DNA of 64,000 nucleotides from Kineococcus sp. NBC_00420 (GTDB lineage Bacteria > Actinomycetota > Actinomycetes > Actinomycetales > Kineococcaceae), in NCBI RefSeq assembly GCF_036021035.1, contig NZ_CP107930.1:744001-808000 (forward strand). Reading direction: 5' to 3'. A program made the translations under genes and the position numbers. Numbering within the stretch: position 1 is the first letter of the stretch; every line of letters starts with the position of its first letter. This document shows, in pieces, positions 1-64,000 of the stretch. The notes beneath the pieces were generated by a model, which was not told the origin of the DNA, did no database searches, and saw only the letters and a program-made list of their open reading frames with translations.

Positions 1-31
1 GGGACCAGAAGACCTGGACCAGGAGGACGCG

Positions 32-1012
32 GTGCACACGATCGGGGTCGACGTCGGCGGGACGAACATCGAGGTGGGGCTGGTCGGTGACGATCACGAG
101 GTCATCAGCCGCGCCAAGAAGAACACCCCCCAGGACGGTCCAGACGCCGTCCTGGACGTCGTCGCGGACCTCGTGCGCGAACTGCTCGAGAACGCCGGCG
201 AGTCCGCGGAGGAGTCCGGGGAGGACCAGACGCCGGCGGCAGTGGGTCTGGGCATTCCGGGTGTCGTACACCAGGGACAGGCGCTGACGGTTCCCAACCT
301 GCCGAATTGGGACGGACCCGTCGACCTCGTTTCCGGTCTGACGCAGCGGACGGGATTGCCCGTGGCGCTCGGCAACGACGCCAACGTCGGCCTCCTGGGG
401 GAATGGCTCGCCGGTGCGGCCCAAGGCGCCGAGAACGTGCTGGGGGTGTGGCTGGGAACCAGTGTCGGTGGCGGCCTGATCCTTCAAGGCCGCCCCTTCC
501 ACGGGGCCCGCGGCGGCGCCGGGGAGATCGGGCACATCGTCGTCCGCGAGGGCGGGGCGTTGTGCAGCTGCGGTCGACGCGGCTGTGTGGAGGCCTACGC
601 AGGACGACGGTCCATGACCAGCGCCGTGCGGTCCATGATCGAAGCCGGACGCACGAGCGTGCTCGAAGAGCTGCGCGTCGAACACGACAAGAGCTCGATG
701 ACCTCAGGGGTCTGGCGTGACGCCCTCGAAGCCGATGACGAGCTGGCGATCGAGGTCTTCGCCACCGCGGTGGACACCGTCGGTGTCGGCATCGGCGCCG
801 TCCTCAACGTCCTCGACGTCGACCTCGTCGTCATCGGTGGTGGCCTGGCCGAGAAGCTCGGCAGTGACCTCGCCGACCGCATCGAGACCTCCACCCGGCC
901 CTGGGTCATGCGCCCCAGCCCCGACCTGCAGTTCCGCGTCGCCGAGCTCGGTGACGACTCCGGCGTGGTCGGCGCCGCCGCGCTGGCCCGTGCCCTCGTC
1001 ATCGCCGGTTGA
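32..1012 (+). CDS. ROK family sugar kinase (glucokinase-like)
   Basis: A 326-residue cytoplasmic kinase that probably phosphorylates glucose or a related sugar with ATP or polyphosphate. Visible features are the N-terminal phosphate-binding motif [11 protein letters not shown] (residues 7-17), the catalytic GNDAN (Asp116) and EIGH. The zinc-binding signature CSCGRRGC (Cys178, 180, 185) is typical of ROK proteins. Length fits single-domain ROK kinases. No N-terminal helix-turn-helix is present, so it is an enzyme and not a ROK repressor. The GTG start is supported by AGGAGGA at 21-27. Substrate cannot be told from sequence. Confidence 0.93.
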
Positions 1013-1115
1013 GGGCAGCGATCGTGAAGCAGGGACCCGTCCGCCGACACCACGACGCGCGTCGAACGCACCGAACGCGTCGCCCCGGACAGCCCACCAC
1101 GATCACCCGTCACGC

Positions 1116-2466
1116 ATGAGCGGTAGTCCTCCCCCGCCGACCCCGGCCACGCCGCCCCCTGCCGCGCCGCGCGGCGGCACAGCCCTGTTCAGCCGTGGGT
1201 CCTGGCTGGAGACCCAGCGCATCACCACGGTACTGCGCAAGGAGACCGTCGGTGGGGCCCTGCTGCTGCTGGGTACCGTGATCGCGCTGGTCTGGGCGAA
1301 CTCGCCCTGGTCTGCGGCCTACGCGGGGCTGCGCGACACCGTCGTGGGACCCCACGCACTGCACCTGGACCTGTCCCTGGGGCAGTGGGCCGCCGACGGG
1401 CTGCTGGCGATCTTCTTCTTCATCGCCGGGCTGGAGCTCAAACGCGAGTTCGTCGCCGGTGACCTGCGCGAGGTCCGTCGCGCCCTGGTCCCCGTGACCG
1501 CCGCCGTCGGGGGCATGGCCGTGCCCGCGCTGCTGTACGCCCTGATCAACCTCTCCACCGGGAACGGGGCGCTGCAGGGGTGGGCGATCCCCACCGCCAC
1601 CGACATCGCCTTCGCCGTCGCGGTCCTGGCGGTGATCAGCACCCACCTGCCCACCGCACTGCGCACGTTCCTGCTGACCCTGGCCGTGGATGACCTGCTG
1701 GCCATCACCATCATCGCGATCTCCTACACCAGTGGTCTCGCCCTGCTGCCCCTCCTCGGATCCCTCGCGACCATCGCCGCATTCGGGGTGCTGGTGCAGA
1801 GACGCATCCGCTCCTGGTGGCTGCTCATCCCCCTGGCGGTGCTGGCGTGGGCGCTGATGCACGCCTCCGGCATCCACGCCACCGTCGCCGGGGTCCTGCT
1901 CGGCTTCACCGTCCCCGTCATCCGCTCCCGCGCCGCCGGCGGGCCCGAGGCCGGACCGGGGATGGCCGAGCACTTCGAGCACGTCTGGCTGCCGTTGCCC
2001 GCTGGTGTCGCCGTCCCCGTGTTCGCGTTTCTTCTCCGCCGGGGTCGCCGTGGGCGGCCTCAGTGGACTGGTGACCTCGCTGCAGGACCGCGTCGCGCTG
2101 GGCATCGTGGTGGCCCTGGTGGCCGGGAAGTCGGTGGGCATCCTCGGCGCGACCGCGCTGGTGTCCCGCTTCACCCGCGCCCGCCTGGACGAGAGCCTGT
2201 CGTGGTGGGACGCACTGGGCGCCGCCCTGCTCGGTGGAATCGGCTTCACCGTGTCCCTGCTCATCGGTGAGCTCGCCTTCGGCAGTGACAGCCTGCGTGA
2301 CGAGCACGTCAAGGTCGGCGTCCTCACCGGCTCCCTGCTCGCCGCCCTCCTGGCCGCCGTCGTGCTGCGGGTGCGCAACCGCACCTACCGCCGCCTGCAG
2401 CAGGAAGAACAGCGCGACGACGACGGCGACGGCATCCCCGACGTCTACCAACACGGGCGGAGCTAG
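1116..2466 (+). pseudogene. nhaA: NhaA-type Na+/H+ antiporter, interrupted by a +1 frameshift
   Basis: An NhaA antiporter would expel Na+ in exchange for protons across the inner membrane. The first frame (ATG 1116) carries the NhaA hallmarks [11 protein letters not shown] and LAVDDLLAI, including the paired aspartates. It derails at TTT 2028-2030. The next frame continues with [10 protein letters not shown], the GKS motif and the last helices, to TAG 2464-2466. One extra T in GCGTTTCTTC accounts for the break. No slippery heptamer is evident, so this is a real mutation or a sequencing error. The tail ends with [12 protein letters not shown], an acidic calcium-loop-like stretch unusual for NhaA. 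Without the frameshift the protein would be about 450 residues. Confidence 0.85.
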
Positions 2467-2477
2467 AGGCGAGGCGC

Positions 2478-2621
2478 ATGTTCTTCGATGACGTGAACGG
2501 TCTGCTGCGGGTACTGCTGGTCGGCGCTGCGGCCTACCTGTGGCTGATCCTCGTGCTGCGCTTCAGCGGTGAGCGGACCCTGGCCGAGCTCAACGCCTTC
2601 GACGCAGGAGGCACACAGTGA
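2478..2621 (+). pseudogene. N-terminal fragment of a DUF421 (YetF-like) membrane protein
   Basis: This 47-codon frame begins MFFDDVNGLLRVLLVGAA and continues through RFSGERTLAELNAFD. That matches the start of DUF421/YetF proteins: first membrane helix, then SGKRTL..LNAFD. It then ends in GGTQ and a stop, where the family continues with VVTVALGSTL and more than 100 further residues. No continuation is visible in any frame downstream. I infer a truncated remnant left by a deletion. It starts 11 bases after the nhaA stop. Confidence 0.6.
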
Positions 2622-2678
2622 GCAGAACGACACCTTGCCGTCAGTGATCGGTCTCCTCCGTGGCGGGGAGGGCTCAGC

Positions 2679-2945
2679 TCACTCTGCGGGTGGGACTGGA
2701 CTGGACGCTGGTGCCACCGTGGCTCCACGGCCCCGTGTCCTGTCCAGACGAGCCCCCTGCCGGCGCACTCCACGGGGATTGCCGGCGATCAGCGGCAGCA
2801 GCCAGTGCGCTGAACGATCGGCATCGACCAGGACAGCCCGGGCCAGCAAGCTCAACGGAACGGCCAGCAGTGCACCGATGGCGCCCAGCACGAACCCCCA
2901 GAAGACCACCGACAAGAACGTCAACCCGACCACGACGATGACCAA
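2679..2945 (-). pseudogene. C-terminal fragment of an AI-2E family transporter-like protein
   Basis: The minus strand encodes a hydrophobic stretch, VVFWGFVLGAIGALLAVPLS, followed by LVDADRSAHWLLPLI. This resembles the last membrane segment and tail of actinobacterial AI-2E family (YhhQ/TqsA-like) permeases (FWGWLLGPxGALLAVPLxLL...LVDAD...RW). An in-frame stop lies about 24 bases upstream of the listed start. The N-terminal ~300 residues are absent, because the antiporter gene at 2972 occupies that side. The likely origin is a truncated gene; function is doubtful. The family call is from remembered motifs, not a search. Confidence 0.45.
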
Positions 2946-2971
2946 GACCAGCAGCAGGACGGAATGACCTC

Positions 2972-4552
2972 ATGAGCGACATCCTGGCGCTGGGACTCCT
3001 GGTCCTCGGCGTCATCGTGCTGACCCCCGCCGCGGACCGCTGGGGAGTTCCCCAACCGGTAATGCTCACCATCTACGGCCTCGCCCTCGGCCTCATCCCC
3101 CATGTACCCATCCCTCGGCTCTCCCCCGACCTGATCCTTCCGTTGGTCCTTCCTCCCCTGTTGTTCGCCGCGACCCAGAACACCTCCATCCGGGAACTGC
3201 GTGGCGCGATCCGCCCGGTCCTCGGGCTGGCCGTCGGGCTGACGCTGCTCACCGCCGCGCTCGTGGCCGTCGTCGCGCACGCCCTGGGCCTGCCGTGGGC
3301 GATCGCGGCTGTCCTCGGGGCGGTCGTGGCCCCACCTGACCCGGTCGCGGCCACCGCGGTCGCCGGTCGACTGCACCTGCCGGCCCGGCTGGTGACCCTG
3401 CTCGAGGGTGAGGGGCAGTTCAACGACGCGACCGCGCTGGTCGTCTACCAGTTGTCGGTGATGGCCGTCGTCGCCGGCGGCGTGAGTGCCGGGGAGATCG
3501 GTCTGAGCCTCCTCGTCGCGGTGGTGGGTGGGCTGGGCATCGGCATCGTCGGTGGCTGGCTGACCCGCTGGGCGCTGGGCCACCTGCACGACGCCGCGAC
3601 CGAGACGACCGTGACCGTCGCGGTCCCCTTCGCCGTGTACCTGCTGGCCGACCACCTCGGCGCCTCCGGCGTCCTCGCCGTCCTGGGGACGGGGCTGTTC
3701 CTGCGGGCCCGCACCGCGGGACAGGTGACCTCCGGCGGGTGGCTGCTGGGTAAGTCCGTGTGGCGCTTCGTCGACTTCCTGGTCAGCGGACTCGTCTTCG
3801 CCTTCCTCGGACTGGAACTGACCACCGTCCTGCGTTCGTCGACGGAGCTGAACGACGCGAGCACCTGGGGCCTGACGGCAGCGGTCATCGCCGTCCTGGT
3901 CCTGTTGCGCACCGCGGCGATGTTCACCGCCTCGGCCCTCGCCGGTCGACGGGCCCGCCGCCGCAACGAGGGAACCCCGGCGGGACACCGCGAAGCGGCC
4001 GTGACGGCGTGGGCCGGGATGCGTGGGGTCGTGACCGTGGCCACGGCTCTGGCGCTGCCAGCCACGATCGAGAACGGTGACGACTTCCCCTCCCGGCAGG
4101 TTGTCGTGGTCGTCGCGCTGGTCGTGGTCATCGTGACCCTCGTCCTGCAGGGGCTGACGTTGGCGCCGCTGATCCGCCGTCTCGGCGTCGCTGATGATGC
4201 CGACACCGGAACCGACGTCCGTCGACTGCACCACCTCGCCGCGGAGGCTGCCCTGCACCGACTCCGCGAAGACGACACCGACACCGACACCGACACCCCC
4301 GAGGCTGTCGTCCAGGCCGTGCTGCGCCAGTACGAGAATCGATTGGACTACCGCCGCAGCGTCACCGATCTCGTCGAGGGTGACCTCGGCGGTGACAGCG
4401 CGGGAGACCACCTGCGCCGGCTGCTCGCCACCGCCAGCGAGGCCGAACGTGACGCGGTGCAGCGGGCCCGTCGTCAGGGCCAGGTCAGCGCGGAAGCCGC
4501 CGAAGTCGTCCTCTTCGACATCGAGTCCCGGTCGTTGCGCTATGAAACGTGA
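2972..4552 (+). CDS. CPA1-family Na+/H+ antiporter (NhaP-like)
   Basis: A 526-residue inner-membrane cation/proton exchanger. About 12 hydrophobic segments span residues 1-400. The ion-binding signatures APPDPVAATAV and EGQFNDATALVVY, typical of CPA1 exchangers, are intact. The cytosolic tail after about residue 405 is charged and helical and contains an acidic run of DT dipeptides encoded by a hexanucleotide repeat. ATG 2972 follows GCAGGACGGA. The stop overlaps the next gene by 11 bases, suggesting co-translation. It probably takes part in Na+/pH homeostasis, and could cover for the broken NhaA upstream. Confidence 0.92.
   Translation: MSDILALGLLVLGVIVLTPAADRWGVPQPVMLTIYGLALGLIPHVPIPRLSPDLILPLVLPPLLFAATQNTSIRELRGAIRPVLGLAVGLTLLTAALVAVVAHALGLPWAIAAVLGAVVAPPDPVAATAVAGRLHLPARLVTLLEGEGQFNDATALVVYQLSVMAVVAGGVSAGEIGLSLLVAVVGGLGIGIVGGWLTRWALGHLHDAATETTVTVAVPFAVYLLADHLGASGVLAVLGTGLFLRARTAGQVTSGGWLLGKSVWRFVDFLVSGLVFAFLGLELTTVLRSSTELNDASTWGLTAAVIAVLVLLRTAAMFTASALAGRRARRRNEGTPAGHREAAVTAWAGMRGVVTVATALALPATIENGDDFPSRQVVVVVALVVVIVTLVLQGLTLAPLIRRLGVADDADTGTDVRRLHHLAAEAALHRLREDDTDTDTDTPEAVVQAVLRQYENRLDYRRSVTDLVEGDLGGDSAGDHLRRLLATASEAERDAVQRARRQGQVSAEAAEVVLFDIESRSLRYET
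4274..4297 (+). repeat. (GACACC)4 microsatellite inside the antiporter gene
   Basis: Four perfect GACACC units encode alternating Asp-Thr in the antiporter's cytosolic tail. The unit is six bases, so copy-number change would keep the frame and only alter the length of the acidic linker. Confidence 0.9.
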
Positions 4553-5027
4553 CCCGGGAGCCGGGTGGGGGTCTGCCGCTGACTGGTTGCGCCACCGGCC
4601 CCTTCGGGAAGTCCTCGAGCAACTCGGAGAACCCGGAGAACCCGGAGAACAGGCGGACCGCCGGCGGCGGCAACTGCTCGCCGCGGAACTGGTTGCTCGT
4701 GCGAGCTGGGGTGTCGTTCTCCTGATCGCACCTCACCGGGTGCTGGGACTCACCGCTGGGAAGCCGGTCAGCGAGGACGGTGCCGCGCTCGTCGTCGCGC
4801 GGATCCTCGGTGCCCGCCACCTGCTGCAGGCGGCGGGAGGTGCCCTGGTGCCCGGGCGGACGGAACGTCGACTGGCCGCGGCCGTCGACGGCGTCCACGC
4901 GATCGCCTGCCTCGCGCTGGCGGTGCGCGCACCGCGCTACGCCCGCGGTGCCCTGGTGGACGCCATCCTCGCCACGACCTGGTGCGTGCTGAGTCTGCGA
5001 ACCGTTCGCACCCACAGTAGTTCCTGA
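4542..5027 (+). CDS. Hypothetical small membrane protein, coupled to the antiporter
   Basis: A 161-residue protein of no family I recognise. The N-terminal ~50 residues are polar and contain a GEPGEPGE run from a 9-bp tandem repeat. The rest has short hydrophobic stretches (ASWGVVLLIAPHRVLGL, then ILGARHLLQAAGGAL, AVDGVHAIACLALAVR and ILATTWCVLSL) suggesting three or four membrane helices. The ATG lies inside the end of the antiporter gene (11-bp overlap) with no clear ribosome site, which suggests translational coupling. An accessory role to the exchanger is inference from position only. Confidence 0.65.
   Translation: MKRDPGAGWGSAADWLRHRPLREVLEQLGEPGEPGEQADRRRRQLLAAELVARASWGVVLLIAPHRVLGLTAGKPVSEDGAALVVARILGARHLLQAAGGALVPGRTERRLAAAVDGVHAIACLALAVRAPRYARGALVDAILATTWCVLSLRTVRTHSSS
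4625..4651 (+). repeat. 9-bp tandem repeat encoding Gly-Glu-Pro
   Basis: Three nearly perfect copies of CGGAGAACC (the last copy differs at its end) sit in the 5' third of the hypothetical gene. They encode a short GEP repeat and keep frame. Confidence 0.85.
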
Positions 5028-5063
5028 CCTCTCACCCGACCCCTAAGCCGAAGGAGATGCCTC

Positions 5064-6941
5064 GTGGCCCGCATCGAGGACTACGGACTCATCGGAGACC
5101 TGCAGACCGCCGCCCTCGTCGGCCGCGACGGCTCCATCGACTGGTTGTGCCTACCCCGCTTCGACTCCGCCGCCTGCTTCGCGGCCCTGCTCGGCGACGA
5201 AGAGGCCGGGCGGTGGCGCATCGCCCCGGTCGGTGCCGGAAACTGCACCCGCCGCCGCTACCGCGACGACACGCTGATCCTGGAATCGGAGTGGGAGAGC
5301 GCCGAGGGCACCGTCCGGGTCATCGACTTCATGCCCCCGCGCGGGCGCGAAGCCGACCTGGTGCGCATCGTCGAGGGCGTGAGCGGCAGTGTCGAGGTGG
5401 AGGCCGACCTGCGGCTGCGGATGGACTACGGCAGCGTCGTCCCCTGGGTCCGTTCCCTCGACGGCGGGATGCGCGCGGTCGCCGGCCCGGACGCGGTCCA
5501 CCTGCACACCCCGGTGCACCTGCACGGCGAGGGCATGGCCACCGTCGCCCGGTTCCAGGTGGGCGCCGGGGACCGGGTCCCGTTCGTCCTGACCTACGCC
5601 CCGTCCTGGCTGGAACACCCTGAGCCGGTCGACGCCGAACGGGCCCTGTCGTCCACCGCGGACTTCTGGCGGGACTGGATGCAGCGCTACACCTTCCAGC
5701 CCACGACACTGCAGGATGAACCGGAGACCGCCGCCCGCTGGGACGCCGCGACGCGACGCTCACTCATCCTGCTGAAAGCCCTCACCTACGCACCCACCGG
5801 CGGAATCGTCGCCGCCGCGACGACGTCTTTGCCCGAACAACTCGGCGGCTCACGCAACTGGGACTACCGCTTCACCTGGCTGCGCGATGCCACCTTCACC
5901 CTGCAGGCGCTGCTCGGAACGGGTTTCGTAGAGGAGGCGAAAGCCTGGCGGGAGTGGTTGTTGCGCGCTGTCGCCGGCGACCCCGCACAGCTGCAGATCA
6001 TGTACGGCCTCGACGGCACCCGCCGGCTCCAGGAAGCAGAACTGCCCTGGCTGCCCGGCTACGAAGGCTCAGGACCTGTGCGCATCGGCAACGCCGCAGC
6101 CGATCAGTTGCAGCTCGACGTCTGGGGCGAGGTCCTCGACGGCCTGCACCTCTCACGCAGTGCCGGGATCGCCCCCGATGAGGCGTCCTGGGACCTGCAA
6201 AGGGCACTGCTGGACCACCTCGAAGGTCACTGGCAGGACCCCGACAACGGCTTGTGGGAAGTTCGTGGCCCCCGCCGGCACTTCGTGCACTCCAAGGTGC
6301 TCGCCTGGGTCGGACTGGATCGAGCCGTCCAGGGCGTCGAACGGTTCGGGTTGCAGGGACCGGTGGATCGCTGGCGCCGAACCCGCGCGGCCATCCACGC
6401 CGAAGTCTGCGAACGCGGCTACGACCCCGACCGTGCGACGTTCACGCAGTCCTACGGTTCCACCGGCCTCGATGCCGCCACCCTTCTCATCGGTGAGGTG
6501 GGGTTCCTGCCCTGGGAGGATCAACGGGTCATCGGCACCGTCGAGGCCGTCCAGCGTGAGCTGGACCGCGACGGGTTCCTGCTGCGCTACGCCACCAGCG
6601 CCGACGGCGGCGACGGTCTTGCCGGGGAAGAGGGCGCGTTCCTGGCCTGCACGTTCTGGCTGACCGACGCCCTGCACGGCATCGGGCGCCGCACCCAGGC
6701 CCGGGAGACGTTCGAGCGCCTCCTGCTGCTGCGCAACGACGTCGGCCTGCTGAGTGAGGAGTACGACCCGGCCACCGGGCGGCACCTGGGGAACACCCCG
6801 CAGGCCTTCAGCCTCGTCGGCCTGGTCAACGCCGCCCGCCACCTCGGCGGCAGCCACCCCGCCGACCTGAGCCGGAGCCATGGCAGTGGTAGTGACCGCG
6901 GTGGGGCTGGCAGCGCTGAACGCGGCCCGACCGACCGCTGA
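5064..6941 (+). CDS. Glycoside hydrolase family 15 protein (glucoamylase/trehalase-like)
   Basis: A 625-residue cytoplasmic GH15 enzyme that likely hydrolyses alpha-glucosidic bonds; actinobacterial relatives include trehalases. The N-terminal trehalase-like domain begins with IEDYGLIGDLQTAALVGRDG and SIDWLCLPRFDS. The catalytic (alpha/alpha)6 domain shows NWDYRFTWLRDATFTLQAL, QLDVWGE (candidate general acid region) and GEEGAFLACTFWL (candidate second glutamate). GTG 5064 has AAGGAG at 5051-5056. There is no signal peptide. It is transcribed with the antiporter pair only by proximity. A hairpin follows the stop. Exact substrate is uncertain. Confidence 0.93.
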   Translation: MARIEDYGLIGDLQTAALVGRDGSIDWLCLPRFDSAACFAALLGDEEAGRWRIAPVGAGNCTRRRYRDDTLILESEWESAEGTVRVIDFMPPRGREADLVRIVEGVSGSVEVEADLRLRMDYGSVVPWVRSLDGGMRAVAGPDAVHLHTPVHLHGEGMATVARFQVGAGDRVPFVLTYAPSWLEHPEPVDAERALSSTADFWRDWMQRYTFQPTTLQDEPETAARWDAATRRSLILLKALTYAPTGGIVAAATTSLPEQLGGSRNWDYRFTWLRDATFTLQALLGTGFVEEAKAWREWLLRAVAGDPAQLQIMYGLDGTRRLQEAELPWLPGYEGSGPVRIGNAAADQLQLDVWGEVLDGLHLSRSAGIAPDEASWDLQRALLDHLEGHWQDPDNGLWEVRGPRRHFVHSKVLAWVGLDRAVQGVERFGLQGPVDRWRRTRAAIHAEVCERGYDPDRATFTQSYGSTGLDAATLLIGEVGFLPWEDQRVIGTVEAVQRELDRDGFLLRYATSADGGDGLAGEEGAFLACTFWLTDALHGIGRRTQARETFERLLLLRNDVGLLSEEYDPATGRHLGNTPQAFSLVGLVNAARHLGGSHPADLSRSHGSGSDRGGAGSAERGPTDR

Positions 6942-6960
6942 GGACCGGCTCGACGCGGTC

Positions 6961-6992
6961 TCCCACGGGAACGCCAGCAGGCTGCCGTGGGA
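6961..6992. terminator. Hairpin between convergent genes, probable bidirectional terminator
   Basis: TCCCACGG (6961-6968) pairs perfectly with CCGTGGGA (6985-6992) around a 16-base loop that has a small inner stem. It lies between the convergent GH15 and MscS genes. A second odd palindrome, GTTCTGG-T-CCAGAAC, lies at 7023-7037. Neither has a T tract, as is usual in high-GC actinobacteria. Confidence 0.5.
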
Positions 6993-7050
6993 CCCCTCTC
7001 CCGCCCCGGGACAGCTGTCTCAGTTCTGGTCCAGAACAGCGACGCTCGGG

Positions 7051-8142
7051 CTATGAGCGGCCGGGAGGCGTCGTCGCAGGACCTCGATCGGGATCGTCGA
7101 CCTCGGCCGAGCTGGGCTGAGTCGGGCTGGACTGGGCTGAGCCAGGGGTGAACGTCACCTCCACCGGCGGGAGTCCGACGACGTCGTAGGTGGCGGAGGC
7201 GATGCCGATACCGGCCTCGTCCAGACCCCCGAGGACCTGACGGGTGATGGCGTCCTTGACCTCCCGGACCCCGCGGTGGTGCACCAGGAACCGCAGCGAG
7301 AGTTCCAGCCAGTTGTCGGTGATGCGCCAGTACACCGCCGGCGCGAGCGCCGCGTCGGCCATGGCGTAGCGGGTGCGCATCCGCGCCAGGGCCCGCTCAG
7401 CGTCGGGATCGTCAACGACAGCGTGGGTGCGGGCCGCGTCCAGCAGGATGGATTCGGCGCGGTGGCGGTCGGCGTCGTAGGAGACCGGCAGGGCGATCTC
7501 CTCCCACAGGTAGGGGAAGTCGCGGGTGTAGTTGTAGACCGGCTCCTCGAAGATCACCGCGTTGGTGACGGTGACCACCCGCCCGGTGTACTGGCGCGAG
7601 TGGACCCAGGTGGCCGGGTCAGCCCCGGCCACGGCCGGGGGCTGGCCCATCTCCATGATCGTGGTCTTGAGGAACCCCAGGCGCACGACGTCACCGCGCA
7701 CCCCGCCGAGCACGATGCGATCCCCGACCCCGAAGGTGTCCCCGCGCAGGATCACCGCGTAGGCAGCCAGGGAGAGGATCACCTGCTGCAGGGCGAAGGC
7801 CAGACCCGCGCTGATCAGGCCGACCCCGGTGGACACGTCGGTCTCGGGAGTGATCCAGATCGAGACCACACCCAGGACCAGGACGACCGCGGTGATGACC
7901 TGCAGGCCCTGGCGGGCCCAGAAGCGGCGGGGATCGGCGACCTGCCCCCCGAGCATGCGGCGCAGCACCGCTCGAGCCGCGGCCTGCAAGGCGACGACGA
8001 CGACGATCAGCGCCAGGGTGAACAGCACCTTCACCCCGGTGGTGGCACTGACCCCGACCAGCGTGACTCCGAGGATCCGCACCGCACCGGAGGGATCCAC
8101 TCCCGTCTCGGTCGCAGTGCTCGCGACCAGTTCGGCGTTCAC
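7051..8142 (-). CDS. MscS-family mechanosensitive ion channel
   Basis: A 363-residue inner-membrane channel. Hydrophobic segments lie at roughly 20-65, 85-105 and 110-140. The last, GLISAGLAFALQQVILSLAA, is the Gly/Ala-rich pore helix. The beta domain then follows (GDTFGVGDRIVLGGVRGDVV), and an alpha/beta C-terminal domain. It should open under hypo-osmotic tension to release solutes. The GTG start overlaps the stop of the upstream DUF2254 gene by 4 bases (GTGA), so the two are translationally coupled. The C-terminal ~30 residues are polar and low-complexity. Confidence 0.9.
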   Translation of the reverse strand: MNAELVASTATETGVDPSGAVRILGVTLVGVSATTGVKVLFTLALIVVVVALQAAARAVLRRMLGGQVADPRRFWARQGLQVITAVVLVLGVVSIWITPETDVSTGVGLISAGLAFALQQVILSLAAYAVILRGDTFGVGDRIVLGGVRGDVVRLGFLKTTIMEMGQPPAVAGADPATWVHSRQYTGRVVTVTNAVIFEEPVYNYTRDFPYLWEEIALPVSYDADRHRAESILLDAARTHAVVDDPDAERALARMRTRYAMADAALAPAVYWRITDNWLELSLRFLVHHRGVREVKDAITRQVLGGLDEAGIGIASATYDVVGLPPVEVTFTPGSAQSSPTQPSSAEVDDPDRGPATTPPGRS

Positions 8143-9632
8143 CGCTGCCCCCCGTCACTGAACGGTGCGGAGGTCTCGGCGGTGACGGATCGCCACACCC
8201 CCTGCAAGGCCCGGCGCACCTGCTCACCCTGGACGCGCAGAGCGGCCGCTTCGCTCTCGTCGTGATCCCCGTCCCGGGCCGCCGCGGCCGCGGTGGCGTC
8301 CAGACGGCTCAGCTGGTCCTCGACCGCGGTGACCGCCTCGCCGGCCTGGGGGGTGTCCGCGCGTGCGCACCAGGCCAGCGACCGCAGCAGCTCGTACAGA
8401 GCGGCCAGAACGCTGGGATCAGCGGCGCCGTAACGGCGGGGTTGGGCCACAGCCAGGTCGAGCAGGTCCGAGATCGAGGGCCGGGCCACCAGAACCCGCA
8501 GCCCCCGACGCTTCCCGCCGTCTCCACTGTCGCTGTCGCCGTCATCATCGCCGTTGCCGTCGCCGTCCTCGCCGTCGTACAGGCCCTTCGGGCCCAGACG
8601 AAGGCCCACGAGTTCGCACAACAGCGCCGAGGAATGCCCCAAGGCGTGCACCGCGGTCGTGGGGTCGTTGATCCCCGGCGACAGCGCCTTGGTCGCCACA
8701 TCGGTCAATTGGCGCAACCCGAAGGCGACGTCCTGAGCTTCGGTGCGCTCGGGTCCGATGACCACAGCGTCGGCCACCGCCTCTTCCAACTCGCTCAGCA
8801 CTTCCTGCCCCACCACCGTGCCGCCGCCGGCCGGCCACACCCAGGCGATGGGCGTCCCGGTCACCACCGAGGCTCCCGGGAGCGGCTCGAGGACCATGAG
8901 CACGTCCGCTCGCACCGCAGCAGCCAGCACCGCGTCCTCATCGACCCGGACCAGGAACCCCGACCGGCGGGCCAGCAGCGGCACCGCACTCTGCGGGGGG
9001 TGCAGGTCCGCGGCGGGGTCCCCGGTCAAGCCGGCTGCGACAGGACCGCGGGGTCGGGGGCCACCCAGCACCGCCCGGGCGGTGCCGCTGGCGTCCTCGT
9101 GCACGGTCCGCAGCATCGTCTCCACCCGGATCTCCCCGGCCAGGTGAGCCAGGAAGAGGACCAGGGCGATGACACTGGCGATGGTCAGCACGAAGGCCAC
9201 CGTCACCGAGAACTGCGGCACGAACGCGCTGCCCTCCTCATCAGCGGAGCGCACCGTCCGCTCCACCGTCAGGGCGTAGGTGAAGGTGGCCAGGAAGATC
9301 CCCAACGTGACGTGGACGAAGCGGTCACGGGTGAAGGTGCGCAGCAGCCGGGGAGAGAACTGGCTACTAGCCAGCTGCAAGGTCACCACCGTGAGGGAGA
9401 ACGTCAACGACGTCACGGTGATCAGGGAACTGCTGATCGCGTCCAGGATGGTGCGCGCCGCTCCGGGCCCACCGCTGAAGATCAGGTCCGACACCCAGGC
9501 GGGAACGTGATCGTCGGCAGCGCGGTCCAGGCGCGGTAGCAGGACACCGGCGATCAGGGCTAGGACGATGCAGGCCACCGGCACGGGCCACAACGAGGTC
9601 CGCGCAGCCGTCACTACCGCCCGCACCCGCAT
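8139..9632 (-). CDS. DUF2254 family membrane protein
   Basis: A protein of about 497 residues with an N-terminal four-helix membrane region (PVPVACIVLALIAGVLL; ISSSLITVTSLTFSLTVVTL; VTLGIFLATFTYALTVE; VTVAFVLTIASVIALVLFL) and a long soluble C-terminal part. This is the layout of DUF2254, whose function is unknown. I chose ATG 9632, preceded by GAGGGG with 7-base spacing; an in-frame GTG at 9647 is a possible longer start. Pairing with an MscS channel suggests a role in osmotic or membrane stress. An acidic low-complexity DGDGNGDDDGDSDSGDGG insert lies in the C-terminal half. Confidence 0.85.
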   Translation of the reverse strand: MRVRAVVTAARTSLWPVPVACIVLALIAGVLLPRLDRAADDHVPAWVSDLIFSGGPGAARTILDAISSSLITVTSLTFSLTVVTLQLASSQFSPRLLRTFTRDRFVHVTLGIFLATFTYALTVERTVRSADEEGSAFVPQFSVTVAFVLTIASVIALVLFLAHLAGEIRVETMLRTVHEDASGTARAVLGGPRPRGPVAAGLTGDPAADLHPPQSAVPLLARRSGFLVRVDEDAVLAAAVRADVLMVLEPLPGASVVTGTPIAWVWPAGGGTVVGQEVLSELEEAVADAVVIGPERTEAQDVAFGLRQLTDVATKALSPGINDPTTAVHALGHSSALLCELVGLRLGPKGLYDGEDGDGNGDDDGDSDSGDGGKRRGLRVLVARPSISDLLDLAVAQPRRYGAADPSVLAALYELLRSLAWCARADTPQAGEAVTAVEDQLSRLDATAAAAARDGDHDESEAAALRVQGEQVRRALQGVWRSVTAETSAPFSDGGQR

Positions 9633-9803
9633 CGCGCGGCCCCTCACCTGCGCACCCCCAGCACAACCGAAGCCACCCAGACGCCATCGACCAGCACAGA
9701 TACACCTCTTCTACCGCGAACCCCCGGGGCGGGGATCGGTGAACAGTGACACCGCGCCACCGGCACCGCCTGATGACATCCGGATCAGGTCGCTGACGGC
9801 GTC

Positions 9804-9831
9804 GTCACTGCTCCGGCGTCACTGCTCCGGC
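9804..9831. repeat. 14-bp tandem duplication at a stop codon
   Basis: The unit GTCACTGCTCCGGC occurs twice back to back. Each unit contains TCA, the reverse of TGA. The second copy's TCA (9819-9821) is the stop of the phosphatase gene on the minus strand, so the duplication left a spare stop just after the gene end. Confidence 0.85.
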
Positions 9832-11834
9832 GGTACGACGTCCGGGATGCGGTTCGGGCCGGCCACCGCCGGACGGGGAACGTCCTGAGGGTGCAGTCGT
9901 ACCGCGATCAGGGCCACGTCATCCTCAGGCTGCTCCGGCACCAACCTCTGCAAGAGTCCATCCACCAGGCCATCCAGGTCGACACCGCCTTGGGCCAGCT
10001 CACCGGCCACCTCCGCCAAACGTTCCAGTCCGACCTGCAGGGACTCACCGCGCCGTTCCACGAGCCCGTCGGTGTACAAGATCACCGTGGACTCCCGCTC
10101 CAGGGTGACCACCGACTCCTGCCGGGGGGTGTCGGCATCGATGCCGAGCAGCAGGTTCGCCTCGACCGCCTCCAACAGCCTGGGTCGCCCATCGGTGTCC
10201 AGCACCAGTGGGGGCAGGTGCCCGGCGTTGGAGAAGCGCAACCGGCTCACGCCGTCCTCGTGCTCCTGCGCGGTCTGCTCCAGGCGGGCCACCACCGCGG
10301 TGGCGCTGGTGGAGATCATCAACAGCCGCAGCAGCCGGTCGGTGGCGCTCAGCACCGCAGCCGGCCCGTCACCGCTGTGCGCCGCGACCGCGCGGAGCAT
10401 GGTGCGCACCTGTCCCATTGCCGCCGCCGCGATCGTGTCGTGCCCGATGACGTCGCCGATGACCAGCACGGTGGAGCCGTCGGGTTGGAAGAAGGCGTCG
10501 TACCAATCTCCACCGATCTGCGCCGTCCGCGCAGCGGCGCGGTAGCGGACGACCACCTGCAGATGGTCCGGCTCAGGGGGTTCGGTGAGCATCGAGCGCT
10601 GCAGGGTCTCCCACGCCGCAGCCGCCTCGGCGTGGGCAGCGATCTCGGCCTCGTGCACCAGCAACCGGTCCAGCACCTGCGCGCACTGGGCGGCGAAGGC
10701 ATCCAGCAATTCCACCTGCTCAGCGTCGAAAGTCTGCGGCTGGTGCCACCCCGCGGTCAAGGAGCCCAGCACCCGCCCGTCGGCGACCAGGGGCAGGCAG
10801 GCGAAGGCCTGGGAACCGGTGGAGTCCATCACGTCCCGCATCTGCGGTGACCACGCCAGACACGCCGCGGCGTCGCTCAGCAGCACCGTGCGTCCGGTGC
10901 TCGCCGCCACGCAGGCCGGCAGGACACTGTCGGCGGGCAGCCGGGCGTAATTGCGTTGGGTGGCGGCGCCGAAGCCGTCGGTGATGGTCAGATCCATCAT
11001 CGTGGCATCGCCGGGGGTGAAGACGGCCACGGCGCCGCTGTCGCAGCCGGTCGCGGCCAAGCCGTGTTCGGTGATCTGATTGGTCAGCTCCAGCACGCTG
11101 CCGGCCTCGGCCAGGGCCAGGGCGGTGCGTGCTAGTCCCGCCAGGCGCGTCACGGCCTGCTCCCGGGCAGCGGTCAGGGCCTGCACCTGGACGGCTCGCT
11201 CGTAGAGGTCGGCTTCCAGCTGCTGGGCTCGACCACGTAGGGCCGCAGTGGAGCGCTGGACCTCCTGCTCGACCTCCTCCTGCGTCGCACCCCGACCTGA
11301 AAGGGTGGTGCTGGTGCGGGTGATCTCCTTGGTGACGTCCTCTGTCACGTGCAGCAACGCGGCGACCTGCCCACCAGCACCAGCACCTTTCTCGTCTTCG
11401 GCGGCGGCGCCGAAGACGGGAAAGGTGGTGAAGCTCCACCACCGTTCGCTGAAGCCGGTGGGGCTGTCAGCGTCGGGGATGTCGTACTTCTGCAGCGGCA
11501 CCGGGTCCGCGACCCCGGTGGCCAGCACCCGCAGCATCGAAGCCCGCACCAGGACCTGCGGATCCTGCACTTCTGCACCGCCGCCGCCACTGTCGATCTC
11601 GTGGCCCGGTAGGGCTGAAGGAGCTGCCTGCGCCAAGGGGAAGGCCTCGAAGAGGTAGCGACCTACCAGCTCCGCACGGGGTCGACCCGTGGCCTGGAGG
11701 TAGGCACCGCTGACCTCGAGGATCACCAGGTCGGGGTCCAAGAGCATGCAGGGAAAGGGCAGGGCAGCGAAGATTCTCGGCAGGCGCTGCTCGCGACCGA
11801 TGACGCTCACAGTCACCATCATCACCGAATCCAT
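9819..11834 (-). CDS. PAS-GAF-SpoIIE protein phosphatase (PP2C type)
   Basis: A 671-residue signalling phosphatase. A PAS domain (about 15-160, LPFPCMLLDPDLVILEVSGAY) leads into a coiled linker (about 170-225). A GAF domain follows (about 230-380), then a SpoIIE/PP2C catalytic domain (about 430-660) with GGDWYDAFFQPDGSTVLVIG and the C-terminal EDDVALIAVRL. Such RsbU-like proteins dephosphorylate anti-anti-sigma factors and so switch on stress sigma factors. No partner STAS gene is adjacent; an anti-sigma-type ATPase lies at 45.2 kb. ATG 11834 has only a weak ribosome site; ATG 11819 (MMVTVS) is an alternative. Confidence 0.9.
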   Translation of the reverse strand: MDSVMMVTVSVIGREQRLPRIFAALPFPCMLLDPDLVILEVSGAYLQATGRPRAELVGRYLFEAFPLAQAAPSALPGHEIDSGGGGAEVQDPQVLVRASMLRVLATGVADPVPLQKYDIPDADSPTGFSERWWSFTTFPVFGAAAEDEKGAGAGGQVAALLHVTEDVTKEITRTSTTLSGRGATQEEVEQEVQRSTAALRGRAQQLEADLYERAVQVQALTAAREQAVTRLAGLARTALALAEAGSVLELTNQITEHGLAATGCDSGAVAVFTPGDATMMDLTITDGFGAATQRNYARLPADSVLPACVAASTGRTVLLSDAAACLAWSPQMRDVMDSTGSQAFACLPLVADGRVLGSLTAGWHQPQTFDAEQVELLDAFAAQCAQVLDRLLVHEAEIAAHAEAAAAWETLQRSMLTEPPEPDHLQVVVRYRAAARTAQIGGDWYDAFFQPDGSTVLVIGDVIGHDTIAAAAMGQVRTMLRAVAAHSGDGPAAVLSATDRLLRLLMISTSATAVVARLEQTAQEHEDGVSRLRFSNAGHLPPLVLDTDGRPRLLEAVEANLLLGIDADTPRQESVVTLERESTVILYTDGLVERRGESLQVGLERLAEVAGELAQGGVDLDGLVDGLLQRLVPEQPEDDVALIAVRLHPQDVPRPAVAGPNRIPDVVPPEQ

Positions 11835-12019
11835 TGACCTGCACGGACCGCACGCGGGTCAGCTCGTGGCCTCGCGGTCAGCGCACCACTTCATCGAAAG
11901 CCGCCCCACCCCCTACTCGCTGAGGTCAGCCCCGTCCGTCGACCACAACTCGTGTTCCTGGCACCGGAGCAAGCCGCCCACCGTGCTGGATCTGACTGGA
12001 TGCGTGGGTACGCCACGCG

Positions 12020-12262
12020 TCACGCACTGCGCCCGAGACGGATCGCCCGCTCACGATCACGCGCGGTGAGGCCACCGCGGACGCCAAAGCGACCAGGACC
12101 CCGCATCTCGTAGTCCATCGCGTCCTCGAGGCACACTTGGCGGACCGGGCACTGCCAGCAGATCGCGACCGCGGCGTCGTGGTGGCGGCGATTGACGTCG
12201 AACGTCTGATCGAACAGCTCGATCTGATCCCGGCAGACAGCGCGGTGACGCCACTCGCTCAT
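12020..12262 (-). CDS. WhiB-family iron-sulfur transcription factor
   Basis: An 80-residue WhiB protein. The four cluster cysteines are visible: AVCRD near the N-terminus and ICWQCPVRQVC, followed by the basic turn region. The usual GVWGG turn reads GVRGG here, with arginine in place of tryptophan. In known members this loop contacts the principal sigma factor and nearby basic residues contact DNA. I chose ATG 12262 because GGGAGGG precedes it by six bases. A TTG at 12280 is in frame but less likely. No partner gene is obvious. Confidence 0.88.
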   Translation of the reverse strand: MSEWRHRAVCRDQIELFDQTFDVNRRHHDAAVAICWQCPVRQVCLEDAMDYEMRGPGRFGVRGGLTARDRERAIRLGRSA

Positions 12263-12791
12263 CGAACGCCCTCCCCACAAGGTCGAAGCAGCACGCTCCC
12301 TGGCGCTCTATCGACAGCTCCCGGCACGAACTTGAGCCTCCGGCGCGCTCAACATCACGCTCGGCGCACCTCGACACACGGGCTCCAGTCAGCTCGGACA
12401 CATCCAGCCACGACTGAGGTCCCCTCGACTCAGGTCCCCCGTCGACGACCTCCGCCTCGCCCGCCCGCCGCCCGCCCGTCCGTCCGGCCCACTGCTGGAA
12501 GCCACATCGAGCCCACTTTTGCCTACTGCAAGTGATCAGATTGTGACTAGGGGTGGTGATGGGGCTCGAGGTGCGGCACTCTGGTCTGTAGTGATCACCA
12601 GTGATCCTGGCAGCGGACGGACACCGTCCACCGCGCCCCACGATCCGAACGGTCACCGCCTACGACTTCTCACCGGTTCCCGATGGTTCCCATCACGAGG
12701 GGTCGAAGGCACGGAGAAGCTGCCGCTGGATGCACCCCGTGGCGTGATGACGGCACCCTCACGAAGGGGGTGCCCGGACAGGAAGCTGGCC
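12263..12791. other. Divergent intergenic region between whiB and the ferritin-like gene
   Basis: About 530 bases with no convincing gene. It contains repeated AGTGATC words near 12530-12604 and a 10-bp direct repeat of GGTTCCC at 12675-12681 and 12685-12691. It must hold promoters for both flanking genes, but I cannot place them confidently. An AGGAA ribosome site lies at the right edge. Confidence 0.5.
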
Positions 12792-13727
12792 ATGTTCAAG
12801 AAGTCTCTCATCGTCGACATGATCAACCGCAGTTCCGAGACCCCCGCCGACCGCAGGAACTTCCTGCGCGGCATGGGCCTGCTCTCCGCCGGCACCGTCG
12901 GCGCCGGCCTCGTCGGAGCTTCCGTCGCCGCCCCCGCGGAAGCCGCCCCGGGCGACCCCATCAGTGACGGCACGGTTCTCAACTTCGCCCTCAACTTGGA
13001 ATACCTCGAAGCCGAGTTCTACTGCTTCGCCGCCTACGGCCACGGCCTGTCCGAAGCCATGGCCACCGGTACCGGCACCATGGGTGGCGTCACCGGCGGG
13101 CACCGGGTCCCCTTCAAGTCCAAGTCGATGCGCTACTACGCCGAAGAGATCGCCAACGACGAGATCGCCCACGTGAAGTTCCTGCGTGCGAACCTCGGGG
13201 CTGCCGCCGTCGCACGGCCGGCCATCGACCTGCAGAACTCCTTCACCGGTGCGGCCGTCGCCGCCGGGGTCATCAAGCAGGGCGAGACCTTCGACCCGTT
13301 CTCCTCCGAGGCGTTCTTCCTGCTCGGCGCGTTCCTCTTCGAAGACGTCGGGGTCACCGCCTACAAGGGCGCGGCACCGCTCATCCAGAACAAGGACTAC
13401 CTCGAGGCCGCGGCCGGCATCCTCGCCGTCGAGGCGTACCACGCGGGCATCGTGCGCACCCTGCTGTACGAGAACGGCCTCTCCACCCCCACCAACGCCA
13501 TCTCCGACGCCCGCGACTCCCTCGACGGGGCCGGCGCGGACAAGGACCAGGGCATCACGACCGGTGCGTCCGGGCGCGCGAACCTCGTCCCGACCGACGC
13601 GAACTCGATCGCGTTCAGCCGTTCGCCGCAGGAAGTCCTCAACATCGTGTACCTGACCCCGGGCACCGGCGTCAGCAAGGGCGGGTTCTACCCCGCCGGT
13701 CTCAACGGCGACCTCAAGACCAGCTGA
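12792..13727 (+). CDS. Tat-exported ferritin-like domain protein
   Basis: A 311-residue exported protein. The N-terminus has a twin-arginine motif, DRRNFLRG, then a hydrophobic segment and AAPAEAA, a likely cleavage site. The mature part resembles the ferritin-like domain of PF13668: LNLEYLEAEFY, EIANDEIAHVKFLR and AVEAYHAGIVRTLL carry Glu and His ligands expected in a four-helix bundle. A di-metal or stress role outside the membrane is likely; substrate is unknown. ATG 12792 follows AGGAA with 7-base spacing and replaces a longer open frame. The cell-wall-binding gene follows 103 bases later on the same strand. Confidence 0.88.
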   Translation: MFKKSLIVDMINRSSETPADRRNFLRGMGLLSAGTVGAGLVGASVAAPAEAAPGDPISDGTVLNFALNLEYLEAEFYCFAAYGHGLSEAMATGTGTMGGVTGGHRVPFKSKSMRYYAEEIANDEIAHVKFLRANLGAAAVARPAIDLQNSFTGAAVAAGVIKQGETFDPFSSEAFFLLGAFLFEDVGVTAYKGAAPLIQNKDYLEAAAGILAVEAYHAGIVRTLLYENGLSTPTNAISDARDSLDGAGADKDQGITTGASGRANLVPTDANSIAFSRSPQEVLNIVYLTPGTGVSKGGFYPAGLNGDLKTS

Positions 13728-13830
13728 GCCCCACCCCACCCCTCCCGTCGACGTCGACCTCCCCTCGACCTCGACGTTCCCTCGAACCGTCCACACCCTT
13801 GAACCACCCACATCCTTGGAGTACACGATC

Positions 13831-14889
13831 GTGAAGAAGCACACCGCCGTCAGCGCCGGGCTGGCCCTGCTCGTCGGACTCAGCGGCGCCGCCGCCATCG
13901 CCGCACCCGCTCAGGCCGCCGCCGGCTTCAAGTTCGACCACCGCATCGCCGGAGCCGACCGCTTCGCCACCGCCGTGGAGTCCTCGAAGCTGCTCGAACC
14001 CACCGACGGTGCAGCCACTGACGTCGTCATCGTCAACGGCTACGCCACCGTCGACGGCCTCACCGCCTCCTACCTCGCGGGACTCAAGTCCGCGCCGATC
14101 CTCTACACCGACACCACGGCGGTCCCTGCTGTCACCGCTGCCGAGATCGCACGCCTGGGCGCGAAGAACGTCTGGGTCATCGGCGGCACCGACCGCGTCT
14201 CCACCGCCCAGGAAGACGCCTGGAAGGCCGCGGGCAAGGACGTGACCCGCATCGCCGGCGCCGACCGTTACGAGACCGCCGCCCTGGTCGCCGAAGCCGG
14301 CGGCACCGCCGAAGACGGTGACAACCCCAACGGCAACGCCCCCGAGCAGGTCTTCCTCGCCTCCGGCACCTCCACCGCCGACGCCCTGGCCGCCGGGCCG
14401 ATCGCGTGGGCGCGCAACTACCCGATCCTGCTCACCGAAGCCGGCACCCTCCCGGCGGTGACGAAGACCGCACTGGATGAGCTGGGAAGCAGCAACCGCG
14501 TCGTCCTCGGCAGCTCCGCCTCGGTCTCCGACGCCGTCTACTCCCAGGCCGGTGGAACTCAGCGCCTGGGCGGCACCAGCCGACAGGACACCGCCACCAA
14601 GATCGCCGACTACGCCACGGCCAGCCAGAACTTCGACACCCAGTCCGTGGCCCTGGTCGGCGGCTCCGACACCACCGCAGCCGACGCCCTCTCCGCCGCG
14701 CCGGTCGCTGGATCGCAGGGGGTGCCGCTGGTCTTCATCGACTTCGACGGCTCGCTCGGCGCGACGACGACCAGCTACCTCTCCGGGCACAAGACCAGCT
14801 ACACCGGCCGCGGCACCGGCTGGATCTTCGGCGGAACCCCCTCCGTCCCCCAGGCCGCGGCTGACGCCGCCACCGCCGCCGTCCAGTAG
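13831..14889 (+). CDS. Secreted cell-wall-binding repeat 2 protein
   Basis: A 352-residue secreted protein. A signal peptide covers about residues 1-30 (KKHTAVSAGLALL... APAQAAA). It is followed by three repeats of the PF04122 type, each opening with R(I/L)xGxxRxxTA: RIAGADRFATAVE, RIAGADRYETAAL and RLGGTSRQDTATK. Such repeats anchor proteins to cell-wall polymers. No extra catalytic domain is present, so the protein is essentially only the wall-binding module. GTG 13831 has GGAG nine bases upstream. It probably forms an operon with the Tat-exported ferritin-like protein. Confidence 0.9.
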   Translation: MKKHTAVSAGLALLVGLSGAAAIAAPAQAAAGFKFDHRIAGADRFATAVESSKLLEPTDGAATDVVIVNGYATVDGLTASYLAGLKSAPILYTDTTAVPAVTAAEIARLGAKNVWVIGGTDRVSTAQEDAWKAAGKDVTRIAGADRYETAALVAEAGGTAEDGDNPNGNAPEQVFLASGTSTADALAAGPIAWARNYPILLTEAGTLPAVTKTALDELGSSNRVVLGSSASVSDAVYSQAGGTQRLGGTSRQDTATKIADYATASQNFDTQSVALVGGSDTTAADALSAAPVAGSQGVPLVFIDFDGSLGATTTSYLSGHKTSYTGRGTGWIFGGTPSVPQAAADAATAAVQ

Positions 14890-14980
14890 GACCCACCCAG
14901 GAACGCCGCTGTGCGTTGAAGGTGCTCGTCAGCTGACACGAGCCATCCGTTCAACACCGGGCAAGAACGTGACGATGTGA

Positions 14981-15020
14981 CGGTGCGGTGCGGTGAGCGG
15001 GAGATCACCGCACCGCACCG
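14981..15020 (+). terminator. Perfect 16-bp stem-loop downstream of the cell-wall protein gene
   Basis: Bases 14981-14996 (CGGTGCGGTGCGGTGA) are the exact reverse complement of 15005-15020, with an 8-base loop GCGGGAGA. The stem is nearly all GC and lacks a following T run. Its place after the last gene of the pair fits a terminator. Confidence 0.6.
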
Positions 15021-15051
15021 CACCACGGCCTCCTTCGAAGATCGACCCGGG

Positions 15052-15165
15052 TCAGCGCCCTATCGCGCTTCGCAACAGGTCCCACCGCACGTCATCGCCG
15101 GCCGTGCTGACGTGGACTCCATCGGTCATCATCGCCGGGACGGCGGTCGTGGCCAGTGAGATGTA
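15052..15165 (-). pseudogene. Unidentified C-terminal gene fragment
   Basis: The minus frame ending at TGA 15052 reads ISLATTAVPAMMTDGVHV then STAGDDVRWDLLRSAIGR. Third codon positions are mostly G or C, as in real genes of this window. The frame has no credible start, and upstream it runs into the chemoreceptor fragment on the other strand. I read it as the 3' end of a broken gene, family unknown. It could also be a chance frame. Confidence 0.3.
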
Positions 15166-15303
15166 GGAACTGGCCCGCGAAACCGGTGGCGCCACCGAAC
15201 GAGTCCGGGAACTCATCGCCTCCATCCAGACCTCCACCGGGGCAGTGGGCCAAGGCATCCAGGACGTGGAGGCGACCATCGGGAGGATGGACGATGTCCA
15301 GAC
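15146..15303 (+). pseudogene. Fossil fragment of a methyl-accepting chemotaxis protein
   Basis: The frame reads VVASEM, a TAG stop at 15164-15166, then ELARETGGATERVRELIAS and GQGIQDVEATIGRMDDVQT. This matches the conserved tip of the chemoreceptor signalling domain (FAVVAxEVKELARET..ATE.I...I). TAG sits where Lys (AAG) is expected. Only about 50 residues survive; the N-terminal sensor, membrane helices and rest of the signalling hairpin are missing. An intact chemoreceptor lies 3 kb away at 18214-19800. Confidence 0.65.
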
Positions 15304-15530
15304 CGCACGAGCACCACCTTGGACGAGCAAGCCGGTCTCGCGACCGTTCTCGGTGCCCGCTGAGCACGCGCCGGCTGTCGAACGCGCCGCCTGACGTGCC
15401 GCAGACCGGGATCGTCGAGCCCGCCACCGGAGCCGCGCGCGCGAAGCAACCGGGTGAGAACGCCACCCCAGTCCTGGCCGCAGCGAACTGGACCCATCGC
15501 CCACGGTGTTCGCTCCGAACGATCCCCGTG

Positions 15531-16181
15531 ATGACGCCCCGGGAACACCTGCACCGAGCAAACGCCACGGCCCACACGCTGTTGACCACTCAGAGTCTCC
15601 TGGTGCTGCGGCTGAGCATGGGCTTGGTCTTCTTCGGCTTCGGCGTCCTGAAGTTCTTTCCCGGAACCAGCCCGGCGCAAGACCTCGCGGTGACGACCAC
15701 CCGCATGCTGACCTTCGGACTGGTCCCTGACCACCTCGCACTGATCGGCGTCGCCTCGCTGGAGACGGTCATCGGTGCGTGCCTGCTGCTCGGCGGGAGG
15801 TTCCTGCCCGCGGCCCTCCTCCTCCTGGTTCCCCAGCTGGCGGGGATCCTCTCCCCGATCGTCCTGCTGCCGCACCGCCTCTTCGCCGGTCCCCACCACG
15901 CCCCGACGTTGGAGGGGCAGTACGTCCTCAAGGACGTCATCCTCCTCGGCGCTGCCCTGGTCATCGCCGCAGCCTTCCTCGGTCAGAGGCGGACGAGCCG
16001 GCCGCTGCCTGCCCGCGAGAAACTGGCCATCGTCCTGGCCGGGATCCGTGAGGAGTGCCCGCTGGAGGAGCTGTGCGCGGAGCACGGGATCAGTGAGAGC
16101 GACTACCGCTCCTGGAAGGACGAGGTCCTCACCGCAGCCGACGCCATCCGTTCTGCCCAAGCGGTGGCCCTGCGCGGCTGA
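15531..16181 (+). CDS. DoxX-like membrane protein with a C-terminal transposase-type HTH
   Basis: A 216-residue protein. The N-terminal ~150 residues have about four membrane helices (VLRLSMGLVFFGFGVLKFFP; ASLETVIGACLLLGG; LPAALLLLVPQLAGIL; ILLGAALVIAAAFLG) and resemble DoxX/DUF417-like proteins. The last ~55 residues (REKLAIVLAGIREECPLEEL, then CAEHGISESDYRSWKDEVL) look like the helix-turn-helix of IS3-type OrfA proteins. This combination is unusual. ATG 15531 has no clear ribosome site; GTG 15528 is in frame. Function is unknown. Confidence 0.75.
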   Translation: MTPREHLHRANATAHTLLTTQSLLVLRLSMGLVFFGFGVLKFFPGTSPAQDLAVTTTRMLTFGLVPDHLALIGVASLETVIGACLLLGGRFLPAALLLLVPQLAGILSPIVLLPHRLFAGPHHAPTLEGQYVLKDVILLGAALVIAAAFLGQRRTSRPLPAREKLAIVLAGIREECPLEELCAEHGISESDYRSWKDEVLTAADAIRSAQAVALRG

Positions 16182-16482
16182 CGTCGTTTCAGCGGGGAAC
16201 GTCAAGAACGCACAGCCCAGCGAATCACCCCGCACAGAGAAACCACGCGAAGACACCCACGGAGAAACCACACGGTCTGCCCCCGAGCCCGGTGCCGCGA
16301 GACCGCCGAGGTCTCCGGGGACACCAAGAGCCGCACCGCGTTTCGCTCTGAAGAGCTACCCAAGGCGCATCCGGCGCCTCTCGATCAGAGCTTCCCAGGC
16401 AACTGGACGGACAGGCTGCCTGCGCCACAGCGGATCCAGCACCACCTCGACACCGTCACACCAGACGTCGATGCGGTGAGGG
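16182..16482. other. Intergenic region with a possible small minus-strand ORF
   Basis: About 300 bases between convergent genes. The left part shows nothing. On the minus strand, right after the SDR gene, a frame ending at 16356 reads RIDVWCDGVEVVLDPLWRR then QPVRPVAWEALIERRR. It looks protein-like but has only CTG (16499) or GTG (16445) as start. It may be a small gene or a remnant. Confidence 0.3.
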
Positions 16483-17550
16483 TCAGCCCGCCCACTCAGG
16501 GTCGGTGTCGTTCAAGCGCAACGCATCAGCGCTCGCACCGGGCCCCACCACCGCTACCCCGGCCGGAGTGGCACAGCGACGCAACGCCTCACGAACCCCG
16601 GTCACACCACCCGGCGGCGACGGCACGAACCTTCGGATGGTCTCCTCGGTCACGACCATGGTGTTGCTCAGGCTGTCGACCAGGTCGGCCACCAACGGCG
16701 ACGGCAACGGCACGACCCACCCGATGACCCGCGCCGCCAGAGCGGTACTGACCCCCCGGACCGGCAGCAGGAACCGTCGACGGCCGCTCACCCGCGCGTA
16801 GGTGGCGACGAGGTCGCGGTAGGGCAGCGCATCAGGTCCGCCGATGTCGTACGCGCCTGCCGGTACGTCGGCCTCGGCACTGTGGCGCAGGTAGTGCACC
16901 ACGTCGTCGACGGCGATCGGCTGCACCCGGTGCTCCATCCACACCGGTACCGGGATGACCGGCAGCCGATCCACCAGGTGACGGATCAGCTCGAAGGAGG
17001 TGGACCCCGCCCCCAGCACGATCGCCGCCCGCAGCCACACCAGATCCACCCCCCGCCCGAACTCCCGCAGGGTCTCCCCGACCACGCGACGGCTCTCCAG
17101 GTGCTCCGACAGCTCCTGCCCCGGCGGGACCAGCCCGCCGAGGTAGACGATGCGCCGCACCCCGGCCGCAGCGGCCGCCGACGCGAAGGTGCGGGCGCCG
17201 ACCAGGTCGGTCTCGGCGAAATCCCCCTCGCCCAGACCGTGGACGAGGTAGTAGGCCACGTCGACCTGGCCGTGCCCGCTCAACGCACGGGCACAGGAGT
17301 CAGCGTCCATGACGTCCAGCTCCACGCTGGTCGCAATCCGCGACAGGGCGAGGCCCGAGGATGCGGTGCTCTCCTGCGTGCTGCTCCCCGGAGAGGTGCC
17401 TTCCGGTGGGCTGCCCCCAGGCGAGGTGTCGAAGGCTGCGAGCTTCCCCGGGTCACGGGCACCGGCGAGGACGTCGAAACCCGCGTCCAGCAGAGCAGGG
17501 ACGAGGCGGGAACCGACGTAGCCGGTGGCTCCGGTGATGAGTGCACGCAC
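16483..17550 (-). CDS. NAD(P)-binding SDR-type protein (atypical SDR, NmrA/YbjT-like)
   Basis: A 355-residue cytoplasmic protein with the N-terminal Rossmann motif TGATGYVGSRLVPALLDAGF. It is followed by YYLVHGLGEGDF and IVYLGGLVPPG, typical of the atypical SDR group that includes NmrA/YbjT-like proteins and complex-I-associated relatives. A 30-residue Gly/Pro/Ser-rich insert (SPGGSPPEGTSPGSSTQEST) interrupts the fold early and is probably a surface loop. GTG 17550 begins directly at the Rossmann strand; the longer open frame upstream shows no family match. The catalytic YxxxK is not obvious, so reductase activity is unsure. Confidence 0.85.
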   Translation of the reverse strand: MRALITGATGYVGSRLVPALLDAGFDVLAGARDPGKLAAFDTSPGGSPPEGTSPGSSTQESTASSGLALSRIATSVELDVMDADSCARALSGHGQVDVAYYLVHGLGEGDFAETDLVGARTFASAAAAAGVRRIVYLGGLVPPGQELSEHLESRRVVGETLREFGRGVDLVWLRAAIVLGAGSTSFELIRHLVDRLPVIPVPVWMEHRVQPIAVDDVVHYLRHSAEADVPAGAYDIGGPDALPYRDLVATYARVSGRRRFLLPVRGVSTALAARVIGWVVPLPSPLVADLVDSLSNTMVVTEETIRRFVPSPPGGVTGVREALRRCATPAGVAVVGPGASADALRLNDTDPEWAG

Positions 17551-17708
17551 TGAGGGACCGTACCCGCAAAGACCCGCAGCGACGCTCGCCAATCCCGTAT
17601 CCCACCCGGACAGCTCCCGGCTGTGGACGCTTGATCGTGGTGGGAAGCTCGGGTGGTCGCTGACGATGCGGGGTGCAGGTGTTTCGGCCTGGGCGACGGA
17701 GACCACGA

Positions 17709-18020
17709 TCAGCGGCGGCAGTCGTCTCCGTGATGATGCGCCGGGGTGGGTTCGGCGTCGAGGCTCACGCTTCGACGACGACAGACAGGACACACGCCGC
17801 GCCAGGCCAGGCGGGGTCCGCGGACTCTCTTCCCGCACAGCGACCACGGGCTGGAACTACTCGCTGAACGTTCCCGTACCAGGTGGGCGTTGCGACCGCC
17901 CGCTCCGCGCCACACCCACCTACCGCTGACATCGATCGTCTTCACGACGTCGACCCACGTGACCCCGGCGGCGCCACCGGAGGACTCGGCAGCGCCGTTC
18001 AGGTCGCGTAGTTCCTTCAC
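17709..18020 (-). CDS. Hypothetical small zinc-ribbon-like protein
   Basis: A 103-residue frame with GTG 18020 preceded by GGAAGG at a 10-base distance. The C-terminal third has two cysteine pairs or near-pairs, LCGKRV and GVCPVCRRRSVSL, then a His-rich HHHGDD, suggesting a metal-binding ribbon. The N-terminal half (WVDVVKTIDVSGRWVW) is not recognised. There is no homology I can name. It may be a small regulatory or nucleic-acid-binding protein, or a chance frame. Confidence 0.4.
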   Translation of the reverse strand: MKELRDLNGAAESSGGAAGVTWVDVVKTIDVSGRWVWRGAGGRNAHLVRERSASSSSPWSLCGKRVRGPRLAWRGVCPVCRRRSVSLDAEPTPAHHHGDDCRR

Positions 18021-18213
18021 CGGTGAACCGCCTTCCACGGAATCGCGGCACCACGGACGCAGCCAGAGACATGGGGTGGGCACTGTGAGCCGGGCGAGAT
18101 GGGCCGAGTGAGATCGTCGTCCCACCGGCAGCGCGGCCCCTCCACTCGAGAAGTGCAGTAGTCGCGGCTGACGCCGTCGTGAAGTCCACCCACGACGTTC
18201 GAGGGGAAACGCG

Positions 18214-19800
18214 TCAGAGGGTGAAACGGCCCACCAGCGTCTGCAACTGCGCCGCACTCCGCGAGACGTCCGCGGCCGTCGACGCCGTGTGCGACGCCGA
18301 CGTCGTCGTCTCCACCGCCGCCGCCGCGATCCCCGAGATGTTCGCCGAGATCTCCTGGGAACCCGTCGAGACCTCGGTGACGTTGCGGACCATCTCCGCC
18401 GTCGTCGCCGACTGCTCCTCCACCGCCGCCGCGATCGTGGCCTGCAAACCATCGATCCGCGAGATCACCTCCGCGATCTCCGCGATCACCTCCGTCGCCG
18501 CCGACGCATCCGCCTGGGTCGCGTTCACCTTCGCCACGATCACCTCCGTGGCCCGCGCGGTCTGCTGCGCCAGTTCCTTCACCTCACCCGCCACCACCGC
18601 GAACCCCTTGCCCATCTCCCCCGCCCGCGCCGCCTCGATCGTCGCGTTCAACGCCAACAGGTTCGTCTGCTCGGCGATGGTGGTGATCAGCTTCACCACG
18701 TCCCCGATCTCCCGACTCGAGGCACCGAGACGCTCGATCGTCGTGCCGGCGTCCCCGGCAGCAGCGACCGCGGTCGCTGCCGTGGAAGAGGCTTCCGCGG
18801 TGGAGGTGGCGATCTCGTTAATCGCCGCGGTCATCTCCTCCCCCGCCGCGGCGACGGTGCCGATGTTGGCGCTGATCTGCTCCGTGGCGGCGGAGACGAC
18901 CTGTGACTGCGACGCGGACTCCTCCGCACCGGAGGAGAGCTGGGTGGCGACCGCGGTCAACTCCTCGCTGGAGGCGGCGAGGGTGGTGGCGTTGTCGGTG
19001 ACCTCACGCATCACCGCGGCGAGGCTGTCCATGGAGGCGTTGGTCGCAGCGGCGAGACGTCCGACCTCGTCCCTGCTGACGTAGTCGACGCGCTGATCCA
19101 ACCGGCCCTGCGCGAGACCTTCGACCACACCCACCGCCTGGGCCAGGGGGCGCGCGATGGAGCGGGCGATGACCACGGCGATGACCACGGCCAGCAGCAG
19201 CGCCACCCCCGCGCAGCCGGCCAGCACGATGACGGCCTGGTGGTACGCCGTCGCCCCGTCCGTAGCGATCGTCTTCGCGGCCTGTGCCTCCACCCCGTTC
19301 ATGGTGTCCAGGGCGGAGTTGACCGTCTTGCCGACCTCGGTGGTCGTGGCCGTGCGCTGGGTGACGAACGCGGTCAGATCCGCCTGACCAGCCAACGGCA
19401 GCAGCGCTTCGCTGGCCGTGCGCCACTGGGCCAGGGACTGGGTGTAGACACCCTGCTGCTGGGTGGTGCTGGCCGGATCAGTGGCCAGGTAGGCCGTCCA
19501 CGCGGCGTCCAGTGCCGTCTGGTCCTTGCTCAACTGGTCGGTGGCCTTCTGGGTGGACGCCGCGTCCAAGGCGATCGCCACGTCGCTGAGGTCCTTGCGG
19601 ACCTGCAGGTAGGCGGTCTGGACCTTGTCGATGGTGTCCACCGAGGCCACCCCGGAGGTGGAGAGGTTGTCCAGGTTCGTCTGAGCCTGCCCCAGGCGGG
19701 CGATACCCAGGCCAGTGACCACCAGCAGCAGCAGGCACACCACGCCGAACCCGGCGAACAACTTCGAAGAGACCCGCAGGTCCCGCACCCAGGAGAACAT
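18214..19800 (-). CDS. Methyl-accepting chemotaxis protein
   Basis: A 528-residue transmembrane chemoreceptor. TM1 is at about 12-34, a periplasmic-side four-helix-bundle sensor at 35-185 and TM2 ([20 protein letters not shown]) at about 187-210. A HAMP domain follows, then the coiled signalling domain with the hairpin tip [19 protein letters not shown] and [20 protein letters not shown]. It should relay ligand signals to CheA/CheW, which are not in this window. ATG 19800 is chosen over an upstream GTG because [18 protein letters not shown] is the usual receptor start. A sigma-28-like promoter lies about 48 bases upstream. Confidence 0.95.
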
Positions 19801-19847
19801 GACCGACCGCCCATCACCAGGGCACCGGAGCGGCACCAGACAGTGAC

Positions 19848-19874
19848 CGATCGGCCACCCGGCAACCGTCCTTA
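19848..19874 (-). promoter_or_regulatory. Sigma-28 (FliA/WhiG-type) promoter of the chemoreceptor
   Basis: On the minus strand TAAG (19874-19871) is followed by exactly 15 bases and then GCCGATCG (19855-19848). The FliA/WhiG consensus is TAAA-N15-GCCGATAA. The -10 box is 48 bases from the receptor ATG. Confidence 0.6.
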
Positions 19875-20082
19875 ACGTTCACCAACTCCTGTCTCTCGGC
19901 CCAGATCAGCGCGCAGGACCAGCTCCCGAGAGTCCCGGCGGGCGAAGTGCCAGCCGAAACCGGCCGCATCCAGGGTGAGCGGGGCGAGGCCCCGCCACGG
20001 TCTCCATCAAACCCGGGCCCTGACACTCAAGGGCCCGAGCGCTGCGCTCCTGCGCCGGCCGGGCGGATGGAGGTCGCCCGGC

Positions 20083-20784
20083 TCAGGTCACGACCAGACG
20101 CAGCAGAACCTCCCCGGCCGCACCCAGTGGCAACACCAACAGCAACCACGCCGCAGCCGAACCCACACCCCGGGCTCGCGCACCCACTGCCCGCGCGGCC
20201 GACGCGGTGGCGCCGAGGACCACCACCAGCAGGACACCGAGGACGCAGGAGACGACCGCCTCACCCGGGTAGCGCAGGTAGAGCCCGTAGGTGACCACTC
20301 CTTCCGCGAGGAAGACCCCGCCCAGCAGCGCCGCCCCCAGCGCGGCCACCCGCGGCGCAGCCGCCCGTCGCCACCACCAGCCGGCCACCCCCAGGACCGG
20401 CCCGCCGAACACACCGGTAGCGGCCCACAGCACGACGTTGGAGGGGTTGACGCCGAAGCCGCGCGCAGCGGACACGGCGTAGTAGCCGGCGACCTCCCCG
20501 AAGCACACCGCGACACCGGCCAGGACCGCAGTCCAGGGCCGCCGGCTCCAGGCACCGACCAGGAACGCGGGAGCGACCCAGGGGCCCACCGCGTTGGCCA
20601 GCCCGGCGAAGGGCCAGGGCAGCAGCGTCTGCAGCCCTGACGTCGACGCCCCCCACACCGCGCCGATCAGCACTGCCGCACCGAGCAACGGAGACGCGCC
20701 CAGCCCACCGGCCGAGCCGTCGCGCCGGCCGCCCCCGGCCCACGGGAAACGGAGCGAAGTCTTCAGTGCGGCGGGTTCGCTCAT
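20083..20784 (-). CDS. DUF6518-like integral membrane protein
   Basis: A 233-residue protein with about seven hydrophobic helices over residues 30-230, including GLQTLLPWPFAGLANAVGPW, APAFLVGAW, EVAGYYAVSAARG and SAAAWLLLVLPLGAAGEVLL. The order of motifs resembles the actinobacterial DUF6518 family, whose function is unknown. ATG 20784 (MSEPAALKTS) is chosen because the open frame further upstream has no membrane or family features. It is divergent from the methyltransferase gene. Confidence 0.75.
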   Translation of the reverse strand: MSEPAALKTSLRFPWAGGGRRDGSAGGLGASPLLGAAVLIGAVWGASTSGLQTLLPWPFAGLANAVGPWVAPAFLVGAWSRRPWTAVLAGVAVCFGEVAGYYAVSAARGFGVNPSNVVLWAATGVFGGPVLGVAGWWWRRAAAPRVAALGAALLGGVFLAEGVVTYGLYLRYPGEAVVSCVLGVLLVVVLGATASAARAVGARARGVGSAAAWLLLVLPLGAAGEVLLRLVVT

Positions 20785-21018
20785 GGTCGAAGCCTGCCCC
20801 GTGACGATCGGTCTGAACATCACCGCGTGGTCGGATCCTCGACCATCGATTCCTCGTACCCCGGGTTGATGCCCGGGCTCGAACCCACGCTCGTACCGCT
20901 GATCGCGCGGTGGTGCCGACGGTGGCGGGGAGGTCCTCACCGCGGCCGCGGCCCACCTCTTCCCCCGCCGTGACACTCTGCTCCTCCTGGAAGTCCTCCA
21001 ACCGGTGGGAAGGTTCCC

Positions 21019-21627
21019 GTGAACGTCAGCTACTCCCTCGCCTACCGCCTCGGCATCACACCGTGGGAACGCGCCATGGAGGTGGGCGCCGGCCAGTTCA
21101 CCGCGCTGATCGAGCGCGAAGAGGCCGAACGCGTCGCCCCCTTCGGCCACGCCCTCGACCTCGGGTGCGGCACCGGCGCCCACGCCGTGCAACTGGCCGG
21201 CCGTGGCTGGGACGTCAGCGCCGTCGACGCGGTGCCGTCCGTCGTGCGCCGGACCACCGAGCGGGCGCAGGAGCACGGGGTGGACGTCCACGCCCTCGAA
21301 GGTGACGTGACGGCACTGGACCCGGCCCGGATCGGAGCCCCCGTCGACTTCTTCCTCGACGCGGGCTGCTTCAACGGCCTCCGCCGCAGGCAACGCTCCG
21401 AGCTGGGCCGCGGGATCACCGCCTGCGCCGCGCCGGACGCCACCCTGCTCGTGCTCGCGTTCGCGCCGGGGCGCCGGGGGCCTCTGCCCCGCGGGGCCAG
21501 TTCCTCCGACGTCACCGAGGCCCTTCCCGGCTGGGACGTCGTGGCCCAGGACGCCACCGACAGCCGGGGGTTCCCGGGGCCGCTGCGCGGTACCACTCCG
21601 CAGTGGTACCGCCTGCGCCGCCGCTGA
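21019..21627 (+). CDS. Class I SAM-dependent methyltransferase
   Basis: A 202-residue cytoplasmic methyltransferase. SAM-binding motif I is ALDLGCGTGAHAVQLAGRGW and motif II-like GVDVHALEGDVTAL follows. The small size and motif DFFLDAGCFNGL resemble the thiopurine or small-molecule methyltransferase group. GTG 21019 follows GGGAAGG. Substrate is unknown, and the neighbours give no hint. Confidence 0.85.
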   Translation: MNVSYSLAYRLGITPWERAMEVGAGQFTALIEREEAERVAPFGHALDLGCGTGAHAVQLAGRGWDVSAVDAVPSVVRRTTERAQEHGVDVHALEGDVTALDPARIGAPVDFFLDAGCFNGLRRRQRSELGRGITACAAPDATLLVLAFAPGRRGPLPRGASSSDVTEALPGWDVVAQDATDSRGFPGPLRGTTPQWYRLRRR

Positions 21628-21690
21628 CGGGTGTTCGTCCCGGACGCCCCGTGAGGTGTGCCACCCCCGTGGACGGGGAAGGTGCCGGGG

Positions 21691-22037
21691 GTGATGTTCA
21701 CCCTCTTCCGCCCCCTGGCCGCCGTCCGCGGAGCCAGGGCGCTGCACCCGTGCGGGACCGTCCACACCGGCCGACCGGTCCGGCACGGCCTGACCGCGGG
21801 GACCGGGGTCGGCTGGATCGAGGAGTCGGGCTCGGGGTCTGCACTCCAGCCTCTCGGCTTCCACGGACCGCGCGGGCCGTGGCGACCGTTCGCCGAACTG
21901 TTCCTCGACGAGGGCGAGGTGGAGGACCGATCACGTTCGCACCGGTCCACAACGCCGTCGCGGGGTTGCGCGTGCCGCAGCGGTGGCGCCGGATCCGCGA
22001 ACCCGGGTACGCCGGTTCGCGGCAGGGCCGCCGTTGA
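21691..22037 (+). pseudogene. Decayed gene with internal deletion and frameshift
   Basis: The first frame reads RPLAAVRGARALHPCGTVHT, then VGWIEESGSG, then GPWRPFAELFLDEGEVED. A shifted frame continues ITFAPVHNAVAGLRVPQRWR and RIREPGYAGSRQGR to TGA 22035-22037. The two halves look like the start and end of an actinobacterial family of ~220 residues (some members are labelled phosphodiesterase in databases; true function unclear to me). About 90 central residues are missing, and one C appears lost near 21928 (GAGGAC-CGATC). A ribosome site GGGGAAGG remains before GTG 21691. Confidence 0.5.
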
Positions 22038-22043
22038 CCGGGT

Positions 22044-22790
22044 TCACCTGGTCCGCGCGTCCACCGGCAACGGTGGGTAGAAGGTCTCCGGCAGGGCCCG
22101 CAAGGCCCGGACCATCGCGTCCGTCCCGTCGAACTGGAAACCCAGTTGCGTGGCGTACGCGGCGCACGCCTCCACCTTGGCGTCGAGTTCCTCCTCCGTG
22201 GGGTACCGGGGGTCGCCGAGGGGAGTCTCCGCTCCGGCCCGCAGGACGTAGGGGGTGTCCGCCCACCGGGCCAGAGACAGGCCCCGGTCGTGGGCGAGAA
22301 CGTCGACCGCCGTGCGCACGTGGCGGTGGTCGACGTGGTCGCCGAGAGCCTGCGGACCCAGCAGCAGGTCCACGGAACCCCCGAACCGCTCGTCGAGGAA
22401 CGCCGTGAGGGCCTCCCCGATCGCGACCGGGCACCCCTCGTCCCCGGCGACGACGGGCCCGAAGAGCGCTGCGGCGCTGTGGTACCCGCGGTGCGGCGCT
22501 TCGAGGAGGGGGAGGTGGAAACCCGTCGTGCCGAGGGCGGCGCCGGCCGCGACGTCCTCGGCGCGACGCAGGGCCATGTAGTCGACGTCGTCGGCCAGAC
22601 CCTTGTCGGTCTGGCAGGCCAACGCGAAACCCGTCGGGTCCGTCACGCTGCCGGTGAAGACGGTGAGCACCGTGACCTCGGCCCCCGCGGCCACCAACCC
22701 GGTCAACAGCGCCCCGGCGGAGAACACCGCGTCGTCCAGGTGCGGGGAGACGGCGAGGACCCGCGCGGGGTCCACCCCGGCGCGGTTCAC
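22044..22790 (-). CDS. PIG-L family N-acetylglucosaminyl deacetylase-like enzyme
   Basis: A 248-residue zinc-dependent deacetylase-like protein. The metal motif SPHLDDAVFSAGALL is near residue 13 and the second histidine cluster LGDHVDHRHV near residue 150. Known members (MshB, BshB, PIG-L) remove acetyl groups from GlcNAc-type amides. The GTG start overlaps the stop of the upstream GT4 gene by 4 bases. A GT4/PIG-L pair recalls the first steps of mycothiol synthesis (MshA/MshB). Sequence context, with YcaO and an MBL hydrolase, suggests a different product. Confidence 0.9.
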   Translation of the reverse strand: MNRAGVDPARVLAVSPHLDDAVFSAGALLTGLVAAGAEVTVLTVFTGSVTDPTGFALACQTDKGLADDVDYMALRRAEDVAAGAALGTTGFHLPLLEAPHRGYHSAAALFGPVVAGDEGCPVAIGEALTAFLDERFGGSVDLLLGPQALGDHVDHRHVRTAVDVLAHDRGLSLARWADTPYVLRAGAETPLGDPRYPTEEELDAKVEACAAYATQLGFQFDGTDAMVRALRALPETFYPPLPVDARTR

Positions 22791-24094
22791 AGGAGGTGGG
22801 GGGTGACGAGGAACCGGCAGTCGGAGTCGGCGGTCGTGGGTTCCACGCCCCGCCCCCTGCTGGTAGGGCGTTCGGCGGGCGGGACCTGCGTCCACGCGGT
22901 GTCCGGCGGCGTGGCGACGACCCGGTGGTAGACGGCTTCCACGCGTTCCGTCAGAGCCGGCCAGGACCAGACCTCGCGCACCTCGCTCAGCGCCTGCTGC
23001 GCCAGCTTCGGCCCCAGGGCCGGGTCGTCGAGCAGACGACGCAGGGCGTCGACCAGACCCGCGACGCCGCCGACCTCGTGGAGCAGACCGTTCTCGCCGT
23101 CGCGCACGCAGTCCACGACGCCCACCGTGCGGGTGGTGACGACGGGGAGCCCGGCGGCCATGGCCTCCAGGATCGTGTTCGAGAAACCCTCGGACTGGGT
23201 CGGCGAGACGAACACGTGAGCGTCGCGGTAGACGGCGGGCGCCTCGGTGTAGGGGACGTAACCCCGCTGCTCCACGACGTCGTCCAGCCCCAGTTCGGTG
23301 ACGAGTTCGGCGACCGCGGTGACGTCGGGGCCGATGCCGGAGACGAGGAGCCGCACGTCCCGGCCCTCCGCGCGCAGCGCCGCGAGACCGTGCAGCAGGT
23401 CGAGGACGCCTTTTCGACGGTCGACGCGGCCGTGGAAGAGGAGCGTCACCGGCCCGTCCGCGGGCAGCACACCCACGGCGACCTCGTCGGCGGGGGTGAA
23501 GGCCTGCGTGTCGGTGGCTCCACCGACCAGGTCGAACCGTTCCGGGTCGGTCCCGTGGTGGTCCACGACCTCGTCGGCGAACGTCCGGGAACCGATGAGG
23601 ACGGCCCCGGCGTGGTCGAGGACCGTGCGGATCCCCACGGAGTGGGCGGGACAGCACAACCCCACCCAGTGCCCGTCGCCCCCCTGGACGCTGACCACCG
23701 AGGGCAGGCCGAGCGAGGCGGACGCCTCCAGGACGGCCATCCCGGTGGGCCAGGCGTACTGGGCGTGCAGCAGGTCGAACGGTTCCTCGGCGTGCAGGCG
23801 CTCCACGGTCTCGCGCATCGCGGCGATGTCGGCGTCGAAGTCGGCGGGCAGACCCTCGCCCGACCGTTGCTCCCCCAACGCCTCCAACCCGATCGCCCGC
23901 ACCCCGGCCGGGACCCGGTCCGCGGGGGGCGGACCGCCGCCGTAGACGGCGCTGCCGGCGGGGTCACCGCGGAACTGCGACACCAGCACGACCTCGTGGC
24001 CGCGGGCCACCAGACCTTCCACGAGCTTCTCCGCGTACACGCTCATGCCCGACACGGCGGGCCAGTAGCGGCGGGAGACGAGGCAGATCCTCAT
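22787..24094 (-). CDS. GT4 family glycosyltransferase
   Basis: A 435-residue GT-B retaining glycosyltransferase. The N-terminal domain begins with ICLVSRRYWPAVSGMSVYAE. The C-terminal nucleotide-sugar domain shows LLFHGRVDRRKGVLDLLHGL and the E-x7-E region SEGFSNTILEAMAAGLPVV. A ~35-residue polar tail after residue 400 is not part of the fold. ATG 24094 overlaps the YcaO stop (ATGA), so both are made together. An MshA-like sugar transfer to a small acceptor is possible; the acceptor is unknown. Confidence 0.9.
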   Translation of the reverse strand: MRICLVSRRYWPAVSGMSVYAEKLVEGLVARGHEVVLVSQFRGDPAGSAVYGGGPPPADRVPAGVRAIGLEALGEQRSGEGLPADFDADIAAMRETVERLHAEEPFDLLHAQYAWPTGMAVLEASASLGLPSVVSVQGGDGHWVGLCCPAHSVGIRTVLDHAGAVLIGSRTFADEVVDHHGTDPERFDLVGGATDTQAFTPADEVAVGVLPADGPVTLLFHGRVDRRKGVLDLLHGLAALRAEGRDVRLLVSGIGPDVTAVAELVTELGLDDVVEQRGYVPYTEAPAVYRDAHVFVSPTQSEGFSNTILEAMAAGLPVVTTRTVGVVDCVRDGENGLLHEVGGVAGLVDALRRLLDDPALGPKLAQQALSEVREVWSWPALTERVEAVYHRVVATPPDTAWTQVPPAERPTSRGRGVEPTTADSDCRFLVTPHLL

Positions 24095-25656
24095 GCGGTC
24101 CATCCGTTCTCGCGGGCCACGGCGGCCGCGTGCAGTGCCGGTTCGCGGTAGAGCGGGTACAGCTCCCCCAGGACGCAGTCGAGCGCGGTCCGGTCCAACC
24201 AGGCCGGGCCGCCGAGGCGTTCCCGGGCGGCGTCGGTGAGGTGGACGGGTTCGGCGGAGGCGGGGACCCCGTCCTGTCCGGGCACCCCGAGGCCGGCGAT
24301 GCCGTGCAGGCCCGTCCGACCGTCCCCACGTTCGAGCAGGTCCACCAGCCCGCGTTCCCCGATCCGGCCGTAGCTGACGATCTCGACCTCGAGCCCCGGC
24401 ACGACGACCCGGGCCACGGCGACGGGTTCGGCGGAGCAGTCGAGCACCAGCACGTCGAACCCGCGCTCGCGCAGGAGACCCACGAGGTGGGCACAGAGGG
24501 CCTGCTGCTCGTCGACGCCCTCGGGGGCCCGCCACGTCGGCAGGGTGTCGAAGCGACGCCGGCTGCGTTCGGCCAGGACGACGGGTTCGAGCAGGGACCG
24601 CAGCTGAGCGGCGTCCTTCTCCAGCCAGCCGAGCATCCCGCGCAGGGCGCGCTCCTCCTGGGTGGAGGGGTCGGCGGCGTAGCGCTCGACGTACCCGGCG
24701 GGGCTGATGTCGCGGACGGCGTCGAGGTCCCCGTGGGTGAAGGCCTTGCGGGAGCGGGCCGCGGCGAACTCCAGCACGGCCTTGCGCAGCGCCACCTCCC
24801 GGTCGGGGTGGGCGGCCTCGCCGGCGGCGGTCACCATGACCGGCTGCAGCGGGTCGTCGTCGGTGCCGACGACGGTGATGTTGGCGATGCCCCACCAGTC
24901 GTTGGCCAGCTTGGGCACGACCCGCACCCCCGCCGCCCGCAACCGGGCCAGGGCGTCGCGGGTCACGGGGTCGGTCACGAGTTCGTCGTCGGGGCCGAGG
25001 TCGAGGACGACGCCGGTGTCCAGGGCCCGGAAGCGGGTCCCGTTGCCGTCGCGCTGCAGGAGTTCTCCGATCCCGTGCGCGACCGCGCGTTCGAGGCTGT
25101 CGCCGGCACCGAGGCCGTTGCCGTGCCGGGTCACCAGGCGGGGCAGGTCGTCGACGAAACCGTCGGGCAGTTCGTCGGAGTCGCGCAGCACGACGTCGGC
25201 GGGGGCCCAGACCCGCTCCCCCGTGCCGTAGCGCTGCAACGGCAGCCAGTTCAGCGTCACGTCGGGCGTGTAGGGCGCGCCGGCGTCCAGGCACACCGCC
25301 GGCGGGTCCAGGACGGCGTCGGCCCCGAGTTCGGCGACCAGCTCGTTCCGGGTGGCGCGCCGGTGCTCCAGGGTGGCCACGGTGCGGCGCAGCAGACCCA
25401 GTTCCGCGGACTCGCCCCAGCTGGAGCGCCGTGCGTCGGCGTCGGTGCCGCCGTACCCGTGGCCGATGGCGGCCACCCCGGCGTCGCCGGTCGCGGCGAT
25501 CGTCCACCACGAGGGGATGCCGACGGTGTCCAGGCGGTAGGTCGGGAACTGGAAGCGGTCGCGCTCCCCCAGTACGTCGCGGAAGCGTTCGGTCGCGAGG
25601 TGGTCCTGCCCCTCCTGGACGGGGTGGTCGACGGTCAGGCGACGGGGTGCGGTCAC
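24091..25656 (-). CDS. YcaO domain protein (ATP-dependent amide activation)
   Basis: A 521-residue protein with a YcaO core. GNGLGAGDSLERAVAHGIGE followed by LLQRDGNGTRF is the conserved ATP/Mg helix region (SxxExAxxxGxxEL..RD). VVPKLANDWWGIANITVVG and GEAAHPDREVALRKAVLEFA follow as the next conserved blocks. YcaO enzymes phosphorylate amide oxygens to make azolines, thioamides or amidines. The C-terminus (ENGWTA) lacks the PxPxP tail of azoline-forming members, and no E1-like, TfuA or precursor gene is nearby. A final domain after residue ~400 (LDCSAEPVAVARVVVPGLEV) is also YcaO-like. GTG 25656 overlaps the upstream stop by 4 bases. Confidence 0.87.
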   Translation of the reverse strand: MTAPRRLTVDHPVQEGQDHLATERFRDVLGERDRFQFPTYRLDTVGIPSWWTIAATGDAGVAAIGHGYGGTDADARRSSWGESAELGLLRRTVATLEHRRATRNELVAELGADAVLDPPAVCLDAGAPYTPDVTLNWLPLQRYGTGERVWAPADVVLRDSDELPDGFVDDLPRLVTRHGNGLGAGDSLERAVAHGIGELLQRDGNGTRFRALDTGVVLDLGPDDELVTDPVTRDALARLRAAGVRVVPKLANDWWGIANITVVGTDDDPLQPVMVTAAGEAAHPDREVALRKAVLEFAAARSRKAFTHGDLDAVRDISPAGYVERYAADPSTQEERALRGMLGWLEKDAAQLRSLLEPVVLAERSRRRFDTLPTWRAPEGVDEQQALCAHLVGLLRERGFDVLVLDCSAEPVAVARVVVPGLEVEIVSYGRIGERGLVDLLERGDGRTGLHGIAGLGVPGQDGVPASAEPVHLTDAARERLGGPAWLDRTALDCVLGELYPLYREPALHAAAVARENGWTA

Positions 25657-26588
25657 GCGAAGACCTCCACGGTCCGGGTCAGCAGGTCCATCGGCACCGG
25701 GGACGCCGACGGGGGGTTGGCGAGCATGTGGTCGACGAGGGCCACGACGTGGGCCGTGGTGACCCCGCGGGCGAACTCGAAGGGGCTGAAGACGGTGTCG
25801 AACTCCAGCTGCCCGACGATCTCGCGCATGCTGCGCAACTCGGCCCGGGACAGCGGGATCTGCGCGTGGAACGCCTTGTGGGCGCTCAGCGCCGCGGCGT
25901 TCCCGTCCTCGTCGAGGTCGATCTTGAGGGAGTCGCCGCAGAAGAACAGGCCGCGATCGGCGTCGTGCAGGACGCTGTGCCCGGGGAAGTGCCCGCCGGT
26001 GCGGTGCAGGGTGATCCCGGGCGCCAGCTCGGTCCGGTCGTCGGCCGGCCAGGTCACGCGGAAGGCCTTGGTCCAGGTGAGGTCGTGGACGCCGACGGAG
26101 ACGACGGGCGGGTCGAGTTCGTCCTGCAGCTGCCACAGCCCGCCGAAACCGTGGACGTGGCTGGAGGCCAGGACCCGCAGGCCACCGCGGCGGCGCAGTT
26201 CGGCCAGCGCGTCGGCGGAGTACCACGGGGCGGCCTCGAAGCCGAGCAGGCCGTCGGAGGTCTCCAGCACCCAGCCGTGCGACCCGAGCCCCACGACGGG
26301 GTCGCACCAGAACTCGGTGACCCCGGGTACGGCCTCGCGCCAGGACGTCGTCACGAGCGCGTCGACCTCGGTCTCGCGCAGGAACTCGAACCCGTCGACG
26401 GGCAGTTCGTTGCGGACGTCGGAACACACCGGGCACGACGGCGGCGGGGTGTGCGCGAACCAGCGCTGCCAGTGGCCGCAGTTCGTGCAGGAGTAGGCGC
26501 GGTGCTCGCGGTGGGCCCGGGTGGGCAGGGGCGCCAGTTCCGCGGCGCGGACCCCGCGCATCGCGTGGGCGTCGTCGGGTCCGGTCAT
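25653..26588 (-). CDS. MBL-fold metallo-hydrolase with N-terminal zinc ribbon
   Basis: A 311-residue protein. Residues ~30-60 form a rubredoxin-like zinc ribbon (YSCTNCGHWQRW then SCPVCSDV). A metallo-beta-lactamase fold follows, with SSHVHGFGGLW in place of the usual HxHxDH, then GGHFPGHSVL and FFCGDSLKID. The first metal motif keeps only part of its ligands, so metal binding may be altered or limited to one site. ATG 26588 overlaps the oxidoreductase stop (ATGA). In the cluster it could hydrolyse or transfer a thioester or amide. This is inference. Confidence 0.85.
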   Translation of the reverse strand: MTGPDDAHAMRGVRAAELAPLPTRAHREHRAYSCTNCGHWQRWFAHTPPPSCPVCSDVRNELPVDGFEFLRETEVDALVTTSWREAVPGVTEFWCDPVVGLGSHGWVLETSDGLLGFEAAPWYSADALAELRRRGGLRVLASSHVHGFGGLWQLQDELDPPVVSVGVHDLTWTKAFRVTWPADDRTELAPGITLHRTGGHFPGHSVLHDADRGLFFCGDSLKIDLDEDGNAAALSAHKAFHAQIPLSRAELRSMREIVGQLEFDTVFSPFEFARGVTTAHVVALVDHMLANPPSASPVPMDLLTRTVEVFA

Positions 26589-27646
26589 GCTCGTGCCTCC
26601 ACGGGTCGGGGCTGCGCGCCCAGGGCGTCGTGCAGCAGGTTCAGCAGGCGCAGGTCCCGCGACATCGGGAATCGCCAGTCCTCCCCGCCGGTGACCGCGG
26701 CCTCCAGGGCCCGCAGTTCGCCGGTGAACGGTGACGTGGTGGTGTCGAACTCCAGGTCGCGGGACGCACCCGTGGCGGCGTCGATGAACTCCACGCGGCC
26801 ACCGGCGTCCTGTCCCATGGTGTCGTTGGCGACGAGCTGCCCTGCGGTACCGACGATCTCGAGCCGACGGCGCGGCAGGGTCTCGACGGTGTTGAACGAG
26901 TTCGAGATCGTCACCAGCACCCCGGAGGAGGTGCTGCCGACAAGGACGGAACCGTCGTCGACGGCGTAGTCGTGGACGCGGTGCTGCACGTGGGTGGTGG
27001 CCGTGGCCACGTCCTCGCCCAGCAGGGTGCCGACGAGGTCCAGCCCGTGCGGGGCGAGGTCGATGTAGGCCCCGCCACCGGCCCGGACGGGGTCGACGCG
27101 CCAGTTGTCACCCGTGGTGCTGCCGGGCGGTGCCCACCCGGGCGGCAACCAGCACGCGTAGACGATGCGGACGGCCGTGACGGTGCCCAGGTCGCCCCGG
27201 GCGATGAACTCGGCCATCACCTCGTGGGCGGGGTGGAACCGCTGGTCGAAGGCCGTCGCGGCCACCACTCCCGCGCGTTCGCACCCGGCGACCAGCGCCG
27301 CGGCGTCCTCCAGGCTCGCCGCGAGCGGCTTCTCGCACAGGACGGCCAACCCCGCGTCGGCCGCGGCCAGCGCGACCTCGCGGTGGGCGTGGTTCGGGGT
27401 GGCGACGTAGACGATCCGCGCCCCCGGGGTGGCGAAGGCCGCGGCCAGGTCGTCGTGCGCCTGCGCGCCCGGGAAGCGGGCCGCGAGGGCGATCGCCGCC
27501 TCCAGGTCACGGTCGACGACGGCGACGACCCGGCTGGTGGCCGAGGCGGCCAGGGCGGGGGCCATGTGGTCGCGGGCGACCCAGCCCGCTCCGGCGATGA
27601 CCCAGCCGGTCCGCTCGTCGTCGTGCAGTTCGTCAGGGGTGTTCAC
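26585..27646 (-). CDS. Gfo/Idh/MocA family NAD(P)-dependent oxidoreductase
   Basis: A 353-residue dehydrogenase of sugars, inositols or related polyols. The Rossmann motif IAGAGWVARDHMAPAL opens the protein. CEKPLAASL is the family EKP motif, and GGGAYIDLAPHGLDLVGTLL supplies the typical active-site His. GTG 27646 follows GAGGAG at a short 4-base spacing. It is the second gene of the six-gene minus-strand operon and is followed by a 4-bp overlap with the MBL gene. Substrate is unknown; the partner TIM-barrel isomerase suggests a sugar or inositol route. Confidence 0.92.
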   Translation of the reverse strand: MNTPDELHDDERTGWVIAGAGWVARDHMAPALAASATSRVVAVVDRDLEAAIALAARFPGAQAHDDLAAAFATPGARIVYVATPNHAHREVALAAADAGLAVLCEKPLAASLEDAAALVAGCERAGVVAATAFDQRFHPAHEVMAEFIARGDLGTVTAVRIVYACWLPPGWAPPGSTTGDNWRVDPVRAGGGAYIDLAPHGLDLVGTLLGEDVATATTHVQHRVHDYAVDDGSVLVGSTSSGVLVTISNSFNTVETLPRRRLEIVGTAGQLVANDTMGQDAGGRVEFIDAATGASRDLEFDTTTSPFTGELRALEAAVTGGEDWRFPMSRDLRLLNLLHDALGAQPRPVEARA

Positions 27647-27670
27647 GGGACTCCTCGGTGGACGGGGTGC

Positions 27671-28660
27671 TCAGCGCACCGGGATGCCGGCGCCCGCGAG
27701 GACACCGAGCTGGAACTGCTGGACGGCGCCGGGGTGGACGATGTCCAGGTCGTCGAGGGCCTGGGCGGCGGTGAACGCCGCCTCACGGGCGTGGTGGTGG
27801 ACCTGCAGCACGCGGTCCAGGACGTCAGCGGTGTTGAAGACCCGCCCCACGGGGGTGTCGGTGGTCTCGCGCTGCGGCAGGAGGACCCGCAGGCGCTCCG
27901 CGAGGCCCTGCGGCAGTTGCTGCAGGGACCGCTGCTCCAGGGCCGCCAGCACGCGCAGGTAGTGCTCCCCGAGCAGGACCTCGCCGCCGAACCCGGCGTC
28001 GGGGAGGTCGCCGTTGGGCAGGTGGTGGGCCAGCGCGACGAGGAACGCCTCGCCGCGCCCCACGCCGAAGCGCGGTGCGACGAGCGCGGAGTACACCGCG
28101 GTGACGAAGCAGTGGTCACCGTGGCTCTCGGGGGGTTCCACGACGACGCGCGGCAGCACCGGGTGGGTGGCCCCGGCTCGCGGCTGCCGGACCAGGGCGT
28201 CGACGAAGGCCGGTGCGGCAGGGAGGAGCTCCTCCGCGAACGGGTCGGGGTCCAGCGCGGCGCGCAGGTCGGCGAGGTCACCGAAACCGCCCTCGGCGGT
28301 CGCCGTGACGGCGTCGAAGGCGCGCTGCAGCACGAGCAGACGTTCGTCCCGGTCCAGACCGGCCGTGGCCAGGACGTCGGCGTCGACCCCGGCGAGACGG
28401 GCCGCGACCAGGGCGTGGGCCACCTCCCGCAGGGCCAGGGCCAGGACGTGGTCCACCGACCATTCCTGCAGGAGAACGCGCCAGGACCGGACGAACGCGC
28501 GGTCGGCGAGGGAACCCGGTCCTCGGGCGTCGCGCAGGCGCTTCACGTCCGCCACCTCCCGCAGGAGCTGCAACGTGGAGGGTTCCACCACCGGAGCTGC
28601 GGGGGAACCGGAGTTCGCGGGGTCGGGCCCTGCGACGGAGACGGGTCGAGGGGAGGTCAT
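27671..28660 (-). CDS. Uncharacterised HD-domain-like protein
   Basis: A 329-residue cytoplasmic protein without a family I can name. The pattern ESHGDHCFVTAVYSAL, then LVALAHHLPNGDLPDAGFGG, then GEHYLRVL and NTADVLDRVLQVHHH resembles an HD-type metal site (spread His/Asp ligands on helices, with HH..D in place of HD). The N-terminal 30 residues are polar. HD-fold enzymes include phosphohydrolases and mixed-valent di-iron oxygenases such as PhnZ and myo-inositol oxygenase. ATG 28660 has AGGAG 13 bases upstream, which is long. It is first in the operon, 24 bases before the oxidoreductase. Confidence 0.6.
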   Translation of the reverse strand: MTSPRPVSVAGPDPANSGSPAAPVVEPSTLQLLREVADVKRLRDARGPGSLADRAFVRSWRVLLQEWSVDHVLALALREVAHALVAARLAGVDADVLATAGLDRDERLLVLQRAFDAVTATAEGGFGDLADLRAALDPDPFAEELLPAAPAFVDALVRQPRAGATHPVLPRVVVEPPESHGDHCFVTAVYSALVAPRFGVGRGEAFLVALAHHLPNGDLPDAGFGGEVLLGEHYLRVLAALEQRSLQQLPQGLAERLRVLLPQRETTDTPVGRVFNTADVLDRVLQVHHHAREAAFTAAQALDDLDIVHPGAVQQFQLGVLAGAGIPVR

Positions 28661-28747
28661 CGGCGGGTTCGAGCTCCTGCGCTCGGCACGGTGAACGGCA
28701 CGGCGTCACTGTGCCCCGCTCCCCGGGAGTCCGCACACCGGACTTCC

Positions 28748-28763
28748 CGTGACGATTCTCACG
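28748..28763. promoter_or_regulatory. Possible operator between divergent cluster genes
   Basis: CGTGA and TCACG flank a 6-base centre (CGATTC) in the 230-bp region between the divergent HD-like and TIM-barrel genes. Short inverted repeats like this are seen for dimeric regulators, but no regulator gene is adjacent. Weak evidence. Confidence 0.25.
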
Positions 28764-28890
28764 TCCTGTGACTCCGGAAGCGCACCCGGTCAGATCGTGC
28801 GTATCGTCGTCGGGCGCAGCACCGAGACCGCTGCCAGGCTGATCCGACTCTTCCCCTCCACCGCGACTCACGCGACCACGAGGAGCACCT

Positions 28891-29844
28891 GTGCCCGAAA
28901 CCCCCCTGACCCCCTCGACCCCGCGCGCCCGTCTCGCCTACAACGCGAACGGTCTGCGCTCGGTGAGCCTCGACGACGCCGTCCGGACGCTGGCCGACCG
29001 CGGGTACGACGGCATCGAACTCTCGCTCAACGCCCAGCACATCGACCCGTGGACGTTCTCCGCCGCCGACGCGGCCCGCCTGCGGGAAACCCTCGCGGCG
29101 AACGGCATGGTCGCGTGCAGCCTGGCCACCGGGGACCCGCACCTGCTGAGCGAGGAGGCCTTCGAACCCGCGCTCGTGGACCCGGACCCCGCCGAACGCG
29201 CCCGCCGGCTGGACCTGTTGCAGCGCAGCGTCCGCATCGGGGTTCTCGTCGGAGTTCCGCTCGTGGTGTTCTCCACCGGCAAGCGGCGTCCCGAGGTCGG
29301 TGCGGCCCAGGCCGACGCGTGGCTGGACGAGGCCCTGGCCGTCCTGCTCGACACGCTGCACGAAACCCTCGACGCAGCAGGACTTCCCCGCGGCAGCACG
29401 GTCCTGGGCATCGAGCCCGAACCAGGGTTCCACTGCCGGACGAACGCCGACGTCGCGGTCGTGCTGGAACGGACGGCGAGCCCGGACCTGTGGCTCAGCC
29501 AGGACCTCGGACACTGCGTCGTGGAGGAGGAGGACGCCTTGGGTTCACTCTCCCGCCACCTCCCGATCACCCGCCACCTGCAGGTGGAGGACATCGCCGA
29601 CCGCGTGCACGCGCACCTCGTTCCCGGAGACGGGGACGTCGACTTCGACGCCGTGGGCCGGGTTCTGGCCGACGGGTACGAGGGCTGGATCAGCGTGGAA
29701 CTCTACGACCACGATCCGGTGCACCGCGACGCCGCACAGCGCAGCGAGGAGTTCCTCCGCGAGCGCTTCCCGTCCCTGGCGCGGCCGTCCCGGTCGATCG
29801 ACCTGTCCTCCCTCGAGACCAGGAGCACCGCCTCGGCTCACTGA
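28891..29844 (+). CDS. Sugar phosphate isomerase/epimerase-like TIM barrel
   Basis: A 317-residue AP-endonuclease-2-type TIM barrel. Features are RLAYNANGLRSVSLDDAV at the first strand, GYDGIELSLNAQH, EPEPGFHCRTNADV (metal Glu), QDLGHCVVEEED (Asp/His) and DVDFDAVGRVLADGYEGWIS near the end. Such proteins isomerise or epimerise sugars and inositol intermediates with a divalent metal. GTG 28891 has GAGGAG five bases upstream. It is divergent from the YcaO operon and its end overlaps the convergent agmatine-deiminase gene by 7 bases. Confidence 0.87.
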   Translation: MPETPLTPSTPRARLAYNANGLRSVSLDDAVRTLADRGYDGIELSLNAQHIDPWTFSAADAARLRETLAANGMVACSLATGDPHLLSEEAFEPALVDPDPAERARRLDLLQRSVRIGVLVGVPLVVFSTGKRRPEVGAAQADAWLDEALAVLLDTLHETLDAAGLPRGSTVLGIEPEPGFHCRTNADVAVVLERTASPDLWLSQDLGHCVVEEEDALGSLSRHLPITRHLQVEDIADRVHAHLVPGDGDVDFDAVGRVLADGYEGWISVELYDHDPVHRDAAQRSEEFLRERFPSLARPSRSIDLSSLETRSTASAH

Positions 29845-30878
29845 ACCGGTCCGGCCGTCGCGGGTTGCTGCTGGGTGATGCAGTGGACGCCGCCGCCGCG
29901 TTCGAACAGGGGACGGGCGTCGACGGTGACGACGGTGCGGCCCGGGTAGGCCTCGCTCAGGATCGAGCGGGCGCGGGCGTCGGCCTCGGGTTCACCGAAA
30001 CCGCAGGCCACCACCCCGCCGTTGACGACGAGGTGGTTGACGTAGCTCCAGTCGACGGGGCCCGTACCGTCGCGCAGCGTCGCCGGGGCGGGTAGGTCGG
30101 TGAGGGTGACCGCGCGGCCCGTGCTCTCGAAGGCCGCCTGCAGTTCCGCCCGGCACTGGCGCGACACCGCGGCGTCGGGGTGTCCCTCGTCCCGCTGGTG
30201 GTGGACCAGGACGTGGTCGGGCGCGGCGAAGGTGGCGACGATGTCGACGTGGCCCCGGGTACCCAGTTCGTCGTAGTCGCGCGTGAGACCGCGGGAGAGC
30301 CAGACGGCCTGCGTCGCGCCGATGGTGCGCGCCATCTCGGCCTCGACCCGCCTCCGGTCTGCGAACGGGTTGCGCCGGGGGTCGAGCTGCACGGTCTCGG
30401 TCAGCAGCACCGTGCCGGTGCCGTCGACGTGCAGGCCGCCCCCCTCGGCGACCAGCAGGGAGTCGACGACCTCGGCGCCGACGTGCTCGGCGACGATCCG
30501 GGCGATGCCCGCGGACTTCTGCCACTCCGCCCAGTCCGGGGCCCCCCACCCGTTGAAGATCCAGTCGACCGCCCCGAGGACTCCGGAACGGTCGCGGTCC
30601 AGCACGAAGGTCGGGCCCACGTCGCGCATCCAGAACTCGTCGAGGGGGGCTTCGACGATCTCCACGGCCGGGTCGAGCATCCGCCGGGCCCGGGCGGTCT
30701 CGGTCGGGTCGACCACCATCGTCACGGGTTCGAACTGCGCCACCGCGTGGGCGACGTCGGTCCAGGCCCGGTACCCCTCCTCCCGGGTCTGCGCCCCGGC
30801 GCCGAGGGTGAACCCCTCACGGGGGAACGCCATCCAGGTGCGCTCGTGCGGATCGGTCTCAGCGGGCATCTGCCACAC
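29838..30878 (-). CDS. Agmatine deiminase family protein
   Basis: A 346-residue guanidino-group-modifying enzyme. Agmatine deiminase makes N-carbamoylputrescine and ammonia. Visible family motifs are DEFWMRDVGPTFV, VAEGGGLHVDGTGT, RGHVDIVATFA and the C-terminal catalytic cysteine motif GGGVHCITQQQP. I chose GTG 30878 (VWQMPAETDPHERTW) because AGGAG precedes it by five bases. A longer frame starts at 30905. It lies 33 bases after the fused aminotransferase gene, so is probably co-transcribed in a polyamine or amide catabolic set. Confidence 0.92.
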   Translation of the reverse strand: MWQMPAETDPHERTWMAFPREGFTLGAGAQTREEGYRAWTDVAHAVAQFEPVTMVVDPTETARARRMLDPAVEIVEAPLDEFWMRDVGPTFVLDRDRSGVLGAVDWIFNGWGAPDWAEWQKSAGIARIVAEHVGAEVVDSLLVAEGGGLHVDGTGTVLLTETVQLDPRRNPFADRRRVEAEMARTIGATQAVWLSRGLTRDYDELGTRGHVDIVATFAAPDHVLVHHQRDEGHPDAAVSRQCRAELQAAFESTGRAVTLTDLPAPATLRDGTGPVDWSYVNHLVVNGGVVACGFGEPEADARARSILSEAYPGRTVVTVDARPLFERGGGVHCITQQQPATAGPVQ

Positions 30879-30911
30879 GACAGCTCCTCTCGGTTCGGGG
30901 AACACCGGCGT

Positions 30912-33794
30912 TCACCAGCCGGTCCTCAAGACGTGTCCCAGCGCGTCGGCGAACACGTCGACCGACGCCCGTGAGACACACAGGGGTGGTTTGACCTTGA
31001 GGACGTTGAGGTGGTCGCCGGTGGGCTGCATGACGACCCCGAGTTCCAGCAGGCGGTCGCAGATCGCGGCCGTCTCCTCGGTGGCGGGTTCGAGGGTGGT
31101 GCGGTCCCGCACGAACTCGACGCCGAGGTAGAGGCCGGAACCGTGCACGGTGCCGACGAGGTCGTGCTCGCGGCCGAGGTCCTCCAGGCGCCGCTTCAGG
31201 TGCGCGCCCACCACGCGGGCGTTGTCCTGCAGGCGTTCCGACCGGATCACCTCGAGCACGGCCGAGCCGACCACCGCCGAGACGGGCGACCCGCCGGTGG
31301 AGGAGAAGAAGTACCCCTGCGTGCGGTAGCGGTCGGCGATCTCCCGTCGGGTGATCACCGCCCCGAGCGGGTGGCCGGCACCGATGGACTTCGCCACCGC
31401 CACCATGTCGGGCACGACACCCTGCTGCTGGAAACCCCAGAACCACTCCCCCAGGCGTCCGAAACCCACCTGCACCTCGTCGGCGATGGCGAGACCACCG
31501 TGGCGGCGCACCGCGGCGTAGACCTGCTCCAGGTACCCCTCGGGGAGGGCGACCCCGCCCGCGTTGCCGAAGTACGGCTCGCAGATCAGCCCCGCCGGCG
31601 GACGTCCACCGGCCGCGAGCCCGTCGATGACGGCCACGGCCTCCGGGGCGTAGCGCCAGGCGTCCGCGCCCCGGTGACGCCCGCGGTAGGAGTTCGCGGC
31701 GTCGACGGTGTGCACCCACGCGGGGCGCGAGGAGAGGGCGTTCGGGTTGTCGGCGATCGACGTCGACACCGCGTCGCTGGCGTAGGTCCAGCCGTGGTAC
31801 GCCTCGCGCATCGCGACGACGTCGGGGCGCCCGGTGGACGCCATCGCGAGCCGGACGGCCAGGTCGGTGGCCTCGGAGCCGGAGTTCACGAAGAACACCG
31901 TGTCGAGCCCCTCGGGCAGCGTCGCGGACAACTGCTCGGCGTAGTCGGTGATGGCCCGGTAGTGGAACCGTGAGTTCGTGTTCAGCAACTGCATCTGACG
32001 GGACGCCGCGGCGATGACGCGGGGGTGCGCGTGACCCACCGACGCGACGTTGTTCACCATGTCGAGGTGGACGCGGCCGTCGACGTCGAGGAGGAACTCG
32101 CGCCAGCCGCGTTCGACCTGCGGGGGCGCCGCGTAGTAGTGCTCCTGGACCTCGGCGAGCACGCGGTGCCGGCGCCGCAGGACGTCGTCCCCGGTTCCTT
32201 CGCGCTCCCCCTCGGAGGGGACGCCGATCGCCGCCCCGGGATCACCGACCACCGCCCGCCACGCGCGTGCGAGCCGCGGTGTCACCCGGGCCGGTGGCTG
32301 ATCCTGCCCTGCGGCGCAACGCTGCACGAGGAGTCGGGTGCGGGCGGGGAGCACCCCTGACCCGTCGTTCCCGAGTTCTCTGGTGACGATGACGGTCCCT
32401 CCCGTCGACGTCCAGCGGAGCGACTGCGCGGTCTGGCTGACCTCACCGGAACCCACACCGAGGGGACTCGGACGGGCCAGCCACACGGTGACGCCGGTGG
32501 ACACCGTCTCGGCCGTCGCCGCCGGCGGTGGCAGGGAACCGGTGACGACCGGTCGCCAGGCGGGCACGGTGACGATCTCGGCGCCGGCGTCGAGGGCCGC
32601 CAGGGCGGCGTTCTCGAGGGTCGACGCGTCGAGCCAGGCCCCGGCGTCGTTCAGCGGCGACTCCGTCGACGCGTCGAGTTCGACCCGACGCGCGAGAGGG
32701 GGCAGGAGGGTGTCCCCCACCCACGCCGGTTCCGGCGCCACCGGTCGTCCGAGCGCCGCGCGGGTCGCGGCGGTGAGGACGGCGAGCGGTACCGACGTGG
32801 CCCGTTCCAGGATGCGGAACTCGCGGTCGAGGGCGCCGGAGGCGTAGGAGTTCTGCTCGTCCACGCGCACCTGGGCCCGGCCGCTGAGGACCAGCACCGC
32901 ACCGCGCAGGACCACCAGCGGCCACAGGGCGGTGATCTCGTCATCGTCCAGCGGACGGTCGCGGTCGAAGGCGCGGACGGCGGTCAGCGCGCTCTCGGGC
33001 GTGGCGCCGTCGTGGTGCAGGATCGAGGACACCGTCACCGCGATCTCACCCACCCGCCACGACGCGCACACGTCGCCGAAGTCGATCACGGCGTCGGGGA
33101 CGACCCCGCCCTCGGGCCGCAGCACGTTGTCGTCGGTGACGTCGAAGTGCCCGGCCTGCACCGGGAGTCCCGCGGCCACCGGGGCCAGCGCGTTGCGCGC
33201 CGCCACGGCGGCCGCCCCCACGACGGCACGCACCGCAGCGTCCGGTTCGAGCGGGAGAAGGGTGTCGACGACCCGGTCCGCGTGGCGCAGGTTCCACTGC
33301 AACACCCGGGTCTGCGCCGGGTGGGTGAAGTCGGACAGGGCGGTGCTGACGGCGGCGGCGAGTCGCCCCATCGCCTCGACGACCGGCGGGGACAGGTACC
33401 TCGAGCCCGTGAGGGTCCGCCCGGAGACGTTCTCGATGACCCGCGCGTGCAGACGTCCGCCCGTCGTGTCCCACCACGCCGACATCACCCCGCGAGGACC
33501 GTCGACGAGGCGCGGCACGCGCAGGCCGGGGTGACGGTGCGCGACGACGGCGGCGGCCTCGTCCTGCATCTCGATCTCGGACTCGCTGAACACCGGGTTG
33601 CTGAGCTTGAGGACCCCCAGCGGCTCGCTCGAACCCCGGGGGAACAGCCGGAAGTTCTGGTCCTGCTGGCTCCCGAGGGACCGCACGTCGACCTCGACGC
33701 CGAACACCTCGGCGACGTGGCGGCGCACCTCGTCGTCGGTGAGCGTCAGAGTGGGCAGGTCGACCTGGGCGAAGTAGTCGAAGACCTCGGACAC
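30912..33794 (-). CDS. Fused APH-type kinase / class III aminotransferase (phospholyase-like)
   Basis: A 960-residue fusion. Residues ~25-330 are an aminoglycoside-phosphotransferase-fold kinase: QDQNFRLF and GVLKLSN for ATP, QAGHFDVTDDNVL as catalytic loop and VIDFGDV as the metal Asp. A ~170-residue middle segment is not recognised. Residues ~520-955 are a class III PLP aminotransferase: VFFVNSGSEATDLAVRLA, ADEVQVGFGR and AKSIGAGHPLGAVI with the PLP lysine near residue 800. This recalls the hydroxylysine kinase/phospholyase pair. GTG 33794 has GAGGGAG five bases upstream; an earlier GTG at 33836 overlaps the amidase stop but has no ribosome site. Confidence 0.88.
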   Translation of the reverse strand: MSEVFDYFAQVDLPTLTLTDDEVRRHVAEVFGVEVDVRSLGSQQDQNFRLFPRGSSEPLGVLKLSNPVFSESEIEMQDEAAAVVAHRHPGLRVPRLVDGPRGVMSAWWDTTGGRLHARVIENVSGRTLTGSRYLSPPVVEAMGRLAAAVSTALSDFTHPAQTRVLQWNLRHADRVVDTLLPLEPDAAVRAVVGAAAVAARNALAPVAAGLPVQAGHFDVTDDNVLRPEGGVVPDAVIDFGDVCASWRVGEIAVTVSSILHHDGATPESALTAVRAFDRDRPLDDDEITALWPLVVLRGAVLVLSGRAQVRVDEQNSYASGALDREFRILERATSVPLAVLTAATRAALGRPVAPEPAWVGDTLLPPLARRVELDASTESPLNDAGAWLDASTLENAALAALDAGAEIVTVPAWRPVVTGSLPPPAATAETVSTGVTVWLARPSPLGVGSGEVSQTAQSLRWTSTGGTVIVTRELGNDGSGVLPARTRLLVQRCAAGQDQPPARVTPRLARAWRAVVGDPGAAIGVPSEGEREGTGDDVLRRRHRVLAEVQEHYYAAPPQVERGWREFLLDVDGRVHLDMVNNVASVGHAHPRVIAAASRQMQLLNTNSRFHYRAITDYAEQLSATLPEGLDTVFFVNSGSEATDLAVRLAMASTGRPDVVAMREAYHGWTYASDAVSTSIADNPNALSSRPAWVHTVDAANSYRGRHRGADAWRYAPEAVAVIDGLAAGGRPPAGLICEPYFGNAGGVALPEGYLEQVYAAVRRHGGLAIADEVQVGFGRLGEWFWGFQQQGVVPDMVAVAKSIGAGHPLGAVITRREIADRYRTQGYFFSSTGGSPVSAVVGSAVLEVIRSERLQDNARVVGAHLKRRLEDLGREHDLVGTVHGSGLYLGVEFVRDRTTLEPATEETAAICDRLLELGVVMQPTGDHLNVLKVKPPLCVSRASVDVFADALGHVLRTGW

Positions 33795-33832
33795 GGCGTC
33801 TCCCTCGGGGGCGGGACGGGACGGGTGGGCGT

Positions 33833-35848
33833 TCACAGCGGTGACTGCGGCGTCGTCGCGACGGCACCGGCGACCACACCCGACCCGTCGCGCACGAGGA
33901 CGACGACGAGGGGCCCGAAGGGGGCGAGCCAGTCGCTGACGGGCGCGCGGTGGGCTCCGGCGTCGACCTGCGCTGTGCCCTGCAGGCGACCTCGCTCCGA
34001 CGTCGTGGCGACGCGCACCCCGTCGACGAAGGCCGCGTGCTCGAAGCTCTCCCCGCCGACCACGGTCGCGCAGAAGCGCACGACTCCGTCGGTGTCGAGG
34101 CGCACCTCGTCCACGGTGACGGCGAGCTCCCCCGTCGCAACGGGGCGGGCGACCGCGAACACCGCCTCGTCCGGCAGTTCCGGGGTGCGCGACGGGATCG
34201 TCCGGCGCTCGCGCAGGGCGGTGACGGCCGCGGCCACCTGCACCAGCCGGGTGTCGCCGTAGGCGGGGCCGGCGATGGTGAGGCCGACGGGCATCCCCGT
34301 GTCGGCCATCGTGCCCATCGGCACGGTGACCGTCGGGATGCCGAGGTGACGGGGCACGAGGTTGCCGTTGGAGACCCACACGCCGTTGCTCCAGGCGAGG
34401 TCGGCCGACGCGGGGTTCACGTCGGCGTCGGCGGGCCCGACGTCGGCGGCCGCCGGGAAGACCACCACGTCGAAACCCTCGGCGGTGAGCCAGTCCTCGA
34501 AGTCGACGCGCCGGGTGTGCTCCAGCCCGCGCAACCCCTCCTCGAGGCTCTCGATGGTGCGCCAGTCGCACTCCCCCTGCCGGGCGCGGTCGACGTAGCC
34601 GGAGATGTCGTAGGCGAGGTCGAAGTCGAAGACGCCGTAGCGGTCCTCCAGCGCGCCGGGCGGCGCCGGGAAGATGCGCGCGGGATCGACGTCGGCGAGC
34701 CGGTTCAGGGTCGGATCGTCGTTGCGGCGCAGGAAGTCGTCCATGGCCCAGACCGAGAGGTCGCCGATCTCGTCGCGCAGGAACTGCCGGCTGACGAAAC
34801 CCCGGTCGACGAAGTCGCGGTCCCCGACGTGGAGCTTCTCGTAGTTGTCCACGACCGGGAAGGGGGTTTCGACCACCTCCGCGCCGGCGGCCTCGAGGTC
34901 CGTCCGCAGGTCCGCCCACAACCGCATCACGCTGTCGCGGGTGCGGATCGGGTGCCTGGTGTCCGGGTCGGCGTTGACGTAGAGGCGCGGAACGGCCAGG
35001 CGCAGGCCGGCCAGCGGCAGGTCCTCGAGGTCGGCGAACGACGGCGGGCGCACCTGCGAGGGGCGGGGCAGGTCGATCCACGGCTGGGTGCGCCACAGGT
35101 CCCCGGAGGGGTCGGGGTCGTCGGCGACCACCACGTCGAGCACGTGCTGCAGGTCGCGCACCGACCGCGTGTGCGGCACGACGACGTCCATCGTGGGGAC
35201 CAACGGCCAGTTGCCGCGCACCGAGACGACCCCGCGCGAGGGGGTGTAGGCGACGAGGGCGTTGTTGGAGGCCGGCGCCCGTCCGGACGACCAGGTCTCC
35301 TCCCCCAGACCGAAGGCGGCGAAGCTCGCCGCCGTCGCCGTGCCGGAGCCGTTGGAGGATCCGGAACCGAAAGCGGAGGTCAGGTGGTCGGCGCTGTAGG
35401 GCGACTCGGCCCGTCCGTAGACGCCCCGCTGCATCCCGCCGGCCGCCATCGGCGGCATGTTCGTGAGGCCGAGGAACACCGCCCCCGCGGCCCGCAACCG
35501 CGCGACGGCGAAGGCGTCGTCGCGGGCGACCAGGCCGGCGAAGGCGGGAGAACCACTGGCGACGGGCAACCCCTTCACCTGGTAGGAGTCCTTGGCGGTG
35601 AAGGGGATCCCGTCGAGGAGACCGAGTTCCCGACCGCGCGCGCGGCGCTCGTCGGCGGCCCGCGCCTCGTCGAAGACCGCGGGGTTGAGCACCGGGACGG
35701 AGTTCAACCGGGGACCGGAACGGTCGTGGTGGCCGATGCGGTTCAGGTAGCGGGCCACCAGTTCGACGCTGCTGAGGGTGCCCGCGGCGAGGGCCTCGCG
35801 CAGCTGCTCGACGCTCGCCTCGACGACGGTGAAGGGCCTCGTGTCCAC
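33833..35848 (-). CDS. Amidase-signature family protein with extra C-terminal domain
   Basis: A 671-residue amidase. Catalytic elements of the Ser-cisSer-Lys triad are PFTAKDSYQVKG (Lys), SAFGSGSSNGSGTATAAS and GEETWSSGRAPASNN (Ser nucleophile region), as in an actinobacterial amidase subgroup. After about residue 580 comes a ~90-residue beta-like extension (VRFCATVVGGESFEHAAFVD) not found in core amidases. I chose GTG 35848: it is preceded by TATGTT and seven bases, a leaderless arrangement. ATG 35860 is in frame but has no ribosome site. The TetR gene is divergent and an operator covers the -10 box. It probably releases amino compounds for the neighbouring enzymes. Confidence 0.88.
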   Translation of the reverse strand: MDTRPFTVVEASVEQLREALAAGTLSSVELVARYLNRIGHHDRSGPRLNSVPVLNPAVFDEARAADERRARGRELGLLDGIPFTAKDSYQVKGLPVASGSPAFAGLVARDDAFAVARLRAAGAVFLGLTNMPPMAAGGMQRGVYGRAESPYSADHLTSAFGSGSSNGSGTATAASFAAFGLGEETWSSGRAPASNNALVAYTPSRGVVSVRGNWPLVPTMDVVVPHTRSVRDLQHVLDVVVADDPDPSGDLWRTQPWIDLPRPSQVRPPSFADLEDLPLAGLRLAVPRLYVNADPDTRHPIRTRDSVMRLWADLRTDLEAAGAEVVETPFPVVDNYEKLHVGDRDFVDRGFVSRQFLRDEIGDLSVWAMDDFLRRNDDPTLNRLADVDPARIFPAPPGALEDRYGVFDFDLAYDISGYVDRARQGECDWRTIESLEEGLRGLEHTRRVDFEDWLTAEGFDVVVFPAAADVGPADADVNPASADLAWSNGVWVSNGNLVPRHLGIPTVTVPMGTMADTGMPVGLTIAGPAYGDTRLVQVAAAVTALRERRTIPSRTPELPDEAVFAVARPVATGELAVTVDEVRLDTDGVVRFCATVVGGESFEHAAFVDGVRVATTSERGRLQGTAQVDAGAHRAPVSDWLAPFGPLVVVLVRDGSGVVAGAVATTPQSPL

Positions 35849-35861
35849 GGCGGGAAACATA
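35849..35861 (-). promoter_or_regulatory. Leaderless -10 element of the amidase gene
   Basis: On the minus strand TATGTT (35861-35856) is followed by seven bases and GTG 35848. This TANNNT-N7-GTG spacing is typical of leaderless actinobacterial transcripts. Confidence 0.5.
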
Positions 35862-35873
35862 CATCGTTTGTTT
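35855..35873. promoter_or_regulatory. TetR operator between amidase and regulator genes
   Basis: AAACATAC-ATC-GTTTGTTT is an inverted repeat with 7 of 8 arm positions matching, strikingly AT-rich for this genome. It overlaps the amidase -10 box and lies 67 bases before the TetR gene. I infer that the divergent TetR protein represses the amidase here. Confidence 0.65.
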
Positions 35874-35939
35874 TCCGACGGCCAGGGTTCCGAGCAGCCT
35901 GACGGCCGGTGACGCGTAGGCTCGGCGCGTTCCCAGGAG

Positions 35940-36578
35940 GTGCCCATCGCCAGACCGACGCGTCCACTGCTCAACCGTGAACTGATCACCCGGACGGCGC
36001 TGGCCCTGATCGACAGCCAGGGCCCCGAGGCCGCCAGCATCCGCGGGGTCGCCGCCCGTCTGGCCGTCAACCCCGCGTCGCTCTACAACCACGTGCCCAA
36101 CCGCGCCGCCATGATCGAGGACGTGCGGGCCCTGGTCTCCGCGCGGATCGACTCGGGACCGCTGCGGTCCCTGCCCTGGGAGGACGGCCTGCGCGCGTGG
36201 GCCCGCTCCTACCGCAGCGCCTTCGCGCGCCACCCCCGGGCGATACCGCTGCTCATGACGGAGCGCGCCTCGGCACCCGTCCTGCTGGCCCAGTACGAGG
36301 ACTTCGCGGTGGCCGCCGCAACCGTCGGCTGGCCCGAGCGCGACGTGCTCCCCCTGCTGACGGCGTTCGAGTCCTTCGTCCTCGGCAGCGTCCTCGACAT
36401 GTCCGGGCCGAGCGTCGTCTTCGACCCCACCGGCCAGGAGGACGCCTTCCCCACCTTCGCCGCGGCGTTCGCGACCCTGGCCGACGAGGACCCGCACGAC
36501 CCGGTGGCGACGCGGGCCTTCGAGATGGGTCTGGAGATGCTCCTCGCCTCGGCCCGTCCCGGCGGGGCGACCGCCTGA
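35940..36578 (+). CDS. TetR family transcriptional repressor
   Basis: A ~212-residue regulator. The N-terminal helix-turn-helix is IRGVAARLAVNPASLYNHVP, followed by an all-helical ligand domain. The start is odd: GTG 35940 uses the last base of AGGAGG (35935-35940), which would leave no spacing. ATC at 35946, five bases after AGGAGG and about 17 bases after the expected transcript start from TAGGCT (35917-35922), fits better. No other ATG/GTG/TTG start is suitable. It is divergent from the amidase, with an operator between. The ligand is probably an amide or amine of the neighbouring pathway (inference). Confidence 0.87.
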   Translation: MPIARPTRPLLNRELITRTALALIDSQGPEAASIRGVAARLAVNPASLYNHVPNRAAMIEDVRALVSARIDSGPLRSLPWEDGLRAWARSYRSAFARHPRAIPLLMTERASAPVLLAQYEDFAVAAATVGWPERDVLPLLTAFESFVLGSVLDMSGPSVVFDPTGQEDAFPTFAAAFATLADEDPHDPVATRAFEMGLEMLLASARPGGATA

Positions 36579-36585
36579 ACCGTTC

Positions 36586-36950
36586 TCAGGAACGCAACGC
36601 CCGGGAGACCCCCGCCGCGGCGACGGTCAGCGCCGCGACGAGCCGCGGACGGTCTCGCCCGAGCGAGGACACGACGAGGCCCAGGGCCGCCACCACCTCC
36701 CCGTCGGGTCCGCGGACGGGGACGGCGACGGAGGCGTTGCCCACGTCCATCTCGCCGCTGGTGCTGGCGAAGCCGTCCCGCCGGACCGCTGCGAGTTGCC
36801 GGGCCAGGACCCTCGGCGAACTGATGCTGTAGGGCGTCACCCGGACGAGTTCGGCGAACACGCGGCTCCGCCGGCGCGTGCGCGAGGAGGACCTTCCCGA
36901 CCCCGGTCGTGTGCAACGGCAACCGGCCGCCGACGTGGCTGAGGACCGGA
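36586..36950 (-). pseudogene. Truncated, frameshifted IclR-family regulator
   Basis: The 3' frame (36861-36586) encodes VFAELVRVTPYSISSPRVLA and further GEMDVGNASVAVPVRGPDGE, the C-terminal effector domain of IclR regulators. Just upstream a different frame encodes GGRLPLHTTGVGKVLLAHAP, the preceding conserved block. The two are joined by a frameshift near 36860. The N-terminal helix-turn-helix and about half of the protein are missing. The remnant ends close to the FAD-monooxygenase stop. It is non-functional as a regulator. Confidence 0.75.
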
Positions 36951-37005
36951 CACCGTGGCCTACCGCCCCTTCACGGGCCGGGCTGGCGGACTCGAGGCGT
37001 CGGCG

Positions 37006-38241
37006 TCAGTCCCGCAGGAGGGGGTAGTCGTCCAGGCGGGGAACGTGGCGGGCGCTGGTGAGGAAGAACCTCTGCGCCAGGCCCTTGAGCGCGGGGGTCG
37101 CCGAGAGCCGGTGCGTCGCCTGCACCACTCTGACGCCGAGCGCGGAGGAAGGGTGCAGGAGGCGAGCTCCGCCGGGAGGGAGGCCCTGGGCGCTGTCGGC
37201 GTAGCGCCGCAGCAGGGACTCGTAGCGGGCGAACGCCCGGGCCGGGTGATCGCCACCCGCGGCGCAGGTCCGGGCGAGTTCCCCCGCGAGCACGTGGGCG
37301 GCGACGAGGGAGAGGGTGGTCCCCATCCCCGTCGGGCCCGAACCCCACGCGGCGTCACCCAGCAGGGCGACCCTGCCCTTGCTCCAGGTCGAGACGACCA
37401 CCTGTTCCATGCGTTGGGTGTAGAACTCCTCGGGCCGTGCGGTGAAACCCTCCAGGATCCGCCGGGTCTGCCAACCGGCCCCCCGGAACCGTTCGCGCAG
37501 GACCGCCAACTGCGACTCCAGCGGAAGTCCCTCGAACCCCGCGGGTTCGGACTCGAAGGACATGCTGGCCCGCATCGTGCCCACGTCGTCCGGTCGGATC
37601 GAGGCCACCCGCCCACCGGTCGCCGTGTACCAGTCCCACCAGTCGACGTCAGCGGGAACACGGTCCAGGGTTCCGTAGGTGATGCTCACACCGAAGTCGC
37701 GGTACTCGGTCTCCTGGGCGAAGAGCAGTCTGCGCGTGCGCGAACTGCGGCCCTCGGCGACCAGCAGCAGGTCGAAACGTTCCCGGGAGCCACTGTCGAA
37801 CTCGACGTCGACCCCGTCCTCGTCCTGGCGTACCGCCGTGACGAAGTCGCCGTAGCGCAGGTCGACGTCCCGCACCACGAGGTCGACGAGGATCTCGGCG
37901 AACCTGCCGCGGAGGATCTCCAGTTCCGCCGTCGGTCCGTCACGGCCCTCCTCGCGCGGGAGGACCGCGTAGGGACGTCCGGTGTCGTCGACGTAACGCG
38001 TTCCCCGCTCCCCCGTGAGGTTCGCCTTCACGGTGGCTTCGAGGCCCATCCGCCGGACGACGTCGCGTCCCAGGCCGCGGACGTCGATGTTCTGACCCGT
38101 CTCGCGCTGTTGGGCAGACCGCTCCAGCAGGGTCACCTCGAACCCGGCCTGGCGCAGGCCCCAAGCGAGGGCGGGGCCGGCGATGCTGGCTCCGGTGATG
38201 AGGACCCGGGGCGTACGGGGACGTTTCGCGGTGTTCGTCAT
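37006..38241 (-). CDS. FAD-dependent monooxygenase (class A, TetX-like)
   Basis: A 411-residue flavoprotein hydroxylase. The FAD GxGxxG-type motif is ITGASIAGPALAWGLRQAGF. The second FAD motif is GRVALLGDAAWGSGPTGMGT and the middle RRLLFAQETEYRDFG supports the p-hydroxybenzoate-hydroxylase fold. It uses NAD(P)H and oxygen to hydroxylate an aromatic or polyketide. Related enzymes include antibiotic-inactivating TetX. ATG 38241 follows GGAGGAA with six-base spacing. It is divergent from a MarR gene, with a 25-bp palindrome between, so it is probably drug-inducible. Confidence 0.92.
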   Translation of the reverse strand: MTNTAKRPRTPRVLITGASIAGPALAWGLRQAGFEVTLLERSAQQRETGQNIDVRGLGRDVVRRMGLEATVKANLTGERGTRYVDDTGRPYAVLPREEGRDGPTAELEILRGRFAEILVDLVVRDVDLRYGDFVTAVRQDEDGVDVEFDSGSRERFDLLLVAEGRSSRTRRLLFAQETEYRDFGVSITYGTLDRVPADVDWWDWYTATGGRVASIRPDDVGTMRASMSFESEPAGFEGLPLESQLAVLRERFRGAGWQTRRILEGFTARPEEFYTQRMEQVVVSTWSKGRVALLGDAAWGSGPTGMGTTLSLVAAHVLAGELARTCAAGGDHPARAFARYESLLRRYADSAQGLPPGGARLLHPSSALGVRVVQATHRLSATPALKGLAQRFFLTSARHVPRLDDYPLLRD

Positions 38242-38430
38242 CGGTGGTTCCTCCGGGTGGTTCGGTGCGTGTGCGGGTGGTGGAGAACTCAGACGACGGG
38301 AAGAGCCACGGTGACGGCGGCGTCAGCAGCCTGGCTGCGGGCGGCGGTGATCATCACCGCGGCGATCTCGTGGAGGCGACGGCGAGACCGAGGACGCGCC
38401 GGACCGTCAGGCGGCATTAGCGCTCACCTG

Positions 38431-38455
38431 AAGTACCTCCATATTGGAGGTACTT
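38431..38455. promoter_or_regulatory. MarR operator: 11-bp arms around a 3-bp centre
   Basis: AAGTACCTCCA (38431-38441) and its exact reverse complement (38445-38455) flank TAT. It lies between the divergent FAD monooxygenase and MarR genes, 18 bases before a TAGCCT -10-like box (38474-38479) of the MarR gene. Confidence 0.75.
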
Positions 38456-38513
38456 GTTCTTGGAGTCAAGCGCTAGCCTGGGTCACCACCACGTCAGCAG
38501 CGAGAGGGATGTG

Positions 38514-39086
38514 ATGAGCCAGCCACGCAGTGGATCCCGGCCGGTCCGATCCGTCCCCGACGCGCCGGTAGGCGCCCGGGACCAGATGCCGTTGGCGGAC
38601 CAGGTCGTCGACGCCCTGCAGGTGTACACGGCCGACAACGCCGACGTGGTCCACCACCTGGCCCGCTGGCTGGGGGTCAGCACGGCTGACGCCGAGGCGT
38701 TCGGGCAGGTGGTCTACCACCAGGACCGCGGAACACCCCTCTCACCGACCGTCCTGGGCCGCCGCATCGGTCTGAGCACCGGCGCGACGACCGCGCTGCT
38801 CAACCGCCTCGAGACCGCGGGTCTGGTGGTCCGTTCCCGCGAGCACCGGGACCGGCGGGTCGTGACCCTGCGCGTGCCGCCGGACGTGAAGGACCAGGCC
38901 GTGGGGTTCTTCGCCCCCCTGGGCGAGCGGGTCGAGGCGATGATGCGACAGCACCCACCGGAACTCCTGCGACAACTCGTGACCGTTCTCGACGAACTCC
39001 ACCTCGCGGTCTCGGAGGTCGTCGAGGGTTTCGAGACGTCGGAACTCACCGGGAGACACGCTCCCCGTCCTGCCCCACGTCGGTGA
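38514..39086 (+). CDS. MarR family transcriptional regulator
   Basis: A 190-residue winged-helix regulator. The DNA-binding part is LSPTVLGRRIGLSTGATTAL then LNRLETAGLVVRSREHRDRR, with the usual wing; dimerisation helices flank it. ATG 38514 has AGAGG six bases upstream; a GTG lies one codon earlier. It is divergent from the FAD monooxygenase gene, and the intervening perfect palindrome is probably its operator for repression of both genes. Confidence 0.9.
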   Translation: MSQPRSGSRPVRSVPDAPVGARDQMPLADQVVDALQVYTADNADVVHHLARWLGVSTADAEAFGQVVYHQDRGTPLSPTVLGRRIGLSTGATTALLNRLETAGLVVRSREHRDRRVVTLRVPPDVKDQAVGFFAPLGERVEAMMRQHPPELLRQLVTVLDELHLAVSEVVEGFETSELTGRHAPRPAPRR

Positions 39087-39160
39087 CGACGGACTCACCG
39101 GCGCACGGGCCTACCCCGACGCGGCGCGCTGCGGGTGCTGCGGGTACGACCTGCCGATCG

Positions 39161-39622
39161 TCAGGCAGCTCCAGCGGGCCACACCTGCAGGAGCCAGGTC
39201 TCGGGCGAACCACCGGGGTTGGGCGGTGTGCTCCATCCGTCCACCGAGACGCGGATCCGCACGCGCTCGGCCGGCAACTCGATGTGCTCCAACTGCTCAT
39301 CGACCTCGAGGAGCTCGCACCACGCCCTGGCCACCCGGCTGGGGTAGTTCCCCTCCAGCTCAGCCGACTTCTCCCATCCTCGTGGGGGTTCGGGAGCGGA
39401 GCGGTGCACCTCCACCGTCACCCCGACGGGACCGGCGTAGTGCCCCGAGATCAGGTAGACGCCTTCACCGCCCGTCCTCCCGGCGAAGTCGGACGGGTAG
39501 TCGTCGTAGCCCCAGCCCTCGGGCTCAGCGTCTTGGAGCACCCAGAGACCGCCGAGGGAGATCTGCACCACGCCCCGGTACGTCCGGAGGCGTCCGGGGG
39601 GTGACTCCACCGCTACCGCCAC
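39161..39622 (-). CDS. Hypothetical protein downstream of NAD synthetase
   Basis: A 153-residue soluble protein that I do not recognise. It is rich in Trp, Gly, Glu and Pro with beta-strand-like segments ([44 protein letters not shown]). There is no signal peptide or membrane helix. The GTG start at 39622 overlaps the nadE stop by 10 bases; GTG 39610 is an alternative. A role linked to NAD metabolism is not supported beyond position. Confidence 0.6.
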
Positions 39623-40434
39623 CAGTCGTCGTGGCCCGAGACCGGGAGCCGGCGCTTGTGCTCGGTGGCCCGGTACCGGGCCTCGATGGCCTCGGCGACC
39701 TCCTCGCTCACGGTGCCGCCCTCGAGGTAGGTGTCGATGTCGGCGTAGCGCAGACCGAGGTTCGCCTCGTCGGTCTGGCCGGGCTGGTCGTCGAGCAGAT
39801 CGGCGGTCGGCGCCTTCTCGGACAACCGGACCGGCGCCCCGAGGTGCTCCAGGAGGGCCCGGCCCTGCCGCTTGCTCAACCCGGCGAGGGGGACGACGTC
39901 CGCACCGCCGTCGCCGTACTTGGTGAAGAACCCGGTCACCGCCTCGGCCGCGTGGTCGGTGCCGACGACGAGGAGGTTCTGCTCACCGGCGACGGCGTAC
40001 TGCGCCACCATCCGCAGCCGCGCCTTGACGTTGCCCTTGACGAAGTCGCTCAACGGTTCCCCCGTGGCGGACTGCACGTCGCGGACGACACCGTCGACGC
40101 CGTGCCCGATGTTGATGGTGATCCCCTCGTCGGCAGCGATGAAGTGCAGGGCGAGCTGGGCGTCCTCCTCGTCCGCCTGGCTGCGGTACGGCATCCGCAC
40201 CGTGACGAACCGGGCGGAGGCGCCCTCGGCCCGCACCGCCTCCACCGCGAGCTGGCACAGGCGCCCGGCCAGGGTCGAGTCCTGCCCCCCGCTGACCGCG
40301 AGCACGTAGCCGGCGGCACCGGTCGCCAGGAGGTAGTCGTGCAGGAACGCCACGCGCCGCGCGATCTCCGCGGCGGGGTCGACGGAGGGGACGACGCCGA
40401 GTTCCTCGGCGATGGTTCGCTGGTGTGGACGCAC
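39613..40434 (-). CDS. nadE: Ammonia-dependent NAD+ synthetase
   Basis: A 273-residue enzyme that converts deamido-NAD+ to NAD+ with ATP and ammonia in the last step of NAD synthesis. The ATP pyrophosphatase P-loop is [25 protein letters not shown] and [20 protein letters not shown] are the conserved NadE loops. It lacks the N-terminal glutaminase domain of the larger actinobacterial NadE, so it depends on free ammonia. GTG 40434 is the only sensible start. The MFS gene lies upstream on the same strand. Confidence 0.96.
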
Positions 40435-40476
40435 GGCAGGAGTATCCCGCGCGGGTCCTCCACCGTCAGGACACGG

Positions 40477-41712
40477 TCACCTCGCCCGGACGCAGGAGGC
40501 GGAACCGCCGTCGCGGTCCGGGGACGCCACCGCCGGGTCGTGCGACCCGGCCTCTCGTCCGATGACCATCAGCACCGCCGCGCTCGCGCAGCCGACGGCG
40601 GTGACGACGAGCACCACCTGGAACGGCAGGACCCCCACCAGCAGGGCCCCCACCGCGATCGAGGCCGTGGTCGGCACCGAGCTCACCATCTCGTAGCCCG
40701 TCGCCACCCGACCCATGACCGCGTTCGGGGTGCGGCGCTGCAGCGTCGTGGCCGCCCCCACCGCCAGCACCGGCAACCCCGCACCGACCAGGAGGAAGCC
40801 GGTGAGCACCACCGGCAAGGACGCGACCGCCCCGGCGCCCGCCCCGACCGCGACCAGCGCCATGCCCACGGCGACCAGCCGTGCCTCGTCGACCCTGGAG
40901 ACGAGGAGGCTGACGGCCACCCCGCCGGCGATGGCCCCACCCCCCTGGACGCTGACCAGGACCCCGACGAACTCCGCGGGGCGGTGCAGACCGTCGTCGA
41001 CGAGGGCGTAGACCGTCGCCTCGACCAGTCCGACGGAGCCGGAGAACACGAGCGTGGAGCGGGCCACGCGGCGCAGCGCCGTGGTCCGCCACAAGTGGAC
41101 CAGACCGGCGAGGACCTCGCCACGTCCCGCGGTGGGGTCCCTCCGCTGCTCGCGGTGGCGCAGGCGCAGCAGCACGACCGCGGCCAGCACGAAGGCGGTG
41201 GCGTCCAGGGTCGCGACCCAGCGTCCGCCGGCAGCCGCGAAGAGGCCCGCGCCGACGAGGGGGCCCAGCAGGCGCAGTCCTTGCCGGACCGTGCTCAGGG
41301 CCCCGTTGGCCGGCCCGAGCAGTTCGGCGGGCAGCATCGACTGGACCAGGCCGGAGGTGGCGGCGTTCGTGACGATGCTCGCGATGCCGTACCAGGCCGC
41401 GACGGCGAACAGCAGCCACAGCTGCCGCCGGTCGTGGACCAGCCACAGCGAGGAGACCACGACGACGCCGACCAGGTTCACCCCCAGCAGCACGCTGCGA
41501 CGGGGCAGCCGGTCGACCACCACCCCGGCGAGCGGCGCCAGGACTCCGGGGGCCGCCATCGCGAAGACCGTCAGGCCGGCGACGGCGCTGCTGCCGGTCA
41601 GGGTCTTGGCCCAGATGCCCAGGACCAGCAGCAGCGTCCAGTCCCCGAACATCGACAGGGTCTGCGCGGTGAGCAGCAACCGGAACTCGCGGTGCCGCGC
41701 GAGTTCACGCAC
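40477..41712 (-). CDS. MFS transporter (MFS-3/DHA-type efflux)
   Basis: A 411-residue inner-membrane transporter with about 12 helices. The start FRLLLTAQTLSMFGDWTLLL is typical of actinobacterial MFS exporters related to macrolide and tetracycline efflux proteins. DRLPRRSVLLG is the loop 2-3 motif. The GTG start lies 8 bases inside the end of the ArsR gene, so regulator and transporter are co-translated. Substrate is unknown; efflux is the likely direction. Confidence 0.9.
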   Translation of the reverse strand: MRELARHREFRLLLTAQTLSMFGDWTLLLVLGIWAKTLTGSSAVAGLTVFAMAAPGVLAPLAGVVVDRLPRRSVLLGVNLVGVVVVSSLWLVHDRRQLWLLFAVAAWYGIASIVTNAATSGLVQSMLPAELLGPANGALSTVRQGLRLLGPLVGAGLFAAAGGRWVATLDATAFVLAAVVLLRLRHREQRRDPTAGRGEVLAGLVHLWRTTALRRVARSTLVFSGSVGLVEATVYALVDDGLHRPAEFVGVLVSVQGGGAIAGGVAVSLLVSRVDEARLVAVGMALVAVGAGAGAVASLPVVLTGFLLVGAGLPVLAVGAATTLQRRTPNAVMGRVATGYEMVSSVPTTASIAVGALLVGVLPFQVVLVVTAVGCASAAVLMVIGREAGSHDPAVASPDRDGGSASCVRAR

Positions 41713-42316
41713 CGGGCGTCGTCCCGGGACGGGGAAGCAGGTAGGTCAGGACGTCGACGAGTCGGGAGTCCTCGGGCACCACGCCGTCGAAGGTCCTGCG
41801 CTGCAACGGAACGATCAACGCCGTGATGGCCGCGGTCAGGTCGGCCAGCTCCTGCCGGGTCAGCCGCAACGTCCAGTCCGACGCGTCGGCGGCCTCGCGC
41901 CACGGGTCGGAGGCCCGTCGACCGGCCCAGCCGCGGATCCGGTCGAGGTTGCGCGCGTCCAGCACCGCACCGAGGGATTCGGCGGCGGCGCGTTCCGCGG
42001 GTGAGGTGCCCTCCACGATGTGGTTGCCGATGGGGGCCCACCGCCAGGGGCGGTTCCTGCCTTCTCCCCCGTCGGCTTCGACGACGAAACCGAACCGGGC
42101 CAGTTGGCGCAGGTGGTAGGAGCACGAGGCGGCGGAGTCGCCGAGCCGTTCGGCGCACTGGCTGGCGGTGAGGGGGCCGTCGGAGACGAGGAGGTCCAGC
42201 AGTTGCATGCGGCGTGGGTGAGCCAGGGCCTTGAGGTGTTCGGGGCGTCGCAGTTGCCGCAGCGGCAGGCCGCGTTCGTCGTCGATCTCGGGGTGGTCGT
42301 CGCGCGTCGGCACCAT
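41705..42316 (-). CDS. ArsR-type winged-helix regulator of the MFS gene
   Basis: A 203-residue regulator. The N-terminal HTH is LKALAHPRRMQLLDLLVSDG, then LTASQCAERLGDSAASCSYH and LRQLARFGFV. A helical C-terminal region of ~100 residues could sense a ligand. ATG 42316 has no ribosome site and lies 8 bases after a perfect palindrome, so the transcript may be leaderless and autorepressed. It overlaps the downstream MFS gene by 8 bases, forming a regulator-efflux operon. Confidence 0.88.
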   Translation of the reverse strand: MVPTRDDHPEIDDERGLPLRQLRRPEHLKALAHPRRMQLLDLLVSDGPLTASQCAERLGDSAASCSYHLRQLARFGFVVEADGGEGRNRPWRWAPIGNHIVEGTSPAERAAAESLGAVLDARNLDRIRGWAGRRASDPWREAADASDWTLRLTRQELADLTAAITALIVPLQRRTFDGVVPEDSRLVDVLTYLLPRPGTTPGA

Positions 42317-42324
42317 CAAAAGCT

Positions 42325-42338
42325 ATCTTTCGAAAGAT
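42325..42338. promoter_or_regulatory. Perfect 14-bp palindrome, ArsR-type operator
   Basis: ATCTTTCGAAAGAT is fully self-complementary, AT-rich against a GC-rich background, and sits 8 bases upstream of the regulator's ATG. It probably overlaps the promoter, consistent with autoregulation. Confidence 0.7.
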
Positions 42339-42425
42339 CCCTTTTCAAGAGGGTCGCGGTTCCGGTGCCGAGGGTCCCCCGAGCGGCGCATCGAGCCCCG
42401 CCACGTTCGTCCCGATGACTCCTGC

Positions 42426-42851
42426 ATGTTCTCCTCCGTCCCTCCCGGCAGCCGCGTCGTCGGCTTCTCGCGCGAGGGCGGGTGGTGCCAGGCGCCCCTC
42501 TGCCGGCACGCCCTGCCGACCGGCGCCGCCCTGGTGGCGACGCCCACGGGCACCGTCCTGCACCTCGGTCCGGCCTGCGTGCGACGGGTGCTCGGAGTCC
42601 AGCTGACCCTCGACGACCTGCAGGCCATCGAGGCCCGCCGGCACGCGAGCTTCGTGATGGGGTTGGCCTTCGTGCACGCGGCCTTCGTCTCCGAGGACCA
42701 CGCGCTGTGCGCCCGCATCGCCGCCACGCTGGACCTGCTCGCCCCCGCCACCATCGCCGAGCTCGTCGTGCTGGAGGCGGCCCGGGTGCGGCTGCAGAGC
42801 GTTCCCGCGCCGGTGCAGGTCCAGGTCGGCGACGAGGTCGAGGTCGCCTAG
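42426..42851 (+). CDS. Hypothetical protein
   Basis: A 141-residue soluble protein of unknown family. The N-terminal part has three cysteines (GGWCQAPLCRHALPTG and GPACVRRVLG), possibly a metal site. The C-terminal half is helical and rich in Ala, Leu and Val (FVMGLAFVHAAFVSE). ATG 42426 lacks a clear ribosome site. It is divergent from the ArsR-MFS operon. Its TAG stop forms part of the -10 box for the next gene. Confidence 0.6.
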   Translation: MFSSVPPGSRVVGFSREGGWCQAPLCRHALPTGAALVATPTGTVLHLGPACVRRVLGVQLTLDDLQAIEARRHASFVMGLAFVHAAFVSEDHALCARIAATLDLLAPATIAELVVLEAARVRLQSVPAPVQVQVGDEVEVA

Positions 42852-42860
42852 GGTCTGGCC
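42849..42860 (+). promoter_or_regulatory. Leaderless promoter element before the gene at 42861
   Basis: TAGGGT (42849-42854) is followed by six bases and GTG 42861. The TAG is also the stop codon of the preceding gene. Confidence 0.45.
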
Positions 42861-43340
42861 GTGCCCCTGCCGATGAGCCACCCGCACCAGCGCTACAGCA
42901 TCAGCGGCTACCAGGAGGACCCCGACGCCCCCGAGGACGCCCTCGAGGTCGCCTGGTCGTGCGACCTGCTGCGGTTCGGCCAGAGCTTCGGGCTGGTGAG
43001 CAACGACGGCGCCGGCGGGGCGAACCGCTACAGCTTCACCGACACCGCGCACGGCGAGGAGTTCTGCGCCGCGGCCGGGGAACTGCACCCGGCCGCCGCG
43101 CACCCGGAGGACCGGCTCGTCGCGGAACTCGTCACGATCCGGCAGATGAACTCCCTCGACCAGGTCGCCTACTGCCTCGACGACGACCGGTTCGAGGAAC
43201 TCGGCGAGCACCGCGTCGCTGAGACCGGCCGGACCTTCGAGGAGGTCCGGACGTGGCTCGCCACCGAGTTCGCCGGGCGGGCGCCGCGCATCTGGGACCG
43301 GAACGCCTCGGCGATGGTCCCGGTCGCGCCCGCCCGGTGA
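42861..43340 (+). CDS. Hypothetical protein
   Basis: A 159-residue acidic soluble protein that I do not recognise. Segments RYSISGYQEDPDAPEDALEV, DLLRFGQSFGLVSNDG and MNSLDQVAYCLDDDRFEELG show no motif I can name. GTG 42861 has no ribosome site but a TAGGGT box six bases upstream, so it may be leaderless; ATG 42873 is an alternative. It ends 13 bases before the convergent FMN-reductase gene. Confidence 0.6.
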   Translation: MPLPMSHPHQRYSISGYQEDPDAPEDALEVAWSCDLLRFGQSFGLVSNDGAGGANRYSFTDTAHGEEFCAAAGELHPAAAHPEDRLVAELVTIRQMNSLDQVAYCLDDDRFEELGEHRVAETGRTFEEVRTWLATEFAGRAPRIWDRNASAMVPVAPAR

Positions 43341-43353
43341 ACTGCTGCGGGGC

Positions 43354-43911
43354 TCAGGCCGCGGCGACCGTGGTGGCGGCGACGAGCCCACCCAGGACGA
43401 CGGTGAGCTTCTCCACGACCTCGGCGTCGTCCTTGGGGTGGACGTCGGCGAAGCGGACGACCGAACCCGGGATCGCCATGGTGATCTCGGTGAGGACGTC
43501 GGCGCCGGCGATGCCGAACGCCTTGCGCGCGTCGTCCTGCGCCCACACACCGCCGAACTGACCGAACGCGGAACCGATGGCGACGAGCGGCTTGCCGGTC
43601 AGGGGGCTGGCGCCGTAGGGGCGCGACGCCCAGTCGATCGCGTTCTTCAGCACGGAGGGCACGGTGCCGTTGTGCTCGGGGGTGACGACCAGGACGGCGT
43701 CGGTGGCGGCGATCGCGGCGCGGAAGTCGGTGACGGTCTGCGGCACGCTGCCCTCGACGTCGATGTCCTCGTTGTAGAAGGGCAGGTCACCCAGGCCCTC
43801 GAAGATCGTCAGCTCGACACCCTCGGGCGCCAGCTGCACGGCGGTCTCGGCGATCTGACGGTTCGTGGAGGCGGCGCGCAGGCTGCCGACCAGCACCAGG
43901 ACGTTGGTCAT
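43354..43911 (-). CDS. NADPH-dependent FMN reductase (flavodoxin fold)
   Basis: A 185-residue flavoprotein. The phosphate-binding loop is VLVGSLRAASTNRQIAE and TPEHNGTVPSVLKNAIDW is the family signature of NADPH:FMN or quinone reductases. It probably reduces flavins or quinones during redox or xenobiotic stress. ATG 43911 follows AGGAGA with six-base spacing. It is divergent from a TetR gene, with a palindrome in between, so it is likely TetR-regulated. Confidence 0.92.
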   Translation of the reverse strand: MTNVLVLVGSLRAASTNRQIAETAVQLAPEGVELTIFEGLGDLPFYNEDIDVEGSVPQTVTDFRAAIAATDAVLVVTPEHNGTVPSVLKNAIDWASRPYGASPLTGKPLVAIGSAFGQFGGVWAQDDARKAFGIAGADVLTEITMAIPGSVVRFADVHPKDDAEVVEKLTVVLGGLVAATTVAAA

Positions 43912-43965
43912 CGGGGATCTCCTCGCAAAGCGGGTGGGGAAGGGCGGACACGCCCGTTCCTGATG

Positions 43966-43979
43966 CGGACTGTAGTCCG
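43966..43979. promoter_or_regulatory. TetR-type operator between FMN reductase and regulator
   Basis: CGGACT-GT-AGTCCG is a perfect inverted repeat of the common TetR form, 55 bases upstream of the reductase ATG and 52 bases before the TetR GTG. Confidence 0.65.
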
Positions 43980-44018
43980 TTTTTCCTGCCCTCTTCAAGC
44001 ATCCGGGCGGGAAGGGCC

Positions 44019-44030
44019 TACGCTTCACCC
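44019..44030 (+). promoter_or_regulatory. Leaderless promoter element of the TetR gene
   Basis: TACGCT (44019-44024) is followed by six bases and GTG 44031. No ribosome site is present, in keeping with a leaderless transcript. Confidence 0.5.
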
Positions 44031-44648
44031 GTGCGCCGCACAGTCAGCCTCCTGGGCTCCCCGCCGCCGCCGGAACGCGCCGACGCCTCCCGCAACCGGG
44101 AACTGCTGCTGTGCACCGCACGTCGCCTCGTCCGGGACGTCGGCGTCGCCGGCCTCAGCATGGACGCGCTCGCCGCCGAGGCCGGCCTCGGCAAGGGCAC
44201 CGTGTTCCGCCGCTTCGGGTCCCGCGCCGGGCTCTTCGCCGCCCTGCTGGACGAGTACGAACGCGACTTCCAGGCCGCCTGCCTCAGCGGTCCACCCCCG
44301 CTGGGCCCCGGCGCGGAACCGGTCGCGCGACTGGTGGCCTTCGGCCACGAGCGCCTGCGGTTCCTGGCCGACCGCGGCTACCTGCTCCGCGAGGCCGACG
44401 CCCACCTGACCCGCGGGGCGAACGCCCCGGCCGCCTTCGCCCGACTGCACGTCCGGGTCCTGCTGCAGGCCGCCGGTGTCGGCGGTGACGTGGAGGTGCT
44501 GGCCTTCAACCTGCTCGCGGCGCTGGAGGCACCGCTGGACTTCCACGTCGAGCGGCAGCTCGGCGCCGTTCCACCGCTGTCCCCGCAGCGGCTCGCCGCC
44601 GGGTGGAGCGACCTCGTGGCCCGGGTCGTGGGACCGGCCCGCGCGTGA
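44031..44648 (+). CDS. TetR family transcriptional regulator
   Basis: A 205-residue regulator. The N-terminal HTH is LSMDALAAEAGLGKGTVFRR with FGSRAGLFAALL, followed by a helical ligand domain. It is divergent from the FMN reductase and shares with it the CGGACT..AGTCCG palindrome, so it likely represses both. GTG 44031 is supported by the TANNNT box; no ribosome site exists. The ligand is unknown, possibly a quinone or electrophile. Confidence 0.9.
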   Translation: MRRTVSLLGSPPPPERADASRNRELLLCTARRLVRDVGVAGLSMDALAAEAGLGKGTVFRRFGSRAGLFAALLDEYERDFQAACLSGPPPLGPGAEPVARLVAFGHERLRFLADRGYLLREADAHLTRGANAPAAFARLHVRVLLQAAGVGGDVEVLAFNLLAALEAPLDFHVERQLGAVPPLSPQRLAAGWSDLVARVVGPARA

Positions 44649-44654
44649 GTCCCC

Positions 44655-45179
44655 TCAGACCGTGCGCTGGTACAGCACGTGGTCCTGCCAGGAACCGTTG
44701 ATCCGCAGGTAGCGCCGGGCCACCCCGATCCGTTCGAACCCGTTGCGCTGCAGCACGGCCTGCGAGGCGGAGTTCGACAGCAGCGTTCCCGCCTGCAACC
44801 GGTGCAGCCCCAGCCCCGCGGGCGCCTCGGCGAAGGCCGTGCGCAGCAGTTCGGCGACGGCCGCCGTGGCCACCCCGCGACCGTTGACCGCCTGCGCCAC
44901 GAAGTAGCCGACGTCACCGGACTGGAGGGGGCCGCGGACGATGCCCGAGACGGTGAGGCGGCCCACGACCGCCCCCTCGTGCTCGATCACGCAGGGCACC
45001 ACCCGACCGGCGGCGTGCTCCGCCAGCAACCGGGCCAGGACCTCGCGCTGACCCTGGGCGGTGAAGTACTCCGGTGCCCGCTCGGGTTCGAACGGGGCGA
45101 GGAAGTCCCAGTTCTCCCGCACCAGCGCGGCCAGGGTCGCGGCGTCCTCGAGCGCGACGAGGCGCAACCGGGTCCTCAC
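44655..45179 (-). CDS. GNAT family N-acetyltransferase (RimJ/RimL-like)
   Basis: A 174-residue acetyltransferase that moves acetyl from acetyl-CoA to an amine, perhaps a protein N-terminus. The RimJ-like order is visible: LRLVALEDAATLAALVREN, GDVGYFVAQAVNGRGVAT (CoA-binding V-loop) and SASQAVLQRNGFERIG. GTG 45179 overlaps the stop of the anti-sigma-type ATPase by 4 bases. It is the last gene of the GGDEF-EAL/HDOD operon; the functional link is unclear. Confidence 0.88.
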   Translation of the reverse strand: MRTRLRLVALEDAATLAALVRENWDFLAPFEPERAPEYFTAQGQREVLARLLAEHAAGRVVPCVIEHEGAVVGRLTVSGIVRGPLQSGDVGYFVAQAVNGRGVATAAVAELLRTAFAEAPAGLGLHRLQAGTLLSNSASQAVLQRNGFERIGVARRYLRINGSWQDHVLYQRTV

Positions 45180-45562
45180 GACAGGACGAACCAGACGGTC
45201 TTGCCGCTCGAGGCGTGCTCCACGCCCCACCGGTCGGAGAGGATGTCGACCAGCGCCACCCCACGACCTCCCTCGGCCTCCGGGGCCACGTCGCGACGCA
45301 CCGGGGGGTGCGGGTTCCCGTCGGAGACCGCCACCTGCAGACCTGCGCCGTCGCCGCCGCCGCAGGAGACGCGGACCCGCACCGGCGGGCCACCGTGGCG
45401 CACCGCGTTCGTCACGAGTTCGGAGACGAGGAGCTGGGCCTCGTCGAGCACCCGCGCGTGGTGGCGCCCGCAGTAGGCCTCACTGAGGAACGTGCGGGCC
45501 CGACGCGCGGAGTGCTCGTCGTCGGGCAACGTGATCTCCGCAGCCGGGGTCGCCTCGCACAC
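45176..45562 (-). CDS. Anti-sigma-type ATPase (HATPase_c_2, RsbW-like)
   Basis: A 128-residue histidine-kinase-like ATPase. The N-box LLVSELVTNAVRHG and the G-box region GRGVALVDILSDRWG are present. Single-domain proteins like this are serine kinases of anti-anti-sigma factors or sigma-binding proteins in actinobacteria. GTG 45562 is chosen over TTG 45574; neither has a strong ribosome site. It follows the HDOD gene by ~17 bases and overlaps the GNAT gene. The SpoIIE phosphatase at 9.8 kb could act in the same type of switch (inference). Confidence 0.87.
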   Translation of the reverse strand: MCEATPAAEITLPDDEHSARRARTFLSEAYCGRHHARVLDEAQLLVSELVTNAVRHGGPPVRVRVSCGGGDGAGLQVAVSDGNPHPPVRRDVAPEAEGGRGVALVDILSDRWGVEHASSGKTVWFVLS

Positions 45563-45579
45563 CCCGCCATCCAACCAGG

Positions 45580-46428
45580 TCAGGACGTGAGCAGCTGCAC
45601 CAGTTCGGCCGCGGTGCGCGTCACCCCGGACCGCAGCGCGTCGACCTCGGCGTCGCGCACGTGCCCGGCGCTCAACTGCTCGGCCGGACGGGAGGCCCGG
45701 GCCGGGTCCAGGATGCGTTCGGAGAGTTCGAGTCCCAGCCGCACCGACGTCGCCAGCGGGGTCGCCCAGCCGGGGCGGTCCACCTGCGCCATCGCCTCGG
45801 AGAGCTCGTCCGGGAACGCCCAGGCCGCGAGCGCCTCGGCCGACACCCGGGTGTGGGTGGCGCCGTAGCGGCGGTTCTCGGCCTCCAGCAGGTCGTCGCG
45901 GTCCGCGGCACCGGCCACCAGCACCGGGTACTCCTCGGGGTCGCAGCGCACCAGCAGCGCCTGTCCGAGGCGGGCCAGCAGTCCGACGGAGAACGCGTCC
46001 GGGGCCTTCGCCCGCAGCCTCGGGGCGAACTCCGCGGCCGCCACGGCGGTGAGGACGCTGCGGTCCCAGAACCCCTCGAGGGCCGGGGGGACGTCGTCGA
46101 GGCCGGCCATGGCGGAGACCGCCAGGCTGCGCACGGTGGAGAAGCCGACGACGGTGACCGCGAACGCGGGGGCGGACACCGTGCCGGAGAGGCCGAAGTA
46201 GGCGGAGTTCGCCAGGCGCAGGACCTTCGCCACCAGCGCCGGGTCGTAGCTGAGCGTCCGCCCCAGCGACTTCGCGTCCGAGCGGTGGTCGTCGGCCTCG
46301 GCGATGATCTTGGCCGCGACGGGACGGTGCGAGGGCAGGTCGTCGAGGGCGGCGGAGATCCGGCCCAGGACCTCCACGGCACCGGGGACGAGGGTGGAGA
46401 CCACCTCGGGGGAATGCGTCTCGTTCAC
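45580..46428 (-). CDS. HDOD domain protein
   Basis: A 282-residue signalling protein. The HDOD core runs over residues ~20-220 (AKIIAEADDHRSDAKSLGRT, LVAKVLRLANSAYFGLSG, RSLAVSAMAGL, FWDRSVLTAVAAAEFA). HDOD proteins are HD-related non-catalytic modules linked to cyclic-di-GMP and motility control. The GTG start overlaps the GGDEF-EAL stop by 4 bases, so the two are made in fixed ratio. It probably serves as output or scaffold for the second messenger enzyme upstream. Confidence 0.88.
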   Translation of the reverse strand: MNETHSPEVVSTLVPGAVEVLGRISAALDDLPSHRPVAAKIIAEADDHRSDAKSLGRTLSYDPALVAKVLRLANSAYFGLSGTVSAPAFAVTVVGFSTVRSLAVSAMAGLDDVPPALEGFWDRSVLTAVAAAEFAPRLRAKAPDAFSVGLLARLGQALLVRCDPEEYPVLVAGAADRDDLLEAENRRYGATHTRVSAEALAAWAFPDELSEAMAQVDRPGWATPLATSVRLGLELSERILDPARASRPAEQLSAGHVRDAEVDALRSGVTRTAAELVQLLTS

Positions 46429-48644
46429 GCCGTCACCTCCCGCGGTGCGGGCACGTGCGCCGGGGTCGGCGCGAGGGGGTGCGGGTGCAGCAGGCCACCG
46501 GCGCGCAGGACCTCGACGAGGGCCTCGCGGGTCAGCGGCCGCGAGTAGAGGAAACCCTGGACGGCCTCGCAGCCGAGGTCGCGGATGACCGCGTCCTGTT
46601 CCAGGGTCTCCACCCCCTCGGCCACGATCCCCAGGCCGAGGGTTCGCGCCAGCGAGACGACGGCGGCGGCGACGGCGCGGGCCGGTCCCCCGGCGACACC
46701 CTCGCCGACGCTGTGCAGGTCGCGGACGAAGGACCGGTCGACCTTGAGGTGGTCGACGGGCAGGTCCTTGAGGTAGGCCAGCGAGGAGTACCCGGTGCCG
46801 AAGTCGTCGATGGCGACGCGGGCTCCGTCGCGGCGCAGTTCCTCCAGCACCGTGCGGCAGGCGCGCAGGTCGCTGGCGAGCGAGGTCTCGGTGACCTCGA
46901 GGCAGATGTCGCGCAGGTGCAGGCCGGCCGCGGCGATCGTCTGCCGGACCCCGGCGGAGAAGCCCTCGGCCGCGAGGCTGACCGCCGACACGTTCACCGC
47001 GACGTAGGCCGGGGTGTGCGGCAGGTCGCCCGCGACGTGCGCGGCCCGCCACGAGGCGAGGTCGCGGCAGGCGAGCGCCAGGACGTGGGCGTCGAGCAGC
47101 GGTACGAGGTTCGCGCGTTCGGCGAGTTCGACGAACACGTCCGGCCGGATCGGTCCGAGTTCGGGGTGGGTCCAGCGGCAGAGGGCCTCGAGGCTGAGCA
47201 GTTCGGCGGGCGAGCCGGGGCGCACGATGGGCTGGTAGTGGACGTCGACGGTGCCGCGCGACAACGCTTCCCGCAGGTCGGCGACGAGGCGCAGGGCGCG
47301 TCGGGCGCGCTGGCGCACCTCGTCGTCGAGCAGGGTCCAGCGCCCTCCGCCGGCGGCCTTGGCCTCGTGGACGGCGATCCCGGCGTCGCGGACGACCTCC
47401 TCGGCGCTGCAGGTGAGGCCTTCGAGCAGGACGACGCCGATGCTGGCGACGAGCCGCAACCGCAACCCGTTGACCTCGACCGGGGCGAGGACGGCGTCGA
47501 GGACGCGACGTGCGGTGGCCTGCACGGCGTCGAGGTCGGTGAGGTCGGCGCAGACGAGCACGAACTCGTCGCCGCCGGGCCGGGCGACCATGTCGCCACC
47601 GCGGACGGTCCGGGCGAGTCGGCGCGCGATCTCCACGAGGACGGCGTCGCCGGCCTCCGGGCCGAGTCCGTCGTTGACCGTCTTGAAGTCGTCGAGGTCG
47701 ACCATGAGGACACCCACGCCGCTCCCCGCCTGCGGGGCCCCGGCCTGCGGGGTCAGCAGGTCGGTGAGCCGCTCCAGCAGGGCGAGACGGTTCGGCAGTC
47801 CCGTCAGCAGGTCGTGCTGGGCCTGGTAGGCCAGCCGGTGCTCGCGGGCCAGGCGGTCCGTGACGTCCTCGACGGTGCCGATGAACCCGGCGCCGTAGCC
47901 GGGGGTGCGACTGGGGGCCAGTCGCACCGCGACCCAGCGGACCTGCCCGGCGGCGTTGCGCAGCCGGGTGTCGAGGGTGACGCGTTCGCCGGCGAGGACG
48001 CGGGCGACGGCCTCGACGACACCGCTGCGTTCGTCGTCGACGACGTGGGTGAGCCACGCGGTCCCGCAGAGTTCCTCGGCGGGCAGGCCGATGAGTTCGG
48101 CGAAGGCGTCGTTGACGCGGGAGAGGCGGGCCCCGACGTCGGAGACGATGGTCGGCACCGGGGAACTCTGCGCCAGGGTGGCGAAGCGCTCCTCCGCGGC
48201 GCGCAGCGCGGCCTGGGCCCGCTCGTCCTCGGGCAGCACGACGGCCAGCACCCAGAACCACTCGCGTCCCTCGCGTTCCGGGACGGGCCAGGCGACGACC
48301 TCGACGTGCCGGGACTCCCCGCCGGAGGTGAGGGCGTCGACGGTGCAGCGGATGCGGCGGTCCCGCGAGAGGTGTTCCCCCTCGGGGGACTCCTCGCGAC
48401 GGCGGAGCAGCCGGGTGACGGCCCGGTCCACGAGGTGGTCCGAGGCCACCCCGAACAGGTCGGCGGCGGCGGTGTTCGCCCAGCGGACGCGGGCGATCTC
48501 CAGAGGGGCGGGGGCCTGGGGGCGGGAGACGACCAGGACGGGTTGGTCCGCGGCTGCCGCGAAGTGCAGCAGTGCGGCATCGACACCGGTGGTGGAGTCG
48601 TCGCTCCCCCCGGCGTGCTGGCTGCGCCACGCGTCGTTCAGCAC
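46425..48644 (-). CDS. PAS-GGDEF-EAL cyclic-di-GMP enzyme
   Basis: A 739-residue protein. Two PAS-like domains (about 20-130 and 150-270) come first. A GGDEF domain follows with an intact catalytic motif RPGGDEFVLV. The EAL domain has EALCRW, VDVHYQPIV, DDFGTGYSSLAYLKDLPVDH and EGVET. Both diguanylate cyclase and phosphodiesterase motifs look active. No membrane helix is evident, so it is probably cytosolic. GTG 48644 is chosen because GGACGGA precedes it and the sigma-28-like promoter leaves a ~55-base leader. GTG 48752 is a longer alternative that lies upstream of that promoter. Confidence 0.93.
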   Translation of the reverse strand: MLNDAWRSQHAGGSDDSTTGVDAALLHFAAAADQPVLVVSRPQAPAPLEIARVRWANTAAADLFGVASDHLVDRAVTRLLRRREESPEGEHLSRDRRIRCTVDALTSGGESRHVEVVAWPVPEREGREWFWVLAVVLPEDERAQAALRAAEERFATLAQSSPVPTIVSDVGARLSRVNDAFAELIGLPAEELCGTAWLTHVVDDERSGVVEAVARVLAGERVTLDTRLRNAAGQVRWVAVRLAPSRTPGYGAGFIGTVEDVTDRLAREHRLAYQAQHDLLTGLPNRLALLERLTDLLTPQAGAPQAGSGVGVLMVDLDDFKTVNDGLGPEAGDAVLVEIARRLARTVRGGDMVARPGGDEFVLVCADLTDLDAVQATARRVLDAVLAPVEVNGLRLRLVASIGVVLLEGLTCSAEEVVRDAGIAVHEAKAAGGGRWTLLDDEVRQRARRALRLVADLREALSRGTVDVHYQPIVRPGSPAELLSLEALCRWTHPELGPIRPDVFVELAERANLVPLLDAHVLALACRDLASWRAAHVAGDLPHTPAYVAVNVSAVSLAAEGFSAGVRQTIAAAGLHLRDICLEVTETSLASDLRACRTVLEELRRDGARVAIDDFGTGYSSLAYLKDLPVDHLKVDRSFVRDLHSVGEGVAGGPARAVAAAVVSLARTLGLGIVAEGVETLEQDAVIRDLGCEAVQGFLYSRPLTREALVEVLRAGGLLHPHPLAPTPAHVPAPREVTA

Positions 48645-48699
48645 TGGTTCCGTCCACGGTGGTTCCCGGCGGCACCTTCCGTGGGCCGCATCAGGGTGT

Positions 48700-48726
48700 T
48701 CATCGGCACGGAGCGCCACGAGTTGA
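48700..48726 (-). promoter_or_regulatory. Sigma-28 (FliA/WhiG-type) promoter of the GGDEF-EAL operon
   Basis: On the minus strand TCAA (48726-48723), exactly 15 bases, then GCCGATGA (48707-48700). The consensus TAAA-N15-GCCGATAA matches at 3 of 4 and 7 of 8 positions. The -10 box is 55 bases from GTG 48644. Confidence 0.5.
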
Positions 48727-48777
48727 TCGTTCGGGGTGGTGGATGCGTTCACCTGCGCGGCACCTGGGTGCGATCGG

Positions 48778-50655
48778 ATGCGGAGCGTGAACACCTCCCC
48801 CGGCCCTTCCCGCCGTTCGATGCTGGCCTCCGGACTCGCGGTCCCCGCCGTCGCGGCCCTGCCCGCGGTCACCGGAGCGGGCAGCGCGGCCGCCGCACCC
48901 GTCACGTCCGGCGCGACCCCGCGCGGGTCCGCGGGGCGCTTCGACCCCGACTCCCCCCGCTTCTGCCTCGCCGTCCTGCCCGACACGCAGTACCTCTTCG
49001 ACGCCGACAGCACCGAGCCCACCCCGCTGCGGGCCACCCTGGAGTGGCTGCGGCAGAACCGGGCCGAGGAGAACATCGCCTTCGTCGCGCAGCTGGGCGA
49101 CGTGACCGAGCACGGCACCGAGGCCGAGCTCGCCGCGGCCGCGGTGGTCTGGGACGGGATGTCCGGCAGCGACCTGCCGTTCTCGGTGCTGGCGGGCAAC
49201 CACGACGTCTCGGGTGACGACCAGCGCGGTCCCACCCCGTACCTGGACCACTTCGGCCCGTGGCGCTTCCGCGGGATGCCGACGTTCCGCGGCGCCTCCC
49301 CCGACGGGTACCACAGCTACCACGTCTTCACCGCGGGCGGGCGGGAGTGGCTGCTGCTGGCGATGGACTGGCGCGCCTCCGAGAAGGGTCTCGCCTGGGC
49401 CGCCGGCGTCCTCGACGCGAACCCGACCCTGCCCACGATCCTCACCACCCACGAGTTCGTCGCCGCCGACGAGCACGGGGTCGCTGCCCTCTCCGAGTAC
49501 GGGAACACCCTGTGGCAGAGCGTGGTCCGGGGCCGCGACCAGGTGTTCCTCACCCTGAACGGGCACTTCTGGCCGGTGGGGCGGACCGTCCTGGTCAACG
49601 ACGCCGGGCACGAGGTGCAGGCGCACCTGACCAACTACCAGGACCAGTACTACGGCGGGGCCGCGATGATCCGCCTCTACCACGTCGACCTGGCCCGAGG
49701 GATCGTCGACGTCGAGACGTTCTCACCGTGGCTGGAGTCGATCCCGCAGGACGAGCGGAACCTGCTCGCGGCGGAGAACCTCGAGAAGTCCACCGACCTC
49801 GACCGGTTCAGCTTCCCCCTGGTCGCCGAGGAACGGTTCGCGGGTTTCGCCCCACCGGCCCTGCCGGCGCAACGCCCCGACCACGACGTCATCACGAAGG
49901 ACACCGCCGCCTACTGGCGCTTCGACGAGGTCCGCGGGGTCGAGGGTTCCGTCGTGGGTCCGGGGACGAGGGTGCACGACCGCACGGGCAACGGCAACGA
50001 CGTCACCGCGCGCCTGGTCGGGGCGGCCGGGGCCGGGGCCCTGACCTGGTCCGGTGACCACCACGACGACGCACCCGCACACGCCAGCCTGCGCTTCGAC
50101 GGGCACCAGGGTCCCGACGGCGGGGCGGTCCTCGAGACCGGTTCCGACGCCCCGGTGAACTCCGAGCAGTTCCTCGACGGTTTCACCATCGAGGTGTTCC
50201 TCAAACTCCCCGACCCGTTCGTGGGCGACCACGCCTGGATGGGGGTCCTGAGCTGGGAGGGCAACAACGGCGACGCGGGCAAGACCAGCGGGTACACCAC
50301 CGAGGAACCCAGCTGCAGCCTCAACGTGACGTCGGAGTGGTTCCTGCAGTTCGTCCTCTACCCCTCCCTCGACGACGTGAACCCGACGTCGTGGACGCAC
50401 GCCCTGACCCCCGGCCGCTGGACCCACGTCGCGATCGTCAACGACGGGGAGCACACCGTCGTCTTCGTCGACGGCTCCAAGGTCGTGCGCAACCCGGCGC
50501 AGCGGGCCCGGGGCATCGCGACCCTCGGCAAGCCCTTCGCCATCGGTGCGACGCAGTCGAACGAGGAGTTCGGGCAGGGGTTCTACGGCTGGATCGGCGA
50601 CGTGCGGATCTCCTCGCGCGGTCTCGACGTGACGGAGTTCCTCACCGCGCGGTAG
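48778..50655 (+). CDS. Tat-exported metallophosphoesterase with LamG-like domain
   Basis: A 625-residue secreted enzyme. The N-terminus has SRRSMLASG, a twin-arginine motif, then a hydrophobic run and GAGSAAAAP. The calcineurin-like core includes LAVLPDTQYLF, AQLGDVTEHG, LAGNHDVSG and TTHEFV, with GHFWP as last metal motif. The C-terminal part (about 380-620) has FTIEVFLKLPDPF, GRWTHVAIVNDGEHTVVFVD and YGWIGDVRIS, a concanavalin-like LamG/laminin-G fold that may bind glycans. ATG 48778 has only a weak ribosome site; GTG 48787 is possible. It is divergent from the GGDEF-EAL operon. Confidence 0.9.
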   Translation: MRSVNTSPGPSRRSMLASGLAVPAVAALPAVTGAGSAAAAPVTSGATPRGSAGRFDPDSPRFCLAVLPDTQYLFDADSTEPTPLRATLEWLRQNRAEENIAFVAQLGDVTEHGTEAELAAAAVVWDGMSGSDLPFSVLAGNHDVSGDDQRGPTPYLDHFGPWRFRGMPTFRGASPDGYHSYHVFTAGGREWLLLAMDWRASEKGLAWAAGVLDANPTLPTILTTHEFVAADEHGVAALSEYGNTLWQSVVRGRDQVFLTLNGHFWPVGRTVLVNDAGHEVQAHLTNYQDQYYGGAAMIRLYHVDLARGIVDVETFSPWLESIPQDERNLLAAENLEKSTDLDRFSFPLVAEERFAGFAPPALPAQRPDHDVITKDTAAYWRFDEVRGVEGSVVGPGTRVHDRTGNGNDVTARLVGAAGAGALTWSGDHHDDAPAHASLRFDGHQGPDGGAVLETGSDAPVNSEQFLDGFTIEVFLKLPDPFVGDHAWMGVLSWEGNNGDAGKTSGYTTEEPSCSLNVTSEWFLQFVLYPSLDDVNPTSWTHALTPGRWTHVAIVNDGEHTVVFVDGSKVVRNPAQRARGIATLGKPFAIGATQSNEEFGQGFYGWIGDVRISSRGLDVTEFLTAR

Positions 50656-50711
50656 CCTCGCGCCAAACGTCCGGCCTCGAGGCCGGTCCGCCCCACCCGG
50701 AAGGACACGCC

Positions 50712-51824
50712 GTGCTCACGGCGTTCTTCGCGACGGCTGCGGCGGGCCGGATCGGCCTCGCCGCGACCAACGTCGCTCTCCTGTGGTTCGTGCTCCACCG
50801 GACGGGGTCGTTCGGGGCCGCCGGTGCCCTCGGCGCGGGCCTCGCGATCTCCGAGGCCCTGGTCGGGCCGCAGACCGCCCGCGCCGTCGACCGGTTCGGG
50901 CAACCCCGGGTGCTGCCGCTGCTCGCCGTCGCGCACGCGGGCGCGGTGCTCGTGCTGCTGGGGGCGACCGGGCCGGGTTCCTCCCGGTCCGCCCTGGTCG
51001 TCCTGGGCGGCCTGCTCGGCGCCACCCTCCCCCAGCTCGGCGCGTTCTCGGCCGCCCGCTGGTCGCACCGCTTCCCGCCCGGTCCGGAGTTGTCGCGGGC
51101 CTTCGGGTGGGAGGCCACCGCGAACTCCGCCGCCTACCTGCTCGGACCGGCCCTGGGCGTGGCGCTGGGCAGTTCCGGGCACTCAACGTCCGCCGTCCTC
51201 CTCGCCGCCACCCTGGTCGTCGGGGCCACCCTGCTGCTGGGGTTCCAGCGACGTTCCGCGCCCCCGGGGCGGCGCTGCGGCCCGCGCGGTCGGGTGGGGC
51301 TGCCCCGCGGGGTCGGGTTGCCGATCGCGGTGAACGTCGCGATCGGGGTGCACTTCGGAGCCGTGCCCGTGGCGGTGGCCGCCGCGGCCCGCGGGACGGG
51401 GTCGGCGACCTCGTTGGTCGTCGCGTCCAGCGCCGGAGGTCTGCTCGCCGGACTGGCTCTCTCGGCGCTGCCCTGGCGCGCACCGGCCCGGCGCCGGCTG
51501 CGGGTGAGCGCCACGGCGTTCGGCCTGTCGGCGCTCCTGCTGATCGGCCCCTGGCCGGTCCCGGCCCTCGCCGTGGTGCTCTTCGTCGTCGGGACGGCCG
51601 TGCCGCCGGTCCTGGTGGCGACGTCCGTGCTGGCCCGTGAGCGCGCCCCGGCCGGCGCGCTGACGAGCACGTTCTCCTGGCTGGCCTCCTGCAGCGCCGC
51701 GGGGAGCGCGGTCGCCGTCGCGGGCGCGGGCGGACTCGTCGACGCGGTCGGGCCGTTGGGCGCCTTCGCGCTGGCGGGAGCGGGTGCCGTGGGGGTGAGC
51801 GTGCTTGAGAGGATCGTCCGGTGA
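50712..51824 (+). CDS. MFS transporter
   Basis: A 370-residue inner-membrane protein with about 10-11 helices, slightly short for a 12-helix MFS. It begins LTAFFATAAAGRIGLAATNV; DRFGQPRVLPLLAVAHAGAV matches the loop 2-3 region. GTG 50712 has GGAAGGA six bases upstream. The stop overlaps the next gene by 4 bases (GTGA), implying co-translation with the hypothetical protein at 51821. Substrate is unknown; efflux is likely. Confidence 0.85.
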   Translation: MLTAFFATAAAGRIGLAATNVALLWFVLHRTGSFGAAGALGAGLAISEALVGPQTARAVDRFGQPRVLPLLAVAHAGAVLVLLGATGPGSSRSALVVLGGLLGATLPQLGAFSAARWSHRFPPGPELSRAFGWEATANSAAYLLGPALGVALGSSGHSTSAVLLAATLVVGATLLLGFQRRSAPPGRRCGPRGRVGLPRGVGLPIAVNVAIGVHFGAVPVAVAAAARGTGSATSLVVASSAGGLLAGLALSALPWRAPARRRLRVSATAFGLSALLLIGPWPVPALAVVLFVVGTAVPPVLVATSVLARERAPAGALTSTFSWLASCSAAGSAVAVAGAGGLVDAVGPLGAFALAGAGAVGVSVLERIVR

Positions 51825-53182
51825 GACCGCTGCGCCCGACCCGCCTCCTCAGCCTGGAGTCGGGGTTGTGGGCGCTGGACGAGACCCAGCCCGTGGCCGC
51901 GGTCCTGGACCTGCGCACCGGGAAGGTCGAGCGGATCGTCAGCTGGCCGGAGGTGCCGGCCGAACCCGTCCCGACCCCGTGGCCGCCACCGCGGCTGCTG
52001 CCGGACGGCCCCTCGTTCTGGACCCACCCGCACGGGGACGCCCCGCTGGTGCGGATCGGCCCGGACGGGGTGGAACTCGCGGTCTGGACCCACGGGCTGC
52101 GGTTGTCGGCGGTGGGCCCGGACGGGGTCTGGTGCGTCCCCTCGCCCCCGCCCCAGGATATCGTCCGCACTGCCGACGGCCGGCCCAGCTGGGGGCTGCA
52201 GCCCGCGCAGCTGCTGCACGTCGGCCGTGGCGGTCGACCCCGGCGCACGAACGTCGACGCCCCCGTGCGGGCGGCGCAGGCGGAGGAGTCGGGGTTCTTC
52301 ATCGCCCTGGACGACGAGCCCTGGCACCTGGAACCCCTGGGGGCCGACCTCCACGAGGTCGTCTGGAACACCCGCTGGTTCCGGATCCCCTGGGGTGCGG
52401 AGATCGGCGACGAACTGCGCGACGTCGCGGAACCCGTCGAGCACGGGCCGGAGGTCCGCACCGAGGACGGTCGCGGTACCCACTCCTGGCTGGACCCGTG
52501 GAGCGCCGGGGCCGACCGGCACGGCGTCCGGCTCGAAGGGGCCCGCTGGGGTTTCGGCTGGCGGGCGGACGGGATGGCGGCCGCGGCGGGCCACCTGGTC
52601 GCCCTGGTGCACAACGCCGAGGGGAACCCGTTGCGCCGGATCGACCTCGGCCGGGGGACGACGACGTCGGCCGCCCTCGTGGGAACCGGTCCGGCCGAAC
52701 GCCTGACCGTCGCCGTGCGCCGCGACGTCCCGGGGGTGTTGCGGGCCCCGGTCGACGTCCTCACCGTGCAGCGCGGCGGAGACGTCTCCCTCCTGCTGGG
52801 TGCGGATTCCGTCGACGTCGCCGACCACGTCCGCCCGTTGGCCCCGCGGCCGCTGGAGTCGGGTTCCTACGTCCGCCAGGTGCTGGCGAGCAACGGGAGG
52901 CTGCAGGAGCACTGGCGCACCGACGAGGGGTTCTTCCCGCTCGTCGAGGGCATGACCGCGGTTCGCGCCCGCCTCGTGGGCGACTGGCCGGACACGGTGC
53001 TGGAGTGGACGTTCGAGCACCCGGACCGACCGGGGGCGCGGCTGCGGCGACGGATTCCGTTGTTCGACGAGTCGGGTCGCATCACTCCCCCGGACACCGC
53101 GGCCGTCGTGCTGATGGAGGACTTCCAGACCGGTCAGGTGCCCGGGACCGAGCACGCCGTCGGCGGGTTCATCGACTTCTGA
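51821..53182 (+). CDS. Hypothetical protein with beta-propeller-like repeats
   Basis: A 453-residue soluble protein of no recognised family. Many short Trp/Gly-rich strands (SGLWALDETQPVAAVLDLRTG, SFWTHPHGDAPLVRIGPDG, ARWGFGWRADGMAAAAGHL) suggest a beta-rich, possibly propeller fold. No signal peptide is present. GTG 51821 overlaps the MFS stop by 4 bases. The end lies in a 14-bp duplication that repeats the stop codon. Possible role beside the MFS protein cannot be inferred. Confidence 0.7.
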   Translation: MRPLRPTRLLSLESGLWALDETQPVAAVLDLRTGKVERIVSWPEVPAEPVPTPWPPPRLLPDGPSFWTHPHGDAPLVRIGPDGVELAVWTHGLRLSAVGPDGVWCVPSPPPQDIVRTADGRPSWGLQPAQLLHVGRGGRPRRTNVDAPVRAAQAEESGFFIALDDEPWHLEPLGADLHEVVWNTRWFRIPWGAEIGDELRDVAEPVEHGPEVRTEDGRGTHSWLDPWSAGADRHGVRLEGARWGFGWRADGMAAAAGHLVALVHNAEGNPLRRIDLGRGTTTSAALVGTGPAERLTVAVRRDVPGVLRAPVDVLTVQRGGDVSLLLGADSVDVADHVRPLAPRPLESGSYVRQVLASNGRLQEHWRTDEGFFPLVEGMTAVRARLVGDWPDTVLEWTFEHPDRPGARLRRRIPLFDESGRITPPDTAAVVLMEDFQTGQVPGTEHAVGGFIDF

Positions 53183-53197
53183 CTCATCGACTTCTGA
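53169..53197. repeat. Duplicated 14-mer carrying stop codons for both strands
   Basis: TCATCGACTTCTGA occurs at 53169-53182 and 53184-53197. The first copy ends with the TGA of the plus-strand gene. The second begins with TCA, the stop of the convergent minus-strand regulator. The repeat thus forms the boundary of two convergent genes. Confidence 0.9.
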
Positions 53198-53492
53198 GCG
53201 CCTCGTCGCTCGCGCGCGACGCGATGGACTGCAGCGCGGCGACGTGGTCGCGCAGGGCTGCCGAACCCGTGTCGGTGAGGGCGAGGACGGTCCTGGTGTA
53301 GCGACCGGAGGCGACCTTGCGGATGTCGACGTAGCCGGGGGCGGCCAGCGCGGTGAGCTGCTTGGACAACGTGGGAGCGCTCATCCCGCAGTAGTCGGCG
53401 ACGGCCTTGAACTCCGCCTCGGCGCACCCCGACAGGTAGGCGCAGATCCGCAGCCGGGCCGCGGAGACGAGGACCTCGTCGAGGTCGGGCAC
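53184..53492 (-). CDS. Winged-helix transcriptional regulator (ArsR/MarR-like)
   Basis: A 102-residue DNA-binding protein. The HTH is VADYCGMSAPTLSKQLTALA, preceded by ARLRICAYLSGCAEAEFKAV and followed by the wing VASGRYTRTVLALT. Actinobacterial members of this size often pair with small membrane proteins, as here with the gene 3 bases upstream. GTG 53492 is the natural start. Cys residues (CAYLSGCAE, YCGM) might sense redox or metal, which is speculative. Confidence 0.85.
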   Translation of the reverse strand: MPDLDEVLVSAARLRICAYLSGCAEAEFKAVADYCGMSAPTLSKQLTALAAPGYVDIRKVASGRYTRTVLALTDTGSAALRDHVAALQSIASRASDEALRSR

Positions 53493-53495
53493 GAC

Positions 53496-53786
53496 TCAGG
53501 CCTCCGGCCTGCGGCGCAGCGCCCAGAACCAGGTGGCTCCGGAGGCGAGACCGAGGAGGACGAAGACGGCGCTCATCGTGGAGTCCGCCGTGAACCCGAC
53601 GACGGCGAGTCCGGCGAGGACGAGCAGGAACGTCGTGTGCTCGGTTCGGACCCGGCCGCGGTAGCCGACCAGCCCCCGACGTCGACGCCACCGTTCCGGC
53701 AGCAGGAACGCCGCGGTGAGCAGGGCGACGGCTCCCACGAGTGCGAGCAGGTGCGCGGGTCCGTGCCCCTGCCCGAGCAGCACCAC
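53496..53786 (-). CDS. Hypothetical small membrane protein
   Basis: A 96-residue protein with three membrane segments: LLALVGAVALLTAAFLLP, TFLLVLAGLAVVGFT and SAVFVLLGLASGATWFWAL. The frame stays open for 55 bases upstream (SLAVSAGISAGLG), which would make a further helix, but no ATG/GTG/TTG start exists there, so GTG 53786 is given. It is followed after 3 bases by a winged-helix regulator. The pair may act as a membrane sensor and regulator (inference). Confidence 0.6.
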   Translation of the reverse strand: MVLLGQGHGPAHLLALVGAVALLTAAFLLPERWRRRRGLVGYRGRVRTEHTTFLLVLAGLAVVGFTADSTMSAVFVLLGLASGATWFWALRRRPEA

Positions 53787-53840
53787 GCCCAGCCCGGCGG
53801 AGATCCCGGCGCTGACGGCGAGGGAGGTGGGGAGAGGGCT

Positions 53841-55349
53841 TCACCCCTTCAGCAGGACGAGCACGCTGCGGCCCTGCCACGTCCCCGCCGTGGTCGGCCA
53901 GCTCGTGATCCCCTGCGCGGGGTCGGCGCCCGCGTCGGTCCAGCGCAGGACGAACGGGGTCGGTCTCGCCGGCCCCGGGTCGCGGTGGTGGGCGTAGTTG
54001 AACTCCAGCAGCGGCTTCAGCACCGGGCCCGCCTCGGCGATGCGCGCGTCGATGACGCCCTGCAGGTACGCCGGGTCGGAGAACTGGTCGATGATCTCGC
54101 AGTCGCAGCTGTAGGCCAGCGTCCCGATCTCCCCGGGGGCGGCGACGCGTTCGTCCCCGACGATCCGGGCGAGGTCGGTCCCGGCGGTCCGGTACTCGGC
54201 CGGCGTCGCGAAGTTCGCGAACACCGGCGGGTAGCGCCACGGCAGCGGCAGTGCCGCGGACGGCACGCAGACGAAGAGACCCACCAGGGCCAGCACCGAC
54301 ACCGCGCTCATCGGGACCCACGTCACCCGGGACCGCGACCGCTCACCGCTGAGGACGCCGGCCCCGAGCATCGCCGCGAAGGACAGCGACGCCATCGGCG
54401 CGACGTAGTACCACTGGTAGGGCGGGACGCCGAGGACGCTGTAGACCGCGAAGTACCCCACCCCGCCGAGCGCCAGACCGAGCACGGCTCCCGTTCCCGG
54501 CCGGGCGCGGCGGCGCAGCAGGGCGAGCACGAGCAGGAGGAGGACGACCACCCCGACCAGGGCCGCGGCCACGCTCACCGCGACGGCGCCCGGCGTGTTG
54601 AGCGCGTAGTGGGTCCACAGCCCACGCAGGTAGGTTCGCCCCTCGCCGAAGTTCCGCTGGTTGGTCTTGATGACGAACGTGTCGGGGATGGCCGACCCCA
54701 GCCACCACCAGCTGGCCGCGAACCACGGCAGGCAGACCAGCACGCAGACCCCGACGGCGACCGGCAACCGCCGGCGGACACCGCGGCAGGCCAACGCGAT
54801 CACCACCACGAAGACGACCATGTCGAGACGGGCCAGCAGGCTGAACGCCGCCACCACCCCGTAGGGGAGCGCCCGGCCGGCGAGACCGGCCGAGAGCAGG
54901 GCGGTCATGGCGGTGAAGATGAGGACGACCTCCAGCCCCTGGGCGGAGACCAGGAACGGGTTGGCCAGCACCACGACGAGCGCGGCCGCGGGCCAGGCCA
55001 GGGACAGGCCCAGCCGCCCCGCCGCCCGGGCCGACCACCATCCCGCCAGCGCACCGAGCAGGGTCGTCAGCACGCCCAGCGCGAGCTCGCCGTCGGGACC
55101 GGCGAACGGCTGGACCAGCCGCAGGCAGCCGGCGAGCAGCGCGACGTTCAACGGTGACGTCGCCGCGTTCGACGTCAGACCGGGGGTCATCCCCCAGTGC
55201 GCGTGCTCGGCGACGTTGCGGGCGTAGGCGAGGGTGATGTAGGTGTCGTCGATGAGCCCGCGGGAGGTCACCCAGCTCAGGAGGGCGCCGAGGAACGCCC
55301 CGAAGAGGGCGAGCCGCAGAGCCGGGTGGGAAGAACGCATGGGCGCCAT
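53841..55349 (-). CDS. GT-C type integral-membrane glycosyltransferase
   Basis: A 502-residue membrane protein with about 11 helices. RGLIDDTYITLAYARNVAEH just after the first helix is the DD motif of GT-C enzymes such as actinobacterial arabinofuranosyl- and mannosyltransferases, which use polyprenyl-phosphate sugars on the outer side of the membrane. The C-terminal ~130 residues are an external domain (EIGTLAYSCDCEIIDQFSDP). Start ATG 55349 or ATG 55340 (MRSSHPALRL), the latter with better ribosome spacing. A role in cell-envelope polysaccharide synthesis is likely. Confidence 0.82.
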   Translation of the reverse strand: MAPMRSSHPALRLALFGAFLGALLSWVTSRGLIDDTYITLAYARNVAEHAHWGMTPGLTSNAATSPLNVALLAGCLRLVQPFAGPDGELALGVLTTLLGALAGWWSARAAGRLGLSLAWPAAALVVVLANPFLVSAQGLEVVLIFTAMTALLSAGLAGRALPYGVVAAFSLLARLDMVVFVVVIALACRGVRRRLPVAVGVCVLVCLPWFAASWWWLGSAIPDTFVIKTNQRNFGEGRTYLRGLWTHYALNTPGAVAVSVAAALVGVVVLLLLVLALLRRRARPGTGAVLGLALGGVGYFAVYSVLGVPPYQWYYVAPMASLSFAAMLGAGVLSGERSRSRVTWVPMSAVSVLALVGLFVCVPSAALPLPWRYPPVFANFATPAEYRTAGTDLARIVGDERVAAPGEIGTLAYSCDCEIIDQFSDPAYLQGVIDARIAEAGPVLKPLLEFNYAHHRDPGPARPTPFVLRWTDAGADPAQGITSWPTTAGTWQGRSVLVLLKG

Positions 55350-55418
55350 CCCACCACACCCGGGGCACGACGACGGGCGGCCACCTCGAGAGGTGACCGC
55401 CCGCGGATCGCGAGGAAC

Positions 55419-58268
<2,850 letters not shown>

Positions 58269-58400
58269 CGGGAGCTCCTCACTCGTCTTCCGTCGTCATC
58301 GTCATCGATCCGTGCGTGGTGTCGATGCTCCCACCGGCGGGGGCGGGACCGCGCGCGGGGTCCGTCGCGACGGAACTCCCGGGGCATTCATCTCGACCAC

Positions 58401-58751
58401 TTATCTCGACGTCAAGATACCACGCAGGCCGTGGTCGACGGCGAAGACCAGCGCGAACACGCCGAGGAGCATGCAGTACCCGGCGGTCGCGGCGAGCACC
58501 CCGGCGTGCGGCCCCTCCCCGAGGTGCCCGTCGCTCAGCAGCCGGGCGGTGACCCGGCGCGAACGCGTCCGCGCCGCCAGGTAGGTCCACGCGCCCGCAC
58601 CGCAGCCCACGACCCCCAGGACGAGCGCGAACACCCCCAGCTGGGGGGCTAGCAGCCGGGCACCGGCGAGCGAGCCCACGAGGAGCGTCAGGGCGCTGCG
58701 TCGCCAGGCGAGCGCCGTCCGCTCGGGCTGCAGACCCTCGTCGAAGATCAC
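58401..58751 (-). CDS. DUF202 family membrane protein (second of a pair)
   Basis: A 116-residue protein with the DUF202 start FDEGLQPERTALAWRRSALT (QxERTxLAWxRT pattern) and three membrane helices. Function of the family is unknown. The GTG start overlaps the stop of the upstream DUF202 gene by 4 bases, so the two probably form a complex. Its last codons overlap the palindrome at 58402-58419. Confidence 0.85.
   Translation of the reverse strand: MIFDEGLQPERTALAWRRSALTLLVGSLAGARLLAPQLGVFALVLGVVGCGAGAWTYLAARTRSRRVTARLLSDGHLGEGPHAGVLAATAGYCMLLGVFALVFAVDHGLRGILTSR
58402..58419. promoter_or_regulatory. Operator-like palindrome upstream of acnA
   Basis: TATCTTGACGTCGAGATA on the minus strand is symmetrical at all but one base pair and contains TTGACG, a good -35 hexamer. 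ATCTCGAC also recurs 13 bases away at 58390-58397. It lies 134 bases upstream of the acnA start, and its bases also encode the end of the DUF202 gene. Confidence 0.5.
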
Positions 58752-59122
58752 CGCAGGACCAGGCCGGCGAGGACGAGCAGCCCGGCGAGCACCGCGCCGA
58801 TCGTCAGGGGCGAGGCGAGGGTCGGGGAGGCCAAGGGCGCGCGGAGCCGCATCGCCCGCTCGTCCCGGGCCCACCCGCGCCAGGCCTGCAGCGGGGTGAG
58901 CAGCCCGAGGACGATGAGGAGCACCGACGCCGCGAACCGGAACCCGGGCTGCAACGCGAGGTTCAGCCCCTCCAGGGCGACCCCCGCCGCCAGCAGGGCC
59001 AGGGAGGTGCGGATCCAGGCCAGGAAGGTCCGCTCGTTGGCCAGCGAGAACCGCGGATCGGGTTCGTCACCGACGCCGTAGACGCTGCGCGGGAACCTCT
59101 CGTCACTCACGGTCCCGATCAT
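58748..59122 (-). CDS. DUF202 family membrane protein (first of a pair)
   Basis: A 124-residue protein. DPRFSLANERTFLAWIRTSL is the DUF202 (YidH) signature, followed by helices LALLAAGVALEGLNLAL, AASVLLIVLGLLTPL and IGAVLAGLLVLAGLVL. ATG 59122 or GTG 59110 (VSDERFPRS) may be the start. It is coupled by a 4-bp overlap to a second DUF202 gene. Function is unknown. Confidence 0.87.
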   Translation of the reverse strand: MIGTVSDERFPRSVYGVGDEPDPRFSLANERTFLAWIRTSLALLAAGVALEGLNLALQPGFRFAASVLLIVLGLLTPLQAWRGWARDERAMRLRAPLASPTLASPLTIGAVLAGLLVLAGLVLR

Positions 59123-59253
59123 CCCCCAGACGTGTCGGACGGCGACGGATCACCCGGACGGGGGCACCCGGACGCACTACTGACGGCTTGAGAAGGATCA
59201 CGCTCGGTCAGCACAGTAGGGGGACGACCCCCCGACGGACTCAGGAGCAGCCC

Positions 59254-59595
59254 GTGCACCCCACCCTCCCCCGCACCGTCCCCGCGCCGGCCACCCGCAC
59301 CACCCGCCCCGCCGCGGCCCACCGCGCCCTTCCCGCCCGGCGCGCCCCCCGCGCCGTGGAACTGGGCGACGCCGAGTCCGGCGCCGTCCTGACCGCGCTG
59401 CTCGCCGGTCTGCGCGCCGTGCCGGACAAGCCCGTCGTCGACGTCCGCACCCGGGTGCTCGACGCGCTCCGCGCGGTGTGGCAGCGCATCGACGTCGACG
59501 GCCTGGCCCTGGTCGCCAAGGCCGGTGCCGGCGCCTCGCTCCTCTTCACCGTCGTCCTGCTGGCGTGGCTGGCCTCCGCCGGCCGCCTCGGCTGA
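59254..59595 (+). CDS. Hypothetical small single-helix membrane protein
   Basis: A 113-residue protein not recognised. The N-terminal ~35 residues are Arg/Pro/Ala-rich and unstructured. Then comes SGAVLTALLAGLRAVPDKPV, and a C-terminal membrane helix ASLLFTVVLLAWLASAG. GTG 59254 has AGGAG six bases upstream. The next gene, 28 bases on, shares a VLxxxLAGL block, suggesting related partners. Confidence 0.6.
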   Translation: MHPTLPRTVPAPATRTTRPAAAHRALPARRAPRAVELGDAESGAVLTALLAGLRAVPDKPVVDVRTRVLDALRAVWQRIDVDGLALVAKAGAGASLLFTVVLLAWLASAGRLG

Positions 59596-59623
59596 CCCCG
59601 CCCCGATCGCCCAGGAGAACACC

Positions 59624-59806
59624 GTGCCGCTGCTCGCCCGCCGTCCCGCCCGCTACGTCCCGCGCCACTCCACCCGCGACACCGCGGGGCGGTGGACGGG
59701 GGACCGGGTCCTCGACCTCACCGACACCGGCGAGACGCCGGCGCAGGACGTGCTCGCGTCCGTGCTCGCCGGTCTCGACGAGCTCGACCGCGCGGGTCGC
59801 GCCTGA
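59624..59806 (+). CDS. Hypothetical 60-residue protein
   Basis: A very short basic protein with GTG 59624 and AGGAG six bases upstream, the same spacing as the gene before it. It reads RDTAGRWTGDRVLDLTDTG and ends QDVLASVLAGLDELDRAGRA, echoing VLTALLAGL of its neighbour. No membrane helix. It ends two bases before the convergent methyltransferase gene. Confidence 0.6.
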   Translation: MPLLARRPARYVPRHSTRDTAGRWTGDRVLDLTDTGETPAQDVLASVLAGLDELDRAGRA

Positions 59807-59808
59807 CG

Positions 59809-61152
59809 TCAGCCGCGCGGCACGAACCGCGCGACGCACTCCACGTGGTGCGTCTGCGGGAAGAGGTCGAAGGCGCGGAGCCCGTCGAGGACGTAGCCGT
59901 GCTCGGCCAGGAACGCGGTGTCCCGGGCGAGCGCGGCGGGATCGCAGGCGACGTAGGCGATCGCACGCGCACCCAGCGCCGCGATCCCCTGCACCGCCTC
60001 GCGACCCGCGCCCGAGCGCGGCGGGTCGAGCACGACGACGTCGACCCGACGGGACGTGATCTCCACGTCGGTCAGCGACTCCTCGACGGAACCGGCCCAC
60101 AGCTCGACGTGCTGCTGCCCGTGCAGCGAGCGGCGGGCGTCGCGCACGGCGCGTTCCTCACCCTCCACGGCGAGCACGCTCCCCTCCTCACCGACGGCGT
60201 CGGCGAGGAGGGCCGTGAACAGGCCCGCCCCGGAGTACAGGTCCAGCGCGCTCTCCCCCGGCTGCGGTTCGAGCGCGGCGAGCACGGCCTCGCCCAGCAC
60301 GGCCGGGGCCGCGGGGTGGACCTGCCAGAACCCGGCCCCGCCGACGCGGAACGCGTGCTCCTGACCCCGCACGGTGATCCGCTCGCCGACCCAGGTGCGC
60401 CCGGACACCCGGTGCAGCCCCTCGGGGGTCCGCACCGCCACGGAGGCGTCGGGCAGCTTCGGCAGGTTGGCGTGCCGTGAGGGCGTCGGGGTGATCACCA
60501 CGAGCGGTGCCGCCCCGTCGGAACCCGCGGCGACCTCGACGGTCTCCACGTTGCCGAAGCGCTGGTCGAGGACCCCGCTGTCGATCACGGCCCGGGTGCT
60601 GATCGGGCAGTCCTGCACGGGCACGACGTGGTGCGAGCGGTGTCCGCGCAGGCCGGTGCGCCCCTCGGCGTCGACGGCGAACTGGGTGCGGGTGCGCCAG
60701 CGCAGACCCTCGGGCCCCGCCAGCGGCGCCTCCTCGACGACGACCTCGAGGTCGAGGCCGGCGAGGCGGTGCAACTGCTCGGCGACGACCTGGGCCTTCA
60801 GCTCCCGCTGCTTGGCCGGCGTCGCGTGCTGGAAGTCGCAGCCCCCGCACATCCCCGGCCGGGCCACCGGGCAGGCCGGTTCGACCCGCGCGGGGTCGGC
60901 CCGCAGCACCCGGACGGCGTCGGCGCGCCAGAACTTCGCGCTCGCCACCCCCTCGGTGATCCGGGCCACGACCCGTTCCCCGGGCAGGGCGTGGCGGACG
61001 AAGACGACCCGCCCCTCGTGCCGGGCGACGCAGTGCCCGCCGTGGGCGACCGGGCCGACCTCGAGCTCGACCTCGGTCCCGGCGGCGTCCGGGCCCGCCT
61101 CGGGGCGGGGCGCCCGCGCTCGGGTCCGACGGGCTCGGGTGGGACTGCTCAT
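59809..61152 (-). CDS. TRAM-domain RNA (uracil-5-)methyltransferase, RlmD/RumA-like
   Basis: A 447-residue RNA methyltransferase. An N-terminal TRAM domain (VELEVGPVAHGGHCVARHEG) binds RNA. The [4Fe-4S]-type cysteines CPVARPGMCGGCDFQHA follow. The SAM motif is ALDLYSGAGLFTALLADAVG, DPPRSGAG is motif IV and YVACDPAALARDTAFL holds the catalytic cysteine. It methylates a uridine in rRNA or tRNA. ATG 61152 overlaps the APC permease stop by 4 bases (ATGA). Length and motif order match the RumA/TrmA class in actinobacteria. Confidence 0.93.
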   Translation of the reverse strand: MSSPTRARRTRARAPRPEAGPDAAGTEVELEVGPVAHGGHCVARHEGRVVFVRHALPGERVVARITEGVASAKFWRADAVRVLRADPARVEPACPVARPGMCGGCDFQHATPAKQRELKAQVVAEQLHRLAGLDLEVVVEEAPLAGPEGLRWRTRTQFAVDAEGRTGLRGHRSHHVVPVQDCPISTRAVIDSGVLDQRFGNVETVEVAAGSDGAAPLVVITPTPSRHANLPKLPDASVAVRTPEGLHRVSGRTWVGERITVRGQEHAFRVGGAGFWQVHPAAPAVLGEAVLAALEPQPGESALDLYSGAGLFTALLADAVGEEGSVLAVEGEERAVRDARRSLHGQQHVELWAGSVEESLTDVEITSRRVDVVVLDPPRSGAGREAVQGIAALGARAIAYVACDPAALARDTAFLAEHGYVLDGLRAFDLFPQTHHVECVARFVPRG

Positions 61153-63182
61153 TCGATCTCCTCGCTGGGGGCGGGACCGAAGGTTCCCCGCCGCACGACC
61201 CCGGGGGCGGCACGTTCGACGCGGTCCTCCAAGCCCTCGGAACTGCTGAGCTGCCACGGGACGCTGGCGACCATCACCCCGGGCTGGTAGCGCAACCGGG
61301 CGCGCAGGCGCAACGCCGACTGGTTGTGCAGCAACGTCTCCCACCAGTGGCCCACGACGTACTCGGGCACGTAGACGACGACGAGGTCGCGCGGGTACCG
61401 CTGGCGCAGCGCCTTGACGTGGTCGACGACGGGCCGGGTGATCTCGCGGTACGGGGAGTCCAGCACGGTCAGCGGGATCGGGATCCCCATCTCCTCCCAC
61501 CGCTTCTGCAGCGCCGCGCTCTCCTCCGGTTCGACGGCCACCGTCACGGCCTGCAGCTCCGTGGGTTTGGCGGCCCGGGCGAAGGCCAGCGCCCGCAGCG
61601 TCGGCTTGTGGATCTTCGACACGAGCACGACGCTGCGCACCCCCGTCGGCAGCGCCTTCGGCTTGGAGTCCGGGCCGATCTCGAGCTCCCGGCTCACCGA
61701 GGTGTAGTGGCGACGGATGAGCTTCATGTTCACGAACACGATCACCATGGCGAGGATCGCGATCCAGGCGCCCTGGGTGAACTTCGTCAGCAGCACGATG
61801 ATCAGGACGAGACCGGTCAGCCCGAGGCCGATGCTGTTGATGACGCGCGAACGCTTCATCGAGGAACGCTTCGCCGGGTCGGTCTCCGACTTCAGGTGCC
61901 GGGTCCAGTGCCGGATCATGCCGGTCTGGCTCATCGTGAAGGAGACGAACACCCCGACGATGTAGAGCTGGATCAGCCGCGTGACCTCGGCGTCGAAGGC
62001 CACGACGAGCACGATCGCGGTGAGCGCGAGAGCGATGATCCCGTTGGAGAACGCGAGCCGGTCGCCGCGGGTGTGCAGCTGCTTGGGCAGGAAACCGTCG
62101 CGGGCCAGGATCGAGGCGAGGACCGGGAACCCGTTGAAGGCGGTGTTCGCGGCCAGCACCAGGATCACGCCGGTCGCGGCCGTCACCAGGTAGAACGCGA
62201 CCGGGAAGTGGTCGAAGACCGTCGCCGCGAGCTGCCCGATCACCGGGTCCTGGACGTAGGAGCCCCCCACGGGGACGCCGTTGCGCAGCAGTTGGGTGGC
62301 GGGGTCCTCCGCGAAGCGGATCCCCGTCAGCCGGGCCAGCGCGATGATGCTGACGAGCATCGTGACGCTGGTCAGGCCGAGGAGCAGGAGCGTCGTCGCC
62401 GCGTTCTTGCTCTTGGGCTTCTCGAAGGCGGGGACACCGTTGCTGATGGCCTCCACCCCGGTGAGGGCGGCCGCCCCGGACGAGAACGCCCGCAGGACGA
62501 GGAACGCCCCCGCGACGCTGGTCAGGCCCCCGGAGATGTGGTGCTCGGCGGTCAGGTCCAGCTGGGCGCTCGGCGCGTCGGGCAGGTCCCCGAACAGCAG
62601 CCGGGCGAAGCCCCAGATCGCCATCCCGAGGATCGAGAACATGAAGATGTAGGTCGGGATCGCGAAGGCGGCGCCACTCTCACGCAGTCCGCGCAGGTTG
62701 GCCGTCATCAGCAGCAGCACCAGCACGACCGCGAAGAGCGCCTCGTGCCCGCGCAGAGCGGGGATCGCGGCGGCGGCGTACTGCGCGCCCGAGGAGATCG
62801 AGACCGCCACCGTGAGGACGTAGTCCACCAGGAGCGCGCTGCCGACCGTCAGGCCGGCGTTGGGGCCGAGGTTGACGGTCGCGACCTCGTAGTCGCCTCC
62901 CCCGGAGGGGTAGGCGTGGACGTTCTGGCGGTAGGAGGCGACGACCACCACCATGACCAGCACGACGGCCGCCGCGATCCACGGTGAGAACGCGTAGGCC
63001 GCGATCCCCGCGATCGAGAGGGTCAGGAAGATCTCGTCCGGTGCGTAGGCGACCGAGCTGAGGGCGTCGGAGGCGAACACGGGCAAGGCGATGCGTTTGG
63101 GGAGCAGGGTCTCGGACAGTCGTTCGCTGCGGAACGGCCGCCCCACCAGTACGCGCTTGATCGCGTCCGTCACAGAGGGCAC
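61149..63182 (-). CDS. APC family permease, likely potassium or amino-acid transporter
   Basis: A 677-residue protein. Residues ~30-470 form about 12 membrane helices (ALPVFASDALSSVAYAPDEI, YPSGGGDYEVATVNLGPNAG and others). A cytosolic ~190-residue C-terminal domain (VVLVSKIHKPTLRALAFARA) resembles a universal-stress or KtrA-like fold. The layout matches actinobacterial APC proteins related to KimA potassium importers. It is divergent from two TrkA genes, supporting K+ transport. GTG 63182 lies 8 bases after TAGCAT. The stop overlaps the methyltransferase gene. Confidence 0.88.
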   Translation of the reverse strand: MPSVTDAIKRVLVGRPFRSERLSETLLPKRIALPVFASDALSSVAYAPDEIFLTLSIAGIAAYAFSPWIAAAVVLVMVVVVASYRQNVHAYPSGGGDYEVATVNLGPNAGLTVGSALLVDYVLTVAVSISSGAQYAAAAIPALRGHEALFAVVLVLLLMTANLRGLRESGAAFAIPTYIFMFSILGMAIWGFARLLFGDLPDAPSAQLDLTAEHHISGGLTSVAGAFLVLRAFSSGAAALTGVEAISNGVPAFEKPKSKNAATTLLLLGLTSVTMLVSIIALARLTGIRFAEDPATQLLRNGVPVGGSYVQDPVIGQLAATVFDHFPVAFYLVTAATGVILVLAANTAFNGFPVLASILARDGFLPKQLHTRGDRLAFSNGIIALALTAIVLVVAFDAEVTRLIQLYIVGVFVSFTMSQTGMIRHWTRHLKSETDPAKRSSMKRSRVINSIGLGLTGLVLIIVLLTKFTQGAWIAILAMVIVFVNMKLIRRHYTSVSRELEIGPDSKPKALPTGVRSVVLVSKIHKPTLRALAFARAAKPTELQAVTVAVEPEESAALQKRWEEMGIPIPLTVLDSPYREITRPVVDHVKALRQRYPRDLVVVYVPEYVVGHWWETLLHNQSALRLRARLRYQPGVMVASVPWQLSSSEGLEDRVERAAPGVVRRGTFGPAPSEEIE

Positions 63183-63190
63183 GTCTGGAG

Positions 63191-63196
63191 ATGCTA
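63191..63196 (-). promoter_or_regulatory. -10 box of the APC permease gene
   Basis: TAGCAT on the minus strand is 8 bases before GTG 63182. The transcript is likely leaderless. Confidence 0.45.
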
Positions 63197-63241
63197 GGCG
63201 GTGACCGGGTGTGCGCCGTGCTCGGAGCGCGCCCCAGGCGG

Positions 63242-63254
63242 TAGCGTCTGACCC
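63242..63254 (+). promoter_or_regulatory. Leaderless promoter element of the TrkA gene
   Basis: TAGCGT (63242-63247) is followed by seven bases and GTG 63255. It lies back to back with the divergent APC box. Confidence 0.5.
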
Positions 63255-63920
63255 GTGCACTTCGTGATCATGGGCTGTGGCCGGGTGGGGTCGAGCTTGG
63301 CCCTCACCGTCGAGCAGCGGGGCCACAGCGTCGCGGTCATCGACCAGAACGCCGACGCCTTCCGCCGACTGGGCCCGACCTTCGCCGGGCGCAGGGTGAC
63401 CGGCGTCGGCTTCGACCACGACACCCTGGTCGAGGCCGGCATCCACGAGGCCGGCGCCTTCGCCGCGGTGTCCTCGGGGGACAACTCCAACATCCTCGCC
63501 GCGCGTGTCGCCCGCGAGAAGTTCGACGTCGACAACGTCGTCGCCCGCATCTACGACCCGGGCCGCGCCGAGATCTACCAGCGTCTCGGCATCCCCACCA
63601 TCGCCACCGTCCGCTGGACGGCGGACCAGGTCCTGCGCCGGCTCGTGCCCCAGGGGGCGCTGAGCGAGTTCCGCGACCCCTCGGGTCGCGTCGTGCTCAT
63701 CGAGACGCCCGTGCACGAGGACTGGACCGGGAAGCCGCTCTCGGCCCTGGAGGCTGCGGCCGGGGTGCGCGTCGCCTACGTGACGCGGCTGGGCCAGGGG
63801 GTCGTCCCGACCCGCGGCATGGCCTACCAGGACGGCGACATCGTCCACGTGGTCGTCGCCGACGAACGACAGCCGCAGGCGACCGCCGTGCTCGCCGCGG
63901 CACCGGAGGAGGGTTCCTGA
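63255..63920 (+). CDS. TrkA family potassium-uptake regulatory protein (CeoB-like)
   Basis: A 221-residue RCK protein. The RCK-N Rossmann motif is MHFVIMGCGRVGSSLALTVE and DNSNILAARVAREKF follows. A C-terminal RCK_C domain (about 135-210) binds ligand. It gates or regulates a K+ transporter in response to NAD(H) or nucleotide; the divergent APC permease is the probable partner. The next gene begins at its last base (TGATG overlap), encoding a second TrkA, as in the CeoBC pair. No ribosome site; TAGCGT box is seven bases upstream. Confidence 0.93.
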   Translation: MHFVIMGCGRVGSSLALTVEQRGHSVAVIDQNADAFRRLGPTFAGRRVTGVGFDHDTLVEAGIHEAGAFAAVSSGDNSNILAARVAREKFDVDNVVARIYDPGRAEIYQRLGIPTIATVRWTADQVLRRLVPQGALSEFRDPSGRVVLIETPVHEDWTGKPLSALEAAAGVRVAYVTRLGQGVVPTRGMAYQDGDIVHVVVADERQPQATAVLAAAPEEGS

Positions 63921-64000
63921 TGCGCGTCGTCATCGCCGGCGCCGGGATCGTCGGCCGGTCCATCGCCCGAGAACTGCTCGGCAACGGTCACCGGGTGCTG
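63920..64000 (+). CDS. Second TrkA family protein (partial, runs off the window)
   Basis: ATG 63920 overlaps the previous stop by one base. The 27 visible codons begin RVVIAGAGIVGRSIARELLG, the Rossmann motif of RCK proteins. This is the CeoC-like partner of the gene before it; the remainder is beyond the window. Confidence 0.85.
   Translation, partial: MRVVIAGAGIVGRSIARELLGNGHRVL

Follow-up and report, generated by a model that had tools for sequence, protein, structure and literature searches.

A set of seven neighboring genes in Kineococcus sp. NBC_00420, built around a YcaO-domain enzyme, is, with a probability of roughly 0.55, a version of a widespread and undescribed non-ribosomal pathway for an inositol- or amino-sugar-containing molecule, with the YcaO enzyme acting on the product molecule itself. 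The gene set and its order are conserved, and genes that have split off from the block are retained in the genome in most of the tested cases; every substrate, product, and chemical step of the pathway, in turn, we infer. More tentatively, at somewhat under even odds, the system would be the first to direct a YcaO enzyme, with a remodeled active site, at a sugar or cyclitol small molecule, not at a peptide, yielding a product common to several phyla; some non-producing bacteria would keep just the YcaO enzyme along with an importer and a deacetylase, and with these import the molecule made by others and finish or use it. If true, this would extend the YcaO family to small-molecule chemistry, a new use beyond peptides, and the conserved nine-gene pathway would point to a metabolite common to bacteria of several phyla. 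To our knowledge, the known YcaO reactions all modify peptides or proteins.

Organization of the Kineococcus Locus

The window, meaning the whole 64,000-nt stretch of DNA that was analyzed, covers positions 744,001–808,000 of contig NZ_CP107930.1 (assembly GCF_036021035.1). A sequence-only reading had described six minus-strand genes and a divergent TIM-barrel gene with four successive 4-bp overlaps, and both the open reading frames (ORFs) and the junctions were confirmed. The minus strand encodes a 248-aa PIG-L family de-N-acylase (22044..22790; Pfam PF02585, 45.1 bits), a 435-aa GT4 glycosyltransferase (22787..24094; PF13692, 118.6 bits) placed in a cluster-specific subfamily by an alignment of 15 sequences, the 521-aa YcaO-domain enzyme (24091..25656; PF02624, 159.7 bits), a 311-aa zinc-ribbon metallo-β-lactamase (MBL)-fold protein (25653..26588; PF00753, Lactamase_B, 25.2 bits), a 353-aa Gfo/Idh/MocA oxidoreductase (26585..27646; PF01408, 86.0 bits), and a 329-aa HD-fold protein whose C-terminal half is phosphohydrolase-like (27671..28660; PF13023, HD_3, 26.4 bits). 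On the plus strand lies the gene for a 317-aa TIM-barrel sugar isomerase/epimerase (28891..29844; PF01261, AP_endonuc_2, 103.6 bits), and the intergenic region delimited by the HD and TIM coordinates (28661..28890), whose sequence was read, is the presumed site of divergent promoters.

Overlaps of 4 bp (GTGA or ATGA) join PIG-L to GT4, GT4 to YcaO, YcaO to MBL, and MBL to Gfo/Idh, and a 24-bp gap separates Gfo/Idh from HD. All seven assignments lie above the Pfam gathering score, with the MBL and HD proteins alone near their cut-offs (22.7 bits for Lactamase_B and 22.5 bits for HD_3). The cluster has a GC content of 0.735, against 0.721 for the window. Conclusions are based on tblastn and Pfam, the home-made ORF caller being biased toward high third-position GC and making some wrong-strand calls.

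Conservation of the Gene Block Across Phyla

Relatives of the YcaO enzyme occupy the same gene block across five phyla, the fifth represented by a single plasmid. The full set in other bacteria comprises genes for myo-inositol-phosphate synthase, the HD protein, a methyltransferase, the Gfo/Idh oxidoreductase, the MBL protein, YcaO, the TIM barrel, GT4, and PIG-L. The eight genes other than that for the MBL protein are present in 47 of the 62 loci with sufficient flanking sequence, and 18 of those 47 carry the MBL gene as well. Gene order is kept between phyla, and identity to the window proteins is mostly 37–68%, with the TIM barrel lower, at 32–38%. The proposal that the genes form one unit is thus borne out far beyond the actinobacteria, and the genome-neighborhood comparison that had been suggested as a check found the block staying together. 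The same comparison refutes the reading that the Kineococcus genes are unrelated chance neighbors, to which we attach hardly any credence, although two of the nine genes were not found in the Kineococcus cluster and its TIM gene is diverged in sequence.

In all four Methylobacterium genomes examined for it, the MBL gene missing from the block was found elsewhere in the genome. Beside this unlinked gene, a glutathione-transferase-like ORF, recognized by eye, was the sole recurrent neighbor (three of four loci by the ORF caller, which overlooked the MBL ORF itself at one locus). Short clusters in Actinomycetospora might suggest that the sugar part is dispensable; this was rejected because TIM, GT4, and PIG-L are grouped elsewhere in four of the five short-form genomes; in three of the four, they share a contig with the short cluster at a distance of about 19 kb. 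GT4 was not found in one of the five, a 4.7-Mb metagenome-assembled genome (MAG). An overlooked small gene in the gap between Gfo/Idh and YcaO of MBL-less clusters was also considered, and three-frame translations of seven loci (five from Methylobacterium and two from Acetobacteraceae/Rhodospirillales MAGs), compared by eye, revealed no shared ORF.

The HD gene occurs in 7 of 396 genomes of the phylum, as scored from the top candidates per genome, and all seven, six of them from one family, fall within the ten genomes that have a cluster-type YcaO. Pairwise protein distances of YcaO correlate with those of Gfo/Idh (0.82), GT4 (0.83), HD (0.81), and MBL (0.80), these being raw correlations that include species descent. 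Correlations of the TIM barrel with the other cluster proteins are lower, at 0.35–0.60, or 0.48–0.74 once the Kineococcus row is removed. The window TIM protein is 31–35% identical to 13 non-Kineococcus copies, with 45 alignment columns invariant in all 15 aligned copies, and a Kineococcus copy has a mean identity of 34% to the others against 62% among those others; it is a much diverged form of the TIM gene found in other clusters.

The Inositol Phosphate Synthase and the Incomplete Kineococcus Set

In most of the relatives examined, a myo-inositol-phosphate synthase gene stands first in the cluster. At 54 of the 58 loci counted, this gene is part of the block or close to YcaO, at one of them (L058) some 7–8 kb away. 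All five cluster synthases scanned score above the PF07994 and PF01658 cut-offs (197–225 bits for PF07994), and the cluster synthase is closest to that of Bacteroides (7nwr, 401 bits). The presence of this synthase at the head of the cluster makes an inositol intermediate likely. A sugar or inositol intermediate had been suggested from the isomerase and oxidoreductase, and the synthase supports its inositol side, whereas the Gfo/Idh protein falls below the cut-off for inositol 2-dehydrogenase IolG (TIGR04380; 99.2 vs. 355 bits).

In Kineococcus the cluster is incomplete. The synthase gene is absent from it, a PF07994 search of the genome returned no match, and the methyltransferase was not found in the genome with one relative's protein as the query and no positive control, so that two steps are missing or borrowed there. 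Elsewhere, the genome contains an Ino1 match (TIGR03450), and a match to MshA above the TIGR03449 cut-off occurs outside the cluster in all 11 Kineococcus genomes.

Enzymes of the Proposed Sugar and Cyclitol Part

The residues of the SPHLDD and HxDH motifs of PIG-L are invariant in 14 of 14 aligned cluster members, and the alignment of 15 GT4 proteins shows an invariant GGDGHWVGxCCxxH motif together with a C-terminal C-R...H-L-L tail. GT4 and PIG-L had been likened to MshA and MshB, an identity that did not hold: GT4 is far below the NCBIfam cut-off for MshA (TIGR03449; 99.7 vs. 462.5 bits), and true MshA and Ino1 matches lie elsewhere in the genome. As GT4 is not MshA, it is conjecture that its acceptor is inositol.

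The nearest PDB match of the Gfo/Idh protein by sequence profile is 1,5-anhydro-D-fructose reductase (2glx, 199 bits), to which it is nearer than to inositol dehydrogenases, and its EKP and D-x3-H residues are invariant in 14 of 14 sequences. The MBL protein retains four N-terminal zinc-ribbon cysteines in 14 of 14 members. The metal motif of MBL hydrolases is HxHxDH; all 14 members have HxHx[FY]G instead, and the loss of the D-H half makes the hydrolase label given to this protein doubtful. In HD phosphohydrolases, metal is bound through an H...HD...D motif, and the HD pair is replaced by HH in 22 of 22 cluster proteins (H212-H213 in Kineococcus), with the other positions aligned to the ligands of HDDC2 and 2cqz retained. 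A fold search with the predicted HD structure ranked HDDC2-like phosphohydrolases first, at weak E-values (best 0.014), which leaves a reading of the HD protein as an oxygenase of the myo-inositol oxygenase kind unsupported.

A Distinct Clade of YcaO Enzymes

The window YcaO is the sole PF02624 match in the Kineococcus genome and belongs to the family both by its score (cut-off, 25.7 bits) and by the YcaO fold of its predicted structure (pLDDT 93.4), which matches Methanocaldococcus jannaschii YcaO (6peu) at an E-value of 7.3e-18; it narrowly misses the NCBIfam YcaO domain model TIGR00702 (75.1 vs. 75.65 bits). It lies below the curated cut-offs for RiPP azoline-forming YcaO (TIGR03604; 58.5 vs. 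219.25 bits), McrA-thioamidating YcaO (TIGR03266; 73.8 vs. 365 bits), and ribosomal S12 YcaO (NF040716; 22.5 vs. 700 bits), and in a tree the cluster YcaO enzymes form a clade separate from the 21 other YcaO proteins compared. Placement in a known RiPP or ribosomal-protein-modifying clade, which would have told against the sequence-only reading, was thus not found. The nearest solved YcaO by both sequence profile and fold is the McrA-thioamidating enzyme of methanogens (MJ1094; 6peu/6pe3), from which the cluster enzyme differs in its score, its motif, and its sugar-type gene context.

The canonical ExxER glutamate is part of the ATP/Mg site, as established with E. coli YcaO. The second glutamate of the motif is glutamine in 33 of 33 clade members (Q201 in Kineococcus) and is retained in E. 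coli and in all 20 other actinobacterial YcaO proteins compared; an additional glutamate, E280, is invariant in the clade. Given this exchange, ATP-dependent amide activation is itself an assumption for these enzymes.

Proposed Pathway and Alternative Explanations

In the proposed pathway, inositol phosphate would be supplied by the cluster synthase in most species and by housekeeping Ino1 in Kineococcus, and its phosphate would be removed by the HD protein. Oxidation and isomerization of the cyclitol or a sugar may then fall to the Gfo/Idh protein and the TIM barrel, after which GT4 would add an N-acylated hexosamine and PIG-L would free its amine. YcaO, with ATP and the zinc-ribbon MBL protein as a putative partner, would activate an amide-type carbonyl of the resulting molecule so that sulfide or an amine replaces the oxygen, giving a thioamide, amidine, or azoline, and in most lineages a methylation would follow.

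Where the genome for the most part lacks the pathway, YcaO relatives often adjoin a polysaccharide deacetylase and an ABC importer of the sugar type. The importer points to a small sugar-like substrate, and the solute-binding protein of such loci, for example that of Microvirga arabica (locus L124, 14880..16214, minus strand), offers ready bait for the metabolite. This arrangement, and the lack of the HD gene in 12 of the 14 tested genomes with a clade YcaO outside the cluster, would also suit salvage or breakdown, with YcaO opening an amide at the expense of ATP and the genes remodeling or degrading an N-acylated inositol or sugar conjugate; the PDB title of one solved YcaO, 7u58, gives it an ATP-dependent peptidase activity. 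Most clusters counted, however, include a synthase and a glycosyltransferase, which speak for building rather than degrading, and no importer is present in the retrieved stretch of any of the 13 cluster loci examined, making salvage unlikely. The possibility that the genes make a low-molecular-weight thiol cofactor, with a GlcN-inositol backbone from GT4 and PIG-L and sulfur introduced by YcaO and MBL, is prompted by mycothiol, whose pathway runs through Ino1, MshA, MshB, and later steps and thus shares an inositol phosphate synthase, a GT4 enzyme, and a PIG-L deacetylase with the cluster. The synthase, GT4, the phosphohydrolase-like protein, and PIG-L match the first mycothiol steps in kind, but the cluster adds YcaO, MBL, Gfo/Idh, TIM-barrel, and methyltransferase genes, and Pfam and NCBIfam scans of its proteins detected neither MshC nor MshD, that is, no cysteine ligase or acetyltransferase. 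Bacillithiol synthesis likewise pairs a GT4 enzyme (BshA) with a PIG-L-type deacetylase (BshB), and the cluster GT4 falls below the BshA cut-off as well (86.6 vs. 273.7 bits). The occurrence of the cluster in bacteria that are not known for mycothiol speaks for a thiol of its own, but Kineococcus already possesses MshA and Ino1, and such a thiol is distinctly unlikely.

The same enzyme pair, accompanied by the synthase, recalls the first GPI-anchor steps, for which PIG-A and PIG-L provide the precedent of a GT4 enzyme followed by a deacetylase. An inositol glycolipid head group is nevertheless improbable, as no lipid-acting enzyme is found among the nine conserved genes, and we know of no place for YcaO in GPI-type glycolipid synthesis. 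Very improbable is a RiPP cluster with an overlooked precursor peptide. RiPPs are the best-known setting of YcaO enzymes, and the streptamidine-type and other stand-alone actinobacterial YcaO clusters resemble the present one in their stand-alone YcaO but have a conserved precursor peptide (PMC8442711). At 22 loci, a comparison of 810 short ORFs gave no conserved precursor and no family beyond three chance-like pairs, each spanning two genera, although very short or fast-changing precursors would escape it. The conserved genes, moreover, include no E1-like or TfuA partner by Pfam, and the YcaO clade stands apart.

Relation to Published Work

The non-ribosomal pathway preferred here was not found described in the open-licence full-text literature, as judged by titles and the starts of abstracts. 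No open-licence full text mentioned YcaO and PIG-L jointly, the papers combining YcaO and inositol did not concern the cluster, and those on Kineococcus radiation and copper contained no relevant passage on YcaO, DUF181, LmbE, or mycothiol. A 2021 study of stand-alone actinobacterial YcaO proteins states that evidence for modifications outside RiPPs is lacking in Actinobacteria (PMC8442711).

A parallel is offered by the ebo cluster, which combines a cyclitol-type cyclase with a TIM barrel and is not known to contain YcaO, GT4, or PIG-L. Found in algal plastids as well as in bacteria, it is conserved and cryptic and has been ascribed to a novel secondary metabolite (PMC5133447).

Conservation of the Gene Cluster

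The genes surrounding the YcaO enzyme are strongly indicated to constitute a conserved functional unit. Open reading frames and Pfam matches bear out all seven genes that the sequence-only reading had placed at 22044-29844, six of which follow one another on the minus strand in the order HD-fold protein (HD), Gfo/Idh/MocA oxidoreductase (GFO), zinc-ribbon MBL-fold protein (MBL), YcaO, GT4 glycosyltransferase and PIG-L, with the TIM-barrel sugar isomerase/epimerase gene (TIM) divergent and upstream of the run. The four successive 4-bp overlaps it had reported are found at the last four junctions of this run, and the 5.43 Mb, single-contig genome contains one PF02624 match. The neighborhood comparison that the same reading had proposed shows that the genes stay together both in and beyond actinobacteria. 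Within Kineococcus, a window-type YcaO (73-100% identity) occurs in eight of 11 genomes, the window's included, and the remaining three encode only a relative of 45-46% identity. GFO, MBL, YcaO, GT4 and PIG-L are found together in all eight genomes having the window-type enzyme, accompanied by HD and TIM wherever the contig extends far enough (two of the eight end early).

A YcaO profile scan of genome contigs, which is not a census, returned at least 387 relatives, and among the best 80 of these at least 387, which were kept, 73 lie within the cluster as judged by their neighbors and seven, labeled by hand, lie outside it. The 73 cluster loci among these best 80 belong to Actinomycetota (27), Pseudomonadota (40), Myxococcota (5) and Chloroflexota (1); a Roseomonas plasmid carries a complete nine-gene cluster, and a plasmid of Hymenobacter volaticus (Bacteroidota) carries one more cluster, which lacks the methyltransferase. 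At least 6 kb upstream and at least 5 kb downstream of YcaO were present in 62 of the 80 loci, of which four YcaO-only loci were set aside and 58 counted. The counts, which take in single stray or distant matches of three loci with no cluster around YcaO (L058, L077 and L121), are 54/58 for myo-inositol-phosphate synthase, 55/58 for HD, 53/58 for the methyltransferase, 56/58 for GFO, 26/58 for MBL, 50/58 for TIM, 51/58 for GT4 and 50/58 for PIG-L. All eight genes other than MBL are present in 47 of the 58 loci, 18 of which contain MBL as well; five loci hold synthase-HD-methyltransferase-GFO-MBL-YcaO alone, and three (L048, L067 and L114) are partial clusters.

Several clusters show local peculiarities. 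In Rubrobacter marinus (locus L060, 7964-8940) the Gfo/Idh gene is split into two adjoining parts that differ in reading frame, and the annotation of the H. volaticus plasmid gives it as two CDS (L180, 6072-7120). The YcaO gene is present in two to three tandem copies in some Myxococcaceae clusters (L091, L099 and L102), and after the nine-gene cluster on the Roseomonas plasmid (L181, 12116-15787) come mdoH and two genes of the spore photoproduct lyase family.

Split Blocks and Co-occurrence

In Methylobacterium the MBL gene is not in the block and is located elsewhere in all four genomes searched; at three of these four loci (L135-L138) it adjoins what appears by eye to be a glutathione-transferase-like ORF. 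Five Actinomycetospora genomes are without TIM-GT4-PIG-L in the block, and in four of them the trio lies together elsewhere, ∼19 kb off on the same contig in three and on another contig in one. The HD gene was detected in seven of 396 genomes of the phylum, six of them from one family, and all seven are among the 10 YcaO-positive genomes of an equal-sized, apparently identical draw, the top three (YcaO) or six (HD) candidates per genome having been scored. Pairwise protein distances, uncorrected for species descent, correlate between families with r of 0.66-0.83 in 14 of the 15 pairs without TIM and 0.60 for PIG-L and MBL; for TIM against the other families r is 0.35-0.60, or 0.48-0.74 without the Kineococcus row. 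The Kineococcus TIM copy has a mean identity of 34% to the others, compared with 62% among those others, and the TIM alignment retains 45 invariant columns, including EPEPG, DxGH, E233 and HxH.

The YcaO Family and Its Partner Enzymes

The 33 sequences of the window YcaO family fall on one side of a branch that has E. coli YcaO and 20 further YcaOs from actinobacteria on the other (SH-aLRT 99, length 1.46, in a quick tree in which the long branch of the E. coli protein makes its own placement uncertain). The predicted structure (pLDDT 93.4) best matches M. jannaschii YcaO. In all 33 family members an ExxQRD motif has Gln for the Glu of ExxER, which is Glu in 21/21 others, and GEA (E280) is found in 33/33 of the family and 0/21 of the others. 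The replaced Glu is a metal/ATP ligand, and its change to Gln suggests altered YcaO chemistry, although it does not indicate of what kind.

A comparison of the 810 short ORFs that lie within or near 22 clusters, which could miss very short or fast-changing precursors, revealed no conserved precursor peptide, with cross-genus likeness in three pairs only, of two genera each. By Pfam, none of the nine conserved families is a TfuA or E1-like one. The unit is likely to be non-ribosomal and concerned with an inositol or sugar small molecule. Biosynthesis is preferred over breakdown of such a molecule because the block includes the synthase and a glycosyltransferase; the order of the steps and the YcaO reaction are what we infer. 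According to PMC8442711, evidence for non-RiPP roles of YcaO in Actinobacteria is lacking, and PMC5589413 describes the archaeal thioamidation precedent. No prior description of the cluster was found in full-text searches of an open-licence library, and subscription papers could still hold one.

GFO retains EKP and D-x3-H and is nearest to 1,5-anhydrofructose reductase, scoring under the inositol-dehydrogenase cut-off, and the HD protein resembles HDDC2-type phosphohydrolases, with HH instead of HD. MBL retains H144, H146, H200 and D219; in all 14 aligned sequences its HxHxDH motif reads HxHx[FY]G and its four-Cys ribbon is invariant.

Assignment of GT4 as MshA was rejected (99.7 bits against a cut-off of 462.5). 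An MshA match of 628.9 bits lies elsewhere in the genome, and in an alignment with it the GT4 region corresponding to that of the MshA acceptor-binding residues is largely replaced. GT4 (22787-24094) carries a GGDGHWVGxCCxxH motif and a C-terminal tail, C-R...H-L-L, both invariant in 15/15 sequences, and a stop codon immediately follows the tail in the window and in all seven other comparable ORFs. Motif and tail, unusual among GT4 enzymes to our knowledge, could possibly form a metal or partner site.

Synthase and Methyltransferase

In most relatives, myo-inositol-phosphate synthase is the first gene of the block and the methyltransferase gene sits between HD and GFO. All five cluster synthases scanned scored above both Pfam cut-offs, and the best PDB match is Bacteroides 7nwr (401 bits). 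No synthase match was seen in the eight Kineococcus loci, two of which end early, and a PF07994 search of the window genome returned no synthase. The housekeeping mycothiol Ino1, present in 11/11 Kineococcus genomes, may substitute for it. The methyltransferase occurs in two of seven assessable Kineococcus clusters (L031 and L032) and was not found in the window genome by a search using one relative's protein and no positive control.

YcaO Outside the Cluster

YcaOs of the same family are found without the surrounding cluster at 17 loci (L040-L046, L058, L077, L086, L096, L121, L123, L124 and L189-L191), and the seven taken into the tree occupy more than one place on it. Two sugar-type ABC permeases adjoin YcaO at 12 of the 17, joined by a solute-binding protein at 10 of these 12, and a polysaccharide-deacetylase match lies no more than ∼4 kb away at 12 of the 17, the one at L043 being weak (29% identity). 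Among representatives, Pfam confirmed two solute-binding proteins, three permeases and three deacetylases, and gave no hit for one further ORF in this context (L046). No importer is present in the retrieved stretch of any of 13 cluster loci examined. The HD gene was not found in 12 of 14 non-cluster-YcaO genomes searched, with both positive controls detected, and is present in the other two (L058 and L077). These observations would be consistent with non-producing bacteria importing a small sugar-like molecule.

Flanking Genes in the Window

An agmatine deiminase-like gene (29838-30905, minus strand; TIGR03380, 244.9 bits, under the cut-off of 381.8) is convergent with TIM, the ends of the two genes overlapping by 7 bp. 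It is adjoined by an ORF (30912-36497, minus strand) whose translation, judged by eye, contains terminal kinase-like and then class-III aminotransferase-like domains.
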